Shown: positions 1 through 64,000 of the stretch, piece after piece | How the letters are laid out: every line of letters begins with the position of its first letter | How positions within the stretch are numbered: the stretch's first letter is position 1 | Assembly (NCBI GenBank): GCA_002898315.1 | Contig: BEHV01000001.1 | Coordinates: 186,001-250,000, forward strand | Direction of reading: 5' to 3' | DNA: 64,000 nucleotides | From: a bacterium HR19 | GTDB taxonomy: Bacteria; Calescibacteriota; Calescibacteriia; Calescibacteriales; Calescibacteriaceae | Notes under the pieces: model-generated | What the model was told of the DNA's origin: nothing | Database searches by the model: none | Seen by the model: the letters and a program-made list of their open reading frames with translations, nothing else | Translations under genes and position numbers: made by a program

Positions 1-204
1 ATAACAGCACCAATAACAGCAAATGTGTGGAAGGTGCTTGTAAAGGAAGGATCAGAGGTATCACAAGGAGATACAATCGCAATCCTTGAATCAATGAAAA
101 TGGAAATACCCGTTGAATCACCATACTCAGGGAAAATTTCAAAGCTTTACATCCAAGAAGGGGGTTCTGTGGTAGAAGGGGAGCCAATAGCTGAGCTGGA
201 GTAG
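1..204 (+). CDS. Biotin/lipoyl attachment domain, C-terminal part of a biotin carboxyl carrier protein (partial)
   Basis: The window opens inside this gene; 67 codons remain before a TAG stop. The fragment is a complete biotinyl domain with the ESMKM motif, whose central Lys is the biotinylated residue in acetyl-CoA, pyruvate, oxaloacetate and related carboxylases or decarboxylases. A downstream EGEPIAELE end is typical of this fold. The missing 5' part decides whether it is a free carrier protein or the tail of a larger carboxylase subunit, so the substrate cannot be named. Its last 58 bases overlap, antisense, the end of folD. A bioD gene at about 31.4 kb fits with biotin use in this organism. 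Confidence 0.9.
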   Translation: MTAPITANVWKVLVKEGSEVSQGDTIAILESMKMEIPVESPYSGKISKLYIQEGGSVVEGEPIAELE

Positions 205-1034
205 AAAAAGGCTTTCAGAGTATTCCTCATAAGTTCGGCGACTGTAATTATACCTACTCCGCCGGGGACAGGTGTTATAATGCTTGCTCTTTTTTTTGCT
301 TCATCGTATTCAACATCTCCGAAAACCTTCCCATCAACAACCCGCGTTCCTATATCAATAACAACTGCCCCGCGCTTTATCCATTCTCCCTTTATAAGTC
401 CCGGAATTCCAACTGCGGAGATAACTATATCTGCATCTTTGATGTATTCAGATAAATCTTTGGTTGCTCTGTGGCATATCGTAACCGTTGCTCCCATATT
501 CACGAGGACCGAGGCGCACGGTTTCCCCACAAGGTCAGAAGCACCAACAACAACCGCTTTTTTACCTTCAACGGCAACCTTATATTCTTCAAATATATCA
601 ATCATCGCTTGTGAAGCGCATGGTAAAAACCTTGCACTCCTGTAATCTTTCAGAACCTTGCCCAAATTCTCCGATGTCAGACAATCAACATCTTTCAACG
701 GGTAAATTATATCTAAAACATCTTTTCTGATATGTGATGGCAACGGAAGTTGAACGATAAAACCTGAGCAGTCAGACGAATTCAACTCATATATCTTCTG
801 CACCAGGTCGCCTTCGCTCACATCAGCAGGAAAATAAAAAACCTCAATCTCTATGCCACAGTAATCAGCATATTTTCTTTTATTCCTTATGTAAAGCTCC
901 ATCTCGCTATCATTTCCTATTGCTATTATTGAGAGCCTAACATTATACGAATCTCTTTTCAGAGCTAAAACTTTATTTCTCACCTCATCAAAAATTCTTT
1001 GAGCAATCGCCTTCCCATTTACTTCAACAGACAT
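147..1034 (-). CDS. folD: FolD, methylenetetrahydrofolate dehydrogenase/cyclohydrolase
   Basis: A 295-residue FolD-like protein interconverting 5,10-methylene-THF and 10-formyl-THF in the cytoplasm. Visible motifs are the YIRNK segment with the catalytic Lys, VQLPLP, KDVD, the Rossmann motif GASDLVGKP, and PVPGGVG near the end. I chose the ATG at 1034 because the family begins at this point; an upstream TTG at 1094 would add 20 unrelated residues. Two family motifs differ: GRS of the NADP-binding loop is GAS here, and the KDVDGFH-type segment is KDVDCLT. The last 19 residues are read from the strand opposite the biotin-carrier gene and look non-homologous. The gene supplies one-carbon units together with metF at 35 kb and purH at 55.6 kb. 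Confidence 0.93.
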   Translation of the reverse strand: MSVEVNGKAIAQRIFDEVRNKVLALKRDSYNVRLSIIAIGNDSEMELYIRNKRKYADYCGIEIEVFYFPADVSEGDLVQKIYELNSSDCSGFIVQLPLPSHIRKDVLDIIYPLKDVDCLTSENLGKVLKDYRSARFLPCASQAMIDIFEEYKVAVEGKKAVVVGASDLVGKPCASVLVNMGATVTICHRATKDLSEYIKDADIVISAVGIPGLIKGEWIKRGAVVIDIGTRVVDGKVFGDVEYDEAKKRASIITPVPGGVGIITVAELMRNTLKAFFYSSSAIGSPSTTEPPSWM

Positions 1035-1105
1035 AATAATTTGAAGATTATAAGAGTTTGAAATACTTCTCAATTTCTGCGAGAAAATTAGCAAAAACCA
1101 AAAAA

Positions 1106-1990
1106 TTATAGAATCAAACCTCTTTCTTTGAGGTAGGACTTCAAAGCATCTTCAACGCTCATCATATCGTTTTTGCCAAGCTTCTCAAGAACTGAGTTTT
1201 TTAGAACAGAGTAATTTGGTCTTTGAGCGGGCGCCCGAAGTTCCGCAAGAGTAATAGGTTCTATAAACCTGTCATCAAGATGTAAAAGATCTGCGATAAG
1301 ACGAGAAAAATCATACCAAGAAATCTCACCAATCTGCATTATATGAACTATACCAGTAAAACCTTCTTTTGCAAGTTCAACTATTTTTCTCGCAAGGTCA
1401 AAAGTATAAGTCGGAGCAGAAAAAACATCATAAACTATTCTCATTTTCTTCTGCGAGCTTATGTTCTCAATCACTCTTTCAACAAAGTTTCGGTAAGTCC
1501 TTCCGGCAATATAAGAACCATTAACTCCATAAAGCCCGCCAGACCTCACTATAATGAACTTGCTGTATCCAGATTTTTTAATGAGAAGTTCTCCAAGGAG
1601 TTTTGATAAAGCGTAGACAGAAAGCGGATTCGGTTCGTCTTGCTCCTCATAAGGCAACCTCTTCTTCCCATCAAAAACATAATCTGTTGATACATTTATA
1701 AAAGTTGCTGAAATCTCTTTGCATAAAAGAAGGAGAAAATAAGGAGCAAAAGAATTCACCGAAAACACTCTTTCGGCATTCTCAACCTTCTCCGCACCAT
1801 CAACATTATTCCACCCAGTAGCGTTGAAGACAAAATCTGGTCTTATTTCAAAAATTATCTTCTTGACTTTCTCAAGGTCGGTTATATCCACCTCTTCCCT
1901 TGAAAATGAGAACACCTCAGAGCTCTTTGAAAGCCATCTTATAAGGTCAAAACCAAGCTGACCCCTTGAACCAAAAACAACAGCTTTCAT
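1106..1990 (-). CDS. rmlD: dTDP-4-dehydrorhamnose reductase family protein
   Basis: A 294-residue short-chain dehydrogenase of the RmlD family, which reduces dTDP-4-keto-L-rhamnose to dTDP-L-rhamnose for surface polysaccharide. The N-terminus has the NAD(P) motif GSRGQLG, followed by NVSTDYVFDG near residue 105 and the catalytic YALSK near residue 130. The ATG at 1990 lies directly before KAVVFGSRGQLG; a TTG three codons upstream is less likely. It lies 71 bases upstream of folD on the same strand. A nucleotidyltransferase (rmlA-like) lies 45 kb away, so the sugar pathway is dispersed. Some RmlD relatives reduce other dTDP sugars or form part of methionine adenosyltransferase, so the exact substrate is inferred. 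Confidence 0.87.
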   Translation of the reverse strand: MKAVVFGSRGQLGFDLIRWLSKSSEVFSFSREEVDITDLEKVKKIIFEIRPDFVFNATGWNNVDGAEKVENAERVFSVNSFAPYFLLLLCKEISATFINVSTDYVFDGKKRLPYEEQDEPNPLSVYALSKLLGELLIKKSGYSKFIIVRSGGLYGVNGSYIAGRTYRNFVERVIENISSQKKMRIVYDVFSAPTYTFDLARKIVELAKEGFTGIVHIMQIGEISWYDFSRLIADLLHLDDRFIEPITLAELRAPAQRPNYSVLKNSVLEKLGKNDMMSVEDALKSYLKERGLIL

Positions 1991-2060
1991 AAAAATCAAA
2001 ATGTAAGATAAATTAAAGTTAATTGTAAAACAGAAAAATCATCAAAAGAGCAATTGAGCA

Positions 2061-2444
2061 ATGAAATTAGCTTTCGTAGTGGAGAAATTAGAGGAAGCAA
2101 GATTGATAAAAGGAATAGGAGAGGAGTTCGGACACAAAATAGCTATCCTTCAAAATGCTGAAGAACTGCTTTCACTTTCGTTCATTCCAGATGTTGTAAT
2201 AGTTGAATCAAAAATCATAAGCGATGAAAATGAACTGAAAATTATATTTTCCTCTTCTGAAAGAATACTTTTCATACTTCCGTTCTGGGAGAAAGCCGGA
2301 GAAAAGTTAGAAAAGCTCCGCGAAAAAGCAGAAAAATTCGGATTCAGGAAAAGAAAGGTAAAAGTCATAAAAAGACCTTTTACAGCAGAGGAGCTTATAA
2401 AATACATAGAAGCAATTTTCTTCGCCAAAGGTTCAAAAGAGTGA
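2061..2444 (+). CDS. Degenerate receiver-like (CheY-like) domain protein
   Basis: A 127-residue single-domain protein. The order of segments suggests a response-regulator receiver fold: an N-terminal beta strand (KLAFVVE), an aspartate-site strand with PDVVIVES, and a C-terminal KVIKRPFTAEEL resembling the conserved Lys-Pro and last helix of receivers. The acidic pair expected after strand 1 is missing and the phospho-acceptor Asp position appears to be Glu. It is therefore probably not phosphorylated in the usual way. It starts at an ATG preceded only by a weak AG-rich stretch, is divergent from rmlD, and ends 7 bases before the convergent glycosyltransferase gene. Assignment rests on pattern only; an unrelated alpha/beta protein remains possible. 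Confidence 0.55.
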   Translation: MKLAFVVEKLEEARLIKGIGEEFGHKIAILQNAEELLSLSFIPDVVIVESKIISDENELKIIFSSSERILFILPFWEKAGEKLEKLREKAEKFGFRKRKVKVIKRPFTAEELIKYIEAIFFAKGSKE

Positions 2445-2451
2445 GAAAAAT

Positions 2452-3522
2452 TCAACTTACCTCTCGCAGGAATCTCAATATAACTTTTTTGAGTTCGTTT
2501 TTTTCTATCTTCATACAGTCAATATTTCTTGGGCACGGGGGAATTTCAGCATATTTTGAACACGGAGAGCACCATAGATACTTTCTCAAAACAAAAGCGG
2601 TTGGTGGAGCCCATTTCAGGTGATTTGTGGGACCAAACAGAGCAACAACTCTTATATCATCAACAAAATTTGCAAAATGTAAAATTCCATTATCAACACT
2701 CACAAACACACGAGATTCTTCCATCATTCTCAAAATATCTTGAAACATCAATTTTTTATTGCCGATGACCTCTATCTTATAACCTTCATCTCTCATCTCT
2801 TTAATAAGCTCAAAAAGCATAGGGGACATCTTCTCTTTTCTTGTCGTATAAGGGGCAAAAAGAACATCTATTTTCTTTTTCCGACGAACATTACTCTCAT
2901 AATTTTGTGATAATTTGAAATAGCCCATCACATATTCATCTGATATTTCTTCAAATCCTTTTCCGCCAAAATCTTTCTGTTCAATTAATGAAATAAGAGC
3001 AAGTCCTAACCTGAAAAAATTCACCGCTTCAAAATGGGAAAAAAAGTATTCCACACTTATGTCAAATATATCTTTTTTTTCTGTTGTAGCAAAGCCAATT
3101 ACTTTCTTTCCCAAAATATTTGCGAAAAAAGCGGGGAGAAGAAAAGATTGCTCGGTATCTAAAACAAAATCGTATCTTCTGATACTGCGAAAAAGAAAAA
3201 TCAGGAAAGGTAAAGAATCATAAACAAAAAATTTCCGTATTATATCACCGTAGCAGAATTTGGCTCCTTCTACATTTCTCTTTTCACCAAGGTAATGAAT
3301 TTCAATTTTATCTCCGAGTTTTTCTTTTATCATTTTGACCATAGGGGTAAGGAGTATTGCATCACCGAGTCCTCCCGGTCTTATGATAAGAATGGAGTAT
3401 CTTTCTTTGGGTCTCTGTGGAATTTCTTTCGGAACTTTTTTGATTCTTCTGCAAAGCTTTACGAGAAACTTCCCTATATTCCTATCTATGAATTTCAGAA
3501 AATTCTGTGAGAATTTTGACAC
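2452..3522 (-). CDS. Glycosyltransferase family 9 (heptosyltransferase-like)
   Basis: A 356-residue GT9 protein, the family that adds heptose or related sugars to LPS core from nucleotide-sugar donors on the cytoplasmic face. The segment RPGGLGDAILLTP at residues 48-60 is the family's N-terminal signature; SVDNGILHFANF and ALFGPTNHLKW in the last third match the donor-binding region. A C-terminal cysteine cluster (CSPCSK, CPRNIDCM) is also common in GT9 members. The start is GTG at 3522 without an evident Shine-Dalgarno; about 40 residues precede the GT9 fold, so the true start may lie a little downstream. Presence of lpxD and lnt elsewhere in the window is consistent with LPS synthesis. The acceptor sugar is unknown. 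Confidence 0.85.
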   Translation of the reverse strand: MSKFSQNFLKFIDRNIGKFLVKLCRRIKKVPKEIPQRPKERYSILIIRPGGLGDAILLTPMVKMIKEKLGDKIEIHYLGEKRNVEGAKFCYGDIIRKFFVYDSLPFLIFLFRSIRRYDFVLDTEQSFLLPAFFANILGKKVIGFATTEKKDIFDISVEYFFSHFEAVNFFRLGLALISLIEQKDFGGKGFEEISDEYVMGYFKLSQNYESNVRRKKKIDVLFAPYTTRKEKMSPMLFELIKEMRDEGYKIEVIGNKKLMFQDILRMMEESRVFVSVDNGILHFANFVDDIRVVALFGPTNHLKWAPPTAFVLRKYLWCSPCSKYAEIPPCPRNIDCMKIEKNELKKVILRFLREVS

Positions 3523-3648
3523 TGAAAAATGTTAAAATGAAACGACTTTGGTTTGAGTAAAGCAAGAATAATATTTCGCCATCTCTTTTTAAATTTCCTT
3601 TGACACTTTTTGAGTAATCCTCTGGAAAATTGAACTAAACGGCTTTTT

Positions 3649-5205
3649 TTACATTATCTCAGCGTTCCACAAGACATTATCCATATGTCCATTTATAACT
3701 ATGCCTTTGACTGATATATTTTTTCTCATGCCCAAGATAAGCTCTCTCTGATAAGTGAAGATCAAGTATGCATTTTCGTATATCATTTTGTCAACTTCTT
3801 TCAATCTTTTTTCGTGTTCTTTTTCATCTACAACACCGACAGCCCATTCAAGTTTTTTATCGTATTCTGGGTCGCTCATTATAGAAAAAGGTCCCATAGA
3901 ATGCAGGAATATGAAATAGTGAAAGGCAGCATCTTTTATAGGGTTATCTACCATAGAGGCAGCAATATCTCCATCCCAATCTGGTTTTCCTTTTGTCATT
4001 TTTGCTATTGGGATTCGCATAGCCCATTCAGAACGGGGGACAACTTTTGCATCTACTATAACACCAACAGCAGCTAAATCCTGTTTTATTGAATTGAAAA
4101 CGGTTTCAGCAAGGTCAGAGACGAGAGCGGTAAGCCGTAAGGGTTTATCTTTTGAATATCCCTTTGATGATAAGATTTCAGACGCTTTTTTGGGGTCATA
4201 AGGGTAAGGTTGGAGCTCCTCAGCAGCGGAGCCGAGTTCTCCAAACTTTCCAAGAGAAGGGATAATTTTTCCGAACCCAGCATCGCCTACCCTCAAAAGA
4301 CGTGCCCTGTTTACCGCATAATTCAACGCCTTCCTTATGTCTTTATCTGCAAGAGGACCTTTATTTGAAAGTGTAACCTGATAAGCTATATGAACGAGCT
4401 TTTTCATAAGTTTTATTTCTGGGAATTTCTGCAACCTTATAGCATCTTTCCCGAGCAGATTGAAAACAACATCTACTTTTCCTTGCAAAAGTGCATCAGC
4501 CCATTCTTTTTCTGGTATAAGCTCAAAAATAAGCTCATCATACTTTGGCCAACCTGCTTGCCAGTAATCAGGATTTTTCTCTAAAATTATCCTCTTTCCT
4601 TTCTCTATCGCTTTGAACTTGAAAGGTCCAGTTCCTATCGGAGCTTTCGCGAATTCATCTAATCCCACTTTCTTAACATAGCTCGCAGGCAGAACATCAG
4701 AGAACATGTGCAACCTGTAAATGAGCATTCCGTCCGGAAAATGAGTTATTATCCTGAAAGTATATCTATCTACCACCTGAACCTCTTTTATTGATGAGAG
4801 GATCCCACGAGTTGGTGACTTTGTATTAGGGTCAAGATGCAGTTCTATTGTGAATTTAACATCTTCTGCGGTGAGTTCTTCTCCGTTATGGAATTTAACT
4901 CCTTTCCTAAGCTTGAACTCTGTTGTGAGGGGGTCTAATCTTTTCCACGATACAGCAAGCCAGGGCACAGGATTTCCATTATAATCAAAGCCAACGAGTT
5001 TGTCAAAAATATAGTTTATCACAGCATACGAATCTGGGTCAAACGCTCTATAAGGGACTATTGCTGGTGGTTCAGCAGAAAAATATATCACCCGAAGCGT
5101 CTTTGAGTATGCGTGACCATATAAGAGCAAGAAAAAAGCGAAAACAACAAACCTGCCTGCTTTTACTCCTGCCTCCTTCACTATATTTTTCCTACTTTTT
5201 TCCAT
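3649..5205 (-). CDS. Extracellular solute-binding protein, family 5 (peptide/oligopeptide type)
   Basis: A 518-residue periplasmic binding protein of the DppA/OppA family. An N-terminal hydrophobic stretch (about residues 17-33) is a signal peptide. The mature part carries the family pattern GTGPFKF, LEKNPDYW, a KGVKFHNGEELTAEDVKF segment near residue 100, and IRKALNYAVNR in the middle. It begins 7 bases after the chemoreceptor stop, and its perfect AAGGAGGTGA ribosome-binding site contains that stop codon, so translation is probably coupled to the receptor. No permease or ATPase is adjacent; two Opp/Dpp-type permeases lie alone at 9.9 and 41.5 kb. It may serve transport, chemotaxis, or both. 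Ligand unknown. Confidence 0.92.
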   Translation of the reverse strand: MEKSRKNIVKEAGVKAGRFVVFAFFLLLYGHAYSKTLRVIYFSAEPPAIVPYRAFDPDSYAVINYIFDKLVGFDYNGNPVPWLAVSWKRLDPLTTEFKLRKGVKFHNGEELTAEDVKFTIELHLDPNTKSPTRGILSSIKEVQVVDRYTFRIITHFPDGMLIYRLHMFSDVLPASYVKKVGLDEFAKAPIGTGPFKFKAIEKGKRIILEKNPDYWQAGWPKYDELIFELIPEKEWADALLQGKVDVVFNLLGKDAIRLQKFPEIKLMKKLVHIAYQVTLSNKGPLADKDIRKALNYAVNRARLLRVGDAGFGKIIPSLGKFGELGSAAEELQPYPYDPKKASEILSSKGYSKDKPLRLTALVSDLAETVFNSIKQDLAAVGVIVDAKVVPRSEWAMRIPIAKMTKGKPDWDGDIAASMVDNPIKDAAFHYFIFLHSMGPFSIMSDPEYDKKLEWAVGVVDEKEHEKRLKEVDKMIYENAYLIFTYQRELILGMRKNISVKGIVINGHMDNVLWNAEIM

Positions 5206-5212
5206 CGCTCTA

Positions 5213-5222
5213 TCACCTCCTT
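5213..5222 (-). promoter_or_regulatory. Perfect Shine-Dalgarno overlapping the upstream stop codon
   Basis: On the minus strand this reads AAGGAGGTGA, a full match to the 16S anti-Shine-Dalgarno, 7 bases before the ATG of the solute-binding protein. The last three bases are the TGA stop of the chemoreceptor gene, so ribosomes ending on the receptor would sit on this site. This suggests translational coupling of the two genes. Confidence 0.85.
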
Positions 5223-6898
5223 TTGCTTATTATAAATTTTTCAGTATATGCTTTTATTTCTTCTACCTTGCTCATCAGGTTATCTGTATCTTCTGATATA
5301 CGGTTTATGTTTGACCTCAGGACCTCTGAAACCTGAGCTAAATTCACAGCAATGCTTGCAACATGAGAAGCAGATTCCCTCTGCTGAACCATAGCACTTT
5401 TGAAGTTATCAAGGTTAGAGACGAGAAAATCAATAAAAGACCTTATCGCATCAAGCTGTTGAGAAGATAGCTCAATGTTCTTTATTGACTCCTCAACAAA
5501 TCTGTATCCCTTCTCTATCTTATTATATGTCATATCCATAACTTCCATGTTTCTATTTATGGTGCTTTTTATATCTTTCAGGGTGTTTCTTATTCTTTCT
5601 GCGAGCTTTCTTATCTCTTCTGCAACAACTGCAAAACCTTTTCCTGCATCACCCGCACGAGACGCCTCAATAGAAGCGTTCAAAGAAAGCAAATTCACCT
5701 GATCAGAAATATCTTCTATTATTCCGACTATTTTGACTATCTTTTGTGAGGCAGAAATAAGCTCAGAAAATGTTTGTTTTATATCTTTTAGAGTATCTGA
5801 TACCCCGCTGACCGATTCTATTGATTTTCTTATAACACCTATGGAATGCTCTACTCCTGCCTTTTTCCGTTTCGCCTCATCTGAAACCGAGCTTATTCCT
5901 TTTTCTACATCCTTTGATATAGAAGAGAGTTCTTCCGAAGAAGAAGAGAGGAGTGCCTGCAAAGATAATTGCTCATTTGAAACCTTGCTCAACTCACCTT
6001 TCAAATCTGATAAACGAGAAGCAAAATCAACTATGAAACTCGTAAAACCTATCAATCTCTCTACAACATCTTTTATCCTTGAAATAAATCTATCTAAGCT
6101 TTCTGCAACCATAGCTATCTCATCTTTCCCAGAAAAACCAGTAGATGCTGAAAGGTCCACTTCTCCCGAACTTTTGAATATGCTTTTCGGAAAGTTAGAG
6201 AGATTTACAAGCGGTTTTGCAACAATAAAGTATCCAATAGCAACAAGAAGAACGATAACAGGCAAAATCGCAAAAGTGAGTGAGATAAAAAAGAATATAT
6301 TTTTCTTGTTGCTCCGCATTTCTCCTTCAACCCATTTCCTGACTTCATCTGTGGAAAAATAAATAAGCTGATCGGCTGACATAATAAGCTCATCATAAAT
6401 GGGCTGATACTCCATAATTTTCTCCTTGTACTCATCAAACCTGTTTTGCCTTATGTAATCTAATAGTTCTTGAACTTTCGTCTTGAATTCAAGGTATTTT
6501 GAATTTATGTCTTCTATTATATTTTTCGCTTCACCCGATTGATATTGATTACCCCCCCCCGCAATTTTACCCTTAATTACTTCTATGCTGTCTTCAATAA
6601 ACTTTGTGGTCTGCTCTATTGTTCCCTCATATATACCTAAAATATCTTCTCCGCTTATACTTCCCGACTCCATGCTTATTCTCAAAAGGGTGTTCATAAG
6701 TGAGTTCAAATTTGATTTGAGCTGGCTTGCCTCAACAGAAACAGTATAGTTTTCCTGATACATCGTCTCAAGTCCTTTCCTCATTTTTATGAGCAGAAAG
6801 ACCGCAAAACTTGCAACAGATGAAAAAAGAATAAAAACAAAAATAAAAGGCAAAATGAATTTATATACTATCTTTATATTCTGTAATGGTCTCCGCAT
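5213..6898 (-). CDS. Transmembrane methyl-accepting chemotaxis protein with an in-frame G9 tract
   Basis: A 561-residue chemoreceptor. It has a first membrane helix at about residues 10-37, a helical periplasmic sensor domain, a second membrane helix near 199-225, a HAMP-like linker, and a cytoplasmic signalling coiled coil. The conserved hairpin tip is present ([15 protein letters not shown], then [18 protein letters not shown]). The sensor segment contains nine consecutive G bases on the coding strand (6552-6560) coding A113-G-G-G-N117. It is the first gene of a pair with the solute-binding protein downstream, suggesting that protein could present its ligand to this receptor. No cheA, cheW or cheY is in the window. 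The start is ATG. Confidence 0.95.
6552..6560 (-). repeat. Homopolymeric G9 tract inside the chemoreceptor gene
   Basis: Nine consecutive C on the plus strand, G on the coding strand, in a region of low GC. The reading is GCG GGG GGG GGT AAT. Adding one G turns the next codon into TAA; losing one shifts the frame. It is the longest G/C homopolymer noticed in the window and has the form of a slipped-strand contingency tract. Confidence 0.9.
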
Positions 6899-6934
6899 TC
6901 TTGCTACCCCGCTAAAAGACCTTACATAAAGTTT

Positions 6935-6963
6935 TTGAAATTATATTAATCATTCGTTATAAT
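6935..6963 (+). promoter_or_regulatory. Sigma-70-type promoter upstream of the coiled-coil gene (distal)
   Basis: TTGAAA at 6935-6940 and a perfect TATAAT at 6958-6963 are separated by exactly 17 bases. The position between the divergent chemoreceptor and the 7054 gene fits transcription of the latter from near 6970. Predicted by pattern only. Confidence 0.6.
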
Positions 6964-6976
6964 TTTTCCAAGAAAA

Positions 6977-7005
6977 TTGACGAGCCAGGGACAGTCTGAT
7001 AAAAT
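6977..7005 (+). promoter_or_regulatory. Sigma-70-type promoter upstream of the coiled-coil gene (proximal)
   Basis: TTGACG at 6977-6982 and TAAAAT at 7000-7005 are separated by 17 bases, 42 bases downstream of the first promoter. Together they form a tandem pair ahead of the 7054 gene. The second copy of that gene at 22.4 kb does not carry this sequence, because the shared DNA begins only at 7029. Confidence 0.5.
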
Positions 7006-7053
7006 TTGTTTTCTACAAGATAAAACGCAAAGTAAAATCTTAAAATTAGTTTT

Positions 7054-7464
7054 GTGGGAAGCTTTGAACTTTTTGAGCTACTCAAAGAAAAGCTCGGAGA
7101 AGAAACCGCAAGAAAACTCATTGACTACATTGAAAACATAAAAAGTCAGGTCGTCACAACAGATGTCCTCATAAAATTGCTTGACCTCACAAAATCTGAA
7201 ATCATCTCAAAAACTGAAAAAGATAAAACCGAAATATTAGCTAAAATTGAAGAACTGAAAATAAGTACAGATAGAAAAATTGAAGAGCTGAGAATGAGCT
7301 TTGAGCTCAAAATAAAAGAACTTGATTCTAAAATTGAGCAGTACAGATTAGAAACTCAAAGAGATATTGAAAAAACAAAGTCATCGCTTATAAAGTGGAT
7401 GATTGGACTTATGATAGCTCAAACCACCCTCATCATCTCTGTCATAGCTTTCCTGTCAAAATAA
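7054..7464 (+). CDS. Membrane-anchored coiled-coil protein, short repeat form (DUF1640-like)
   Basis: A 136-residue protein: an N-terminal helical region (FELFELLKEKLGEE), a Lys/Glu-rich coiled coil, and a single C-terminal membrane helix (WMIGLMIAQTTLIISVIAFL). This layout and the IKWMIGLMIAQT start of the anchor resemble small coiled-coil membrane proteins of the DUF1640 type common in thermophiles; function unknown. The start is GTG at 7054, the only early start in frame, with no clear ribosome-binding site. It holds one copy of an 11-residue unit (ISTDRKIEELR) where the paralogue at 22428 holds six. Outside the repeats the two genes are identical in every base, including about 25 bases before the start. 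Confidence 0.85.
   Translation: MGSFELFELLKEKLGEETARKLIDYIENIKSQVVTTDVLIKLLDLTKSEIISKTEKDKTEILAKIEELKISTDRKIEELRMSFELKIKELDSKIEQYRLETQRDIEKTKSSLIKWMIGLMIAQTTLIISVIAFLSK
7261..7293 (+). repeat. Single 33-bp coiled-coil unit
   Basis: One 33-base unit encoding 11 residues of hendecad type. It equals the last of the six units in the paralogue at 22635-22832. The 165-bp length difference between the two genes is exactly five such units. Confidence 0.9.
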
Positions 7465-7526
7465 AAAACTCTCCAAAACGAAAACAAATATAGAGAAAAA
7501 TTTAAATATTTTACTGTAAAAGTAAA

Positions 7527-8348
7527 ATGGCAGACATTACAAAAGAATATAATGGGAATCTGGCATTATGTTGTTCAATAGCAGAAGGAAGCGAAAAAAT
7601 AAAAAAAATTTTAAAATCGGCGAATTATCAAGGTAGTTTTCACATTCAAATTCTTCATATTTTTGAACTGCAAGAATGGAAAAACTACAACAAGATTTTC
7701 ATAATTTTGAGAGAACCTTCGGCAAGGTCTTTCAACCTGTGGAAAATCATGCTCCGTGAAGGTTTTGAATGGATAGACGATTTTGAACTCGCCCTATCAG
7801 CAGAACCGAGAAGGTTCTTCTCCGCAGAACAGAAAAAACTATATCGCCCGATATACGACTACCTTTACATAAAAAGCAGTATGCATTTTGAGAACATAAA
7901 AAAAATAATTGATGTGTTCGGAAAGAAAAACTTTTCCGACCCTGAAAAAACAAAAATCGTAGTTGCCGAAGAAATGAGCAAAGACGAAGAAATCAAAGAA
8001 AAAATAATAGAGTTTCTCACCCCTGATGGAAAAGATCGCGAGATAAAAAATCTGAAAAGAAAAATCAAACTGAAAATCAAAGATATAAAACCCGAGTATA
8101 ATGTAATCCCATTCAATTCAAAAGCGCAGTACATTCTGCGAGCGATAGAAGAAGAGATGAAAAAAGCAAAGCTTAATCAACAAGAAATACTACCTATCAA
8201 AATTCTCAGAGAAATCAACCTCATGGTTGGAAAAAAAGTTCAGAACCACTGGTGTATTGAATTTCTAAAACATATATTCAGGAAAGAAGTGGAAAGGATT
8301 TCAGAAATATTGAGAAAAGACCTTATAACTTTGTGGGGATACAAGTGA
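7527..8348 (+). CDS. Sulfotransferase-like protein lacking the N-terminal cofactor-binding loop
   Basis: A 273-residue protein whose middle matches PAPS-dependent sulfotransferases. IFIILREPSARSFNLW near residues 56-71 corresponds to the 3'-phosphate-binding strand-loop-helix, followed by FELALSAE, a Tyr/Ser-rich loop, and KTKIVVAEEM leading to an EFL helix. The family's usual N-terminal 5'-phosphosulfate loop (a Lys-Gly-Thr-Thr type motif) is absent; only about 50 unrelated residues precede. It may be inactive, a decayed gene, or a variant. The stop TGA overlaps the ATG of the following glycosyltransferase by one base, so the two are probably translated together, pointing to modification of a surface glycan. 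There is no evident ribosome-binding site at the ATG. Confidence 0.55.
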   Translation: MADITKEYNGNLALCCSIAEGSEKIKKILKSANYQGSFHIQILHIFELQEWKNYNKIFIILREPSARSFNLWKIMLREGFEWIDDFELALSAEPRRFFSAEQKKLYRPIYDYLYIKSSMHFENIKKIIDVFGKKNFSDPEKTKIVVAEEMSKDEEIKEKIIEFLTPDGKDREIKNLKRKIKLKIKDIKPEYNVIPFNSKAQYILRAIEEEMKKAKLNQQEILPIKILREINLMVGKKVQNHWCIEFLKHIFRKEVERISEILRKDLITLWGYK

Positions 8349-9502
8349 TGAGAGTTCTCCTGATAAGATCTTTTTACCCGGAGCAGAAAAATAAACTTGA
8401 AACCGCTGTTGAGAAAGAGAAGATATTTGCACCAGAAAAAATAAAGCAGATTGCAAACGAACTTATATTTGACCTTCAAAGAGCTCTTTCTACATATCTT
8501 GCAGATGAATTTGAGGTAATTGACATCTTCTCAAACTGCGAAAAAATCCAGAGAAAATGGGAAAAGGATTTCTTCCCCTCTACACCACCTTTTATCTCAA
8601 AAGCACTGAGAAGAATAAAGCCAGCAGTTAATTTAGATTTCTATTCGTCAGAAGATTTTTACAGAATTCTCCTCAAACAAGTCGCGTTTTATTCACCAGA
8701 AGTAATTATTGTCTTACCGCCGGATTTTATCTCATCTGAACTTATCAAAGTGATAAAGGAAAAAATGAAGGTAAAAATTATAGGGTATCACGGAGCAACC
8801 CCGAGAAAAATAGATTTTTCTGTGTATGACGCTTTTTTTTCTCCGTTTCTGCCTACGGTTCTGAAAGCAAGAGCAAGTGGTATAAGAGCAGAGTATATCC
8901 CCCTTGCATTTGAACCAGCAATACTTGAAAAACTCAAAGAAAAAAATGAATTAAAAAAAGAAAAACAAAATCAAGAAGATGAGAAAGTGTTTGATGTGGT
9001 ATTTATAGGAAGTTTCCACACGGTCCACAGCTCACGAAAAAAACTCATTGAAGAGATTTCAAAAGATAGATATTTTGACAACAAGCTCCACATATTCAGT
9101 CAATCATATTACGCTATGTCAGAAAATCTCAGAAAATTTTACAGAGGGAAAGCTTTTGGACTTGAATACTACCTGATAATATCAAAATCAAAGATAGTTA
9201 TAAATCATCACGGAGACATCTTGCCGTGGGCTCATAACCTGAGATTATTTGAAACAACCGGAATCGGCTCTTTCCTTATAACAGATAACTTACCAGACAT
9301 ATCAGAGCTTTTCTTGCCAGAAAAAGAAATAGAGACCTTCTCTGATACACAAGAATGCATAGAAAAAATAAAGTTCTACCTTGAAAAAGAAGAGAAGAGA
9401 AAAGAGATTGCAAGAAGTGGGCAGATGAGAACTCTAAAAGAACACACATATGAAAAAAGAGCAAATGAATACAAAAGAATTATCAGAGAAACAGCGGAAT
9501 AA
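8348..9502 (+). CDS. CgeB-like glycosyltransferase
   Basis: A 384-residue protein with two Rossmann-like halves. The C-terminal half has the pattern of the CgeB/glycosyl transferase 1_2 group: VINHHGDILPWAHNLRLFE, then GSFLITDNLPDISELF and a terminal LKEHTYEKRA helix. The first half contains EVIIVLPPDF and KIIGYHGAT. The ATG at 8348 shares its A with the stop codon of the sulfotransferase-like gene; an in-frame GTG 15 bases earlier is less likely. The pair probably acts on one polysaccharide or glycoprotein. Donor and acceptor cannot be told. The gene ends 10 bases before the convergent membrane-protein gene. Confidence 0.75.
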   Translation: MRVLLIRSFYPEQKNKLETAVEKEKIFAPEKIKQIANELIFDLQRALSTYLADEFEVIDIFSNCEKIQRKWEKDFFPSTPPFISKALRRIKPAVNLDFYSSEDFYRILLKQVAFYSPEVIIVLPPDFISSELIKVIKEKMKVKIIGYHGATPRKIDFSVYDAFFSPFLPTVLKARASGIRAEYIPLAFEPAILEKLKEKNELKKEKQNQEDEKVFDVVFIGSFHTVHSSRKKLIEEISKDRYFDNKLHIFSQSYYAMSENLRKFYRGKAFGLEYYLIISKSKIVINHHGDILPWAHNLRLFETTGIGSFLITDNLPDISELFLPEKEIETFSDTQECIEKIKFYLEKEEKRKEIARSGQMRTLKEHTYEKRANEYKRIIRETAE

Positions 9503-9512
9503 CCTTTTTATC

Positions 9513-9929
9513 TCACTTTTCACCAAAAGGAGGTGGCTTTATTCTTCTGAACGACCCGAAGATAAAAATCAAAAGAGAAAAAAATACAAGCGAAGAAAAA
9601 ACAAAAAATCTGCTCTGCTTCAAAAAGAGAAAATTTACAGCATCAAAAATCAGTGCGAAATTCAAGAGGAAAAAAGAGAAGGCATACAAAAAGGTGTTCC
9701 CACGAGATGTTCCCTCTTTCAGACGAGGAAAAATCCAGTAGCTGACAGCTAAAATGAAATTGAGAAAAAACCCAAAAATCATAAAGTTGATGTGAACATG
9801 AATCAAACTGAGGAATCTTTCAGAAAGCTCCGGAAAAACCTTACCCATCCCCACGAGGAGTCCGAAAAAAGCTCCCACTACGAGATATATCAGAGAAAAA
9901 CCCAAAAAAATCCTTGAAATCCTTGGCAT
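9513..9929 (-). CDS. Small four-helix membrane protein related to heme-copper oxidase subunit I
   Basis: A 138-residue protein with four predicted membrane helices. The second helix region (LIHVHINFMIFGFF followed by AVSYWIFPRL) resembles short proteins related to NorB/CcoN-type subunit I, where His residues in this position bind heme. It has only a fraction of the usual 450-plus residues, so it cannot be a complete oxidase. It is more likely a small heme-binding or orphan membrane protein of the kind annotated as subunit-I-like. It lies 17 bases downstream of the permease gene on the same strand. Function unknown. Confidence 0.55.
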   Translation of the reverse strand: MPRISRIFLGFSLIYLVVGAFFGLLVGMGKVFPELSERFLSLIHVHINFMIFGFFLNFILAVSYWIFPRLKEGTSRGNTFLYAFSFFLLNFALIFDAVNFLFLKQSRFFVFSSLVFFSLLIFIFGSFRRIKPPPFGEK

Positions 9930-9946
9930 ATAGGAATCAATTCATA

Positions 9947-10744
9947 TTATAAACTGCGATTCCTTCTTTTGTTTTTCATTATATATTGACCCAAAAGGTT
10001 AAAAATCACAACAAGAGAAGTAAGAGCGAGACCCGGAAAGATAACAAGACGAGGATAAGTCATTATGTAGTCCATCTCATCTGATATTATCGCTCCGAGA
10101 GAAAGAGATTTCGCTGGACGCAGACCCAGAAATCCTAATCCTCCCTCGGCAAGTATGAAAGCAGAAAAAGAGAAAAAAAGCTGAGTGAAAACCGCAGGAA
10201 CGACAAAAGGCAAAACATACTTCAAAATTATCATAGTAGAACTCAGCCCAATCACTCTGGCAGATAAAACAAAATCAGATTCTTTCAACCTCATCGCTTC
10301 AACCCTTACAATCCGAGCAAAAGATGTCCAACCAAAAATAGTCAAAGATAAAATTATCTTGTCATCTCCACCCCCGAAAATAGCAACAATGAATATCACA
10401 AAGACCAAAGATGGGAATCCCTGAAAAAAATCAATCAGCCGGCTTATGAGCAAATCTCTTATCCCACCGAAATAACCAGAAATCAATCCGAGAGCTGTGC
10501 CGAGAGCAAAAGAAACGAAAGAGGCAAAAGATGATACTTTCAGAGAGTTCAGCATTCCCTTACCTATCATACAAGCTAAATTCTGACCAAATTCATTAGT
10601 TCCAAAAGGAAAATCAAAATCAACGAAAGGTGGGAGAAAAATGTTTTTCAAGTCAATATTGTATGGAGAACAACCCGAAAAAAAATAGAATGAAATAATA
10701 AAAAGAGGATATGCGGAAAAAATAAGTATCAGAAAAGGCAACAC
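9947..10744 (-). CDS. Peptide-type ABC transporter permease (DppC/OppC family)
   Basis: A 265-residue inner-membrane permease. FPFGTNEFGQN near residue 45 equals the family's HPLGTDxxGRD region. The cytoplasmic EAA-type loop is RLKESDFVLSARVIGLS, and the end (GLGFLGL... ISDEMDYI... FPGLALTSLVVIFNLLG) is characteristic of DppC. The start is GTG at 10744, with the first membrane helix immediately after. Neither its DppB-type partner nor ATPases are adjacent; the only DppB-type gene lies at 41.5 kb and a matching binding protein at 3.6 kb. It presumably forms a heterodimer with the distant partner to import peptides or another family-5 ligand. Confidence 0.9.
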   Translation of the reverse strand: MLPFLILIFSAYPLFIISFYFFSGCSPYNIDLKNIFLPPFVDFDFPFGTNEFGQNLACMIGKGMLNSLKVSSFASFVSFALGTALGLISGYFGGIRDLLISRLIDFFQGFPSLVFVIFIVAIFGGGDDKIILSLTIFGWTSFARIVRVEAMRLKESDFVLSARVIGLSSTMIILKYVLPFVVPAVFTQLFFSFSAFILAEGGLGFLGLRPAKSLSLGAIISDEMDYIMTYPRLVIFPGLALTSLVVIFNLLGQYIMKNKRRNRSL

Positions 10745-10806
10745 AGCAGAGGAAAAAATCCCCCCTCAACACCCCAAAGCTTTCGTTTAAATATAAAATT
10801 TTAAGG

Positions 10807-11145
10807 TTATTGTTCGCTTTCCGTCTCGGCAGAACCTAAATGCTCATCAGCTGATTGTTCCTGCTTTCTTTTTGTTGCAGAAGACGACTCAAAAAGAGCC
10901 TTGAGTTCCTGAGGTCTTATCTTTGCGGAGATAGTTGTAAATGGAAGAAGTCCAAGGTGTCTTGCTCTTTTTATATTTTTCGCAAGCTGTCTGTAATGTT
11001 TTGAACACAAACCCGTAAGTTTTCGCGATTTTATCATACCTCTTTCGGTCAAAAATTGAGAGAGAAATTCATAGTTCTTATATGTAATCGGCGGATACTC
11101 ACCAGTGCATACTCTGCATATCTTTGAAGCAGAAGTCCCGTTCAT
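10807..11145 (-). CDS. rpsR: 30S ribosomal protein bS18
   Basis: A 112-residue bS18 with the conserved core CRVC, ITYKNYEFLSQFLTERGMI, RKLTGLCSKH and IKRARHLGLLPF. It binds the platform of the small subunit near S6. The ATG at 11145 gives the normal N-terminus; a TTG at 11169 is an unlikely earlier start. After LLPF the protein runs on for about 35 residues rich in Ser, Glu and Gln, longer and more acidic than usual. The typical neighbours rpsF, ssb and rplI are not present. It is divergent from the nitrite/sulfite reductase gene. Confidence 0.95.
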   Translation of the reverse strand: MNGTSASKICRVCTGEYPPITYKNYEFLSQFLTERGMIKSRKLTGLCSKHYRQLAKNIKRARHLGLLPFTTISAKIRPQELKALFESSSATKRKQEQSADEHLGSAETESEQ

Positions 11146-11235
11146 ATAAAAGGTAAAATGCTTTCCCAAAACAAAAATTCCAAAAAATCAAAAAAATTCA
11201 CCCCCCAAAAGATAAACGCTTTAATGTTTAGAGCT

Positions 11236-11283
11236 TTTCAAACCCTTTCAGATAAGTTTCAGAATGTTTCACAAAAGATTTCC
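11236..11283 (+). promoter_or_regulatory. Helically phased TTTCA repeats upstream of the reductase promoter
   Basis: TTTCA occurs at 11236, 11246, 11257 and 11267, and TTTCC at 11279. Spacing is 10, 11, 10 and 12 bases, close to one helical turn each, so all face the same side of the DNA. They end about 20 bases before a candidate sigma-54 promoter. This could be an activator site cluster or intrinsic bending. Confidence 0.4.
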
Positions 11284-11301
11284 AAAACACCGAAAAATGT
11301 A

Positions 11302-11317
11302 TGGAATAAATTTTGCT
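11302..11317 (+). promoter_or_regulatory. Candidate sigma-54 promoter of the nitrite/sulfite reductase gene
   Basis: TGGAATAAATTTTGCT has the invariant GG (11303-11304) and GC (11315-11316) with exactly 10 bases between, and the T-rich -12 block. It lacks the C of the TGGCAC consensus. Transcription would start near 11328, immediately before the AGGAGGG ribosome-binding site, leaving a very short leader. It resembles the candidate at 55305-55320 in 14 of 16 positions. Confidence 0.45.
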
Positions 11318-11342
11318 ATATCACAAATAGGAGGGAGTCAAT

Positions 11343-13595
11343 ATGGTTGACACAGCAAACAAAAACATCACCCCGTGGGAGCAGATAGATATAAACAAGC
11401 AAAGCGAAGGTTTTGATGTTTGGAAAGAAATAGACGAATACGAGGAAGTGATACAAAAATTTTTCAGAGAAGAAATACATCCAGAAAGATTCAAAAGCTA
11501 CCGGTTGAACTTCGGAACCTATGGAGTAAGACATCATCCAGACGGAACCCACATGCAAAGAATAAAGATACCATCTGGATTTATATTTTCAGAACAGATA
11601 AGAGTTATTGCTGATGTAGTGGAAAAATACGCTGGGTCAGGGCATGGGCATCTCACAACTCGCCAAGATATCCAACTCCACTATGTAAAACTTGAAAATA
11701 TCCCATCTGTTTTAAGAGAACTTGCAAAAGTAGGAATAACAACCCGTGAAGCATGCGGAAACACCGTAAGAAACATAACTTCTTCTTACCTTTCAGGAAT
11801 ATGTCCAGACGAGATTTTTGATACTCTCCCCTATGCCATATTTACAACAAGATACTTTTTAAGACACCCTCTCACATCAACTCTGCCAAGAAAATTTAAG
11901 ATAGCATTCTCTGAATGTGAAAACGACCATGCCATGGTAAGAATGCACGATATAGGAGCAGTCGCTCAGATAAGAAAAAACGGAAAAGAAGAAAAAGGGT
12001 TCAGAGTTTATGTAGGCGGGGGGCTCGGACCTGTTCCTATGGATGCAAAACTCCTTGTAGATTTTGTATCTGTTTATGAGTTCTACCCACTCGCAGAAGC
12101 AATAATATATGTCTTTCATAAATACGGAACAGAAGAGAGAAAATTCAGAAACAAAGCGAGGTTAAAATTCCTTATTGCAAGAATAGGTTTTGAAAAATTC
12201 AAAGAACTCGTATTTGAAGAGTTTGAAAAACTCAAAAGAGTTAAAAATGTCAGAGAAGAACTTGAAAGATATGTTGAAAACTTCCCTCTTCCAGCTCCGA
12301 CAAAAACCGGAAGAGCAGATGGACCCAAAAACGAAAAGAAACTCAAAAAACCTAAATTCAAACCAGATCCATCAGATAAAACATTCAAACTGTTTTTAGA
12401 AAAGTACACATTCAAACAAAAACAACCCGGATACTTCGGAGTATATATAAAGCCAATTTTGGGAAATCTGAAACCAGATGAATTCAGATTCGTAGCAGAT
12501 ATTGCAGAACTATATGGAGCAGGTTATGTAAGAATAACTCCTCAGCAGAAAATCCTGATACCTTGGGTTGAAGAAGAATTCCTCTACGACATATACTATG
12601 AAATAAGAAATAAGGGGTTCATAAATGGAGCGGTGACAGAGGCACAAAGAGAAATCGTCTCATGTCCCGGCGCTTTCTCGTGCAAACTCGCGGTAACACA
12701 TCCATATAACCTCGCGGAGTACATAGGAGAGGTGGTAGGAGATCTTGGGGGTTTAAGAGTACATATTTCAGGATGTCCGAACTCGTGCGGTCAGCATCAC
12801 ATAGGAGATATAGGATTTTACGGAGGTAGCGCAAAGATAAACGGAAAACTCGCCCCACACTACATAGTTATGATAGGAGGATACTTGTTTGAACAAAAAG
12901 CAAGGTTCGGAGAAGTTATAGGAAAGATCCCTGCCAAAAATGCCCCACTGTTTGTGAAAGAAGTCGTTGAACTATGGAAAAAAGAAAGAAAAAGCGGAGA
13001 GAAATTCTACGAGTTCTGCGATAGAATAGGTCTTGACAGATTCAGAGAAATATTAGCGAAATACTCAAAAGTGGACCCGAACGATGAAGATGTTTTCAGA
13101 GAACCGGGATTGGCAGAAGAGTTCAAGATGGAAGCCGAAGCAAGAGGAGAATGTGCGGGAAGCTTGCTTGACCTTATGGCAATAAACCTCTTTGACTCAT
13201 TCCGAAACATATATGAAATTGAAAATGAAATCAAAATCAATATCAGAAGTGAATCTATAAAAGAGAAAATCCTTGACTCTATACTAAAATGCGCAAAAAT
13301 GTATGTATATCTTGAAGGAGAAGAACCACAGGAAGAAGAAAAAATATTATCCGTGTTCGCAGAAAGAATTCTTCCCAAAAAGTGGTTCTGTTCAGATTGG
13401 TCAAACATAAGAGAAAAATACAACGAGATAAAATCAAAGAACTTTTCTGAACTGAATGAAGACGAAATAAAAAAATACATCATTTATGCCAAAAACTTCA
13501 TAAAAGATAGCGAAAAAGCTTTCGTCAGATTGAAACCTAACCTCAAAATTCAAGAGTGCCTCGCAAGAAAAGAAGAACATGTTCCGGGAGATTAG
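11343..13595 (+). CDS. Siroheme-dependent nitrite/sulfite reductase with C-terminal helical extension
   Basis: A 750-residue assimilatory reductase that adds six electrons to nitrite or sulfite. The first half has GHLTTRQDIQLH and TTREACGNTVRNI, the ferredoxin-like and siroheme-binding parts. The 4Fe-4S/siroheme cysteines are C441-X5-C447 (CPGAFSC) and C478-X3-C482 (CPNSCGQ). The GCPNSCGQ form leans toward the NirA/CysI-like group found with either substrate. About 150 residues after the catalytic core form a helical, Glu/Lys-rich extension. A strong AGGAGGG precedes the ATG. The nearby glnA-amtB-PII block and a candidate sigma-54 promoter favour nitrite assimilation, but sulfite cannot be excluded. 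Confidence 0.85.
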   Translation: MVDTANKNITPWEQIDINKQSEGFDVWKEIDEYEEVIQKFFREEIHPERFKSYRLNFGTYGVRHHPDGTHMQRIKIPSGFIFSEQIRVIADVVEKYAGSGHGHLTTRQDIQLHYVKLENIPSVLRELAKVGITTREACGNTVRNITSSYLSGICPDEIFDTLPYAIFTTRYFLRHPLTSTLPRKFKIAFSECENDHAMVRMHDIGAVAQIRKNGKEEKGFRVYVGGGLGPVPMDAKLLVDFVSVYEFYPLAEAIIYVFHKYGTEERKFRNKARLKFLIARIGFEKFKELVFEEFEKLKRVKNVREELERYVENFPLPAPTKTGRADGPKNEKKLKKPKFKPDPSDKTFKLFLEKYTFKQKQPGYFGVYIKPILGNLKPDEFRFVADIAELYGAGYVRITPQQKILIPWVEEEFLYDIYYEIRNKGFINGAVTEAQREIVSCPGAFSCKLAVTHPYNLAEYIGEVVGDLGGLRVHISGCPNSCGQHHIGDIGFYGGSAKINGKLAPHYIVMIGGYLFEQKARFGEVIGKIPAKNAPLFVKEVVELWKKERKSGEKFYEFCDRIGLDRFREILAKYSKVDPNDEDVFREPGLAEEFKMEAEARGECAGSLLDLMAINLFDSFRNIYEIENEIKINIRSESIKEKILDSILKCAKMYVYLEGEEPQEEEKILSVFAERILPKKWFCSDWSNIREKYNEIKSKNFSELNEDEIKKYIIYAKNFIKDSEKAFVRLKPNLKIQECLARKEEHVPGD

Positions 13596-13657
13596 GAGAG
13601 TAAAATACAGAAAGAGAAAAATTTCTACTCCATAATCAAAGAGCTAAACTTTACTTT

Positions 13658-14998
13658 ATGAGCAACTCAACAGCTTTCCCGAACGAAATACTGAAAAAGA
13701 GAATAAAAGAGTTCTTTGAAATGCTCCCAGAAAACTCAATAGCAATTTTATCTTCCCCAACACCTAAAATAAGAAGCAACGATGTTGAATTCAGATACAG
13801 ACCCTCAAGCAAGATTCTTTACCTCACAGGTATCAAAGACCCATCACTAAAAGTTGTATTCACAAAAAAAGGAAAAGGAGAAACGTCAGAAAGAAAAATA
13901 ACAGTTTTCAGAAAGAAGCTCACAGAAGAAGAAAAGGTATGGATAGGCGAAGAAACCCCTGACGATGAGATAAAAAAAATATGGGATGATGTTGAGATAA
14001 AAGATATAAAAAACTTTGGAGAAAGTGTTGGGAAAATTCTCGCATCTGCCAAAAATGTTTTCCTTCCTTTTGAAGATGAAAAAGAAGAAATATTTGAAGT
14101 TTTCATTTCTCTCAAAAAAAGAGCGAGGAGCAAAATTATAATCCCTTCAAGATTTACAGATATAAGCTTCGTTCTCGGCAGAATGAGAGCGAAAAAAGAT
14201 GAGTATGAAATAAAGATTATACGACAAGCGGTCTCAATAACAAAAAAAGCAGTGAAAGAAATTGAAAAAATGATAGCTCCCGGGGTGATGGAGTATGAAA
14301 TAGATGCGGAACTTTTAAAATTTTACAGAAATTTCGGCGGTTGGGAAGCATTCCCGACAATAGTCGCATCAGGTAAAAACTCGGTAATCCTCCACTACTC
14401 AAAAAATTCAGAACCTGTGGGATCGCCATGCATCGTTGACACAGGAGCGGAATTCAACTTCTACTCCGCAGATATAACAAGAACATTCATAAAAGATGGA
14501 TTCGCCAAAAACCAGAAAGAAAAAGAAAAAATGAAATTGGCAGAAGAACTAAAAAAAGAGATAGAAAACATTCAAAAAAAGATCATAAGTGAGGTAAAAG
14601 AAGGAACAAATTTTGAAATCCTCAACAACTTAACACGAAAACTTATTTCCGAACTCCTTCTGAACATAGGAATTCTCAGAGGAAACATAGATGAGATAAT
14701 GGAAGGAAAGAAATACAAACCTTTCTTCCCTCATTCAATAGGTCACCATCTTGGACTTGATGTCCATGACGAATGCTTGTATTATGACGAAGATGGAAAC
14801 CCCATACCTCTTGCAGAAAACGCAATAATAACCATAGAACCCGGAATTTACTTCCCTTGCAAAGACGAAGTTGAGATAAAAGATGAAAGAGACGGAAGTG
14901 TAATTGAAGTTGTAAAGGTTCCTGAAATTTTTCAGGGAATAGGAATCAGAGTAGAGGATGATATACTTGTGAAAAAGGGTTCCGCAGAGATTCTCTGA
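13658..14998 (+). CDS. M24B metallopeptidase, Xaa-Pro aminopeptidase type
   Basis: A 446-residue protein with an N-terminal creatinase-like domain and a C-terminal pita-bread domain that releases N-terminal residues before proline. The five metal ligands are visible: Asp in VDTGAEFNFYSADITRTF (two), His in GHHLGLDVHD, Glu in TIEPGIYF and Glu in GIRVEDD. Length fits PepP (about 440). It begins 63 bases after the reductase gene without a strong ribosome-binding site. Some members of this group cleave other peptides, so the name is by family. Confidence 0.9.
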   Translation: MSNSTAFPNEILKKRIKEFFEMLPENSIAILSSPTPKIRSNDVEFRYRPSSKILYLTGIKDPSLKVVFTKKGKGETSERKITVFRKKLTEEEKVWIGEETPDDEIKKIWDDVEIKDIKNFGESVGKILASAKNVFLPFEDEKEEIFEVFISLKKRARSKIIIPSRFTDISFVLGRMRAKKDEYEIKIIRQAVSITKKAVKEIEKMIAPGVMEYEIDAELLKFYRNFGGWEAFPTIVASGKNSVILHYSKNSEPVGSPCIVDTGAEFNFYSADITRTFIKDGFAKNQKEKEKMKLAEELKKEIENIQKKIISEVKEGTNFEILNNLTRKLISELLLNIGILRGNIDEIMEGKKYKPFFPHSIGHHLGLDVHDECLYYDEDGNPIPLAENAIITIEPGIYFPCKDEVEIKDERDGSVIEVVKVPEIFQGIGIRVEDDILVKKGSAEIL

Positions 14999-15094
14999 AA
15001 GAAAAAATTTAAAAAAAGTATCAATCTATACTTTACACTTTTTACACAAAAGAGAAAAACAAAGATTATATTTCATATAAGGGAGGTGTAAAGC

Positions 15095-16186
15095 ATGAAA
15101 GACAAAAACAACAGAAAATTAAGATGCGGACTTCTGCACCTTTTTGAGTCAGCAAAAGGCAAAACAGAAAAGCAGTTCTACGAAGAAAACATAGAACTCA
15201 TAAAATACGCAGATGAAATAGGATTACAAACCGCATGGATAGCAGAACATCACTTCTCTGAATACGGAGTTATGCCTTCAACTCAGGTCTTCGCTTCATA
15301 CATCGCAGGAATAACAAAAAGAATAAGAATAGGAACAGGAGTCGTCGTCCTGCCGTTTCATCACCCAATAAGAGTAGCAGAAGAGTTCGCTTTCATAGAT
15401 GTCTTATCTGATGGACGGCTTGACTTCGGTGTTGGAAGAGGATACCAACCCCACGAGTTTGAAGGATACGGAATACCCATATCGGAAAGCAGAAACCGAT
15501 TTGAAGAATCATTGCAGATAATAAAGATGGCATGGACCGAAGAAGAGGTGAACTTTGAAGGCAAGCACTTTATCATAAAAGGGGCAAGACCAAGACCACG
15601 ACCACTCCAAAAACCACATCCCCCGCTCTTCGGCGCCTCATTCAACGCAGAAACAATAAAATTCCAAGCTAAAAAGAAAATGAACCTCATATTCTCACCT
15701 TTACTCGCAACCCCAGACAAAATAGATGAATACATAAAAACTCTTCAAGATGAAGGTGAAAACCCAGAAAACTACAGAATAGGCGGACTTGCCTTCGTAT
15801 ATGTCGCAGATGATATGAAAAAAGCTTTCAGGGACTTTGAAGAACCCTGCATGTGGTACTTCAGAACTTTTTCTAAACTTATACCAGCTCAAAAATACCC
15901 AGAAGGAGAAGATTTCTACAAAAACCTGCATTTCCTGATGATGCAGATGATTGAGCAATATGATAGAGGAAAAATAACTTTTGAATTTATGGCAACAGAA
16001 GGATTATTTCAGCACGGATTTTTAGTTGGAACTCCTTCGTATGTCGCAGAAAAACTCAAAAAACTTATTCAGGATTACAAGCTCACAGACCTCCTCTGCT
16101 GGACAAGGCTCGGCGGACTTGAACACGAAAAAGTTATGAAATCTATGAAACTATTTGTAGAGAAGGTCTTACCAGATGTGATATGA
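15095..16186 (+). CDS. Luciferase-like flavin monooxygenase
   Basis: A 363-residue LLM-class oxidoreductase. Typical segments are TAWIAEHHFSEYG, RIRIGTGVVVLPFHHP, DVLSDGRLDFGVGRGY and PRPLQKPHPP, in the usual order. These enzymes use reduced FMN and oxygen to attack alkanesulfonates, aldehydes or other substrates; some are F420-dependent. A strong GGGAGGTG lies before the ATG. It sits between the peptidase and the sigma-54 activator, all on the plus strand; no flavin reductase is adjacent. Substrate unknown. Confidence 0.88.
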   Translation: MKDKNNRKLRCGLLHLFESAKGKTEKQFYEENIELIKYADEIGLQTAWIAEHHFSEYGVMPSTQVFASYIAGITKRIRIGTGVVVLPFHHPIRVAEEFAFIDVLSDGRLDFGVGRGYQPHEFEGYGIPISESRNRFEESLQIIKMAWTEEEVNFEGKHFIIKGARPRPRPLQKPHPPLFGASFNAETIKFQAKKKMNLIFSPLLATPDKIDEYIKTLQDEGENPENYRIGGLAFVYVADDMKKAFRDFEEPCMWYFRTFSKLIPAQKYPEGEDFYKNLHFLMMQMIEQYDRGKITFEFMATEGLFQHGFLVGTPSYVAEKLKKLIQDYKLTDLLCWTRLGGLEHEKVMKSMKLFVEKVLPDVI

Positions 16187-16199
16187 ATAAAATAAATGA

Positions 16200-17690
16200 G
16201 TGCAAGAAACAGAAAAAAACTTACTTCAAACCCTTGAAAGAATAGCAAAATTGCTCTCATCTTACGGAAGTTTTGACAGCATACTGAAACAGGTTCTACA
16301 TGTGATAGAAACAGAAGCAGGACTAAAAGACCCAGCAATAACTATACTCAACTTCTCCTCATCGCTCAGACCGAAAGATAAAAAAAGAGAAGAATTAGAA
16401 AAGAAGTATAAACCACCTTTGAAAGATAAAGTCCCCTTCAACGGCTCTACCTTCTTAATATCTCCGATAAGAATAGAGGGAAGAGATATAGGTTTCATAA
16501 GCGCCATAGCAGAAGAAAAAGATGTAAGAGAAGAGGTTCTCTCATTTCTCTCATTTGTCGGAAGTTTGATCGGATTTTCATTTTTTGTCCTCGCAAAGGA
16601 AAAAACAGAGGTAAAAAATGTAGGGAACATAATTTTCAGGTCAAAACAAATGGACGAGGTGATAAAATTAGCTCTTGAAGTTGCAAAATCAGATGCCACA
16701 GTTCTTATAAGAGGAGAAAGCGGAGTAGGGAAGGAGCTCCTCGCAGAACTCATACACAATAACTCCCCGAGAAAATCAAAAATGCTCGTCAAAATAAACT
16801 GCGCAGCAATACCCGAAAATCTCCTTGAAAGTGAGCTTTTCGGATACAAAAAAGGCGCATTCACAGGAGCAATAACAGACAAAAAAGGAAAAATAGAGAT
16901 GGCAGATGGAGGAACAGTTTTTTTAGACGAAATAGGAGACCTCCCCCTTCCCCTTCAAGCAAAAATACTCCGACTTATCCAGAACAAAGAAATAGAACCA
17001 ATAGGAGGACAACCGAAAAAGGTAGATGTCAGAATAATTTCAGCTACGAACAGAAACCTTGAAGAACTTGTGAAAGAAGGAAAATTCAGAGAAGATCTAT
17101 ATTACAGATTAAATGTTATTCCCATCTATATCCCACCCCTGAGAGAGAGAAAAGAGGATATTTTGCCTCTCGTTGAGTTCTTCATAGAAAAATTCAACAA
17201 AAAGTATAAGAAAAACATATCAATATCAAAGGGAGCGCTCACGATTCTTGAAAAATACCAGTGGTATGGAAATATCAGAGAACTTGAAAACCTTATAGAA
17301 CGACTTGTCCTGACCTCATCTGACCTTGTCATAACTCCTGACGATATTCCAGATTACATAAAAGAAAAAATACACGAGGAGGAAAAAAGAAAGAAAGAAG
17401 AGCCAGAAGAAGTTTTGCCATCAAAACGAGAAAAGAAGGCAGAAGAAAATAAGAAAAAAACTGCTCTGCAAGAGATTTTTGAGAAACTGGAAATTTCAGA
17501 TTCTCGTGGTTTGCTCTCTTTGATAGAAGATATTGAAAAGAAAATAATTGAAAATGTCCTCGCTGAATCAAAGAATATATCAGATGCTGCAAGGAAGCTC
17601 GGAATATCAAGGAGACAACTTGAATGGAGGTTAAGGAAATACAAAATTGAGTTTCTTAATTATGGGAGGAAAAGCTCTTTTCAGAAATGA
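16200..17690 (+). CDS. GAF-AAA-Fis sigma-54 activator (NifA/NtrC family)
   Basis: A 496-residue enhancer-binding protein. An N-terminal GAF-like sensor (about residues 10-135) is followed by the AAA+ core with Walker A GESGVGKE (172-179), GAFTGA (219-224), which contacts sigma-54, Walker B FLDEIGD (241-247), and a C-terminal Fis-type helix-turn-helix ending ISRRQLEWRLRKYKI. There is no phosphorylatable receiver, so control is through the GAF domain or partner proteins. The start is GTG at 16200. It lies directly upstream of the sigma-54 promoter of glnA, and is the natural candidate activator of that operon, possibly also responding to PII. The domain layout equals NifA, but no nif genes are present. 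Confidence 0.93.
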   Translation: MQETEKNLLQTLERIAKLLSSYGSFDSILKQVLHVIETEAGLKDPAITILNFSSSLRPKDKKREELEKKYKPPLKDKVPFNGSTFLISPIRIEGRDIGFISAIAEEKDVREEVLSFLSFVGSLIGFSFFVLAKEKTEVKNVGNIIFRSKQMDEVIKLALEVAKSDATVLIRGESGVGKELLAELIHNNSPRKSKMLVKINCAAIPENLLESELFGYKKGAFTGAITDKKGKIEMADGGTVFLDEIGDLPLPLQAKILRLIQNKEIEPIGGQPKKVDVRIISATNRNLEELVKEGKFREDLYYRLNVIPIYIPPLRERKEDILPLVEFFIEKFNKKYKKNISISKGALTILEKYQWYGNIRELENLIERLVLTSSDLVITPDDIPDYIKEKIHEEEKRKKEEPEEVLPSKREKKAEENKKKTALQEIFEKLEISDSRGLLSLIEDIEKKIIENVLAESKNISDAARKLGISRRQLEWRLRKYKIEFLNYGRKSSFQK

Positions 17691-17693
17691 TTT

Positions 17694-17750
17694 TAACAAA
17701 AATGATAACAATATTGTAAAAAACTGCTCATTTTTTAACAAGAATGTAAA
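17694..17750 (+). promoter_or_regulatory. Repeated TAACAA-N3-TGTAAA sites, candidate upstream activator sequences
   Basis: Two matching 15-base sites, TAACAA-TAT-TGTAAA (17706-17720) and TAACAA-GAA-TGTAAA (17736-17750), start exactly 30 bases apart, about three helical turns. A weaker one (TAACAA-AAA-TGATAA, 17694-17708) overlaps the first. The middle site includes the perfect palindrome ACAATATTGT. All lie 50-100 bases upstream of the predicted transcription start, a normal position for sigma-54 enhancers. Confidence 0.6.
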
Positions 17751-17770
17751 GAATTTGAACTCAATACCCC

Positions 17771-17786
17771 TGGCACACCTTTTGCA
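17771..17786 (+). promoter_or_regulatory. Sigma-54 promoter of the glnA operon
   Basis: TGGCACACCTTTTGCA carries an ideal -24 element (TGGCAC) and -12 element (TTTGCA), with 10 bases between GG (17772-17773) and GC (17784-17785). Transcription would start near 17797, giving a leader of about 78 bases composed almost only of purines and ending in AGGAGGT before glnA. Confidence 0.92.
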
Positions 17787-17874
17787 ATATTTAATAAAAA
17801 AGCAGAAAAGAAACAAGAAAAAAGCAAAAAAGAAAAGAAAAAAGAAAATTCAAAGAGAAAAGGAGGTAAAAAAA

Positions 17875-19302
17875 ATGGCAAAGCAAAGACCACGAGACGC
17901 AAAGGATCTCATGGAAATGATAAAGGCAGAAAAAGCAGTATTTGCCGATATAAAGTTTGTAGACCCACTCGGAAGATTACAACACCTCACAGTACCAACT
18001 TCACAACTCACAGAAAAAGTGATAGAGGAAGAAGGAACAGGTTTTGACGGTTCCTCAATAAGAATGTGGCAATCAATACACGAGTCAGACATGCTCCTTT
18101 TTCCTGACCCTAAAACCGCAGTTGTTGACCCTTTCTTCAAAGAAAAAACAATATCTCTTATCGCGAATGTAAAAGACCCCATAACACACGAACCATACTA
18201 TAAAGACACAAGGCAGATCGCTCAGAACGCAGAAAAATACCTTAAAGAAACCGGAATTGCCGATTCCACTCTCTTCGGTCCAGAACTTGAATTTTTCATC
18301 TTTGACTCCGTATCAGCAGCAGAAGCTCCTAACTACTCTTTTTACAAAATTGATTCCGAAGAAGGAGCGTGGAGAAGTGGAGATGAAAATTCAAAAGGAT
18401 ATAAAATAAGATATAAGGAAGGTTATTTCCCAGCATCACCTTTTGACACCCTAACAGATATAAGAAACGAAATATCTCTCATTCTTGAGGAGATGGGCAT
18501 TGATGTAGAGGTCCATCACCACGAAGTCGCAACTGCTGGTCAAGGAGAGATAGATATAAGAGCAAGACCTTTGGTTGAAATGGCAGATAACGCCATAATG
18601 CTAAAATATGTTTTGAAAAACGTCGCAAAAAAATACGGTAAAACCGCAACCTTTATGCCAAAGCCCATTTTCGGAGATAACGGAAACGGAATGCACACAC
18701 ACCAGAGCTTGTGGAAAAACGGAAAACCGCTGTTCGCAGGAGAAAAATATGCGGGTCTTTCAGAACTCGCTATGTGGTATATAGGTGGAATAATAAAACA
18801 CGGAAGAGCCCTCTGTGCCATTACAAACCCAACAACAAACTCCTACAAAAGATTGGTCCCAGGATATGAAGCTCCTATAAACCTCGCATACTCGCAAAGA
18901 AATAGGTCCGCAGCGATAAGAATTCCTATGTACTCCCCCTCACCAAAGGCAAAAAGAATTGAGGTCAGATTCCCAGACCCATCTTGCAACCCATACCTAG
19001 CATTCTCAGCAATGCTACTTGCGGGACTTGATGGAATAGAAAAGAAAATCAATCCCGGAGAACCATTTGACACCAACATATACAAACTCCCACCAGAAGT
19101 TCTCGCAAAAGTTCCTAAAACACCTTCCTCTCTTGAAGAAGCTCTTGAAGAACTCAAAAAAGACCACGATTTCCTCCTCAAAGGTGGAGTATTCTCAAAA
19201 AAATTTATAGAAGAATATATTGAATGGAAGTATGAGAACGAAGTTAAAGAGCTTTATGCAAGACCTACTCCATGGGAAATAATATCATACTTTGATGCAT
19301 AA
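17875..19302 (+). CDS. glnA: Glutamine synthetase type I
   Basis: A 475-residue GS that condenses ammonium and glutamate with ATP. Characteristic segments are FDGSSIRMW, the metal/glutamate site EVHHHEVATAGQGE, the ATP-binding KPIFGDNGNGMHTHQS, and NRSAAIRIP. NIYKLPPE near residue 400 retains the Tyr that is adenylylated in related enzymes. The start is the ATG at 17875 behind AGGAGGT; the open frame extends 76 codons upstream only because the leader is A-rich. It is first in an operon with a porin-like protein, a GAF protein, amtB and PII, all behind a sigma-54 promoter, so it is expected to rise in nitrogen limitation. Confidence 0.98.
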   Translation: MAKQRPRDAKDLMEMIKAEKAVFADIKFVDPLGRLQHLTVPTSQLTEKVIEEEGTGFDGSSIRMWQSIHESDMLLFPDPKTAVVDPFFKEKTISLIANVKDPITHEPYYKDTRQIAQNAEKYLKETGIADSTLFGPELEFFIFDSVSAAEAPNYSFYKIDSEEGAWRSGDENSKGYKIRYKEGYFPASPFDTLTDIRNEISLILEEMGIDVEVHHHEVATAGQGEIDIRARPLVEMADNAIMLKYVLKNVAKKYGKTATFMPKPIFGDNGNGMHTHQSLWKNGKPLFAGEKYAGLSELAMWYIGGIIKHGRALCAITNPTTNSYKRLVPGYEAPINLAYSQRNRSAAIRIPMYSPSPKAKRIEVRFPDPSCNPYLAFSAMLLAGLDGIEKKINPGEPFDTNIYKLPPEVLAKVPKTPSSLEEALEELKKDHDFLLKGGVFSKKFIEEYIEWKYENEVKELYARPTPWEIISYFDA

Positions 19303-19372
19303 AAATGTAGAATAGAAAGTAATCAGATAAACTCAAAAAATTTAAAAAAACAGGAACGGAGGTGGTGTAGCT

Positions 19373-20194
19373 ATGAAAAAGATAAAACGGGAGTACTTTA
19401 TTCTTTCAAATAAAAAAGGGTCAAAGGCAAAACTTTATCTTCTGCTATCAGTAGTCATAAATATAGCAATAGTGAAAGTAGTTGCTGCAACCCCATCAAC
19501 AACATTCTGGGCTCCATCAACTCCCTACCTACAACCTTTCGGTGTCCTACATATTACCTATGACTCTTACTTTACCATAAGCAATATGCTACCTATGTAT
19601 ATAGGTCTCACTTCTGGAATATTACCAACGAAAGAAATAAATCTTGAGGTCGGTTTTGACTTTCTTATACCACAGAAAGACATTACATCATCTCTGATAC
19701 TCAACACGAAAATAGGAACTCCCGAAGATACACTCTTCAAAGGTCAACCCGGGTGGTCGTTTGGAATATTCAACCTCGGCTTCAAAAAAGGAGTGAATGA
19801 TTTTAACATACTCTACTTTATGCTGGGTAAGACCATGCTTGAAGATTGGGGAGCAATAAAATATCTCGGTACATTAGAGTTCGGAGCGTACTACGGCTTA
19901 AATAAAGAACTCCTCAACAACGAACAATTTGGTATAATGGCTGGCTGGTTTTCATATCCGATTGACATCCCGATAATAGATAAGATAGTCCTCGCTTGGG
20001 ATATAATGACCGGGAAAAATCACGGGTTCGGAGCAACGGGAGGCGGAATATACTTTTTCATCACACCATCAATAGACCTACTGACAGGTCCTGTTTACTT
20101 TTTGAGTAAAAAATCAGCACAATCAGCAGGGGCAATAAGCCAGCTAATCTGGACACTCCAACTTGATGTAGATATAGATCTGAAGAAAAAATAA
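19373..20194 (+). CDS. Putative outer-membrane beta-barrel (porin-like) protein in the nitrogen operon
   Basis: A 273-residue secreted protein. A basic N-terminus and hydrophobic segment (about residues 20-37, ending VVAA) form a signal peptide. The rest has alternating Gly, Tyr, Phe and Leu strands, with many aromatic strand ends (LEFGAYYGL, GIMAGWF, GIYFF) and a C-terminal LQLDVDIDLKKK. Such a pattern suggests a small beta barrel. I recognise no family. CGGAGGTGG precedes the ATG. Placement between glnA and the GAF-amtB-PII genes suggests a nitrogen-regulated outer-membrane channel for ammonium or small amines; that role is inference. Confidence 0.6.
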   Translation: MKKIKREYFILSNKKGSKAKLYLLLSVVINIAIVKVVAATPSTTFWAPSTPYLQPFGVLHITYDSYFTISNMLPMYIGLTSGILPTKEINLEVGFDFLIPQKDITSSLILNTKIGTPEDTLFKGQPGWSFGIFNLGFKKGVNDFNILYFMLGKTMLEDWGAIKYLGTLEFGAYYGLNKELLNNEQFGIMAGWFSYPIDIPIIDKIVLAWDIMTGKNHGFGATGGGIYFFITPSIDLLTGPVYFLSKKSAQSAGAISQLIWTLQLDVDIDLKKK

Positions 20195-20212
20195 AAAGGA
20201 GGTAGAAGAAAA

Positions 20213-20713
20213 ATGAACACGGTAATAAAAGAAAGCATAAACATAGAGTTAGAAAAACAAAAAGTTTATGGGAAACTTAAAGAAATAGCAGATATTTTAC
20301 ACGTAGATGTTGCAACAATATACATATACGATGAGAAGAGAAGAGAGCTTATTTTGTGGTGTAGCTACGGTCTTGAAAGAGATTCATGGGGAACAAGAAT
20401 TCCTATAAATCGTGGTTTAGTTGGCAAATGCGCAAGGGAGATGCGTCCGATTTCGGTGAAAGAACCATCAAAACATCCCGATTTTTACTATGTAGAAGGT
20501 TCCGGAGAGGAAAAGTATCAATCTTTTCTCGCAATACCGGTTACACAGGAAGGGAAACTTCTCGGCTTATTTGTTGTGCAGACAATAGAGATGAAGTTTT
20601 TTCTTTCAGAAGAAATAAGAATCATCTGGGCGGGCGCAGAAAGGTTTGTAAAAGAGATTTTAAAACTTCAAAAAATAGGAGGTGAACAAAGATGGAAAAA
20701 AGCTTCATTTTAA
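20213..20713 (+). CDS. Stand-alone GAF domain protein next to amtB
   Basis: A 166-residue protein made of one GAF domain: a leading helix, then VDVATIYIYDEKR, a GLVGKCAREMRPISV segment, and the strand-rich YQSFLAIPV followed by GKLLGLFVVQ. The closest pattern is the N-terminal GAF of PtsP (nitrogen phosphotransferase enzyme I). It has no output domain. AGGAGGTAG lies before the ATG, and the gene overlaps amtB by 22 bases, with the amtB ribosome-binding site inside it, indicating coupled expression. It may sense a small molecule tied to nitrogen status and act on the activator, PII or AmtB; unproven. Confidence 0.8.
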   Translation: MNTVIKESINIELEKQKVYGKLKEIADILHVDVATIYIYDEKRRELILWCSYGLERDSWGTRIPINRGLVGKCAREMRPISVKEPSKHPDFYYVEGSGEEKYQSFLAIPVTQEGKLLGLFVVQTIEMKFFLSEEIRIIWAGAERFVKEILKLQKIGGEQRWKKASF

Positions 20714-21951
20714 ACTTGATTCTTATCTCCGAGCTAGACTCAGGAGATACCGCATGGCTTCTCACTTCATCTGCATTTGTTATGCTGATGACCTTACCGG
20801 CATTAGCTCTTTTTTACGGCGGTCTTGCAAGAGTAAAAGGGATACTCAATACCATGGGGATGTCGTTTTCAGCCTATGCTATAACAAGTGTTGTATGGGT
20901 AGTAATATCTTTCTCACTAGCCTTCGGTGATGATATTTATGGAATCATAGGGAATATGAAGTTCTTTCTGCTTTCCGGAGTAAAACCTGATGAAATAGCG
21001 AGTGGGACGAAAATTCCTGTGTTTTTATATTGTGTGTTTCAGCTGACATTCGCAGCAATAACAGTTGCACTGGTATCTGGTTCGCTGATAGACAGAATAA
21101 AATTCAGTTCATGGTGTGTTTTTGTAATTATGTGGGGGATATTAGTTTACGCTCCCATTGCGCACTGGGTATGGGGTGGAGGTTTTTTAGCAAAACTCGG
21201 AGCACTTGACTTCGCAGGAGGGACAGTCGTACATGTTAATGCAGGTATGGCTGGACTTGCGGGAGCGCTTGCACTTGGAAGAAGAAAAAAACAAGAAATA
21301 TTACCAAATAATGTTCCAGCTGTTATCACGGGAGCAGGATTATTATGGTTTGGATGGTTTGGATTTAACGCTGGAAGCGCAGTAGCTGCAAGCGGGCTCG
21401 CCTCATCTGCATTTTTATCTACTAATACAGCTACCGCAGTTGCTGCTATCTCATGGATGCTGACAGAATGGATTTTGAGGAAAAAGCCGACACTTGTAGG
21501 TCTATCATCAGGAGCAGTTTCAGGACTCGTAGCTATAACTCCTGCCTCTGGTTATGTTGATGTATCAGGAGCAATACTTATAGGTGTTCTCGCAGGAGTG
21601 ATACCATTTTTTGCAGTAGCTTATCTAAAACCCGCCCTTAAATATGACGACGCTTTGGATGTCTTCGGAATACACGGAGTATCAGGAGCTATTGGAGCTA
21701 TCATGACAGGGGTTCTTGCTAACCCTCAGATAAACTCAGCAGGAACAGGTTTGATTTACGGGAACCCAAAACAGGTCGTGATACAAATTATAGCCACCGC
21801 AGTGTCAGCGGTATACTCGTTCATAATGAGCTTTATAATATTCAAAATAATAGATGTTCTTATCGGATTGAGAGTAAAGGAAGATGAAGAAGTAGAAGTA
21901 GATAAGGTTATTCATGGGGAATCGGCTTATCACCTGAGCGAAAGTGAATAA
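20692..21951 (+). CDS. amtB: Ammonium transporter AmtB
   Basis: A 419-residue channel with about 11 membrane helices. The signature DFAGGTVVHVNAGMAGLAGAL is present as consecutive segments, and the two pore His lie in VVHVNAG and GIHGVSGAIG. FYGGLARVKG near residue 41 is also typical. It conducts ammonia/ammonium through the inner membrane. AGGAGGTG precedes the ATG at 20692, which lies inside the GAF gene. The short charged C-terminus (LRVKEDEEVEVDKV) is where PII proteins normally bind, and a PII gene follows 72 bases later. Confidence 0.97.
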   Translation: MEKSFILNLILISELDSGDTAWLLTSSAFVMLMTLPALALFYGGLARVKGILNTMGMSFSAYAITSVVWVVISFSLAFGDDIYGIIGNMKFFLLSGVKPDEIASGTKIPVFLYCVFQLTFAAITVALVSGSLIDRIKFSSWCVFVIMWGILVYAPIAHWVWGGGFLAKLGALDFAGGTVVHVNAGMAGLAGALALGRRKKQEILPNNVPAVITGAGLLWFGWFGFNAGSAVAASGLASSAFLSTNTATAVAAISWMLTEWILRKKPTLVGLSSGAVSGLVAITPASGYVDVSGAILIGVLAGVIPFFAVAYLKPALKYDDALDVFGIHGVSGAIGAIMTGVLANPQINSAGTGLIYGNPKQVVIQIIATAVSAVYSFIMSFIIFKIIDVLIGLRVKEDEEVEVDKVIHGESAYHLSESE

Positions 21952-22008
21952 GTGAAAAAAGCAAAAGATTTTCGTCAAAATTTTAATTAATGGCTAAAAT
22001 AAAATTAA

Positions 22009-22362
<354 letters not shown>

Positions 22363-22427
22363 AAATGACAATCAAAAATCTCTCTTTTTTCTTCATATTT
22401 ATAAAGTAAAATCTTAAAATTAGTTTT

Positions 22428-23003
22428 GTGGGAAGCTTTGAACTTTTTGAGCTACTCAAAGAAAAGCTCGGAGAAGAAACCGCAAGAAAACTCATTGACT
22501 ACATTGAAAACATAAAAAGTCAGGTCGTCACAACAGATGTCCTCATAAAATTGCTTGACCTCACAAAATCTGAAATCATCTCAAAAACTGAAAAAGATAA
22601 AACCGAAATATTAGCTAAAATTGAAGAACTGAAAATAAACACAGATAAAAAAATTGAAGAGTTGAGAATAGAAACAGACAGAAAAATTGAAGAGTTGAGA
22701 ATAAGTACAGATAGAAAAATTGAAGAGTCAAGAATAAGCATAGATAGAAAAATAGAAGAGTTGAGAATAGAAACAGACAAAAAAATTGAAGAGTTGAGAA
22801 TAAGTACAGATAGAAAAATTGAAGAGCTGAGAATGAGCTTTGAGCTCAAAATAAAAGAACTTGATTCTAAAATTGAGCAGTACAGATTAGAAACTCAAAG
22901 AGATATTGAAAAAACAAAGTCATCGCTTATAAAGTGGATGATTGGACTTATGATAGCTCAAACCACCCTCATCATCTCTGTCATAGCTTTCCTGTCAAAA
23001 TAA
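22428..23003 (+). CDS. Membrane-anchored coiled-coil protein, long repeat form (DUF1640-like)
   Basis: A 191-residue paralogue of the 7054 protein, with the same N-terminal region and the same C-terminal membrane helix, but a coiled coil longer by 55 residues. Six near-perfect 11-residue units of the type I-x-T-D-x-K-I-E-E-L-R run from residue 70 to 135. Hendecads favour a straight or slightly right-handed coil, as in other thermophile stalk proteins. The start is GTG. Outside the repeat region the DNA is identical to the other copy from 22403 to 23007. It sits just behind the PII gene, which may put it under nitrogen-operon read-through. Function unknown. Confidence 0.85.
   Translation: MGSFELFELLKEKLGEETARKLIDYIENIKSQVVTTDVLIKLLDLTKSEIISKTEKDKTEILAKIEELKINTDKKIEELRIETDRKIEELRISTDRKIEESRISIDRKIEELRIETDKKIEELRISTDRKIEELRMSFELKIKELDSKIEQYRLETQRDIEKTKSSLIKWMIGLMIAQTTLIISVIAFLSK
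22635..22832 (+). repeat. Six tandem 33-bp units in the coiled-coil gene
   Basis: Units start at 22635, 22668, 22701, 22734, 22767 and 22800, each 33 bases coding 11 residues. They differ from each other by a few bases only. The last unit equals the single unit of the 7054 gene, as expected if copies were gained or lost by unequal recombination or slippage without breaking the frame. Confidence 0.93.
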
Positions 23004-23039
23004 AAAAACAGAGAAGATTAAAATTAATAAAATAGAGCT

Positions 23040-23435
23040 ATGAAAGTAGAAAAGTTGAGAGAAAATTTAATGGTTATTTTCAGTTTAGTGATTATCTTTA
23101 CATCTTGCGGATCACGAGAAGGACTTGAAGAGAGAATAATAAAAACAGAAAAAGAGATTAAAGAGATAGAAGATTTGAAAAATTACTATCCAGAAGAATG
23201 GGAGAAAATTATGAAACTTATGCAAGAAGCGAAAATAAACAACGCAAGAAGGTTCAAGTCAAAGGCGAAAAGCAAACTTGAAGAGATAAAAAAAGAAATA
23301 GAAATGGCAAAGCTAAAACTGAAAAAAGCAAAAGAGGAAGAAAAAGGAAAAATACAAGAAACCAAAGGGGAAGAAACAGGAAGGGAAGTAACCGCTCCAA
23401 TTCCTTTAACACCTCCTATTCCACCAATACAGTAA
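23040..23435 (+). CDS. Small coiled-coil lipoprotein
   Basis: A 131-residue protein with a lipoprotein signal: hydrophobic MVIFSLVIIFTSC with Cys23 as the lipidation residue. The mature part is a Lys/Glu-rich helix with long heptad stretches (KSKLEEIKKEIEMAKLKLKKAKEEE) given here only in part as a pattern of charged repeats, and ends in a Pro-rich tail (PIPLTPPIPPIQ). The tail resembles a flexible tether. It follows the coiled-coil gene by 36 bases on the same strand. No family recognised; a periplasmic or outer-membrane structural role is possible. Confidence 0.7.
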   Translation: MKVEKLRENLMVIFSLVIIFTSCGSREGLEERIIKTEKEIKEIEDLKNYYPEEWEKIMKLMQEAKINNARRFKSKAKSKLEEIKKEIEMAKLKLKKAKEEEKGKIQETKGEETGREVTAPIPLTPPIPPIQ

Positions 23436-23458
23436 AATTTCTTCAAATTTTTGTCTTA

Positions 23459-24730
23459 TTATGGTAGATATATTTCACCTTTGACCTCGTCGTATTCAAA
23501 TATTTCAGCATATCTGCCCCAGTTTATAACTATGTCAAGTTGTCTTCTCGCCTCTTCCTTTGAAAAATGCTCTTTCAAAATATCATAGAAAAACTCCGCT
23601 TTTACTCTTCTTTTTTCTTTCCTTATCTGGAGCAATGACAAAATTTCTCTTGCAAGATAAACATTTTCTAAAAGAGCTTTTGCAAAAATCTCCTTCTGCT
23701 TTACAGGGTCAGACCGTGAAAAATCTACACCCAGCGGAGTTATCATTATATCTCCTTCTTTTATTTCAATAAAACCCAAAATCTGACACGCTTCAAGTAT
23801 AGGGTAGAGGTCATCTATATCTAACATAAAATTCTGCGATATCTCAAAAATATTTATCTGCTCCTTCCCATCTGATAAATCTAAAAGTATATCAAGAAGA
23901 CCTATGATGCTTATTGGTCCAACATCTGGTAATCTGATGTACTTGACTTTCTTCACAAGGGGTACCTCTCTTATGTTCTCTGATATTATGGTATGAATTT
24001 TATCCACAAGTTCTTGCATGGCTCTGACATTTCTTGGATAAGGAAGTTCCAACTTCAATTCACTCATAATCCTTGCCGGATTTTTAGCGAGGACGATAAT
24101 CCTTGTTCCAAGCTGTATGGCTTCCTCTATGCTATGAGTGACCATAACAAAGCACTTACATCTCAAATTCTGAGACATAAGCATATCAATAAAATCACGT
24201 TTCAAAGCTTCCGATGTCAGAACATCTAAGTTAGAGAAAGGTTCATCCATAAAAAGAACTTCTGGGTCAGAAGCTAACGCTCTCGCTATGCCAACTCTCT
24301 GTTTCATACCCCCAGAAAGCTCTTTCGGAAGAGCGTTCTCAAATCCATCAAGTCCCACCATATCTAAAACCTCAAGGGCTTTTTTAATTTTTTCATTCTC
24401 ATCAACATTTTTATCTATCGCCAAAAGAACATTTTCAAGCACAGTAAGCCACGGGAAAAGAGCAAAATTCTGAAAGATAAAACCAATCTTTGGTTTGACT
24501 TCAAAAATATCTTTGCCTTTGAAAAGAACTCTGCCAGATGACGGTTTCTCTATTCCGCTCAAAATTCTAAGAAGCGTTGATTTCCCCGCCCCGGAAGGTC
24601 CAAGAATAATTACAAAGTCCCCCTCAAAAATTTTCAGGCTTAGCTCAGATATAACTTCAATTCTGCTGTTCTTAGAACCATGAGAAAAACTCTTTGACAC
24701 CTTTTCTGCTTCTATGATCAAATCTGGCAT
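23459..24730 (-). CDS. ABC transporter ATPase of the nitrate/sulfonate/taurine type with AAA-associated C-terminal domain
   Basis: A 423-residue protein. Residues 1-240 are an ATPase of the NrtD/SsuB/TauB group: Walker A GPSGAGKST (44-52), Q-loop QNFALFPW, signature LSGGMKQR (138-145), Walker B/D-loop MDEPFSNLD and H-loop in VTHSIEEA. About 150 further residues, starting VKKVKYIRLPDVG, form the winged-helix-like AAA-associated domain found on a subset of these ATPases. No partner permease or binding protein is adjacent, so it works with subunits encoded elsewhere. The location next to the nitrogen block hints at nitrate or a related anion, but this is weak. Confidence 0.88.
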   Translation of the reverse strand: MPDLIIEAEKVSKSFSHGSKNSRIEVISELSLKIFEGDFVIILGPSGAGKSTLLRILSGIEKPSSGRVLFKGKDIFEVKPKIGFIFQNFALFPWLTVLENVLLAIDKNVDENEKIKKALEVLDMVGLDGFENALPKELSGGMKQRVGIARALASDPEVLFMDEPFSNLDVLTSEALKRDFIDMLMSQNLRCKCFVMVTHSIEEAIQLGTRIIVLAKNPARIMSELKLELPYPRNVRAMQELVDKIHTIISENIREVPLVKKVKYIRLPDVGPISIIGLLDILLDLSDGKEQINIFEISQNFMLDIDDLYPILEACQILGFIEIKEGDIMITPLGVDFSRSDPVKQKEIFAKALLENVYLAREILSLLQIRKEKRRVKAEFFYDILKEHFSKEEARRQLDIVINWGRYAEIFEYDEVKGEIYLP

Positions 24731-24822
24731 AAGTCATAGACCTCTCTATCACCTTCCAAATACTCAAACTTTAAACATAGATTACCAAAATGTACATGAA
24801 AAAATTATCAGGAAAGTTTAAT

Positions 24823-25443
24823 TTAGGGATTAAGATATGTTTTCTTCCAAACCCCGTCTTGAAGGTAATAGAGGATTCTTTTGTGCAATCTTTCTTGTGT
24901 GTAGATCAAGAACTCGTATTCAAATGGTATAACTCTGAAACCGAGCCAGTAAGGCGGGCGCGGAACATCTTTCCCTTCAAACTCCTTTTTTAAACGTTCA
25001 AACCTTTCAAGGAGTTCTTCATAGGATTTGAGTGGCTGGCTCTGTTGAGATGCCCAAGCAGATATTTTAGCAGTACGCGGTCTTGTGTTGAAATACTCAT
25101 CTGCTTCCTTTTCTGAAACCCTGTCTGCCTTCCCTCTTACTTTGACCTGACCCCCGGTATTCTCCCACCAAAAAAGCAAACTCACAAAGCAGTTCTTCTC
25201 GATCTCTTGACTTTTCCGCGATAGCAAACTCGTGAAAAAGATAAATCCATCTTCCTTTCCGAACCTTTTCAGAAGAACAAACCTGCTATTTGGTTTCCCA
25301 TCTAATCCAACAGTTGAAAGAACCATAGCATCAGGATTTTTCTCCTCCTTCTTTGCTATCTCATACCAGACCGAAAAAACCTCAAAAGGGTCCTGACATA
25401 GTTCAAAAATATCAAGATATTTTTCAATCTTCGCATCAGACAT
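24823..25443 (-). CDS. pdxH: Pyridoxamine 5'-phosphate oxidase
   Basis: A 206-residue FMN enzyme that oxidises pyridoxine or pyridoxamine phosphate to PLP. Segments RFVLLKRFGKEDGFIFFT, SRKSQEIEKN, LLFWWENTGGQVKVRGKA, and SAWASQQS match the family in order, and PPYWLGFRVIP precedes the C-terminal RLHKR. The family usually ends in a Leu-x-Pro motif; here TYLNP takes its place. It is a single gene with about 60-90 base spacers to its minus-strand neighbours. Confidence 0.95.
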   Translation of the reverse strand: MSDAKIEKYLDIFELCQDPFEVFSVWYEIAKKEEKNPDAMVLSTVGLDGKPNSRFVLLKRFGKEDGFIFFTSLLSRKSQEIEKNCFVSLLFWWENTGGQVKVRGKADRVSEKEADEYFNTRPRTAKISAWASQQSQPLKSYEELLERFERLKKEFEGKDVPRPPYWLGFRVIPFEYEFLIYTQERLHKRILYYLQDGVWKKTYLNP

Positions 25444-25503
25444 AAATAAATGTTTTTATGTATCTAATGTAGTTTTAGTGTAGTTTTAGGAAAAGTTGAA
25501 AAA

Positions 25504-26379
25504 TTAATCAATCCTGATGGTTTTTAATTTTATAGATACACTTTCTAATGATTGGATGATATTCAGAAGTTCAGAAGAAATTCTTGCAATTTCAAAAGCC
25601 CTTTTCTCTATCTCCTTTGCAGAAATATTTTGCTCCTCAACAGCAGATGAAATAGAACTCAAATCCTCTGTAGCTTTCTCAGATGATTCCTTTATAATTG
25701 AAAAATAGTTATCTATATTTCTCAGCTCCTGAAGGAGTTCGTTCGCAAAACTTGATATTAAGTTTATCTCTTCCCTCATTTTATTTACAAATTCAGTTAA
25801 CCGTTGAAGTTTTGATTTGCTTTCTTTTGATATATGTGATGTTCTTCCTGCAAGTTTTCTCACTTCTTCTGCGACAACAGCAAAGCCCTTTCCGTGTTCC
25901 CCTGCTCTTGCCGCCTCAATTGTAGCGTTCAAAGCTAAAAGATTTATCTGTTCCGCTATATCTTCTATCTCAGAAAATGAACCAGATATGCCCTTATATA
26001 TATCAAGTAGCTCATTTATGCTATCTGAAAGAAACCTTATCCTCTCTAAACTTCTTATGATAAAATCTATCTTTGATTTCAGAAGTTTATCGTAGTGGCT
26101 TATCTCATCTCTGAGCCGAGCCATCCTCTGATTTATCTCAGATGTTCTCCTTGATATCTCAGAAATAGTAGCAGAAAACTCCTCATAAGAAGTGCTAAAA
26201 GTTGAACTGTAAATATTAAAATTTCTTGCAATCTTGAAAATTATCTCCACAGATTCCCGAAATAGAGAAAGAAATAAGTTAAATTTATAAACATAGGGAG
26301 CTACCTTTCTCAAATTCTGCGCCAGAACCCCTGAATCAGTGTTATCTGAATTTTTTTGCTTCTTTCTCAAAAACCACAT
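25504..26379 (-). CDS. Soluble chemoreceptor paired with the diiron protein
   Basis: A 291-residue MCP without membrane helices or a recognisable sensor domain. The N-terminal third is helical with an unusual aromatic patch ([12 protein letters not shown]). The signalling hairpin tip is clear: [15 protein letters not shown] followed by [18 protein letters not shown]. It begins 15 bases after the ODP-like gene with a fair AGGGGAT ribosome-binding site, so the two are co-transcribed. Its sensing input is probably the diiron protein, as in the Treponema ODP and receptor pair. It must couple to a CheA/CheW encoded elsewhere. Confidence 0.93.
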
Positions 26380-26394
26380 ATTCTAATCCCCTCA

Positions 26395-27177
26395 CTAATA
26401 ACCGTAGATTTCATCTAAAATGTCATCTCCACATTTTAGATTTTCAAGCCATGAGAGAAACCTTTTGACATTCTCACCCCTGAATATCGCTCCGTGTTGT
26501 GGAGCTATTATATCAACTTCATATTTCCTAACCATTGAAACCCATTTTCTCAAAACTTTATTGCTTTTCATATACCTTTTGTGAAACCATTCCATATACT
26601 TCACATGCTTTTCAAAATCTTCAACCTCAAAATAAGTATCGTTTTCTGGTATGACAGAAGCCCCTATATCTCCCGAAAAAAGAATCTTTGACCTTGAATC
26701 ATATAAAGAAAAATTACCTTCTGAATGAAGAAAGTGGGCGGGAATTATATGAAGACGGGAAAAAGGAAGGTCTATTGTTTTGCCTGAATCTTGAATCGCT
26801 TCAACCCCTGATGTATCCGCCGCTCCAAAATGTGGTAGGAATCTGATCCAAAGACGCGAGATTAAAATCTTTGCGTTCGGACAGACATTCATAAAGATAC
26901 CTATCCCGGAGCTAACATCAGGGTCCTGATGAGAATAAAAAATATATCTTATCTGTTCAAGAGAAATATATCTTGAAATGTTTGTAATTATAAAGGGAAA
27001 AACGTGAACTCCACCTGGATCAAGAAGAACAGCTTCTCTTCCAGAAATTATAAGGTACTGATTCGCTTGAACTTCTCCCGCTCCTTTATACGACCAGCCC
27101 AACCAGATAAACTTGTGATTTTCATCTGAATACAGCAATTTGCCAGATTCTGCTTCTTGCTCTGAAATACCCTTCAT
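26395..27177 (-). CDS. ODP-type diiron metallo-beta-lactamase-fold protein, probable O2/iron sensor
   Basis: A 260-residue protein with the diiron core of flavodiiron proteins but no flavodoxin domain. Candidate ligands are H83-x-D85-x-D87 (SHQDPD), H148 or H151 in PAHFLHSEG, D170 in SGDIG and H228 in APQHG. The motif is HxDxD instead of the HxExD usual in flavodiiron enzymes. This is the pattern of the oxygen-binding diiron proteins that feed chemotaxis receptors. Upstream of the ATG there is no Shine-Dalgarno; a (CA)6 repeat lies in its place. It is first of a two-gene unit with a soluble chemoreceptor. A plain NO/O2 reductase role is the alternative. Confidence 0.85.
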   Translation of the reverse strand: MKGISEQEAESGKLLYSDENHKFIWLGWSYKGAGEVQANQYLIISGREAVLLDPGGVHVFPFIITNISRYISLEQIRYIFYSHQDPDVSSGIGIFMNVCPNAKILISRLWIRFLPHFGAADTSGVEAIQDSGKTIDLPFSRLHIIPAHFLHSEGNFSLYDSRSKILFSGDIGASVIPENDTYFEVEDFEKHVKYMEWFHKRYMKSNKVLRKWVSMVRKYEVDIIAPQHGAIFRGENVKRFLSWLENLKCGDDILDEIYGY

Positions 27178-27184
27178 TTTGCTT

Positions 27185-27197
27185 TGTGTGTGTGTGT
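27185..27197 (-). repeat. (CA)6 dinucleotide repeat just upstream of the diiron protein start
   Basis: Six TG units on the plus strand (CA on the coding strand) sit 8-20 bases before the ATG of the ODP-like gene, where a ribosome-binding site would be. Such a repeat can change length and so alter translation or the promoter to start distance. Confidence 0.75.
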
Positions 27198-27250
27198 GTA
27201 TTTGCTATTCATAACCAAATATATAATTTATAATTTTCCGAAAAAATTTT

Positions 27251-28324
27251 CTATGTTTTATTGATTTTATCTTTCAGGTTCTGAAATTCTTTTTCCAAAT
27301 TTTTCAACCTCTCAAAAATTTCAGGAAGTTTAAGGTATAGGGAGTGGATTTTGAGAAATTTTGTTCTTTCCATAGCAGGTTCTCCCATAATAACTTTTCC
27401 TCCTTGGACATCTGAGATTATAGCAGACCTTGCAGCAACAACCGAAAAATCACCGACTTTGACATGGTCTACAACTCCAACCTGTCCGCCAAAAACGCAA
27501 CCTGATCCTATTTCAGAGCTTCCGGCTATCCCCGTAAGGGCAGCTATTCTCGTTCCACTTCCTATTTTGACATTGTGAGCCACCTGAACAAGATTATCTA
27601 TCTTCACATCATCTCCTATTTCTGTTGAACCCATTGTAGCTCTGTCAACGCAGGTATTGGCGCCTAATTCCGCTCTTTTACCTATCTTCACATTTCCGAC
27701 CTGTGGTATTTTGATTATCTCACCGAAGAAAGAGAAATATCCAAAACCATCAGCACCTATAACAGCTCCTGCGTGAATTATTGAGTCATCTCCTATCTCT
27801 GAAAACGGATACAGGACAGCGTTGGGAAATATCACAACTCCGTTTCCTATTTTAGAAAAATCGCCCACGAATACACCCGGAAATAGGACACAGTTTTCCC
27901 CTATCTCTACCTGCTTACCGACATAGCAGAAAGGGAATATTATTGTGTTTTTTCCAATCTTGGCAGAAGGAGATACAAAAGACAGGTTGAGAGATGTTTT
28001 AGGAAAATACGATTTATACTCCCAAAGAGAGAGAACTTTAACCATAGCGATATAAGGATTTTCAACCTCTATGAAGTTTTTGACCTTTATCTTTCTTGAA
28101 CTTATTTCTTCTTTTTTTCTTTCTACAAAACCTGATTCAACAACAAGACAACTCGCACGGGTCTCGTAAATAAACTTTTCATACTTTGGATTTACAAGAA
28201 AAGATATATCTCCTTCCTTCGCTTTCTCTATACTTTGCGGAGAAAAAACAAGTTCATCTGGATTTCCAAAGATTTTACCGCCTATAAAATCTGATATTTC
28301 CCTCAACGACTTTTCTAACTTCAT
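27251..28324 (-). CDS. lpxD: UDP-3-O-acylglucosamine N-acyltransferase LpxD
   Basis: A 357-residue lipid A enzyme that adds the N-linked hydroxyacyl chain. An N-terminal uridine-binding domain contains PKYEKFIYETRASCLVV; a left-handed beta helix of hexapeptide repeats (for example KIGKNTIIFP, EIGENCVLFP) runs through the middle; catalytic His is in QVAHNVKIG; and a C-terminal helix ends the chain. Two adjacent ATG codons are possible starts. No other lpx gene is adjacent. It shows that the organism makes lipid A. The gene is divergent from trpA. Confidence 0.95.
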   Translation of the reverse strand: MKLEKSLREISDFIGGKIFGNPDELVFSPQSIEKAKEGDISFLVNPKYEKFIYETRASCLVVESGFVERKKEEISSRKIKVKNFIEVENPYIAMVKVLSLWEYKSYFPKTSLNLSFVSPSAKIGKNTIIFPFCYVGKQVEIGENCVLFPGVFVGDFSKIGNGVVIFPNAVLYPFSEIGDDSIIHAGAVIGADGFGYFSFFGEIIKIPQVGNVKIGKRAELGANTCVDRATMGSTEIGDDVKIDNLVQVAHNVKIGSGTRIAALTGIAGSSEIGSGCVFGGQVGVVDHVKVGDFSVVAARSAIISDVQGGKVIMGEPAMERTKFLKIHSLYLKLPEIFERLKNLEKEFQNLKDKINKT

Positions 28325-28436
28325 CATAAAGAAAGATTTTTATCATTTTGTTTTGTATTACGGAAAATTGAGAACAAAGTCGGAAAATCAGTTTGCAAAG
28401 TGGTAAAAACAGAATCATATCACTAAAAACATTTTT

Positions 28437-29180
28437 ATGAAAATCTGCGCGTATTTTACCTGTGGATTTCCAGACCTTGAATCGTCTTTCAAAATTATGA
28501 GAGAAATACTCAAAGTCGCAGATATGCTTGAGATAGGAATACCCTTTTCTGACCCGATAGCAGATGGAGAAACTATTCAGTTTGCATCAGCAAAGGCACT
28601 TGAGATGGGCTTTAAGGTTTCTCAAGCGTTCCAAGTAGCCGAAAAGCTAAAATCAGAATTTCCTCAGAAAAAAATCCTTTTTATGACATACTACAACATA
28701 ATAGTGAGAAAAGGTCTTGAAGAATTCATAAGAAAAAGCAAAGATGTGGGAATATGGGGGATAATTGTCCCTGACATCATCCCTGAAGAATCTTTTGATT
28801 TTTGTGAAATCATGAAAAAGAACGAACTGAAAACGGTTTTTTTCGTCTCACCTTTAACACCAGAAAAAAGAATAAAAAAAATATCAAGTATGACAACAGG
28901 ATTTATCTACTATATATCTACGACAGGAGTAACAGGAGAAAGGGAGAAATTACCTGAGGGAATAAAAAGTAAGCTTAAAGATGTGAAAAATAAAGCTCAA
29001 AAAGAAATTTTTGTTGGTTTTGGGATTTCAAAGAGGGAACATGTAAAAGAACTTGAAGAAGTTGCAGATGGGGTGATTGTGGGAAGCGCGCTTATAAGAA
29101 AAGTTATAGAATCAAGAAGCTTTGAGGAAGCTGAAAAGAAAATCACATCGTTTTTGAAAGAGCTGAAAGGCGAAAAATAA
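28437..29180 (+). CDS. trpA: Tryptophan synthase alpha chain
   Basis: A 247-residue TIM-barrel enzyme that splits indole-3-glycerol phosphate. The catalytic acids are visible as E32 (MLEIGIPFSDP) and D43 (IADG). YYISTTGVTGER and GFGISKREH near the phosphate site are diagnostic. It is slightly shorter at the N-terminus than the enteric enzyme. The gene stands alone, with no trpB or other trp gene on either side. Confidence 0.96.
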   Translation: MKICAYFTCGFPDLESSFKIMREILKVADMLEIGIPFSDPIADGETIQFASAKALEMGFKVSQAFQVAEKLKSEFPQKKILFMTYYNIIVRKGLEEFIRKSKDVGIWGIIVPDIIPEESFDFCEIMKKNELKTVFFVSPLTPEKRIKKISSMTTGFIYYISTTGVTGEREKLPEGIKSKLKDVKNKAQKEIFVGFGISKREHVKELEEVADGVIVGSALIRKVIESRSFEEAEKKITSFLKELKGEK

Positions 29181-29185
29181 ATCTA

Positions 29186-29449
29186 TCAGAAAACTTTCAT
29201 AACTCTCAAAAGTATCAGAATGACTGTCCCTGTGTTTATTATGTTTATACCAAGGAGAAGAATTAAAATCTTTTCAATAAACTCAATTCTTTTGTTCATA
29301 TCTTCAAACCTTCTATTAATATTTTCAAATCTTCTGTTGTTATCTTCAAATCTCCTATTTACATCTTCAAACCTTGCGTTTATGAATTCAATAAGCATTT
29401 TTATCTCATCTTTGGTTGCGACTTTATCTTTCAGGTCTCCGATTTCCAT
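29186..29449 (-). CDS. Small heptad-repeat coiled-coil membrane protein
   Basis: An 87-residue protein: a short N-terminal stretch (MEIGDLKDKVATKDE), four to five heptads of the form R-R-F-E-D-x-N, then a C-terminal membrane helix (ILILLLGINIINTGTVILILL). The layout mirrors the two longer coiled-coil proteins in this window and small proteins such as the Borrelia Bdr family, though the repeat unit is 7 residues and not 11. ATG start. It ends 5 bases from the end of convergent trpA. Function unknown. Confidence 0.75.
   Translation of the reverse strand: MEIGDLKDKVATKDEIKMLIEFINARFEDVNRRFEDNNRRFENINRRFEDMNKRIEFIEKILILLLGINIINTGTVILILLRVMKVF
29301..29384 (-). repeat. Four tandem 21-bp units
   Basis: Units begin at 29301, 29322, 29343 and 29364, each containing TTCAAA on the plus strand and coding one heptad of the small coiled-coil protein. 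They differ at several bases, so they are older than the 33-bp array at 22.6 kb. Confidence 0.85.
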
Positions 29450-29532
29450 ACGAATAAATTAAATTTAGTAAAATTTTTGTTCAAAAAAGAATTTAATTAC
29501 AAAGCAAAGTTCTGGAACAATTCTTGAAAAAA

Positions 29533-31362
29533 TCACACAACAAGCTTTGTGACAACTCCATGAAGTTTCACAGGAGGAAAATTATAAAATGTCTCAAAAG
29601 ATGGAGCTAATTTCTTGATGATTGAGTAGAACTTCACCAAAGGATTTTTCGTTATTATATCCTCTATTCCATAGAATATGACCACAGGTTTTATATCATA
29701 TTCCTGAAATATCTTTGCAACATCAACAAACTCCATATATCCGTGTTCTATGATGAAAATTTTGAGTCCGTTTCCTACATCTGTGAGATAAACTTCAACA
29801 CCATATGGTTTTCCTGACTCTCTTACAGACATCAGAATGTTTTCTTCGTAGATTATACCTTGACCTATTATGTTCATAACATAAGGAGGGATTCTGTTCG
29901 TATCTCTCACAAGAAATATCGCAGTTCCCTTTATCTTATTTTTTATGAGTTCGGAATAAATCTTCTGGTAAAGTTCAAGAAAAGCATAGTAATCCATCGG
30001 AGAAAGTGCTTTTGCGATTTTTTCTCCCCCAAGCTTGAAAACCATCATAACAGCAAAAGGTACAGAAGCAACAGCAACCGATACATATCCACCATGAGGA
30101 ATTTTCGTTGATGTAGCAACAAGATATAAAAGAGATGAAAAAACACAGAGCAGAGAAAGGAGAAAAAACAAAATTTCTTTCTCGCGCCAAAAAATAAGAG
30201 ATAAACTGATAGCAGTAAAAGCTATAACCACATTTACAGAAAATCCATACGCATGCCCAAGATTTTCAGAAGTCCTAAAAATAAACATTACAAGAAGAAT
30301 AACCGAAAATAAAATCCAGTTCATCTGCGGAATATATATCTGTCCGTACAAATGAGGAGATTTATGCTCAACACGAACACGAGGGAAAATATGAATAACT
30401 ATACTCTGATATATTATTGAAAAGAAAGCAGTTATGACCGACTGTGAAGCTATGACAGTAGCAAGAGATGACAAAAAAACAAAGGGAACATAAAGAGTAT
30501 CTGATATTTCTTTTGCTAAGCCGAAAAATACGAGTTCTGTTTTAGAATGAGAGAGAACAAAAGCTCCTTGCCCCAGGTAATTCAAAATCAGCGAAGGGAA
30601 AACAAAGAAAAACCAAGATTTTCTTATAGGGCTTACTCCTAAATGACCTATATCTGCGTAGAGAGCTTCTGCTCCTGTCACAGAAAGAATAGTTCCAGAT
30701 AAAGCTAAAATGCCCTCAAATTTGTTATCAAGAAGGAACTTTATCGCAAAATAAGGATTCAAAGCTAAAAGCACCTTCGGTTCTTTCAAGATGAATATGA
30801 TACCAAAAATGCCCAGAGCCAAAAACCAAACAAACATCACAGGAGAGAACAAAAAAGATATTTTCCCTGCTCCTCCGCGCTGAATAAGAAAAAGTAAAAA
30901 GCAGATCACAACAGACAACAAAACAACAGTTCCCTGATCTATTTCATAAGCTAATTTCAGACCCTCATTAGCTGAAATAATACTTATCGCAGGAGTTATA
31001 ACAGAATCACCGATGAAAAATGAGATGACAAGAATAAGAATAAAAATAAAGTATCTGTCAAAAAACTTTTTCCCTCTGAAACGAGAGACGAGAAACCTAT
31101 AAAGTATAATAACCCCTCCTTCACCCCTTATGCTGAACTTCATCGCTAAATAAGCATATTGAATAGATGAAATTATAACAAGAGTCCAGAATATCAGCGA
31201 AATAACACCTAAAACATTCTGAAAAGTTGGCTTGACCATGCTAAAAACTATTGAGAGAGTATAAATTGGACTCGTACCTATATCTCCAAAAACAACGCCT
31301 ATTGGTTTCAAATTAGAAAAAAGAGGAGTTAAGAAACCTGATTTATTTCCTTGCTCATTCAT
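29533..31362 (-). CDS. kup: Kup-type potassium transporter
   Basis: A 609-residue K+/H+ symporter with about 12 membrane helices and a cytoplasmic C-terminal domain. GVVFGDIGTSPIYTLS at the N-terminus is the family signature; IRGEGGVIILYRF and GDSVITPAISIISANEG follow. The final 150 residues (from RIPPYVMNIIG) are the hydrophilic domain. It is downstream of bioD and coaBC on the minus strand with a 40-base gap, probably a loose operon of housekeeping genes. Confidence 0.96.
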   Translation of the reverse strand: MNEQGNKSGFLTPLFSNLKPIGVVFGDIGTSPIYTLSIVFSMVKPTFQNVLGVISLIFWTLVIISSIQYAYLAMKFSIRGEGGVIILYRFLVSRFRGKKFFDRYFIFILILVISFFIGDSVITPAISIISANEGLKLAYEIDQGTVVLLSVVICFLLFLIQRGGAGKISFLFSPVMFVWFLALGIFGIIFILKEPKVLLALNPYFAIKFLLDNKFEGILALSGTILSVTGAEALYADIGHLGVSPIRKSWFFFVFPSLILNYLGQGAFVLSHSKTELVFFGLAKEISDTLYVPFVFLSSLATVIASQSVITAFFSIIYQSIVIHIFPRVRVEHKSPHLYGQIYIPQMNWILFSVILLVMFIFRTSENLGHAYGFSVNVVIAFTAISLSLIFWREKEILFFLLSLLCVFSSLLYLVATSTKIPHGGYVSVAVASVPFAVMMVFKLGGEKIAKALSPMDYYAFLELYQKIYSELIKNKIKGTAIFLVRDTNRIPPYVMNIIGQGIIYEENILMSVRESGKPYGVEVYLTDVGNGLKIFIIEHGYMEFVDVAKIFQEYDIKPVVIFYGIEDIITKNPLVKFYSIIKKLAPSFETFYNFPPVKLHGVVTKLVV

Positions 31363-31401
31363 AAATTAAACCATTCTCTTTTTCTTTATCTTTTATTGCA
31401 G

Positions 31402-32067
31402 TTAAGAAAAAAGGATGTTTTTTATTTTTTTCCAGTTTATTCTGCTTAAACGCTGAGCAAGATCAAAATTTTGGGATGGAGAAAAAGGTATCGAACCCAA
31501 AAATTTTTCACCGAGAATCTTTTTGAGAACCTGCTCGTTCGTTTTTTCAGCAATGGTCTTTGGTTTCCTCTGATAGTTCAGAACAACCCCGACAACATTT
31601 ATTTTTCTCTTTTCAGCAACCTCAACCGTCATAAGAGTATGATTTATCACTCCAAGGTAAGATGATGCGACAATGATCAAGGGTATTTTGAACTCTGCTA
31701 TTAGGTCTGCCCAAGTGTAAAGTGGATTATCTGTAAGTGGGACGAGCAAACCACCGGCACCCTCTATTACAACCCCATACTTACCACCTATATCCTCTAA
31801 TTTTCTCTTTATCTTAGATATTTGAATTTTTTTCTTTGAGAGTTTCGCAGAAAGATGAGGTGATGCGGGAGCGTAAAAGTGATATACAGGTGGCTCTGAA
31901 AAGTCAGCTATCTTTGAGCATAAAGAATAATCCTGCGGTTTTCTCCCACCTGTTTCAACCGGCTTGAAGTAAAAAGTTCCCATCCCTTTGAATTTTCTGA
32001 GAAGGACTGCGCAGAAAAAAGTTTTGCCAACCTCAGTCCCGACCCCGCTTACAAAAATCCTTCCCAC
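31402..32067 (-). CDS. bioD: Dethiobiotin synthetase
   Basis: A 221-residue ATPase that closes the ureido ring of dethiobiotin. Walker A is GVGTEVGKTF; FKPVETGG and EGAGGLLVPL are family signatures. The start is GTG at 32067. No other biotin gene is adjacent. Its product would serve the biotin-carrier protein at the window start. It lies between coaBC and kup with spacers of 20 and 39 bases. Confidence 0.95.
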   Translation of the reverse strand: MGRIFVSGVGTEVGKTFFCAVLLRKFKGMGTFYFKPVETGGRKPQDYSLCSKIADFSEPPVYHFYAPASPHLSAKLSKKKIQISKIKRKLEDIGGKYGVVIEGAGGLLVPLTDNPLYTWADLIAEFKIPLIIVASSYLGVINHTLMTVEVAEKRKINVVGVVLNYQRKPKTIAEKTNEQVLKKILGEKFLGSIPFSPSQNFDLAQRLSRINWKKIKNILFS

Positions 32068-32087
32068 TCCACCAAAATTAATTTTCC

Positions 32088-33293
32088 TCAGACCCTGTTT
32101 GAGATTTTTCTGAAAGATAGATCAACGAGTTTTCTCGCAACTTCTCTTTTGTGAACCAATCCAAGTTTATTTTCTTTCAACTCTCCGCTTTCAAAGTAGA
32201 AAATTGTGAAATCACCTCTTTCGCTTCCGAAAGAATCGGTTGAGTTAGCAACAATAAAATCAAGTTTTTTCTCCCGAAGTTTTCTTACAGAGTTCTCTTT
32301 TATGTTTTCTACTTCAAGCGAGAACCCGATCTTTATAGGACAATCAACATAAGATATTATATCTTTTGTTTTTGTAAGTTCAACTATAAGTTTTCCTCCT
32401 TCTATACTTTCTTTTTTTATTTTTCCTTTCACTTTGCGTGCGGGTGTGAAATCAGAAACAGCAGAAGTTCCAACGAAAACATCGGCAGGCAAAGAGCGCA
32501 TTACCTCATTATACATATCGTCTGCTGAAATAACTCTTGAAACAGAACAGAAATCCAAAGAATCAAAAATATCTCCCCCGGTTATCAGCTTTACTTCAGC
32601 TCCCGCCAAACTGAACTCCCTCGCAACTAAATAACCCATAAAACCAGATGAAGAGTTTGAAATAAATCTTATATCGTCTATAAACTCTTTCGTAGGACCT
32701 GCGGTCACGATGACTTTTCTGCCAGCAAAATTCTTCTGATTCAGAGCATATTCGCACCAGAAAAAAATCCTTGAAAAGCTCGGATATCTTCCCTCACCTT
32801 TCTCTCCACATGCCAGATCTCCTTCCTCCGGCTCAACAACAATATAACCTCTTTCCCTGAGCTTTTTTATGTTCTCCTGTGTAGCTGGATTTTTAAGCAT
32901 AGCCCAGTTCATAGACGGAACGATAACACATGGAGAAGTTGATGCAATAAACATGGTGGTGATCATGGTGTCGCATATTCCATTTGCAAACTTTCCTATG
33001 AGGTTTGCAGTCGCAGGCGCAACAACAAATAAATCAACCGAATGCGGAACTGTAATATGCTCCATACCTTCAATGTCAATAAAAACTTTTTCTCCCGTTA
33101 GAGCTTCTAAAAGTTCTTTTCCTATAAATCTTGAAGCTGTGTGTGTCATCACCACCCTAACACTCGCCCCTGCCCTCTGAAAAATACGAAGAAGTTCAAT
33201 AGATTTATAAGCTGCTACTCCCCCACCTATACCAAGAAGAACTTTTTTCCCTCTGAGGTTAGATGTCTCTACAATTTCATCAAACCACCACAT
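32088..33293 (-). CDS. coaBC: CoaBC, phosphopantothenoylcysteine synthetase/decarboxylase
   Basis: A 401-residue bifunctional enzyme of coenzyme A synthesis. The N-terminal flavoprotein (CoaC) half has GGGVAAYKS, catalytic His in TVPHSVDLFVVAPATANL, PSMNWAM and ACGEKGEGR. The CoaB half begins near residue 190 with VIVTAGPTKEFIDDIRFISNSSSG and includes KTKDII. The ATG at 33293 was chosen over a TTG one codon earlier. About 15 residues precede the normal CoaC start. It heads the coaBC-bioD-kup run. Confidence 0.96.
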   Translation of the reverse strand: MWWFDEIVETSNLRGKKVLLGIGGGVAAYKSIELLRIFQRAGASVRVVMTHTASRFIGKELLEALTGEKVFIDIEGMEHITVPHSVDLFVVAPATANLIGKFANGICDTMITTMFIASTSPCVIVPSMNWAMLKNPATQENIKKLRERGYIVVEPEEGDLACGEKGEGRYPSFSRIFFWCEYALNQKNFAGRKVIVTAGPTKEFIDDIRFISNSSSGFMGYLVAREFSLAGAEVKLITGGDIFDSLDFCSVSRVISADDMYNEVMRSLPADVFVGTSAVSDFTPARKVKGKIKKESIEGGKLIVELTKTKDIISYVDCPIKIGFSLEVENIKENSVRKLREKKLDFIVANSTDSFGSERGDFTIFYFESGELKENKLGLVHKREVARKLVDLSFRKISNRV

Positions 33294-33323
33294 CAAATAT
33301 ATCTTAAAAACTCCTTGGCAAAG

Positions 33324-34994
33324 TTACCCTATCTCTTCAATAGTGTTTGTATCTTTCCTGACTCTGAACTTTTTGAGAAGTATTTTTTCTGTTTTTTCAA
33401 CTTCTGGCTCCTCTATTGAAGATACACGCCAGAACTCAACAACTATTTCATCAGGAGTAACATCACATATCGCATAACCATGATAATGAGAGTTGAAAAA
33501 TTTGAGATTTCTATTAAATTCCAGCAATTTATTTTCTATGCTCTCAAGGGTTTTTTCGTCCAATCTTAGCAACGAACCGAGATTAGCAGATGTTATTGAA
33601 GTTGCGGTAAATTCAACTCCGACTTTTTCTTTTGGGTTAAAAAAGTCATCATAAAGCTCACCCGCAACAAAAGTGTGAAGGTCGCCCGTTACAGCAACAT
33701 AATTTTTTATCTGTTTCTCTTTTATGAAGTTAAATATTTTTTTCCTCTCACCATCATATCCATCCCACTGGTCAAGATTCAGATATGAAATCTGACCCGT
33801 ACTGGAGGTTCCGAAAATCATCTGACTTATACAGACCTCATTTCCGTGAATCTTCCAGATAACCCCGTCTTTATGTGAGCTTTCAAGTTCTTTTAAAAAC
33901 CAATCAAGCTGCTCCGGACCAAGCACAGTGGTTTCTTCCATCTTTCCACAAAAAGCAGCAAGGTATCTTTGTCCAACTGTTCCTTCTCCACATGGGTGAG
34001 GAGACCTGTAAAGTCGCTCATCGGTCATTATCAATCTCATAAGAGTTCCAAATTCAAACTTTCTGAAAATTTTTATCTGTTTGAGTGGGTCTTGCTCGGT
34101 TGGGTTAAAATAAACATCAGCCGGCATGTATTCATACCACGCACGAGATGCGTCTAACCTTCTTTTTATCTGCTCATCAGAACCAAAAAAATCCTTACCG
34201 CTATCAGGGGAGAGAGATTTTGCCGAATCGTTTGCAAACTCGTGGTCATCCCAAATTATGTAGAACGGAAAACTCTCGTGGACCGCTTGTAGATACCTAT
34301 CAGACCTATAAACTTTGTAAAGCGCTCTGTAATCGCTCAGTTCATAAGCGGTTTTTCTCCCAGACGGAAGCTCAAACTGCCTCAGCTGAGCATATTGAAA
34401 CGTTGGAGCTGAAATGGTCTCGTATATGTAATCGCCAAGATGGACGACGAAATCTATATTTTCTTTTGATAGATGATAGAAAGCCGAGTAAAATCCGTTA
34501 GAGTAATCCTGGCATGAAATAAAGGCAAAGCGAATTCTATCTGGATTTTTCTCAATTGTTTTGAAAGTTCCAACAGGAGAAGACAAGTTATCTTTCAAAA
34601 ATCTGTAATAGTATCTTTTTCCCGGAGGTAAGTTTTCTATCTTTTTTTTCAATGTAAAGTCATCGTCAGCTTTTGGAGTAAGGACATCTTGAAAGATGAT
34701 ATTGCTGAAAACTTTGCTTTCGGAAACTTGAACAACAATCGGTGAAGTATCGCCAGCAGTTCTCGTCCAGAGAACAACAGAGCTTTGAGTAATATCACCC
34801 GAGGCGACAGATTGGGGGAAAAGCTCGTAGGAGATTTTCATCCCACCATTCGAAGATGTACCGCAACCCAATCCTGAAAGGAAAGAAGATACCGGAAAGA
34901 ACCTCAGAAGCCAAACCGCGCCTGTTGTTTTAGCAAGAAAAAGAATAAACTCCCTCTTTTCTCTATCTATTTCAGATTTTTTGTTCTGGTTCAT
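33324..34994 (-). CDS. PhoD-family phosphatase/phosphodiesterase, likely lipoprotein
   Basis: A 556-residue exported enzyme. The N-terminus has charges, a hydrophobic stretch and SGLGC with Cys44 as a probable lipidation site; KREF is close to but not a twin-Arg motif. An Ig-like N-terminal domain contains FPQSVASGDITQSSVVLWTR, typical of PhoD. The metal site shows FISCQD, VHLGDYIYE, IWDDHEFANDS and a later GDLHTF. Members hydrolyse phosphodiesters or teichoic acid using Fe and Ca. The ATG at 34994 was preferred to an upstream TTG. Substrate unknown. Confidence 0.9.
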   Translation of the reverse strand: MNQNKKSEIDREKREFILFLAKTTGAVWLLRFFPVSSFLSGLGCGTSSNGGMKISYELFPQSVASGDITQSSVVLWTRTAGDTSPIVVQVSESKVFSNIIFQDVLTPKADDDFTLKKKIENLPPGKRYYYRFLKDNLSSPVGTFKTIEKNPDRIRFAFISCQDYSNGFYSAFYHLSKENIDFVVHLGDYIYETISAPTFQYAQLRQFELPSGRKTAYELSDYRALYKVYRSDRYLQAVHESFPFYIIWDDHEFANDSAKSLSPDSGKDFFGSDEQIKRRLDASRAWYEYMPADVYFNPTEQDPLKQIKIFRKFEFGTLMRLIMTDERLYRSPHPCGEGTVGQRYLAAFCGKMEETTVLGPEQLDWFLKELESSHKDGVIWKIHGNEVCISQMIFGTSSTGQISYLNLDQWDGYDGERKKIFNFIKEKQIKNYVAVTGDLHTFVAGELYDDFFNPKEKVGVEFTATSITSANLGSLLRLDEKTLESIENKLLEFNRNLKFFNSHYHGYAICDVTPDEIVVEFWRVSSIEEPEVEKTEKILLKKFRVRKDTNTIEEIG

Positions 34995-35082
34995 AGAAAA
35001 AATTTTTAGCAAAAATCACAGAAGAAAAATTTAAACAAAAGTTGTAAAAATTTCTCGTGAGACACAAAAATATAGAGAGTTT

Positions 35083-35958
35083 ATGGTCAGCTTTCGTGAG
35101 AAGATAGAAAAAGGAGATAGGTTTCTGATAACCTGTGAAATATCTCCGCCCCGAGGTCCAAACACAGAATCATTTGAGGAAAGGTTAAAAGAAGTCAGAG
35201 GTAAAGTTGATGCAGTAAATCTCACAGATAATCCTATGCTTTCTGTAAGAATGACACCTGTCGTTGCATCACTTTTTGCTATAAAAAATGGCGTAGAACC
35301 CATAATGCAGATAACGTGCAGAGATAGGAACATACTCGGAATAACATCTGACCTCATAGGCGCGTGGGCAATAGGAGTGAGAAATGTTCTCGCTCTGTGG
35401 GGAGATATGCCAAAAGATGGAAAACCAAAAGGGGTGTTTGAGGTAGATACCACAGAACTCATAAAACTTATAACAGGTTTAGGAAAAGGTTTAGATTTCA
35501 GAGGTAATGAGATAAACGGTAAGTGTGATTTTTTCGTAGGCGCAGCTTTGAATCCATTTGACGAAGCAGAAAAACTAAAAGAAAATGCTGAAAAGAAAAT
35601 TTCAGCAGGAGCCAGATTTTTCCAGACACAACCAATATTTGACATAAAAAGCATAACTCAATTTGCAGATTTCGTTTATGAAAACAAAATCAAAGTTCTT
35701 CTGGGAGTGATAATAACTCCTTCTGAAAAAACACTTGAAAACATAAAAAAGTTCGCAAAGGGAATGGTTATACCAGAAGAACTTGAGGAAAACCTGAAAA
35801 AATACGAAAGCAAAGAAGATAAAGAAAAGGTCGCTGTTGAATTCTGCTCAAAACTTATAGAGAAAATAAAACAAATCAAAGTTTTCAGAGGTGTTCATAT
35901 TTACAGCCCAGCAAAAGAATCACTTATAGGAAAACTTCTTGAAATCCTACCGAAATAA
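35083..35958 (+). CDS. metF: Methylenetetrahydrofolate reductase, short form
   Basis: A 291-residue TIM-barrel protein of the MTHFR family, giving 5-methyl-THF for methionine synthesis. CEISPPRGPNTE at the start, the NLTDNP segment, QITCRDRN, and ARFFQTQPIFD are diagnostic. It is somewhat diverged from enteric MetF, and such forms may use reduced ferredoxin or work with a second subunit as in acetogens. No partner gene is adjacent. It is divergent from the PhoD-like gene. Confidence 0.88.
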   Translation: MVSFREKIEKGDRFLITCEISPPRGPNTESFEERLKEVRGKVDAVNLTDNPMLSVRMTPVVASLFAIKNGVEPIMQITCRDRNILGITSDLIGAWAIGVRNVLALWGDMPKDGKPKGVFEVDTTELIKLITGLGKGLDFRGNEINGKCDFFVGAALNPFDEAEKLKENAEKKISAGARFFQTQPIFDIKSITQFADFVYENKIKVLLGVIITPSEKTLENIKKFAKGMVIPEELEENLKKYESKEDKEKVAVEFCSKLIEKIKQIKVFRGVHIYSPAKESLIGKLLEILPK

Positions 35959-35973
35959 TAGATGAGAGAAAGT

Positions 35974-37344
35974 TTAATTTGAAATCACTCTCTCTGGAAG
36001 CCCTATTTTCACCGCTTTGACTCTTGACTCAGAAATCTTTTCAAAAAGTTTCCGAATCATATATGAAAGTTTTTCGCTCTCTTTTTCTCGGAGATTATTT
36101 TTCTCATCTGGCAATCTGTATAGCTCAAATACATCGTAAGGGAAATCTCCCGAGAAGTTAGAATAGATGATTTTGTAATTATCTTCTATAAGAGCAAATA
36201 CTCTTTTCCATTTTTCATTTTCTTTGCACTGCCAACCGCAAGGAGATGACTCTGCAAAAACCACTCTTTTACCGACATCTTTCACCTTTACTCTGTTTTT
36301 CTTTCTGTCAAAAGAAACCAGGGAAACACCATCTGTATCAAAATCGCTTTTTTTGACCCCAAGTATCTCAAGCAGTGTTGGCATTATATCCACCTGCGAT
36401 GCTAAAACATCAACATCTAATCTTTCTATTCCGGGAACTCTTATTATAAGCGGGATTTTTAAGATTTCTTCGTATAATGAAGAGTTCCGGGAAGTTGATG
36501 CGTGTCCAACCCAACCATGCTCAAAAAGTTCCTCGCCATGATCAGCTGTTATAACAACAACAGTTTTATCATATATTCCAAGCTCTTTCAGAAGATTTAT
36601 TATTTTCCCAACTTCGTCATCTTGTCTCCTCAAATCAGCGTCATATAAAAGCTTCACATATTCTATCTCATCTTCACTGAGCTCAATCTTTTCAGATTCT
36701 TTGTAAACTGTTTTCTTTTCCAAGATAGGTTTTAATTTCTCATAATTTACATTTTTGAGATTTATTTTTGATTCCGAAAGAAAAAGGTTGATATACTCCT
36801 CGGGAGGGTCATAAGGTAGGTGAGGACCTCTGAGATGGAACCAGACAAAAAAAGTTTCATCTTTATGCTTTTTGAGAAAATCAAATATATTATTCCCAGA
36901 GAATTCAAATCCTAAATTTCCGATTGTATCGCCGGTCCAGTGTTCTGCGTATGTTCTCCAGCCATTTTCTCTCAATGCCTCAACAGGAGTTTTTATATTC
37001 TGGTTGAGGACAAGTCCTCTGACGAGAACCCCGTGCGTAGTAGGAAATAGAGAAGAGAATATTGAAACAAGTGAAGGAGAAGTCCATCCGGAAACCGCAT
37101 AGAATTTCCTGAAAACGATTCCTTCTTCTGCAAGTTCATCTATATTGGGAGTCGTCTTTCTCTTATTTCCGTAGCATGAAAGGTTTTCCGCCCTCAGACT
37201 ATCTATTGTCAGGAAAAGAACTTTGAATTTCTCATCTGGTAAAGCTTTTCCGAAAGGTAGAGCAATAAAAGCCACAAAAAACATAAACTTAAAAAGTAAA
37301 AAAGAAAAATTCCAGAACATTCTTGGAATAATTCCTTTACTCAT
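35974..37344 (-). CDS. Alkaline phosphatase superfamily (sulfatase-fold) hydrolase
   Basis: A 456-residue exported protein: a hydrophobic N-terminal segment (FLLFKFMFFVAFIALPFG) and then a sulfatase-like fold with FLTIDSLRAENLSCYG, TTPNIDELAEEG, TADHGEELFEHG and VGHAST. The nucleophile region is SGWTSPSLVSIFSS. This lacks the Cys/Ser-x-Pro-x-Arg needed for formylglycine, so it may be a phosphodiesterase or phosphoglycerol/phosphoethanolamine transferase that uses Thr or Ser. Start choice: ATG at 37344, or ATG at 37320 which has a better AAGGA upstream; a TTG at 37383 is unlikely. It is convergent with metF. Confidence 0.8.
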   Translation of the reverse strand: MSKGIIPRMFWNFSFLLFKFMFFVAFIALPFGKALPDEKFKVLFLTIDSLRAENLSCYGNKRKTTPNIDELAEEGIVFRKFYAVSGWTSPSLVSIFSSLFPTTHGVLVRGLVLNQNIKTPVEALRENGWRTYAEHWTGDTIGNLGFEFSGNNIFDFLKKHKDETFFVWFHLRGPHLPYDPPEEYINLFLSESKINLKNVNYEKLKPILEKKTVYKESEKIELSEDEIEYVKLLYDADLRRQDDEVGKIINLLKELGIYDKTVVVITADHGEELFEHGWVGHASTSRNSSLYEEILKIPLIIRVPGIERLDVDVLASQVDIMPTLLEILGVKKSDFDTDGVSLVSFDRKKNRVKVKDVGKRVVFAESSPCGWQCKENEKWKRVFALIEDNYKIIYSNFSGDFPYDVFELYRLPDEKNNLREKESEKLSYMIRKLFEKISESRVKAVKIGLPERVISN

Positions 37345-37443
37345 AGGGAAAAATTTTATTTTTAAATTCAGATCAGATTTCAACTTCTAATGAATTGCTT
37401 GAATCTTATTTTTTTAATCTTCTCTGCTCTGAAATAAGCAGAG

Positions 37444-37854
37444 TTATCTTGATGTTTTCTTCTCTATTATTTCTTTTATGGGGTCGTAATCTTTCTTTTC
37501 CTCGTCAGGAGCGTTTTTTGTTTTTTGATACTCTTTGAAATCTGCGACGGGCTTTTGTCTTACCTTCACTTCACCTCCGTTTTCAACAAAACCCTCCTTT
37601 CTTTCAACAGAATCTGCACTTCTTGAACTCTCCAACTGCTCATCATAATATCGGGGAGTAATGTAATTTTGAATTTTCGTTTCCTTCTTCATCTCTTTTT
37701 CCTTAGTTTTTTCTTTTTCGTTTTGAATACCGCTCAGGACTTCATCTTTCACCTTTATGCATATTTTCCATTTCCCAAAGCTCACATCTAAAAATCTTGA
37801 AATTATGAGGGAAAAAATTCCAAAGAAAACAAGATAGACAAAAAATCTTATCAT
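37444..37854 (-). CDS. Hypothetical protein with one N-terminal membrane helix
   Basis: A 136-residue protein: an N-terminal membrane segment (about residues 3-20, FFVYLVFFGIFSLIIS) then a highly charged Lys/Glu region without recognisable fold. It resembles a membrane-anchored disordered tail and I know no family. The start ATG is at the membrane segment. It lies upstream of the sulfatase-fold gene, 99 bases away on the same strand, and downstream of the DsrE-like gene. Confidence 0.55.
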   Translation of the reverse strand: MIRFFVYLVFFGIFSLIISRFLDVSFGKWKICIKVKDEVLSGIQNEKEKTKEKEMKKETKIQNYITPRYYDEQLESSRSADSVERKEGFVENGGEVKVRQKPVADFKEYQKTKNAPDEEKKDYDPIKEIIEKKTSR

Positions 37855-37915
37855 AAATTTGATTTTAAAAATTTGAATATTCTGCCGATTTGCGCAAAAT
37901 CAAAAAAGTAGAAGA

Positions 37916-38191
37916 TTATATAGCCAAAATGAAAGAGTCATATTGAAGAAAATCATCTTCTATATCTTCAAAGTTTTTTATCTCAAATTCTCCTCCCATA
38001 TATTTGAGTGCAGATAGAAACTCCTCGACTTCGCCCTTCATCTTATCATCTGAAAAATCAAGAGAGACATCAGGAGACAAAACGAGCTTTACTTTATTTC
38101 CTCTCAGAGTTATTCCGAGAGCCATCCTGATTGTTTCAAAAACACGTTTCGGGTCAGAACTATCGGAAATGAAAACAAGGCACCTTCTCAT
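37916..38191 (-). CDS. DsrE-like small protein
   Basis: A 91-residue protein from ATG 38191 (RRCLVFISDSSDPKRVFETIRMALGITLRGNKVKLVL). The order strand, DP-K/R helix, LRGNKV strand is that of the DsrE/DsrF/TusD group, which handle sulfur or form homomultimers. The Cys used in sulfur transfer by active TusD/DsrE is not visible in the usual position. Further in-frame residues upstream of 38191 look non-homologous. A role in sulfur relay is possible but unproven. Confidence 0.55.
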   Translation of the reverse strand: MRRCLVFISDSSDPKRVFETIRMALGITLRGNKVKLVLSPDVSLDFSDDKMKGEVEEFLSALKYMGGEFEIKNFEDIEDDFLQYDSFILAI

Positions 38192-38365
38192 AAAGCATTT
38201 TAAATTAAGCAGAAAATAAAACTTTTCGTAAAAATCGCCACATTTTCTCACATCTCAAACTCTCAATACAAAAACGGTTTCAGATTTTCAATCAAGACCG
38301 AGAGAACAACTTAAAATTAATTTTCTTGATTTGCAGAAATATCTTTTCAACGCTATCGTAAAGAT

Positions 38366-39451
38366 ATGAAAAAAAGGTTTATAATTCTGAGTGATCTTCA
38401 TCTTGGAGAAGGAAGGATTGTCAACGGTCAGATAAACTACAAAGAAGATTTTGTATATGATGAAGATTTCTATGAATTTTTAAGGTGGTGGGTAAAAGAT
38501 TCTCAATCTTCGGGATATGATTTTACACTTGTGCTGAACGGAGATATATTTGACATAATAAAATCTATACACAAAAAAGGTAAAGTTTACAAAAAAGATG
38601 TTTTTCAGTTCCTTGATACTTCTATAAACAATCACAGAATATTTTTCAACGCTTTGAAGGATTTTGAATCAGAAGGTGGGAAAATCATATACATAGTAGG
38701 GAATCATGACCATCCTGTCGCCTCTCCTGAAATTCAGACATTCATATTAGAAAAAGCAGGATTGAAAACAAAGTTTATCAAAAGAGAATTTTTTGAAGAT
38801 GGTCTGTGGATAGAGCATGGAAATAAATACGAGGTTATAAACAGAACAGACCTTGTCAATATCTGGCTGAAAGATGAAAGTGGGGAAGAAATCCTTAACA
38901 TGCCGTGGGGGACAAGATTTGTGGTGGAAGTTGTAGCTTCATTTGCTTTTGAAAAACCATATCTTGATAGATGGAGACCTCTTGGAAAAGCGATGAAGTG
39001 GGGACTGATATTTGACACAAAGATAACTCTTCTCGCTATAATAAGAATGATAAAATTCGTGATAAAAAATAGAAAAATCTACGACCCAATAAGAAGAAGA
39101 TATATTTTCATACCTTTAAGCAGTATCACCGATGCTATGGGACACAAAATTGTAGATAGGTCTGCAAAAATTCTGCTCAAAAGACCAGATATAAAAGCAG
39201 TTGTAATGGGACACACTCACAAGGCACTCCTTGAAAGATATATAGATAAAGTATATGCAAATTCCGGAACTTGGGTCCCATTCGTATCGTTTGACGCACC
39301 ATACATAGGAATCGTAGATAAAAGAAGTTTTGTCATAGCAGATATACCAGAAAGCAAAAATAATATCTTCATAGGAGCTTTTATATGGCATGGAAGAGAA
39401 AGAATGTTTGAAGAGATAAAAGAAATCAGATACTCTGCTCAAAATCTATGA
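38366..39451 (+). CDS. Calcineurin-like metallophosphoesterase
   Basis: A 361-residue phosphoesterase with the two-metal motifs DLHLGE (residues 10-15), VLNGDIFD, GNHDHPV, and the C-terminal GHTHKALLE. The middle carries an insertion of about 100 residues (from WIEHGNKYEV to the DAMGHK region) including a hydrophobic helix (ITLLAIIRMIKFVI) that may contact membrane. LpxH and related UDP-diacylglucosamine hydrolases share the layout, but the insertion argues against a firm assignment. The ATG is clear and 35 bases separate it from the RNB gene downstream. Confidence 0.82.
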   Translation: MKKRFIILSDLHLGEGRIVNGQINYKEDFVYDEDFYEFLRWWVKDSQSSGYDFTLVLNGDIFDIIKSIHKKGKVYKKDVFQFLDTSINNHRIFFNALKDFESEGGKIIYIVGNHDHPVASPEIQTFILEKAGLKTKFIKREFFEDGLWIEHGNKYEVINRTDLVNIWLKDESGEEILNMPWGTRFVVEVVASFAFEKPYLDRWRPLGKAMKWGLIFDTKITLLAIIRMIKFVIKNRKIYDPIRRRYIFIPLSSITDAMGHKIVDRSAKILLKRPDIKAVVMGHTHKALLERYIDKVYANSGTWVPFVSFDAPYIGIVDKRSFVIADIPESKNNIFIGAFIWHGRERMFEEIKEIRYSAQNL

Positions 39452-39485
39452 GAAAATAAAATTTATGTTCTGAACAATTCAGAAG

Positions 39486-41483
39486 ATGAGAGGACCAGAA
39501 AAATTTAACGAGTGGAACTTCTTTGTTCTGTACTTTGATAAAGGAAAACTTCTCCCCGGGATAGTAAAAAACGAAAGTTATGGCAAAATACTTATCATAA
39601 CAGAGGAAGGAAAAGAAAAGTTCATAAGCGAATCGCAGATACTTATCAAATCAAAAACCAGAGAAGAAAACCTCTTTGAGAAAATCAAAAAACTGAAAGA
39701 AGAGATAGACCTCAAACTCATCTGGGAAATAGCACTATCTTCTCCTGATGTCAGAGAAATAGACACAAAAGAGATGGCAAATATAATATTTCAAAAAGCA
39801 GATGCAGAGTCAGTATCAGCAATACTCCTAAAACTATATTCAGAAGAAAATATTTACTTCAAAAAGAAAGGAGAAAAATGGGAAGTCAGAGAAGAGAAAG
39901 ATGTAGAAAAAATCATGTCTCAGAGAAAAATAGAAGAAGAAGAAAAAAGAAAAACAGAAGAAGCGAAATCTTGGTTAAGCAAACTACAACCTGAAATAGA
40001 AAAGGTATTACAAACTTCACTCATCTCTTTTTTCAATTCAGATTTTCCAAAATACGAAGAGAAAATTCCTGATGTAGTAAAAGAAAAGCTGAACGAGATA
40101 AAAAACGGTTTCATAAATAACGAAATCAAAAGAACAGAAATACTTCCGTATAGCAGAGAAGAAGATATTTTCAAGATTCTGTGTTTTTTCGGAATCATAG
40201 ACCCGTATGATAATTTTTTTATTGAGAGGTTCAAGATAAATTACAGACCCCTTGAATTTGAGATTCACCCACTTGAAGAGTTCAAAAAGCAAAAGGAAAA
40301 AGGAGAAAGAGAGAAAATAAAAAATCCATCATATTCAATAGACCTTGAAGGGACAGAAATAAGAGATGACGCTTTCTCAAAAATCACAGAAAATGAAATA
40401 ATGGTGCATATAGCAGATGCAACACTTCTTGACAACGAAAAATTTATAAAAGAAGTGATAAAGAGAGGAAAAACAATTTTTTTCCCAGAAGGAAAGGTTG
40501 ATATGCTACCCCAAAAGGTGGTAAAAGAGCTTTCTCTGGATTCAAAAAAATTAAAACCCGCATTAACCATCAAAATAAAATTTTCAGCACTTGGAGATAA
40601 ATTTGAAGTTAAAAATGTTGAGATTTTCAAATCAGAAGTAGAAATAGAAGAGAATTTTGAATTTTCAAACTGTGATGAGCGAGTATCAGAAATCATTGAG
40701 TTTGGGAAAAAACTATATGAGATAAGGACAGAAAAACTCGGCGGTTTAGACCTTATATCAGATGACTTCGCGATATTTTTAAAAGATAAAAACATAGAAG
40801 TGCAAAGATGGAGAGTAAACGATTCAAGAATAGCGGTAGCTGAAATATCTATGCTATGCTCACATGCAATAGCTCTCTTTTGCAAAGAAAACAATATTCC
40901 TGTTTTCTATCGCAGGTCAATACTCCCAGATGAGATAAAATCAAAAATCAAAAATTTCAGAGAACAATCAAAAAACATGAACTTTCCAAGACCTTACGTG
41001 CTATGGAAGAACATAAGGGCAGGAAGAGTGATAGAAACAACAACAACCCCGAGCGGAGCGGAATCAATAGGATACCCACTTTACGCTTGGGGAACATCTC
41101 CTCTGCGAAGAAGCTGGGATTTCATAAACATAATCCAGATAGGAAGATTTCTTGATAAAAAAGAACTTATGAGAAAAGAACATCTTGATGTAATAAAAGA
41201 TGAAATAGAAACCACAATAGGGAAAATAGAAACAGCAGAAGATATGAGATATAGATTTCTACTCTGCGTTTACATAATCAAAAAATTAAAAGGGAAAGTC
41301 ATTGAAGGGCTCGTAGTGGAAAGAAAAGATACAGGAAAGGAAAAACAATATGTTTTTTGGATAGATGAGATAGCATCTTTTGTAAAGGGAAATTCAGAAA
41401 AGGATTTTGACGAACTTCAGACCGTAAAACTTATGCTTTCTGCTAATCCTTTGAAACTAAGTATATCAGCAAAACCAATTTAA
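39486..41483 (+). CDS. RNB-domain (RNase II/R family) protein with an altered active site
   Basis: A 665-residue protein with an RNB exoribonuclease core. An N-terminal region has a KOW-like beta part and winged-helix-like LIWEIALSSPDV. In the core, the metal-binding segment is D286-L-E-G-T-E-I292-R-D294-D295, where RNase II has four Asp (D201, D207, D209, D210); I292 replaces D207. HIADAT and the helical core, with SIGYPLYAWGTSPLRR near the end of the catalytic part, confirm the family. It lacks a clear S1 tail. It could be an active 3'-5' RNase with weaker metal binding or a regulatory paralogue. The gene is 35 bases after the phosphoesterase. Confidence 0.85.
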   Translation: MRGPEKFNEWNFFVLYFDKGKLLPGIVKNESYGKILIITEEGKEKFISESQILIKSKTREENLFEKIKKLKEEIDLKLIWEIALSSPDVREIDTKEMANIIFQKADAESVSAILLKLYSEENIYFKKKGEKWEVREEKDVEKIMSQRKIEEEEKRKTEEAKSWLSKLQPEIEKVLQTSLISFFNSDFPKYEEKIPDVVKEKLNEIKNGFINNEIKRTEILPYSREEDIFKILCFFGIIDPYDNFFIERFKINYRPLEFEIHPLEEFKKQKEKGEREKIKNPSYSIDLEGTEIRDDAFSKITENEIMVHIADATLLDNEKFIKEVIKRGKTIFFPEGKVDMLPQKVVKELSLDSKKLKPALTIKIKFSALGDKFEVKNVEIFKSEVEIEENFEFSNCDERVSEIIEFGKKLYEIRTEKLGGLDLISDDFAIFLKDKNIEVQRWRVNDSRIAVAEISMLCSHAIALFCKENNIPVFYRRSILPDEIKSKIKNFREQSKNMNFPRPYVLWKNIRAGRVIETTTTPSGAESIGYPLYAWGTSPLRRSWDFINIIQIGRFLDKKELMRKEHLDVIKDEIETTIGKIETAEDMRYRFLLCVYIIKKLKGKVIEGLVVERKDTGKEKQYVFWIDEIASFVKGNSEKDFDELQTVKLMLSANPLKLSISAKPI

Positions 41484-41507
41484 AGGTTAGAAATGAAAAG
41501 CGAGAGG

Positions 41508-42413
41508 TTATCTCTTTTCTCTTGCTCTTGGGTCAAAGAAAGCATAAGCTATTTCTGAAAGAATATTCATTGAAACCAAAATAGTTGTGAAAACAAGCGT
41601 TAAAGCCATAACAACAGGATAATCTCTATCTACAACAGACAAAACAAAGTATCTTCCCATTCCTGGTATTGCGAAGACCGTTTCAACTATAAAACTGCCG
41701 GTTATTAAAAAAGCAAAAAGCATCCCACCAACGCTGAAAACAGAAGATAAGGAAGCGGAAACAACATGTAGAAGGAATCTGAATCTCCCTATTCCTTTTG
41801 CCTTTGCAAATTTCACGAAGTCCTCTTGGAGCGTCATAAGAGTAGAAGTGCGTGTAAGTTTAGCTATGTAAAGCGCAGGTCCGAAAGATAAAGTCGCCAC
41901 TGGTAGAATATAGTGCTTCCAACCTTCCCACAGAGCCGGCGGTAATATCTTCAACCAAACAGAAAAAACCAGAATCAAAAAAGAAGCAAAAACAAACGAA
42001 GGGATTGATATCCCGAAAGAAAAAAGTGATTCAAAAGTTCTGCCGAAACGAAAAGCAGAAAAAACTCCGATAGCAATCCCAAAAAATATAGAAACCAGAA
42101 AGGAGATCGCACCTAACTTAAAAGAAACCGGAAATGTGTCTTTTATTATATCGTTTGCAGTCCTGTGAACGAATTTGTATGACGGTCCCAAATCTCCTCT
42201 CAGAACTCCACTCAAATAAATCATAAATTGCTCATAAAGAGGTTTATCTAAATGAAATTTTCTCTCTATATTTCTTTTTATCTCCTCGGGGAGCTTTTTT
42301 TCTTTATCAAACGGACCACCCGGAACTATTCTCAAAAGAAAAAATGTTGCAGTTATCACAAGAAGTATTACCGTAGCTCCCGAAAAAAAGCGTCTGAGTA
42401 CGAATCCAAACAT
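41508..42413 (-). CDS. Peptide-type ABC transporter permease (DppB/OppB family)
   Basis: A 301-residue permease with about six membrane helices. The N-terminus FVLRRFFSGATVILLVITATFFLLRIVPGGP (here shown only by its ends: FVLRRF and RIVPGGP) is typical of DppB. The EAA loop is FVKFAKAKGIGRFRFL, and FIVETVFAIPGMGRYFV with DYPVVMALTL completes the pattern. It lies alone between the RNB gene and lnt, far from the DppC-type gene (9.9 kb) and the binding protein (3.6 kb). It probably assembles with them. Confidence 0.93.
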   Translation of the reverse strand: MFGFVLRRFFSGATVILLVITATFFLLRIVPGGPFDKEKKLPEEIKRNIERKFHLDKPLYEQFMIYLSGVLRGDLGPSYKFVHRTANDIIKDTFPVSFKLGAISFLVSIFFGIAIGVFSAFRFGRTFESLFSFGISIPSFVFASFLILVFSVWLKILPPALWEGWKHYILPVATLSFGPALYIAKLTRTSTLMTLQEDFVKFAKAKGIGRFRFLLHVVSASLSSVFSVGGMLFAFLITGSFIVETVFAIPGMGRYFVLSVVDRDYPVVMALTLVFTTILVSMNILSEIAYAFFDPRAREKR

Positions 42414-42470
42414 AATAAATTTTAACCAATTAAATTTTTATAATTTAATTTATTTGAAAATGAACTGGAG

Positions 42471-44117
42471 ATGAAAAGAGAAAAAAAAAGAATCTTTGAA
42501 AAGCCATCAATCAGGATTGAAATAGAGAAAGAACATCAAGGAATAAGAGAAGGGAGTAAAGTTGTAAATTTTTTCTTCTTCGTTTTAGCCATCTCCATCT
42601 CATCTTTATCATACATCCTCTCCCAACCAAAATTTAACATGTATTATCTTTCGTTTATATTTTACCTGCCCTTGCATATTCTTTGGAGAGGATATGGTCA
42701 AATAAAACAGTTTCTTTTTGCGGGTTTTATAGCTTACTTTGTGGTTATTCACTGGATAACCCATGCTATAACTCATTATGGTGGTTTCAGTTATGTTTTC
42801 TCTCTGCTCCCGCTCTCACTTCTCTCGCTCGCGCTTTCAGCTTTTTTTCTTCTCTTCGGATACATAAGGAGTCAGATCAACATAAAGCTCAAAATTCCGT
42901 TCTCTCTGGCTGACCCTATAATATGGGTATCCACAGAATACATAAAGACATTTTTATTCACCGGCTTTCCGTGGGCGCTTGTGGGATACTCCCTCTGGCA
43001 AAAAACTTCTCTCATTCAGACCGCTGATATAGGTGGAGTTTATATCGTTTCATTCTTCATAATACTGATACAGGGATTTCTATGCGATACCTATGACAGA
43101 ATAATCAATAGAATAAATTCCACAACACTCTTTATCTCATTCATAATAACATTTTTACTCTCTTCTCTTTACCTGACTTATTCCTTCATAAGAAAAACAG
43201 AAATTGAAATAAATGTAGCAAGCGTGAAAGATGAGATACCTGTTGTAGTAGTTCAGCCAAACATACCACAAGATATAAAATGGACTCCCGAACTAAAATC
43301 AAATTATCTCCGAAAAAATATAGAACTCACAATATCTGCAATAGATTATCCTCATAAATCTTTGTTTGCAGTATGGCCGGAAACCGCTTTGACATTCATC
43401 TTGGATTTAGAAACAGAACTTAAAAATGAACTTCTTGATTTTGCCTCAAAAGGTTTTTACATAATAGCAGGAGGAATAGGATATTCAAGAGAAATAAAAG
43501 ACGAGAAAGTAAAAGAGATATTTTATAACAGAGCGTACTTTATCACTCCACAAAAAGAAATCTATCACTATGATAAAACTCACCTCGTAATATTCGGAGA
43601 GTATATACCATTAAGGTCAGTTATAGAAAAAATACCTTTTGTAAGAAAGATGATAGAAGATGTGGAGAAAGTAGCAGGAGATTTCACTCCGGGAAAAGAA
43701 GTAAAGCCACTCGGGAAAGAAATAAAAGTTGGAGTCCCGATATGTTTTGAATCAATTTTTCCGCAAATTACAAGGAAGATGGTGAAAGATGGAGCAGATT
43801 TCATAGCTGTGATAACAAACGATGGGTGGTTTGGATACTCCTCAGGTCCGTTTCAGCATTTTTCTGTCTCGGTATTCAGAGCCGTAGAGACAAGGAGGTT
43901 TTTGGTGAGAAGTGCGAACACGGGAATATCTGGTGTCTTCTCGCCAACTGGCAAAATCATATATCAGACAAAACTCCTTGAAGAAAAATCTTTCCTCACA
44001 AAAATAAAACCTCTTCAAATTCAGTCGTTTTATGTCAGGTACGGAGATTTATTCTCAATATCATGCGTTTGCATACTTACTATGCTCTTTATTCTCTCTC
44101 TGATAATCAAAAAGTAA
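42471..44117 (+). CDS. lnt: Apolipoprotein N-acyltransferase
   Basis: A 548-residue membrane enzyme that adds the third acyl chain to lipoproteins. Six to seven membrane helices in the first half are followed by a periplasmic nitrilase domain. The catalytic triad is E304 (WPETAL), K369 (YDKTHLV) and C425 (ICFES), each in family context. A C-terminal membrane helix ends the chain. About 30 charged residues precede the first helix, slightly more than usual. Its presence fits the lipoproteins in the window (23.0, 33.3, 44.1, 58.6 kb). Confidence 0.96.
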   Translation: MKREKKRIFEKPSIRIEIEKEHQGIREGSKVVNFFFFVLAISISSLSYILSQPKFNMYYLSFIFYLPLHILWRGYGQIKQFLFAGFIAYFVVIHWITHAITHYGGFSYVFSLLPLSLLSLALSAFFLLFGYIRSQINIKLKIPFSLADPIIWVSTEYIKTFLFTGFPWALVGYSLWQKTSLIQTADIGGVYIVSFFIILIQGFLCDTYDRIINRINSTTLFISFIITFLLSSLYLTYSFIRKTEIEINVASVKDEIPVVVVQPNIPQDIKWTPELKSNYLRKNIELTISAIDYPHKSLFAVWPETALTFILDLETELKNELLDFASKGFYIIAGGIGYSREIKDEKVKEIFYNRAYFITPQKEIYHYDKTHLVIFGEYIPLRSVIEKIPFVRKMIEDVEKVAGDFTPGKEVKPLGKEIKVGVPICFESIFPQITRKMVKDGADFIAVITNDGWFGYSSGPFQHFSVSVFRAVETRRFLVRSANTGISGVFSPTGKIIYQTKLLEEKSFLTKIKPLQIQSFYVRYGDLFSISCVCILTMLFILSLIIKK

Positions 44118-44132
44118 TGGGAAGAATAAAAA

Positions 44133-44972
44133 TCACTTCACTGTTATGACGAAGACACCTCTTCTGTTCTTACTCCATTTTGATTCATCGTTGCACTGAG
44201 GAGGAGGGCATGGGGCTTCGGGGAATTCTTCTCCAAACGAAACAGTTTGAATTCTATCTTCGGGAATACCCATAAGTTCAACATATCTTTTTATTGCTTG
44301 AGCTCTTTTCCATCCAAGTTCCAAGTTATATTCATTGCTTCCTCTTTCATCACAATGACCTTCTATAAGAACAGATACATTGGGGTTTTCCTCAAGGATT
44401 TTTTTCAGAACGCTGACATTATACTCAATATCTGCTTTCGCCTTATCTGTGAGCGAGTAAGAATCAAAATCAAAGTATATTTTCCTGAGCTGTTTGAGTA
44501 TATAACCTCTTCCTAATGTTGAAGTTCCTTCTATATCATCTGGATTTATTCCTTTGAGGACGGGCAATTCTGGTTTACCATAGGTAAGCTCTTCTTCTTG
44601 AATTTCAACTTTTTCTTTTGGAGCTTGGGCTTCTTCTTTCTTGCGTCTTTCTAATTCTTCTTGCCATCTTTTTATTGCAAGTTCAGCAAACTCTTTTGAA
44701 ACAATTGCTTTCGTTTTAGCTTCATCATATTTTTTCTCTTTCACCAGAGATTGAGCATCGTTGTAGTATTTTTCTGCCGTCTTGTATTCTTCAAGTTTAT
44801 CTGCGCCGATGCTTTTTGCTCTTTCAAGCGCTTGCTTTGCCGCATCAAGTTCTGCTTGTGGAATCTTTTTCGCACAATTAGATAAAGAAAACGAGAAAAT
44901 GAACAGAAAAACAAAAAACAAAAACCATGATCTTTTTGCAAACGCTACATCTGAAAGAGAAATATCTTTCAT
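44133..44972 (-). CDS. pal: Peptidoglycan-associated lipoprotein (Pal)
   Basis: A 279-residue lipoprotein with C33 in the lipobox LSNC. An N-terminal helical domain of about 80 residues (AKQALERAKSIGADK, EYKTAEKYYNDAQ) with Glu/Lys-rich repeats, a linker, and a C-terminal OmpA-like domain with IYFDFDSYSLTD, GHCDERGSNEYNLELGWKRA, and RVELMG-type end. Longer than the enteric Pal because of the helical part. The ATG at 44972 was preferred over a TTG at 44984. Located downstream of tolB, as usual for the Tol-Pal system. Confidence 0.93.
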   Translation of the reverse strand: MKDISLSDVAFAKRSWFLFFVFLFIFSFSLSNCAKKIPQAELDAAKQALERAKSIGADKLEEYKTAEKYYNDAQSLVKEKKYDEAKTKAIVSKEFAELAIKRWQEELERRKKEEAQAPKEKVEIQEEELTYGKPELPVLKGINPDDIEGTSTLGRGYILKQLRKIYFDFDSYSLTDKAKADIEYNVSVLKKILEENPNVSVLIEGHCDERGSNEYNLELGWKRAQAIKRYVELMGIPEDRIQTVSFGEEFPEAPCPPPQCNDESKWSKNRRGVFVITVK

Positions 44973-45059
44973 TATAACTATCAATTATAAAAAATCTACA
45001 CATCTGATGCAAAACAACAAAAAATTTCAGAAGGAAAACGAGGGACAAAACACTGAAAA

Positions 45060-46223
45060 TTATTTCAAAACACCCATTGTCTCATCTTTCTGAGTATCAA
45101 AAATTTTGTTTTTGAAATTCCCATACTGATCAGTAATATACAGGTCATAATCTCCATCTACATTTGAGGAGAAAATTATGAAGTTGCCGTCAGGTGTCCA
45201 TGTAGGATTTTCAGCAGAGCCGAAGTTTGTGATAACAGACCTTTCATCAGAACGATCAAAGTCATAGATGTATATGTTGAACCTATTGCCTTCAAGCTTT
45301 GAGAAAACGATTTTTTTACCATCAGGAGATATATCAGGAGATGTGTTATAGTTTCCAGAAAGTGGCAGAACCGATTCTCTCCCATTTTTTAAATCCTTTA
45401 TGAATATCTGTGGCAAACCAAGACGACCAGAGACAAAAATCAAACTCTTCCCGTCAGGGGTGATCTTTCCCATAACATCGGAATTTCCAGATGTGATTTT
45501 TTTGAAGCTCTTTTCTTTCAGGTTAAGAACATATATGTTAGCTCCCCTTCCGTCATTCCAAGGTATTATGAGATTATCGTTGTCAGAAAAATAAGGACTG
45601 AGAAACATTCCGAACTTTATAGATGTTGTATAGAGTTTTTTCGTAGATGAATCAGCTATGTATAATGAGTATTCTTTGCCATTAAAATGCACTAATGCAA
45701 TTTTTGATGCATCAGGTGATACAGAGAAAAAAGGAATAAATGACTTTGCTTGAATAAATTTTTCTGCCTTTCCATATAGAAAATCCATAGAGTATATTTC
45801 TTTTTTCCCTTCTTTGTTTGAAAGGAAAAAGAGCTTGCGTCCAAATATATCTACTTTCAGACCTGTTATTTTTGATATTATCTGGTTAGAAAGAGCGGAA
45901 GCAATAGCGGTTTGACTTTCTGATTTTGCTCTCAACACAAAAATAGGGTCTTTACCTTTTCCGAAGAAACCTTTGAGAACAATAGAATCATCTTCTCTGC
46001 TCAAAGAAAGTAGAACATCTGGCGAACTTTCAACAAGCTCAACATAACCTATAACCTTCAAGTTTCTCTTTATGAGATCTGAAATAGAAGAAGTATCTTT
46101 TGAGCTTTCAAGTGAGACCTTGACTGGCTTATACTTTGGAGAAGTAACATCTATTATAAGTTTCTCTTCTTGTTCAAGAGAGATTATTCCAAGCAAAAGA
46201 AAAAAAATTTTCAACATACTCAT
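45060..46223 (-). CDS. tolB: TolB periplasmic beta-propeller
   Basis: A 387-residue protein with an N-terminal signal peptide (MLKIFFLLLGIISL), an alpha/beta domain (DLIKRNLKVIGYVELV), and a six-bladed propeller with repeated SPDGKKIVFS-like strands (SVSPDASKIALV, ITPDGKSLIFV, WTPDGNFIIFSS). It binds Pal and is part of outer-membrane constriction. Two ATG codons (46223, 46217) are possible starts. TolQ, TolR and TolA are not in the window, so they are encoded elsewhere. Confidence 0.94.
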   Translation of the reverse strand: MSMLKIFFLLLGIISLEQEEKLIIDVTSPKYKPVKVSLESSKDTSSISDLIKRNLKVIGYVELVESSPDVLLSLSREDDSIVLKGFFGKGKDPIFVLRAKSESQTAIASALSNQIISKITGLKVDIFGRKLFFLSNKEGKKEIYSMDFLYGKAEKFIQAKSFIPFFSVSPDASKIALVHFNGKEYSLYIADSSTKKLYTTSIKFGMFLSPYFSDNDNLIIPWNDGRGANIYVLNLKEKSFKKITSGNSDVMGKITPDGKSLIFVSGRLGLPQIFIKDLKNGRESVLPLSGNYNTSPDISPDGKKIVFSKLEGNRFNIYIYDFDRSDERSVITNFGSAENPTWTPDGNFIIFSSNVDGDYDLYITDQYGNFKNKIFDTQKDETMGVLK

Positions 46224-46357
46224 AAATTTAGTTTAAAAAAGATTTTTTTATTTTCCTGAAAAATGTCAGACGACTTCACAGTTAAAAAGATATTGATAAG
46301 GGCAAAAATTATACCATCAAAAGTAATATCCTTCCAAGAATTTTAAAATTTAAAATC

Positions 46358-47248
46358 ATGAAGGGAGTGATATTAGCAGGTGGTTCAGGAACAAGATTAT
46401 ACCCGATAACATATAGTATAAACAAGCATTTTTTGCCGATATACAATAAACCCATGATATACTATCCGCTTTCTGTTCTTATGCTTATGAAAATAAATGA
46501 AGTGATATTCGTTGCAAACAGAGAAGATATTCCTCTTTTCAAAAAGTTTTTTGGAGATGGCTCAAATCTTGGTATGAAGATAAGTTATACTGTTCAGGAA
46601 GAACCTCTTGGACTTGCTCACGCTCTTTTATGTGCAGAGGAATTCGCAAAAGGAGACAGCATATGCCTTATTCTCGGAGACAATATATTTTTCGGACACG
46701 GGCTTCCCGAAGTTCTCACTTCTGCAAAAGAAGAAGTTGAAAAAAACGGTGGTGCTTTTGTCTTCGGATACTATGTAAATGACCCTGAAAGATATGGAGT
46801 AATAGAATTTGACTCTTCCGGAAGAGTGATATCAATAGAAGAAAAACCCAAAAATCCAAAATCAAATTTTGTGGTGGTCGGGCTATACATATACGATAGC
46901 ACAGTATTTGAAAAGGCAAAAAGAGTTGAACCATCTTGGAGGGGAGAGATGGAGATAACATCTGTCAATAACCAATACCTTGCGGAAGGTAAGCTCAAAG
47001 TGAAGCTTTTGGGTAGAGGATTTGCGTGGTTTGATGCCGGAACATACGATAGCTTCCTTGAAGCAGGTGAATTCGTCGCAACAATAGAGAAAAAAACAGG
47101 TCTGATGATAGGATGTATTGAAGAGATATCTTTCAAAAATAAGTGGATTGATAGGAAAAAGCTTGAAGAGATAGCAAAAAAGCTTGAAAAAACCGACTAC
47201 GGAAAATACTTGTGGAAAATTTTAGATGAAAGCGAATCTGAAATTTAA
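46358..47248 (+). CDS. rmlA: Glucose-1-phosphate thymidylyltransferase (RmlA)
   Basis: A 296-residue nucleotidyltransferase making dTDP-glucose. The N-terminus [17 protein letters not shown] is the nucleotide loop; [55 protein letters not shown], and [14 protein letters not shown] are conserved. It is divergent from tolB and 12 bases from the exporter gene downstream, suggesting that both serve surface polysaccharide together with the distant rmlD. Confidence 0.95.
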
Positions 47249-47260
47249 AATCAATTTGAG

Positions 47261-48940
47261 ATGAAAAGTTTGAGAGAATTCACCGATGATATTTTCAAAA
47301 CAATAAATATTTTCAAGAATCAGATACACTATATATTGCTTTCTATACCTTTTTCAATAGTCGTATCATCTTCAAGGGCTTCTCTTGCTCTGCTTGCTCA
47401 AAGAACAATAGACAAAGGCATTATAGAGAAAAACCAGAAATTAGTTTTCCAAACAGCGGTCGTTATAGTTCTCATATTTATTGCGGTTGGAATATCAAGA
47501 GTGATTTCCACATTTTTAATTCAAAGCGCAGTTCAGAAAGCGATAAAAAATCTGAGAGAAAAAATAATAAATAGAATTCATCAGACACCTCTGAACAAGC
47601 AGAAACACTCAGCAGATGTAATCTCACGCATATCATCAGACATTGAGGTTTTATCTGCGCTTCCGAAAGTGATTCTCACAATACTCAAAGAACCTCTGAA
47701 TCTGCTTTTTCTTTCTGCGACCTTGATATACCTCAACTGGAAGCTCGCTCTGTTTTCTCTTCTGTCTTTTTCGGTTGTGATTTTTCCCACAAGGTATATA
47801 AGCAAGAAGGTAAAAAAAGCTTCGGCAAAAACAAGGGAATCTGCCGACAAAATCTCACGGCACATAATGGAAGCAATACAAGGAGCAAAAGTCGTAAGAA
47901 TATACTCAATAGAATCTTTCGTTGAAGGAGTTAAAAGATACCTTGAAATTTTCAGAAAACAGGAGATAAAGAGCGAAGTTCTTCCGGAAACATCATCTTC
48001 AATATCTGAACTTGCAGGAGCAATCATTGTAGCTTTTGTTCTCATATTCTCATCTTATGACATGATTTCAGGAAAAATAACTTCTGGAACATTTCTGGCT
48101 TTCTTCGGAGCAGTGATAGGTCTATGGGAACCGATAAAAAAACTGACAACAACATTTCCTGAGCTTTTCAGAATCCTACCATCTATATACCGAATCGGAG
48201 AACTTGAAAAGCTTCCAACAATGAAAAGTGGAGAAATAAAGAAAACAACTTTTGAAAAATATATTGAATTCAGAAAAGTATCTCTGTATTTTGATGAGAA
48301 ATTAGTATTAGATGGGATTGACCTCAGAATAGAAAAAGGAGACAGAGTTTGTATATTGGGAAGTTCAGGAGCAGGGAAAACATCTCTTGTTTCTTTGATT
48401 CCAAGATTTTTTGACCCCACGGAAGGCGAAATAATAATAGATGGAATAAACATAAAAGATATAGATTTGACTTCTTTGAGGTCTCTGATAAGTTTCGTTG
48501 AACAGGAGCCATTTATTTTTGACGATACGATTTATAACAATGTTGCATTTGCAAAACCGAATTCAACAAGAGAAGAGGTTTTAAGAGCTATTGAACTAGC
48601 GGAACTTGACCTCTCATCATTTCCCAGCGGTCCAAATCATATATGCGGGGAGAACGGAAAAAATCTCTCGGTAGGACAGAAGCACAGAATTTCTATCGCA
48701 AGAGCCATACTCAAAAATTCTCCCATAATCATAATGGATGAACCCACCTCTTCTCTTGACCCAAAATTAGAGCAGGAACTTCTGCGAGCTTTTGAAAACC
48801 TCATGCAAGGCAAAACCGTCGTTATAATTTCGCACAAAATCAGCACAGCAAAATGGGCAAAAAGATTTCTACTTTTAGAAAATGGCAAAATCTACGAGCT
48901 TGAACGAGAAAGTATGACAACCTTTTTCCTCTCAAATTGA
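47261..48940 (+). CDS. MsbA-like ABC exporter with a variant signature motif
   Basis: A 559-residue half-transporter with fused membrane and ATPase domains. The membrane domain spans residues 20-300 (six helices). The nucleotide-binding domain has Walker A GSSGAGKTS (367-375), signature LSVGQKHR (469-476), Walker B IIIMDEPTSSLD and H-loop SHK. The usual LSGGQ has Val for the second Gly. This class flips lipid A or exports lipid-linked sugars or proteins. Neighbouring rmlA favours a polysaccharide or lipid cargo. Its last 49 bases overlap, antisense, the end of truD. Confidence 0.9.
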   Translation: MKSLREFTDDIFKTINIFKNQIHYILLSIPFSIVVSSSRASLALLAQRTIDKGIIEKNQKLVFQTAVVIVLIFIAVGISRVISTFLIQSAVQKAIKNLREKIINRIHQTPLNKQKHSADVISRISSDIEVLSALPKVILTILKEPLNLLFLSATLIYLNWKLALFSLLSFSVVIFPTRYISKKVKKASAKTRESADKISRHIMEAIQGAKVVRIYSIESFVEGVKRYLEIFRKQEIKSEVLPETSSSISELAGAIIVAFVLIFSSYDMISGKITSGTFLAFFGAVIGLWEPIKKLTTTFPELFRILPSIYRIGELEKLPTMKSGEIKKTTFEKYIEFRKVSLYFDEKLVLDGIDLRIEKGDRVCILGSSGAGKTSLVSLIPRFFDPTEGEIIIDGINIKDIDLTSLRSLISFVEQEPFIFDDTIYNNVAFAKPNSTREEVLRAIELAELDLSSFPSGPNHICGENGKNLSVGQKHRISIARAILKNSPIIIMDEPTSSLDPKLEQELLRAFENLMQGKTVVIISHKISTAKWAKRFLLLENGKIYELERESMTTFFLSN

Positions 48941-50241
48941 TCTTGCTTCCTCTCAACCTTGATCTCCTTTCCATCTTTGGTGTATATCACAGGTATAGGT
49001 TTTTTCTCGGTATCTGAAACAGGAAGCAAAGGAGTAACGCTTTTGATAATCATCGTAGCAAAAACCCCTTTTTTGAGATAAAAAGACAATTCAATCTTTT
49101 TTCTCCTCTCGTGAAATTCATCATCGGAGGACTTCCACTCAAGTTTTTCAGGTATCTCCCACATACTTCTCACAGAATTCACAAAATCAATTGAGTTTAT
49201 TGAAGACCTGAAATCAGAAAGCGAGACACCCTCATCTTTTAAAACATCATAGTATATCTCTTCTATCTCTGGTGGAATTTCAGCATCTGGATGCGGAAGT
49301 GGAATTTTTAAATCCCTTATAACAGAAACCTCGGAGTAAGACGGTTTATAAGGAAAAGCAAAAAATCCAGCTACATAGGGAAAGAGATAATATCTTGAAA
49401 ATCTTTTCTTTATAAATTCTGCAAGGACTCTGTTGAATATATAATTCTGATAGACCTCAAGGTAGAGCCGTCCCAACCTCGGGTCAATCATCGCAAAGGC
49501 ACCCTTGAAATCGTTCGGTCTTCTCAAAAGATACCTCAAAATTTTTATATCATTTTTATCTTGTGCTTCCAGAAGACATTCAGCCCAATTTCCCCATTTT
49601 TCTCTCATAACTTTCTTGAACTTTTTGACTCTGCTTCTATCGTGCTCTGACACAGCTTGAAAATGTATTTTCAAGGCACCTTCAAAATCACCTTTTAACA
49701 CCCTCTTGCCGATGAAATCTAAAAATTCTTCGTTCTTCTCATCTGCAAAGTGCCTTGCGGAACCAAACCTTTGTTCATCAAAGTAATTCGGAAAGCCCAA
49801 ACTCGCAACCTGCTTTATTCCCCCCTCGTATTCTCTGAGCTCACCTTCATCAATATCTCTGAGAACTATTCTGAAAAAGTTTCTCATTATGTGTTTTGAA
49901 CTCAGTTGTTCTCTACTTTCACCAAAAAAATCAGCTTCAAAATTCTCTGTCCTCACCCTCTCAACTATTTTATTTTTGAAACCCTTTTCACTTACAGCTA
50001 TGAACTGAACTGATTCCGAATACTTATCTTTCAGACCACAAGAAGAAAACATATCTCGTGGAATTTTCAGTATCTTTGACATCTCGTATATTACAGTCAG
50101 AGTATCAACATTTTTCTTTTTAACCTTATAGACAGCGAACATATTTGGTTTCCTTTCAAGAGAGGTCTTTTTTGTGTCTACTACACCATCTTTTAGTATC
50201 TCCTCAACGAAAAAATCCTCAGCTCTGAACTTGACTTTCAT
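48892..50241 (-). CDS. truD: tRNA pseudouridine synthase D
   Basis: A 449-residue TruD that makes pseudouridine-13 in tRNA. FRAEDFFVEE at the start, catalytic Asp72 in CGLKDKYS, FPNYFDEQRFG and the large insertion domain are family features. It is longer than the bacterial norm (about 350) and closer to the Pus7/archaeal sizes because of the inserted region. The C-terminus (from about 48892) is read opposite the exporter gene's end. Confidence 0.93.
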   Translation of the reverse strand: MKVKFRAEDFFVEEILKDGVVDTKKTSLERKPNMFAVYKVKKKNVDTLTVIYEMSKILKIPRDMFSSCGLKDKYSESVQFIAVSEKGFKNKIVERVRTENFEADFFGESREQLSSKHIMRNFFRIVLRDIDEGELREYEGGIKQVASLGFPNYFDEQRFGSARHFADEKNEEFLDFIGKRVLKGDFEGALKIHFQAVSEHDRSRVKKFKKVMREKWGNWAECLLEAQDKNDIKILRYLLRRPNDFKGAFAMIDPRLGRLYLEVYQNYIFNRVLAEFIKKRFSRYYLFPYVAGFFAFPYKPSYSEVSVIRDLKIPLPHPDAEIPPEIEEIYYDVLKDEGVSLSDFRSSINSIDFVNSVRSMWEIPEKLEWKSSDDEFHERRKKIELSFYLKKGVFATMIIKSVTPLLPVSDTEKKPIPVIYTKDGKEIKVERKQDQFERKKVVILSRSSS

Positions 50242-50252
50242 ATCTTTTAATT

Positions 50253-51128
50253 TTAATTCAATATCTCGGTTTTTGAAATTTTAAGTTTCTGTGGTATAAT
50301 GCTTCGTCTGAAGAAAAACAAAATGAAATCATAAATCAGAACGAAAATATATAATGCAAGAAGAGAAAGAAGAAGTAATTTTATTTTTGCAAGGAAGTTA
50401 AACGGTTCAAAGAACGGTATCCCTCTCTGAAAATTGAGAAAAGAAAAATATCCTACAACAAGAAAGATCGGGGAGATAAACAGAGGTATGAGGTATTTTA
50501 TTTTTCCGTTGAAAAAAATGAGGGAACGCAAGAAAATGGAGATAATCCCAGCAAAAGTTATAACATCTCTTCCGATCATAAAAAGAAATGCGAGGAAAAA
50601 TAAAATTGATAGCTCCTCCTCTTTTGTATTGCCGAAAAAAATCAATACTAAAAACGGAAAAAACATGAGAATTTTTAGTTCATCTGAAAACCACGGAAAA
50701 TTTATCTCATTCATACCTATCAAGAAAGCAAAAGAGACAGGTAAAAAGTACTTTTCAATATAAGGGGAAGTAAAATAAAGAAAGGAAATAAAAAGAAGGC
50801 AGAGAGTAAGAACAACCCTGAATCTCTTCAAGTAAGGAAGAATAAAGTAGAGAAAATCTTCTTTCTGAAAAAGCAGAATCAAAAAAGCGAAGAAAATCAG
50901 AGCAAAAAATGGAAATTTGAATCTCTCTTTTCTTTCGGTCAGAGAAAAGAGAAGATTTATGAAAGAAAGATACATACCAGATGAGTTCAGGAAGCCGAGT
51001 ACAAGTTTTTCATAATCTTGTGTGGAGATATTGTAAAGATTTTTCCCCCATACCGAGAGCAGAAACGAAGAGAAAAAGGCAACAAAAGATAAAACAGGTT
51101 TTGCAAGGGTAAAAAACTCCCGAATCAT
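50253..51128 (-). CDS. Hypothetical polytopic membrane protein
   Basis: A 291-residue protein with about eight membrane helices and few charges between them, rich in Phe and Leu. I recognise no motif. It lies 11 bases upstream of truD and 6 bases downstream of the ROK kinase gene, so it is probably co-transcribed with both. Possible roles include glycan flippase, ligase or polymerase-like membrane protein, but nothing in the sequence decides this. Confidence 0.7.
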   Translation of the reverse strand: MIREFFTLAKPVLSFVAFFSSFLLSVWGKNLYNISTQDYEKLVLGFLNSSGMYLSFINLLFSLTERKERFKFPFFALIFFAFLILLFQKEDFLYFILPYLKRFRVVLTLCLLFISFLYFTSPYIEKYFLPVSFAFLIGMNEINFPWFSDELKILMFFPFLVLIFFGNTKEEELSILFFLAFLFMIGRDVITFAGIISIFLRSLIFFNGKIKYLIPLFISPIFLVVGYFSFLNFQRGIPFFEPFNFLAKIKLLLLSLLALYIFVLIYDFILFFFRRSIIPQKLKISKTEILN

Positions 51129-51134
51129 GATAAT

Positions 51135-52025
51135 CTACCTAACAATATAATTTTTTTGAGAAGTTTTTCTGTATATAATTTGAGCCATTTTTAGACCTCC
51201 GAAAGCTCCGGAAAACTCTCCGAGTTCAGCTGGTAAAAGCTCCATACTATCAAAAATCGGTTTTATAACAATCTTTCTCGCTTCATCTTTTATCATATCT
51301 ATAACCCCCTCAAAATGACTAATTATTCCGCCGGAGATAATAACCGCGTCTGGATTGAAAATATGAGCTAAATTCTGAATAACTCTTGCGACATAAAAGG
51401 AAAATTTTTTTAACGCTTCAAGAGCATTCGCATTCCCTTTATTTGCAAATTCTATAATCTTGTCTGATGTTGTTTTCTCCGAAGTTATTTCAAAGAAAAA
51501 TCTCTCTATGGCTCTTGATGATACAAATTCCTCAGAGCAACCAACTCTACCACAAACGCACACCCTTTTAGTATCATCTGAAATCTGAATATGTCCAACC
51601 TCCATAGCTATTCCAAGAGTTCCGAAAAGTGGCTTCCCATCTATTACAGCTCCGCCACCGAGTCCAGTTCCTAATGTCAAGCATAAAACGATTCCTTTCT
51701 TTTTCCATTTTCTACCTGCGCCGAAGAAAACCTCACCAACACACGCCAAGGTCGCATCGTTGGCAACGAAATATGGTTTCCCTCTTACCTCTATTTTTTT
51801 TTCGTTAAGGGACTTTATATTTGGCGATTCGTAAATAAAACCATCAAAATTCACAAATCCGGCAACCGCTATGCCAACAGAGTCGTAATCTTGTGAAAAT
51901 CTATCGATCAGTTCAACTATCTTCTCATAATCATAAGGGTTTTTCTCTTTGAACTTTTTACCCTCGCTATCTACAAACTTTATGTAAGAGCCACCTATAT
52001 CTATGCCCAAAAACTTCTTTGCCAT
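51135..52025 (-). CDS. ROK-family sugar kinase (glucokinase type)
   Basis: A 296-residue kinase. The ATP-binding start is GIDIGGSYIK; the catalytic Asp is in VANDATLACVGE; the ATP loop is LTLGTGLGGGAV; and the ROK zinc motif is CVCGRVGCSEE with His in EVGHIQI. It phosphorylates glucose or an N-acetylated hexose. It lies 47 bases downstream of galE on the same strand, consistent with sugar activation. Confidence 0.92.
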   Translation of the reverse strand: MAKKFLGIDIGGSYIKFVDSEGKKFKEKNPYDYEKIVELIDRFSQDYDSVGIAVAGFVNFDGFIYESPNIKSLNEKKIEVRGKPYFVANDATLACVGEVFFGAGRKWKKKGIVLCLTLGTGLGGGAVIDGKPLFGTLGIAMEVGHIQISDDTKRVCVCGRVGCSEEFVSSRAIERFFFEITSEKTTSDKIIEFANKGNANALEALKKFSFYVARVIQNLAHIFNPDAVIISGGIISHFEGVIDMIKDEARKIVIKPIFDSMELLPAELGEFSGAFGGLKMAQIIYRKTSQKNYIVR

Positions 52026-52072
52026 AGCAGATAAAATTTTATTTTACAGAAAAATCTCGCCGAAGAATATAT

Positions 52073-53068
52073 TCAGTATCTTCTTTTGAGCTCCCAGTTC
52101 CATGCTGTCTTTATTATAAATTCAAGGTCGTCATATTTTTCTGAGAAATTAAGGACACTTTTTATTTTCTTGTTGTCTGCGATGAGGACTGCTGGGTCTC
52201 CCGGTCTCCTCGGAGCAAACCTCTTTGGCAGCTCCCTTCCGATAACTTTTTCAGCAGTTCTAACAACCTCAAGGACAGAAAAACCTCTACAATAGCCGAC
52301 ATTGAAAACATCATTTTTTCCACCATCAAGGAGATAATTCATCGCAAGAATATGAGCAGAGGCAAGGTCAAAAACATGTATATAATCTCTTATGCAGGTT
52401 CCATCCTTTGTCGGGTAATCTGTTCCGTATATTCCGAGGAACTCAAACTCTCTTTTTGCGACTTTCAAAAGGCGGGAGATAAGATGAATGGGGTTTTTGT
52501 AAGATTGTCCGAGCTCACCTTCCGGGTCAGCTCCTGCAACATTAAAGTATCTCAAAGAAACATAAGAAAAATTCTTTTGAGCAGAAGAAAAATCCCTTAA
52601 CATTTTTTCACAGGAGAGCTTTGATTGTCCGTAAGGGTTGATAGGTTCTGTTTTTGATTCCTCAGAAATGGGAACACTTTCTGGCTCCCCATAAACCGCA
52701 GCGGTTGAAGAAAAAACAAAACGAACTTTTTTACTTTTGAGATAAGGTTCAAGCTCACAAAGTAGTGATATGAGCCCACCGACATTATTTTCCCAGTACA
52801 TCAAAGGTTTTTCAACACTTTCCGGGACAGATATAAAAGCGGCAAAATGCATTATAACATCGGGAGAGAACTCTTCATAGATTTTCCTCAAAATATTCCT
52901 GTCTCTTATATCTCCTACAACAAGTTTTCCGTAAAGAGCCGCCTCTTTATGTCCATAAGAAAGATTATCTAAAACAAGTATCTCTGCTTTTTCTTTAAAC
53001 TCACGGTAAAGAAGTTTCACAACATGGCTTCCTATATATCCTGCTCCGCCGGTGACAAGTATTTTCAT
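52073..53068 (-). CDS. galE: UDP-glucose 4-epimerase
   Basis: A 331-residue SDR enzyme. NAD motif GGAGYIGSHVV, DNLSYG, FAAFISVPESVEKP, SSTAAVYGEPE, catalytic YGQSK, and SLRYFNVAGADPEG are all GalE-typical. It interconverts UDP-glucose and UDP-galactose for glycan synthesis. Part of a minus-strand run with the ROK kinase, nrnA and others. Confidence 0.96.
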   Translation of the reverse strand: MKILVTGGAGYIGSHVVKLLYREFKEKAEILVLDNLSYGHKEAALYGKLVVGDIRDRNILRKIYEEFSPDVIMHFAAFISVPESVEKPLMYWENNVGGLISLLCELEPYLKSKKVRFVFSSTAAVYGEPESVPISEESKTEPINPYGQSKLSCEKMLRDFSSAQKNFSYVSLRYFNVAGADPEGELGQSYKNPIHLISRLLKVAKREFEFLGIYGTDYPTKDGTCIRDYIHVFDLASAHILAMNYLLDGGKNDVFNVGYCRGFSVLEVVRTAEKVIGRELPKRFAPRRPGDPAVLIADNKKIKSVLNFSEKYDDLEFIIKTAWNWELKRRY

Positions 53069-53083
53069 GATACTCGGGTAATT

Positions 53084-54100
53084 TCACCTCTTGTAGTTAT
53101 TTTGTTCGTGTAAAAATCTCTCTTGCTCTAAAATCTCATCTTTTATTTTTTTTATGAAGTTGAGAATTTCATCTTTTCTGATTTTTATGTTAAAGCCGGC
53201 AGCGTTTTTATGTCCTCCTCCACCGTATTTTCTCGCTATCTTGCCTACATCTATGTGCGGGTCAGACCTCAAACTGACCTTGAAAAATTCATTATCTTTT
53301 TCCCTTATGAATATAGATGCTTTGACACCATCTATTGACCTTATGAGGTCTATGAACTCATCTGAATCTTCGTCTTTGGCTCCAAACTTTTCATAATCTG
53401 ATTTGAAGAGGAAAGAAAAAGATACACCATCTTCAACAATTACTCTTGATAAAAACTCTGAAAGGAGTTTATACTTCCTCAGCGTTGCAAATCTTAAAGT
53501 TTTCATAACAGCCAGAAGGTCTGCTTTCTTCTCAATAAGTTCGGAAGCGATTCTCAAAGTTCTTGCATCTACGGTGGGAAGCAAAAATCCCATCGTATCT
53601 TTTGCTATCGCTGCGTAAATGTTGGTAGCAATATCAGGTGTTATTTCAATATTCATATCTTTAAGTATTTCGTATATAAGGACTCCACACGCGGGAGCGG
53701 TATGGTCTATAAAATTAAAAGTGCCAAATCTCTCTGATTTATCGTGGTGGTCAATATTGACTATTGTTGTTCTAACAGCAAATTTTCTCCCTTCGTCGCC
53801 TATTCTATCCAAAGTAGCGCAATCAACAACACAGAATATATCTGGAAGAAAATCTGGGAGAGAGGTTTTCAGTTTTGAGTATCCCGGAAGATATTTTGCT
53901 GATTCAAGCCCGTCTTTGTTGTATATATATACTTTTTTGCCTATTGATTCAAGCGCAAGTCCAAGAGCTAGCGAAGAGCCGATGGCATCTGGCTCGGGTC
54001 CTTCATGAGACGCTATAACTATACTCTCGGCAGATAAAAGAGCAGAGACAACCTCCTTTTTCCCTTCCATAAAATCAGCATCATTTTCTACTGCAAACAT
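53084..54100 (-). CDS. nrnA: DHH-family oligoribonuclease/PAP phosphatase (NrnA)
   Basis: A 338-residue protein with the DHH phosphoesterase motifs: SHEGPEPDAIGSSLALGLAL, VDCATLDRIG, NIDHHDKSERFG and the C-terminal DHHA1 motif GGGHKNAAGF. It degrades nanoRNA and 3'-phosphoadenosine 5'-phosphate. The first motif has EGPEPDAIGS, one residue different from the usual xxPDxDAxGS. ATG at 54100, or at 54070. It lies upstream of galE with 15 bases. Confidence 0.9.
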   Translation of the reverse strand: MFAVENDADFMEGKKEVVSALLSAESIVIASHEGPEPDAIGSSLALGLALESIGKKVYIYNKDGLESAKYLPGYSKLKTSLPDFLPDIFCVVDCATLDRIGDEGRKFAVRTTIVNIDHHDKSERFGTFNFIDHTAPACGVLIYEILKDMNIEITPDIATNIYAAIAKDTMGFLLPTVDARTLRIASELIEKKADLLAVMKTLRFATLRKYKLLSEFLSRVIVEDGVSFSFLFKSDYEKFGAKDEDSDEFIDLIRSIDGVKASIFIREKDNEFFKVSLRSDPHIDVGKIARKYGGGGHKNAAGFNIKIRKDEILNFIKKIKDEILEQERFLHEQNNYKR

Positions 54101-54259
54101 CTTAAATCTATTAAACTAAAATCAACTTACAAAAAGGAATATACTTTAAGAACTATCAAAACAAAATATTAAAAAATTGAAAACTTTGAACTCTGGAAGG
54201 AAAAGAAGTCCATTTTATCTGAGATATATCTGAAAACTTAAAAATATCGTTATTACTTA

Positions 54260-55243
54260 TTACTTTGAGAATGAATTAAAAATCCAGCATAAAGCAAGAC
54301 CTGTTGATAAAGCTATCCAGGGGATAACAAACCAGAAAAACACAATTTGCAAAAGATATGATTTTGAAAAAGTTTTCTTGAATCCATCTCTTGCGCATGC
54401 AATACCTATCATTCCACCTACTATTGTCTCATTTATTGAGACAGGGATACCAAGAATTGATGCGGAAAGAATTATTGTTCCTTCCATAAGCTGTAGAAAT
54501 GAAGCACGAAGCAATCCAAGTTCAACTATCTTTTTTCCGACTGCCTTGAGGATACGCGGAGAAAGCATAAGCGCTCCGATACCGAAGAAAGAAGCCCCAA
54601 GAGTTAAAACCTTGCTTTCAAAATCAGGCGTCCTGACCACCACAACTCCCACAGAGTTAGCAAGGTTATTTGAACCAGCAGAAAATGCAAAGTAGGTTCC
54701 AGTAGCAACCACTCCTATCTTCAAAAATTTTCTTATTATCTCTGCATCAAACCTTGAGGCAAAATTCACAACCCTAAAATACAGGAACTTTTCAAACAGA
54801 AATCCGCAGAGAAACGCAGCAGTAGGAGTAAAAAGCCACCACCTCAATATATGAAAGAATTTCTGAGTGTTCAAAGTGCCGGTGTATAATCCAATTGATA
54901 CTACGCTTAGTGTTGCCATGTGTGTTGTAGCAATGGGTACTCTGAAAAGAACAGCGAGAAGAAGATAAAATGTTGCATTTATGTAATATACGAGTGTGTA
55001 TTTATCTTGTGCGAGAATTTGAGGTGGAGTAAGTTTTTTCCCAATTGTTGTGGCAACTTCTTTCCCGAGTAGCAAAGCTCCCAAGAATATAGCTAAACCC
55101 GAAATAATTGTGAGCTTACGGGGAGTGAGGATTCCTGCGGAGTGAGAAGGAGCCATAGTAGTAGAACCGTTCTCTCCACCAATCAAAGATGCTAAGGCAA
55201 GAGCAAAAGTTACGAAAGCAAAGTTTATGTCTATCCAAATCAT
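54260..55243 (-). CDS. PiT-family inorganic phosphate/sulfate transporter
   Basis: A 327-residue transporter with about ten membrane helices. The two inverted repeats each have the family signature in altered form: SLIGGENGSTTMAP and FSAGSNNLANSVG (usually GANDVANA-like). PVSTTHM-type loops are seen as VPIATTHMATLS and IPVSINETIVGG. It probably takes up phosphate, sulfate being possible. A candidate sigma-54 promoter lies about 60 bases upstream. It is divergent from purH. Confidence 0.88.
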   Translation of the reverse strand: MIWIDINFAFVTFALALASLIGGENGSTTMAPSHSAGILTPRKLTIISGLAIFLGALLLGKEVATTIGKKLTPPQILAQDKYTLVYYINATFYLLLAVLFRVPIATTHMATLSVVSIGLYTGTLNTQKFFHILRWWLFTPTAAFLCGFLFEKFLYFRVVNFASRFDAEIIRKFLKIGVVATGTYFAFSAGSNNLANSVGVVVVRTPDFESKVLTLGASFFGIGALMLSPRILKAVGKKIVELGLLRASFLQLMEGTIILSASILGIPVSINETIVGGMIGIACARDGFKKTFSKSYLLQIVFFWFVIPWIALSTGLALCWIFNSFSK

Positions 55244-55568
55244 CTTTAATCACTCCCATACAGGAAGAGTTCAAAATATAGCATTCTCTCCTTACAAATT
55301 ATATAGCAAAAACTATTCCATCGTATATGAAAAGTCTAATTTTTTTCTGCTTCAATATAGAAAAAAGTTGATAATATTACTGACTTAGGTGTGGTATTGT
55401 AAGTAAAGAAATGCCAGATGAAACAAAATTAATTAACTTACTTGTTGATACCATTTGATTGAACCCAAATGTTTCAATTTGTTAAAAATAATTGCAAATT
55501 TGTTAATAGTGAAAAGGAAACAATAGGATTTGCTTATTTGAGATATTTGAATAAAGAAAAAATAAAAA
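55244..55568. other. Divergent intergenic region between the PiT gene and purH (325 bp)
   Basis: No gene. It is the longest gap in the window and AT-rich. The part near the PiT gene holds a candidate sigma-54 promoter (55305-55320) and a GGGAG ribosome-binding site. The remainder, near purH, has TTGATA-like and TATTGT-like words without convincing spacing. I see no terminator, riboswitch or repeat. Confidence 0.7.
55305..55320 (-). promoter_or_regulatory. Candidate sigma-54 promoter of the PiT transporter
   Basis: On the minus strand TGGAATAGTTTTTGCT has GG and GC with exactly 10 bases between. It matches the candidate before the nitrite/sulfite reductase in 14 of 16 positions, including the TGGAAT variant of the -24 element. 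Transcription would begin near 55294, about 50 bases before the ATG at 55243. Confidence 0.45.
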
Positions 55569-57086
55569 ATGCTTGAGATAAAAAGAGCGCTCATATCAGT
55601 ATATGACAAAAACGGAATAGTTGAATTGGCAAAGGTTCTATCAGATTTGGGTATTTCAATATTTGCGACAGGAGGAACAGCTGAAAAGCTCAAAAAAGCC
55701 GGAATAAAAGCAGGATGGATTGCTGAACTCACCGGCTTCCCCGAAATACTCGGTGGGAAAGTAAAAACTCTCCACCCTGATATATTTGCAAGAATACTCG
55801 CAACAGAAGAAGAAGCAAAAGAAATCAGAATAGAGAGATTTCAGCTGATTGTAGTAAATCTTTACCCACCCGAGTTAGAACCAGATATAGGTGGTGTATC
55901 TTTGATAAGAGCAGGAATAAAGGCAGGAGATAGAACTCTTGTTTTAGTAGATAATCAGGATTATAATCTCGTAGGACTTATTTTGAAAAACCAAAGGGGG
56001 ATTCCTGATGATATATTAAAGGAGCTTAACAAAAAAGCGGCGATATACGTTCTGAAATATCAGATAGAAAATTATAGGAAATACTTCGGATGGGACATAT
56101 TTCCTTATGTCTTTGAAAAATTCTTAGATTTGAGATATGGAACAAATCCCGGCAGAAAGGGGAATCTTTATTCAATAGACGGTATAAGACCTGATTTTGA
56201 GATAATAAAAGGAGAGGTTTCTCTGAACAACTTATACGATTGTGATTCTGCTGTAAGATGTGCGTTTTCTCTGAGCAGGCATTTTAAAGATAAGGTGTGT
56301 GCGTGCGTGGTAAAGCATGGAAGTCCATCAGGAGTAGCTCTTGGAGAAGAACCCCGAGAAGCGATAGAGAAAGCATGGGAGAGCGACTCAAAATCAGCAT
56401 ACGGCGGAGTTCTAGCGGTCTCCTCAATACTTCCCGAGTATGCGGTGGAGGTTCTAAAAGATAAATTTCTTGAAGTGATATGCGCACCCGCATTTGAAGA
56501 CGAAGCCGTAAAAAAATTGATGATGAAAAAAGCACGAATAATAAGAGCAGGAGAAGAATTCACAGAAAGAATAATAGAAATAAAAAACGCTATGGGAGGA
56601 GCTCTCGTAGAAGAATACTCTGACAAAAGCGAAGATATAAAGAAAGAGGATTTCAAACCTGCGTATGAGTTTGATTTTTCAGAACACGATCTCAAAGAAA
56701 TGATTTTTTCATACGAGGTAGCAAGATTTACAAAATCAAACGCAGTTGTAATTTCTTCTAATTTCCAAACACTTGGGATAGGAGGTGGTTTCACATCACG
56801 AGTTGATGCGGCGGAATTCGCAATAAAAAAAACCAAAGATTTCCTCAAATCCCAAGAGAAGAAAAATAAAAAGAAAGTTTTTGAAAAATTCTATGTTTCA
56901 TCAGATGGTTTCTTTCCTTTTCCTGATTCTGTTGAGATTATAGCAAATGAACTCAAAACCATCGGAGCGAGGGAAATTTTCATAGCTCATCCAGGTGGCT
57001 CTATAAGAGATAAAGAAGTTATAGAGACGGCAAGAAAATTAGGAGTTAAGATGTTTATAACAAGCAGAAGGTGCTTCCGCCATTAG
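55569..57086 (+). CDS. purH: PurH, AICAR transformylase/IMP cyclohydrolase
   Basis: A 505-residue bifunctional purine enzyme. The N-terminal cyclohydrolase domain has SVYDKNG, ATGGTAEKL and GGKVKTLHP. The transformylase domain has K249-H250 in KHGSPSG, SKSAYGGVLAV, DGFFPFPDSVE and PGGSIRD, ending in CFRH. The canonical KHxNP motif carries Ser for Asn, RYGENPHQ appears as RYGTNPGR, and the IGGPAMIRAA segment is GGVSLIRAGI, so it is a divergent member. It uses 10-formyl-THF from folD. Confidence 0.92.
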   Translation: MLEIKRALISVYDKNGIVELAKVLSDLGISIFATGGTAEKLKKAGIKAGWIAELTGFPEILGGKVKTLHPDIFARILATEEEAKEIRIERFQLIVVNLYPPELEPDIGGVSLIRAGIKAGDRTLVLVDNQDYNLVGLILKNQRGIPDDILKELNKKAAIYVLKYQIENYRKYFGWDIFPYVFEKFLDLRYGTNPGRKGNLYSIDGIRPDFEIIKGEVSLNNLYDCDSAVRCAFSLSRHFKDKVCACVVKHGSPSGVALGEEPREAIEKAWESDSKSAYGGVLAVSSILPEYAVEVLKDKFLEVICAPAFEDEAVKKLMMKKARIIRAGEEFTERIIEIKNAMGGALVEEYSDKSEDIKKEDFKPAYEFDFSEHDLKEMIFSYEVARFTKSNAVVISSNFQTLGIGGGFTSRVDAAEFAIKKTKDFLKSQEKKNKKKVFEKFYVSSDGFFPFPDSVEIIANELKTIGAREIFIAHPGGSIRDKEVIETARKLGVKMFITSRRCFRH

Positions 57087-57199
57087 GCTTGATGAAAATC
57101 TAATTCATTTCAAAGTGATCACACATATAAAATCAACACCCGAAAAACTTTCTGTCCTTAATGTTTCAAAGCTCAAAGAAAATTAAATTGTAATAAATT

Positions 57200-58504
57200 A
57201 TGGCTATAAATGCCCTGCAAATAGATTGCAGATTCTTAGATGCTCTATCAGATGCCATACTCATATACGATAAGGATTTGACTATACTCTACGCATCCGG
57301 ACCAGCTGCGGAAATTCTCGGAATTGAAAGAGAAACTCTTATGCTCAAAAACTGCAAAGATATTTTCGGAGAGGACTTCTCAGATGAAATTCAACCTCAT
57401 TCAATACTTGAAATAAAAACAGATGGAAGCAAAAGAAAAGTAAAAGTCACGAAAATAGTAACGCCAGATAACTTCAACATACTCATAATATCGCCCGGTC
57501 CAGTGATAGAAAATCAAGATATTCTTGAAGGTATTGTGGGAGTGAGCAAAAAGATGAAAGAGGTTTTTGAACTTATAAAAATAGCTGCTAGGTCAGACGC
57601 TCCTACGCTTATAACAGGAGAGACAGGAACTGGCAAAGAACTCGTCGCAGAAGCAATTCACAAATTATCCTCCCGGAAAGAAAATCTGCTTGTGAAGATA
57701 AATTGCTCCGCCCTCCCTGAAAACCTCCTTGAAAGTGAGCTTTTCGGATACAAAAAAGGCGCATTCACAGGAGCAGATAAAGATAAACCCGGAAAATTTG
57801 AGATAGCTAATAGTGGAACTTTATTCCTTGATGAAATCGGAGACCTACCGCTATCACTCCAACCCAAAATACTGCGCGCAGTTGAAAGAGGTGAAATAGA
57901 AAAATTAGGAGAAACAAAACCAACAAAAGTGAATGTGAGAATAATATCAGCTACAAACAAAGATATAGAAAAAGAAGTGTCAGAAGGTAAATTCAGACCA
58001 GACCTATATTTCAGAATATCTGTGTTCAGAATCCATATTCCGCCACTGCGCGAGAGAAAAGAAGATATAATTCCTATCGCAGAGCTTGTGCTTGAAAAAA
58101 TAAGCAAAAAATATGGACTTGGCAGGAAATTTCTTACAAGAAGAGCAATTGAAGAGCTTATGGAGTGGGATTATCCCGGAAATGTAAGAGAACTTGAAAA
58201 CATCATTGAAAGAGCTTACTTTATGTCAAAAACAAAAAACATGAACGAAGACGTAATACGCGAACACAAAAAACTCTCAAAAGCAATAACAAATAACAAC
58301 CTAAATAATGAAACAAATGGAAAAGAAGAAAAAAACATAGAAAGTATATCAGATAAATTAAAATCAAAATCTGAAATTGAGAAAGAAAAGATTTTAGAAT
58401 CGCTCATAAAACATGGCTCAATATCAAAAGCAGCAAAAGAACTTAATATGAGCAGAGTCACAATATGGCGAAAGATGAAAAAATACGGAATAGAATGGAA
58501 ATAA
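57200..58504 (+). CDS. PAS-AAA-HTH sigma-54 activator
   Basis: A 434-residue enhancer-binding protein. An N-terminal PAS-like domain (residues 8-100, LSDAILIYDKDLTILYASG) is followed by AAA+ with Walker A GETGTGKE (140-147), GAFTGA (187-192), DEIGD, and the conserved RERKEDI helix. A low-complexity Asn/Lys linker leads to a helix-turn-helix (SISKAAKELNMSRVTIWRKMKKYGI). It has no receiver, so it may sense a redox or small-molecule signal in the PAS. It is followed by a lipoprotein gene after 84 bases. Its targets are unknown; the candidate at 55305 is near. Fifty-one bases in the GAFTGA region are identical to the other activator. Confidence 0.93.
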   Translation: MAINALQIDCRFLDALSDAILIYDKDLTILYASGPAAEILGIERETLMLKNCKDIFGEDFSDEIQPHSILEIKTDGSKRKVKVTKIVTPDNFNILIISPGPVIENQDILEGIVGVSKKMKEVFELIKIAARSDAPTLITGETGTGKELVAEAIHKLSSRKENLLVKINCSALPENLLESELFGYKKGAFTGADKDKPGKFEIANSGTLFLDEIGDLPLSLQPKILRAVERGEIEKLGETKPTKVNVRIISATNKDIEKEVSEGKFRPDLYFRISVFRIHIPPLRERKEDIIPIAELVLEKISKKYGLGRKFLTRRAIEELMEWDYPGNVRELENIIERAYFMSKTKNMNEDVIREHKKLSKAITNNNLNNETNGKEEKNIESISDKLKSKSEIEKEKILESLIKHGSISKAAKELNMSRVTIWRKMKKYGIEWK

Positions 58505-58588
58505 AAACAAGCTACATCAAACTACCTTAAAAAACTTAAACCTTCCCAAATTTTCAAATAAAAAATCTTCAAGATTAAAATTTCCTAT

Positions 58589-60247
58589 ATGAAAAAACTC
58601 ACTATAATGCTTTTCTCTCTTGCTCTTTTCACATATTGCGGACAAAAAACTGAAAAGAAAGTTGAATTGAATTTCTCAGGAGGAATATGTGTAAGTTTAT
58701 CAAGTATAAGTATCTCAACAGTAGAATCAGAAGGAGGACGGAAATTTATAATAAGTTGTGGGACAACAGCTGGTCAGATATCTCAAAATGCAGTTATAGC
58801 CTTCTTTTCCGACGGAGAAATCTCAATAATCCCAATAGAAAATAATTCTCTCAATATAAATAAAAAAGTTGTTCTAATATCATCAAAAATCTTTCTCTCA
58901 AAAGAAGGAGTTGTATTATCAACTTACTCATCACAGGGAAACGACCTTTTTATTTTCAAAAACCAGAATTTCCAGAAAGCAGATATATCTATTTCAACAT
59001 TCATAAAAAACGATTCAAACATCATGAAGCTTTTTTCCGAAATCTTTTCATCACAAATTGGAGTTCCAGAATCATCACTTCAATCAAAAGATGTGGTCAT
59101 AATCTCAACTTATCTTGATACTAACAACCTTTCCTATTTTATATTTCCTATATTTGAAGAAACACTTTTTTTGTTCCAGAAAAATTTCAAGGTAAGAGAT
59201 ATAAAACTTGTTTTTCCTTCTGGATTATCTGGCGACTCAATAATTTCAGTATCATCTCAACCTGAAATAACTTTATTTCAACCCATACTTTTTCCCGTCG
59301 CTTCGGAGTACAACCTTTCAGAAATTTCTTACCTATCTCAGGATAGATACTATTACGAAAAAAATCTGACAGAAAGTCCAATAAGCATACCTATTTTTCT
59401 ATCGCAAGCATCAGAAAAAACATTTCTTTTCTCTGTATCAAAAGAGAGCGGATACTTTTTCAAGGGGGAGATAAACCCATCTAATCAAAACACAGTTGAA
59501 ATGGTGCCACTTCCACCAAAAGAAGGAGATCTGAACACAACCATAAACTTTGATCTTCAAGAAGAAAACACAAAAGACATTTTTGATGTTGAAATCTTTT
59601 CTGAACTTTCTGGTTCCCTTTTCAACCTCATTCAAAAGTCAAAAGTAGACTATCTAAATCCTCACATAAAACTATACGCACCGAAAGATATTTTATACTC
59701 ATCGCAATACATAGTAAAGATTCAAACAGAAAGGAAAGAAGAAGATGATAAATTCGTAAAGAGAGAAAGGTTGATAAAGTACGAGGTCAGCGAATCACCA
59801 TTTGTAAGGTATTCTCTCAAAAACTTCAAATACGAAAACTTCGTATTCGGGATCAAAGAGATAGGAGAAGACAAGATTTCACTTTTCTGGCGGGTTCCTG
59901 AAAAATTAGATGTAGCTGAGCTTGGTTTATCTCAGCTTGAAGTTTCAAGTTTATCTTTTGCAAACTGCATAACTGAGCAAGGTAATCAAACATTCATAAA
60001 GAAAGAATGCTTTACTCCACAGATACACATATTGGCAGAAGGAGAAAACGGAACTCAGATTGTATGGAGAGTTTTCAACCTTTACCAGAGGAGCGAAGCA
60101 CAAATTCCCAACCTTTTATCTCCTCAGAGGTTCTACGAAATAACAGGAAGCGCACCTAAAATAAAAATAAAATCTATAAAACTACACTTTGCTTTATACA
60201 CAGGCACAAAACTTTTCATATATGAAAGGTCTCTTGAACCAAAATGA
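58589..60247 (+). CDS. Large lipoprotein of unknown function
   Basis: A 552-residue protein with a lipobox (LALFTYC, Cys17) after a short hydrophobic signal. The mature part is mostly beta, rich in Ser, Ile and Phe, without a recognised domain; there are scattered Cys residues (for example ISCG, GGICVSLS, FANCITEQG, KECFTPQ). It may be an outer-membrane or surface lipoprotein. It is placed after the PAS-type sigma-54 activator, so it could be a target, but no -24/-12 element was found in the 84-base gap. Confidence 0.7.
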   Translation: MKKLTIMLFSLALFTYCGQKTEKKVELNFSGGICVSLSSISISTVESEGGRKFIISCGTTAGQISQNAVIAFFSDGEISIIPIENNSLNINKKVVLISSKIFLSKEGVVLSTYSSQGNDLFIFKNQNFQKADISISTFIKNDSNIMKLFSEIFSSQIGVPESSLQSKDVVIISTYLDTNNLSYFIFPIFEETLFLFQKNFKVRDIKLVFPSGLSGDSIISVSSQPEITLFQPILFPVASEYNLSEISYLSQDRYYYEKNLTESPISIPIFLSQASEKTFLFSVSKESGYFFKGEINPSNQNTVEMVPLPPKEGDLNTTINFDLQEENTKDIFDVEIFSELSGSLFNLIQKSKVDYLNPHIKLYAPKDILYSSQYIVKIQTERKEEDDKFVKRERLIKYEVSESPFVRYSLKNFKYENFVFGIKEIGEDKISLFWRVPEKLDVAELGLSQLEVSSLSFANCITEQGNQTFIKKECFTPQIHILAEGENGTQIVWRVFNLYQRSEAQIPNLLSPQRFYEITGSAPKIKIKSIKLHFALYTGTKLFIYERSLEPK

Positions 60248-60252
60248 GAAAT

Positions 60253-60912
60253 TCACGGTTTTTTAAGCAAAGCATAGGTGAAAGGAAGATAAGGTGAATC
60301 TCTGAAACTTCCGCGAAAACCTATACCAGAGATGAGATTATTTATTTCATCAGCAGATATACCTATCTTCGGCATAAAAAATTTGAGAACGGGGAAAAAC
60401 AGAATTTTATATTCAAAACTTACCAAAGGAATAAAATCGTAAAGCATTTTTGGGTCAAAATTTTTGCTTACATCTACTATCCACACAATACCACCTTTTT
60501 TCAGAACACGAAAAATCTCTTTCAGACCTTCCTTTTGATTTTCCCAGTGTTTTATAGAAAAGTTAGAAGTCACGACATCAAAGTATTCTGATGGGAAATC
60601 AATTCTTGCTGAATCGCCTTTCAAAAAATGTATGTTTTTGAGACCAGATTTTTTCAGGTTTCTCATCGCCTCAGAAATCATATTGTCAGCTGGGTCTATA
60701 CCGTAGATCTCAAGGTTATTATATATTCTCCCGATGATTATAGGGAAGTGTCCGGGACCTGTTCCCACATCAAGAACTCTTTCAGCTTCTTTCAAGTAGT
60801 CATAAAGTAAAATTTCAAGAAACTTGAAAAAAAGGATGTTTATTTTTACTCCGAACCTGTTGTAGAAGAAAGCAGGCAATCCCACAAGCGGTCCCTTAAA
60901 GCTAAAAAACAT
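60253..60912 (-). CDS. Class I SAM-dependent methyltransferase
   Basis: A 219-residue methyltransferase. Motif I is VLDVGTGPGHFPIII, motif II IYGIDPADNMI, motif III FDVVTSNFSIKHWENQ, and motif post IV RVLKKGGIVWIVDV. The family is UbiE/COQ5-like by sequence around FDVVTSNF, but the substrate is unknown. The C-terminal 70 residues are hydrophobic (FIPLVSFEYKILFFPVLKFFMPKIGIS), consistent with a lipid or quinone substrate. Convergent with the lipoprotein gene, 5 bases apart, and divergent from priA. Confidence 0.85.
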   Translation of the reverse strand: MFFSFKGPLVGLPAFFYNRFGVKINILFFKFLEILLYDYLKEAERVLDVGTGPGHFPIIIGRIYNNLEIYGIDPADNMISEAMRNLKKSGLKNIHFLKGDSARIDFPSEYFDVVTSNFSIKHWENQKEGLKEIFRVLKKGGIVWIVDVSKNFDPKMLYDFIPLVSFEYKILFFPVLKFFMPKIGISADEINNLISGIGFRGSFRDSPYLPFTYALLKKP

Positions 60913-60924
60913 AAGATAGATTTT

Positions 60925-63249
60925 ATGACTTCGCAGAAATTTCCTCTAAAATCTAAAATTTTATTTTATATAGTGTTCGGTCAGGAAAAATTTGAAGAGA
61001 AAACGAATCAAACAAGTAAAGAGAAGAAAATATTTCTGGTTGCACTTCCGAAAAGAGAACTATGCACAATAGAATCAGAAAACAAAAATCTTATAGGATA
61101 CAGAGTGATAGTAGAGCTTGAAAAGAAAAAAGATATAGGTATAGTGATAAAGGAAATCAGTTCTGGCGAAAAGTTCAAGAAAGCCAAAAACTTTGAGATA
61201 GTAGATGAAATCCCACTGATACCCCATAATTTGATAAAACTCTGTCTTGAAGTATCTGGAAGATATTTCGCACATATAAGCGATGTCATACCTCTTGCAT
61301 GTCCAAGAAAATACTTTTCACTTCAAGTAAAACTCAAAAAGAGCAAAAGCGAAAAAAACAAAAAAGAAAAAAATGAAAATTTAGAAGAGATAGAAAAGAA
61401 CAGCGAGAGAAAAATAGGAAAAAGCGCTGAAAGGTTAATAGAAATTCTGAAAAACAAAAAGAAAATAACATTACACCAGGCAAAAGAAATAACCAAAATA
61501 GAAAAAATAATAGAGCTTGAAAAAAGCGGAATAATAGAGATAAAACCCGAAAAGAGAATAAGGGAAAAAGAAGAGATAATAAAAGAGATAAAAAAACAAA
61601 CAAATGAAGAAGAGATTCCGGAAATTATATTATCTGATGAGCAGAATGTAGCACTCCAAAAAATTGCAGAAAAAAACGGAGTTTTTCTCATACACGGAGC
61701 AACAGGAAGCGGAAAAACAGAAGTATATATCAGAGCAATAAAAGAAACCCTTAAAAATAAAACCGAAGGAGAAGGAGCAATTTATTTACTCCCAGAAATA
61801 TCAATAACAACCTTTCTCATATCTAGAATAAAAAAACACTTCCCAAACGCTCTCGTTCTACACTCAGGATTGAAAGAGAAAGAAAGAGAGATAAACTGGT
61901 GGTCGGCAAGATATGGATACTGTGATATTATAGTTGGAGCAAGGTCTGCGATATTTGCCCCGTTTGAAAAAGTAAAAATCATCGTAGTTGATGAAGAACA
62001 CGACCACTCGTATAAACAATCTCCCGAAGGAACGAATTCTTGCGTTTTTTATGATGCAAGAGAAGTAGCAGAAATCAGAGCTAAAATAGAAGGAGCAAAG
62101 CTTATATTCGGTTCAGCAACACCATCAGTAGAAAGATATTTCAGAGCAAAGAACGAAGAGATAGAACTTATAGAGATGAAAAACAGAGTCCCCGGAATGT
62201 CTTTTCCTAAAAACAAAATCATAGACCTCAATAAAAACAATTTTGACGAGTTCATATCGTTCCCACTTTCATACGAACTCAAAAATGAAATAGAAAAGAG
62301 AATTGAAAGAAGAGAAAATGTGATACTTCTTTTCACAAGAAGGGGATGGGCTATATATGTTATGTGTATTGAGTGTGGAAAAAAATTCCAGTGTCGGCAA
62401 TGCTCAAGGTATCTTGTATATCATAAAAAGGAAGGATTGGTCTGCCACTGGTGTGGTAAAACCTATCCTATACCTTCAACTTGTCCAAACTGTAATTCAG
62501 AAAACCTTGAACTTATAGGATTCGGCACAGAGAGAATTGAAGAAGAACTCAAAAACCTGTTCAAAGTCCCGGTTTTCAGAATGGATTCGGATAACATAAA
62601 AAACGAAAGAAAAGCGAAGGAGATACTTGAAAAGTTTCAGAAAACAAATCCTGCAATACTTGTCGGAACTCAGATGGTCACAAAAGGATTTGATTTTCCT
62701 TCGGTATCTCTCGTGGGAGTTATATTGTGCGATACAGAGTTTATGCTTCCTGATTTCAGGGCAGACGAAAGAACATTTCAGATGATAATGCAAGTTTCGG
62801 GAAGAGCAGGAAGAAGAATATCTACGGGAAATGAAATATCAGAACACCTGAGCGTAATTCAAACTTTTTCACCAGAACACCCAATACTTCAATTTGCTGT
62901 TCAAAACGACTACAAAAAATTCTTTGAAGAAGAAATAGAGAAAAGGAAAGAATTTTTACTTCCCCCGTTTTCAAGATTGGTATGCATCAGATTTTCCGGG
63001 AAAGATGAGAATAAATGCTGGGAAGTTGCGGAAAAATTCACAGAGAAAATAAGAGAAAACGACATAAGATGTGATGGTCCTTCAAAGTCCCTGAGGTATC
63101 TTGTATCTGGCAAGTTCAACGTGAAAACAATAGCATATATATTTTCAGAACAAGAGATGAAGAAATTGAAGGAGATTTTCAGAATAAGTCAGTTTTTTTA
63201 CTATGGGGTGAAAATATCGGTTGATGTAGAGCCGGAAAGCACAATTTAA
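60925..63249 (+). CDS. priA: Primosomal helicase PriA
   Basis: A 774-residue replication-restart helicase. The N-terminal 3'-end-binding part is diverged and includes a Lys/Glu-rich insertion (about residues 135-200). The helicase core has Walker A GATGSGKTE, DEEH box, SATPSVE, and the zinc-binding cysteines CIECGKKFQCRQC, CHWCG, CPNC. Motifs V and VI follow as VGTQMVTKGFDFP and QVSGRAGRR. It starts at ATG 60925, 12 bases from the divergent methyltransferase start. Confidence 0.95.
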   Translation: MTSQKFPLKSKILFYIVFGQEKFEEKTNQTSKEKKIFLVALPKRELCTIESENKNLIGYRVIVELEKKKDIGIVIKEISSGEKFKKAKNFEIVDEIPLIPHNLIKLCLEVSGRYFAHISDVIPLACPRKYFSLQVKLKKSKSEKNKKEKNENLEEIEKNSERKIGKSAERLIEILKNKKKITLHQAKEITKIEKIIELEKSGIIEIKPEKRIREKEEIIKEIKKQTNEEEIPEIILSDEQNVALQKIAEKNGVFLIHGATGSGKTEVYIRAIKETLKNKTEGEGAIYLLPEISITTFLISRIKKHFPNALVLHSGLKEKEREINWWSARYGYCDIIVGARSAIFAPFEKVKIIVVDEEHDHSYKQSPEGTNSCVFYDAREVAEIRAKIEGAKLIFGSATPSVERYFRAKNEEIELIEMKNRVPGMSFPKNKIIDLNKNNFDEFISFPLSYELKNEIEKRIERRENVILLFTRRGWAIYVMCIECGKKFQCRQCSRYLVYHKKEGLVCHWCGKTYPIPSTCPNCNSENLELIGFGTERIEEELKNLFKVPVFRMDSDNIKNERKAKEILEKFQKTNPAILVGTQMVTKGFDFPSVSLVGVILCDTEFMLPDFRADERTFQMIMQVSGRAGRRISTGNEISEHLSVIQTFSPEHPILQFAVQNDYKKFFEEEIEKRKEFLLPPFSRLVCIRFSGKDENKCWEVAEKFTEKIRENDIRCDGPSKSLRYLVSGKFNVKTIAYIFSEQEMKKLKEIFRISQFFYYGVKISVDVEPESTI

Positions 63250-63274
63250 AATTGAGATGAAAAGGTATTGAAAT

Positions 63275-63922
63275 TCAAATTCTTATTCCTTCTTGTTTTA
63301 TGACATCTTGTATCCACTTTTTCAAAACATCATATTTTTGAGCACCTACCAATCTATGTTTTCCAGAAGCAACAAGAGTTGGGACTCCTGTTATTGCGTA
63401 ATCTTCGGCTTTTTGAAGGTCCTGAATTAAAAGTTCAAGAGTTGATCTATCTGTAAAGGCATCTATCCATTTTTTCAGGTCAAGCCCTACATCTTTTGCA
63501 CAAAGAAGAAGGACCTCAAAATCGGCTATATTCAGACACTCTGTAAGATGAGCTTTCTGGATTCTATCAAAAATATCCCAGTGTGCATCTTGACCTCCGA
63601 TAACCTCAGCAGCTTTACAAGCTATAAGACCAGGGAGAGAATAAGGGTAGTCAAACTCTCTTTTTTCCATAAGGTCAGCGTTTATTCTGTGTTCGTCATC
63701 GTTCTGGTTTGCAGCACGCCAGTGAGATAGAATCTCTTTCTTACCATTTTCTTTTGAGCCAAATATCTGCTCTATTGATTCAGGAGTAGGAGCAAGAGCA
63801 AACGCCCTATGAACAACCTTTATAGGAAACTCACTTGCCAACCTCCTCACTCTTGGAGAAATAGCATAACACCAAGCACAAAGAACATCATGAAAAAACT
63901 CCACCTCTATATAGTTTTGCAT
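63275..63922 (-). CDS. DsbA-like (FrnE-type) thioredoxin-fold oxidoreductase
   Basis: A 215-residue thioredoxin-fold protein with the active-site C15-A-W-C18 (DVLCAWCY) near the N-terminus and the cis-Pro region TGVPTLVASGKH near the end. The helical insertion between them is typical of the FrnE/DsbA-like subfamily. There is no signal peptide, so it works in the cytoplasm, where it may reduce or isomerise disulfides. It is convergent with priA. The last 78 bases of the window after it hold no gene that I can identify. Confidence 0.9.
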   Translation of the reverse strand: MQNYIEVEFFHDVLCAWCYAISPRVRRLASEFPIKVVHRAFALAPTPESIEQIFGSKENGKKEILSHWRAANQNDDEHRINADLMEKREFDYPYSLPGLIACKAAEVIGGQDAHWDIFDRIQKAHLTECLNIADFEVLLLCAKDVGLDLKKWIDAFTDRSTLELLIQDLQKAEDYAITGVPTLVASGKHRLVGAQKYDVLKKWIQDVIKQEGIRI

Positions 63923-64000
63923 AGCAATATAAGTTTAAAAATTTCTTTCACATATTTGCTTTTTTTGAGAGAGCTTTGAAAAGAAACATCAGAAATCAAT

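Follow-up and report, generated by a model that had tools for sequence, protein, structure and literature searches.

The two minus-strand genes at positions 25504 to 27177 of the window, by which we mean the whole 64,000-nt stretch analysed, very probably form a two-gene oxygen/iron-sensing chemotaxis module, in which a diiron protein (ODP) would act on a soluble chemoreceptor (MCP) and, by way of the receptor array and CheA, on the flagella. The pair belongs to an already known ODP-MCP kind, to which Calescibacteriota is an added lineage; new here is that the operon begins with an (AC)n tract, and this is the part that deserves follow-up. Muok et al. reportedly described the ODP-MCP system in 2019, with coupling in eight phyla. 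The pair and its flanking genes are as follows.

26395 to 27177, minus strand: ODP, 260 amino acids, with an HQDPD motif (PF19583, 8.4e-77)
26380 to 26394, minus strand: 15-bp intergenic gap from ODP to MCP, which lie on the same strand as an operon
25504 to 26379, minus strand: soluble MCP, 291 amino acids (PF00015, 1.4e-29)
27251 to 28327, minus strand: lpxD (LpxD/hexapeptide acyltransferase), the upstream neighbour, from Pfam
24823 to 25443, minus strand: pyridoxamine 5'-phosphate oxidase family gene, the downstream neighbour, from Pfam

Judged from its sequence and predicted structure, the 260-residue protein is a stand-alone ODP of the chemotaxis type, with the fold of 6qwo and 6r9n. The first-pass annotation had described it as a diiron metallo-beta-lactamase-fold protein lacking flavodoxin. 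This description is borne out by a match to PF19583 (oxygen-binding diiron protein, ODP) that covers the whole profile (1-194 of 194) at 257.9 bits, against a curated cut-off of 27.2, and by a Pfam scan in which no flavodoxin domain appears in the 260 residues. The closest solved ODP relative is that of a thermophile, T. maritima (6qrq and 6qwo, whose PDB titles read “chemotaxis sensor ODP”), to which the AlphaFold2 model (pLDDT 95) compares at 55% identity and a TM-score of 0.92; identity to the T. denticola structures 6r9n (peroxo-diiron) and 6qnm (apo), which are titled likewise, is about 51%. The diiron metallo-beta-lactamase fold is common to ODP and the flavodiiron proteins (ROO, FprA, flavorubredoxin and TM0755), which the model matches at TM 0.7-0.77 with 16-19% identity. 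However, the flavodiiron enzymes carry an FMN flavodoxin domain and an HxExD motif and reduce O2 or NO, and the window ODP has neither of these two features.

The HQDPD motif occupies ODP residues 83-87, and alignment places the likely ligands at H83, D85, D87, H148 or H151, D170 and H228, together with Q227. H83, Q84, D85, P86, D87, H148, H151, D170 and H228 are invariant in 81 ODPs; for HQDPD this count is in part circular, as the motif itself was contained in one of the three search patterns. HQDPD is also found in both crystallised ODPs and in the PF19583-derived set, neither of which is a circular source. The Gln beside the last ligand His, Q227, is kept in 80 of the 81 proteins, and position 88 is V or I among them (V88 in the window), with the third His of motif 2 lost; both features agree with review text on the T. 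maritima ODP. The first-pass annotation had singled out HxDxD as standing in place of the usual HxExD. The motif is indeed present, but given that HQDPD is invariant in the 81 ODPs and occurs in the crystallised proteins, it is not special to the window protein. An unusual site is therefore ruled out, and HxDxD, on the sequences compared, is a family signature that sets ODPs apart from flavodiiron enzymes.

The adjacent MCP had been described at first pass as having neither a membrane helix nor a sensor domain, and this is what we find. PF00015 is its sole domain above the Pfam cut-off, no stretch reaches the hydropathy threshold for a transmembrane (TM) segment, and neither the Pfam scan nor the AlphaFold2 model contains a HAMP or ligand-binding/sensor domain. 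The model consists of one antiparallel helical hairpin (residues 14-158 and 160-287) preceded by 13 disordered N-terminal residues, and the signalling domain has its conserved tip intact. Structural matches are to 2ch7 and to receptors of T. maritima, among them the soluble chemoreceptor 3g67/3g6b; the solved chain of the soluble T. maritima receptor is 213 aa, about 80 residues shorter than the window MCP. Over 207 residues (62-268), the window MCP and the membrane MCP at 5213-6898 can be aligned with no gap, and the spacing of landmarks, which were picked by eye, equals that of two further receptors. Since the soluble MCP is of the membrane MCP length class, it is plausible from these alignments that soluble and membrane receptors share one array. 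The N-terminus of the soluble MCP (26350-26379) starts with the aromatic-basic residues MWFLRKK, and similar starts occur in ODP-coupled MCPs of other phyla (MFFKKRKK, MLWKKK and MAWFRRR). Such a start could bind the membrane surface.

The window's assembly is 1.88 Mb and 82% complete, and its nearest named relatives are Candidatus Calescibacterium genomes (L043 and L044) of the phylum Calescibacteriota. Among its gene products are two of the CheA type, three separate CheW proteins and flagellin; five receptors pass the Pfam cut-off, and there are two strong matches to COX1 (haem-copper oxidases). Flagellar genes and haem-copper oxidases are also present in published Calescamantes genomes (PMC4791363). 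In the proposed module, a cytoplasmic ODP would hold two irons and bind O2 reversibly, as reported for the T. denticola and T. maritima relatives, and would change conformation and act on the signalling hairpin of the adjacent sensorless MCP. The MCP, being of the same length class as the membrane chemoreceptors, would insert among them in the array and bias CheA activity, so that the flagella would carry the cell toward a favourable O2 level. The O2 and iron binding, ODP-MCP contact, CheA control and direction of the response in this scheme are modelled on characterised relatives.

The first-pass annotation had named the Treponema ODP and receptor as the precedent, and the comparison stands. 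The T. denticola pair TDE2498/TDE2496 combines an ODP oxygen sensor with an MCP without transmembrane or sensing modules, and modulates CheA (PMC7666581). According to a review (PMC6978683), iron and oxygen are bound by ODP, whose interaction with its cognate receptors depends on conformation. The window has the same gene pair, motif and fold as TDE2498/TDE2496, a likeness that concerns genes and fold. By analogy with T. denticola, direct contact between ODP and receptor may be weak or indirect, because cryo-ET of that array gave no visible position for ODP (PMC7666581). Unlike the T. denticola pair, the window pair has a thermophilic host from a different phylum and an (AC)n tract at the operon head. 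The first-pass annotation had also stressed a probably different, thermophilic lineage. The lineage is indeed different, Calescibacteriota, but a thermophilic precedent exists in the T. maritima ODP (6qwo), and thermophilic examples of ODP are therefore not new. With the window pair, the known range of the ODP chemotaxis sensor comes to include a thermophilic phylum that is uncultured and deep-branching.

Additional evidence came from the 80 ODPs most similar to that of the window among 84,980 species genomes, a sample of close relatives and not a census of all ODPs. The first-pass annotation had suggested a search for co-occurrence of the two genes across genomes; among these best 80 relatives, 43 have a TM-less MCP directly downstream of ODP on the same strand. 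The ODP-MCP gap is between -40 and +36 bp in 42 of the 43 other pairs, and pairs occur in Spirochaetota, Aquificota, Thermotogota, Synergistota, Calescibacteriota, Nitrospirota, Campylobacterota, Pseudomonadota and archaea. Distances among ODPs and among MCPs are correlated (Mantel r 0.78 for n=46; none of 2000 permutations reached this value), a correlation that is partly explained by shared descent, and the nearest neighbours of ODP and MCP are identical in 40 of 46 cases. The MCP-coupled ODPs cluster on the ODP tree, with 4 label changes compared with 27.9 for shuffled labels. It had been argued at first pass that homologues lying mostly beside rubredoxin or reductase genes would speak against a receptor partner. 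This is not what the 80 ODPs show: a regex scan of all six frames, out to about 4 kb from each gene, turned up no rubredoxin motif. The first-pass proposal that an ODP-type sensor would feed the soluble receptor is thus supported by the gene pairing, the fold and its ligands, the co-evolution and the lack of a redox-partner context. The window pair also strengthens the view that the ODP and the soluble MCP move together as a single co-evolving unit in bacteria and archaea.

The other 37 of the 80 ODPs have other neighbours, typed by a Pfam scan of representatives as HD-domain (HD-GYP-like), GGDEF-EAL, PAS histidine kinase and SCO1 proteins, and ODP is therefore not tied to MCPs in general. From these neighbourhoods, ODP appears to be a sensor with exchangeable outputs, of which the window copy falls in the chemotaxis group. 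Oceanospirillales-type genomes have two tandem ODP genes followed by an HD-domain (HD-GYP-like) protein (L051, L052, L053, L055, L059, L071, L075 and L083), and the presence of this protein suggests a c-di-GMP output rather than chemotaxis. A GGDEF-EAL protein follows ODP in Betaproteobacteria and one Aquificota bacterium, and a PAS histidine kinase follows it in Campylobacterota (L104, L107, L111-L113, L116, L119, L121, L122; L090-L092, L096, L097).

Conservation of the locus can be followed in related genomes, labelled here G000 (the window's assembly), G002 (a second Calescibacterium) and G001, G003 and G004 (related genomes). Both flanks are kept in G002, the pyridoxamine 5'-phosphate oxidase gene as well as lpxD, and the lpxD flank is changed in G004 and G001. 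The ODP-MCP pair itself stays together across G000, G001 and G004 while the outer flanks differ. Compared with the G002 orthologues, both genes are under purifying selection, with omega 0.07-0.09 for ODP and 0.17 for MCP. In a scan for promoters and terminators, these were not more frequent than in shuffles. A plasmid-borne or recently moved pair was considered and rejected; a plasmid search returned relatives at 25-46% identity only. Near the pair in G004 is a gene for a single-domain chemoreceptor zinc-binding protein (CZB, PF13682) of 125 aa (L014 2970-3347).

Could the two proteins instead work apart? That the MCP is a stand-alone receptor signalling without ODP, for example reporting redox or membrane state through its aromatic/basic N-terminus, is highly improbable. 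The disorder of the MWFLRKK segment in the model and the recurrence of such starts in several lineages are consistent with it, but the intact hairpin tip, the purifying selection on both genes and the agreement of the ODP and MCP trees argue for a receptor that works with ODP. Even less credible is a diiron protein that serves as a small O2-/NO-reducing enzyme or an iron/zinc protein beside an incidental MCP, which would fit the fold shared with flavodiiron proteins and the SCO1 gene next to ODP in some Aquificaceae, but is opposed by the missing flavodoxin domain, the lack of a rubredoxin motif around the 80 ODPs in the regex scan, the 43 of 80 that stand directly upstream of a soluble MCP, the persistence of the pair while its outer flanks change, and the conservation of ODP-specific residues.

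The repeat at the head of the operon was surveyed by pattern searches of the assemblies, and comprises two features.

27185 to 27199, minus strand: (AC)7.5 microsatellite (coding strand) just 5' of the ODP start codon, from pattern searches
27174 to 27212, minus strand: predicted short leader ORF running through the repeat, from frame analysis

No other tract of (AC)5.5 or longer occurs in the 1.88-Mb assembly, and (AC)7.5 arose in none of 100 shuffles of the window. Tracts of (AC)7 are present in four of five Calescibacteriota genomes versus 5 of 111 other genomes (Fisher p 8e-5), and the control repeat (AG)7 is absent from the five. None of the ODP loci checked in other phyla has an (AC)n tract in this position, and repeats of 2-4 bases at ODP starts are absent across the 80 loci, where the one simple run is a T10 in C. 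nevadense.

The five genomes have six (AC)n tracts, located at ODP in G000 and G002, at a cytochrome P460 gene in G002, G003 and G004, and at a signal-peptide gene in G002. Five of the six thus head an ODP-MCP or a cytochrome P460 (-MCP) operon; as orthologues count more than once, the six represent three independent locus types, two of them chemosensory. The tracts upstream of the P460 gene (PF16694) are (AC)13-17 (L155 3463-4074, L157 3122-5229 and L156 3010-4226). A membrane MCP comes next after the P460 gene in G002 and G004. In G003 the tract precedes an incomplete P460 frame and a putative MCP, whose domain is unconfirmed because the contig ends within this next gene. NO or hydroxylamine in the periplasm could be what the P460-MCP pair senses.

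In the window, the leader ORF reads ATG-AAT-AGC-AAA-T(AC)n, encoding MNSKYTHTHKAK*, and its TGA overlaps the ATG of ODP (ATGA). With one unit fewer or two more, the leader would fuse in frame to ODP, which keeps its own ATG downstream of the repeat. In G002, the tract of the ODP operon has 17 units compared with 7.5 in the window, and ODP's own ATG is changed to ATA. There, only the ATG preceding (AC)17 gives an open, in-frame ODP, and one or two more AC units would break the frame; with its own start codon lost, this ODP therefore depends on the frame of the repeat. The G002 signal-peptide gene (L154 159-1384, C36) has a strong Shine-Dalgarno sequence, an ATG and (AC)9, which lies one unit out of frame with an ORF that is otherwise open for 369 codons or more. 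From its sequence, this gene looks like the OFF state of a phase-variable exported protein.

The window tract is a pure, rare repeat at a gene's 5' end, which is one of the features looked for in a phase-variable locus. We tentatively propose that the ODP-MCP operon may be a contingency locus, in which (AC)n slippage would switch or tune ODP translation and cells of one hot-spring population would differ in aerotaxis. The frames are facts of the sequence; from them we infer that the tract may slip in nature and alter expression, and slippage-controlled expression of the ODP operon is plausible. The main rival is that the tract is not a switch and acts only as a translation enhancer, itself a possible reading though short of a probable one. 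Each of the six tracts begins 10-18 nt after an ATG, and three have a perfect TATAAT 15-18 nt before that ATG, a spacing that would put the AUG close to the mRNA 5' end. Both leadered and leaderless mRNAs are translated more when CA repeats closely follow the start codon; for E. coli, enhancement by CA repeats downstream of the start codon is noted in PMC9031893, citing Martin-Farmer and Janssen 1999. While these data are consistent with a pure enhancer, in G002 the repeat shifts the exported-protein ORF one unit out of frame and ODP relies on the repeat's frame, and such dependence counts against it because an enhancer alone would need none. If the contingency reading holds, chemosensor operons would be preferred (AC)n targets in the family of Calescibacterium, given that five of the six tracts head an ODP-MCP or P460 (-MCP) operon.

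There is a parallel in the Helicobacter pylori tlpB mRNA leader, where a simple sequence repeat likewise precedes a chemoreceptor operon and a length-variable G-repeat sets expression (PMC8295292). One difference is that the tlpB repeat is a homopolymer read by the sRNA RepG, whereas the window repeat is a dinucleotide located after an AUG. Another is that the tlpB repeat is length-variable, whereas the window tract is known from assemblies, in which it differs between species. If the window tract does vary, oxygen sensing would offer an unusual example of bet-hedging in a bacterium that is not host-associated.

Other repeats were observed in the window. A G9 run (coding strand) at 6552-6560 lies in the periplasmic part of the minus-strand membrane MCP at 5213-6898. 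It is the only G/C run longer than 6 in the 64 kb, which has 36% GC (expected about 0.03), and a one-base change in it would truncate the MCP at about 116-126 aa. In addition, a coiled-coil gene is present in two near-copies (22428-23003 and 7054-7464), distinguished by how many 33-bp in-frame repeats they contain (22617-22834, 6.6 copies).
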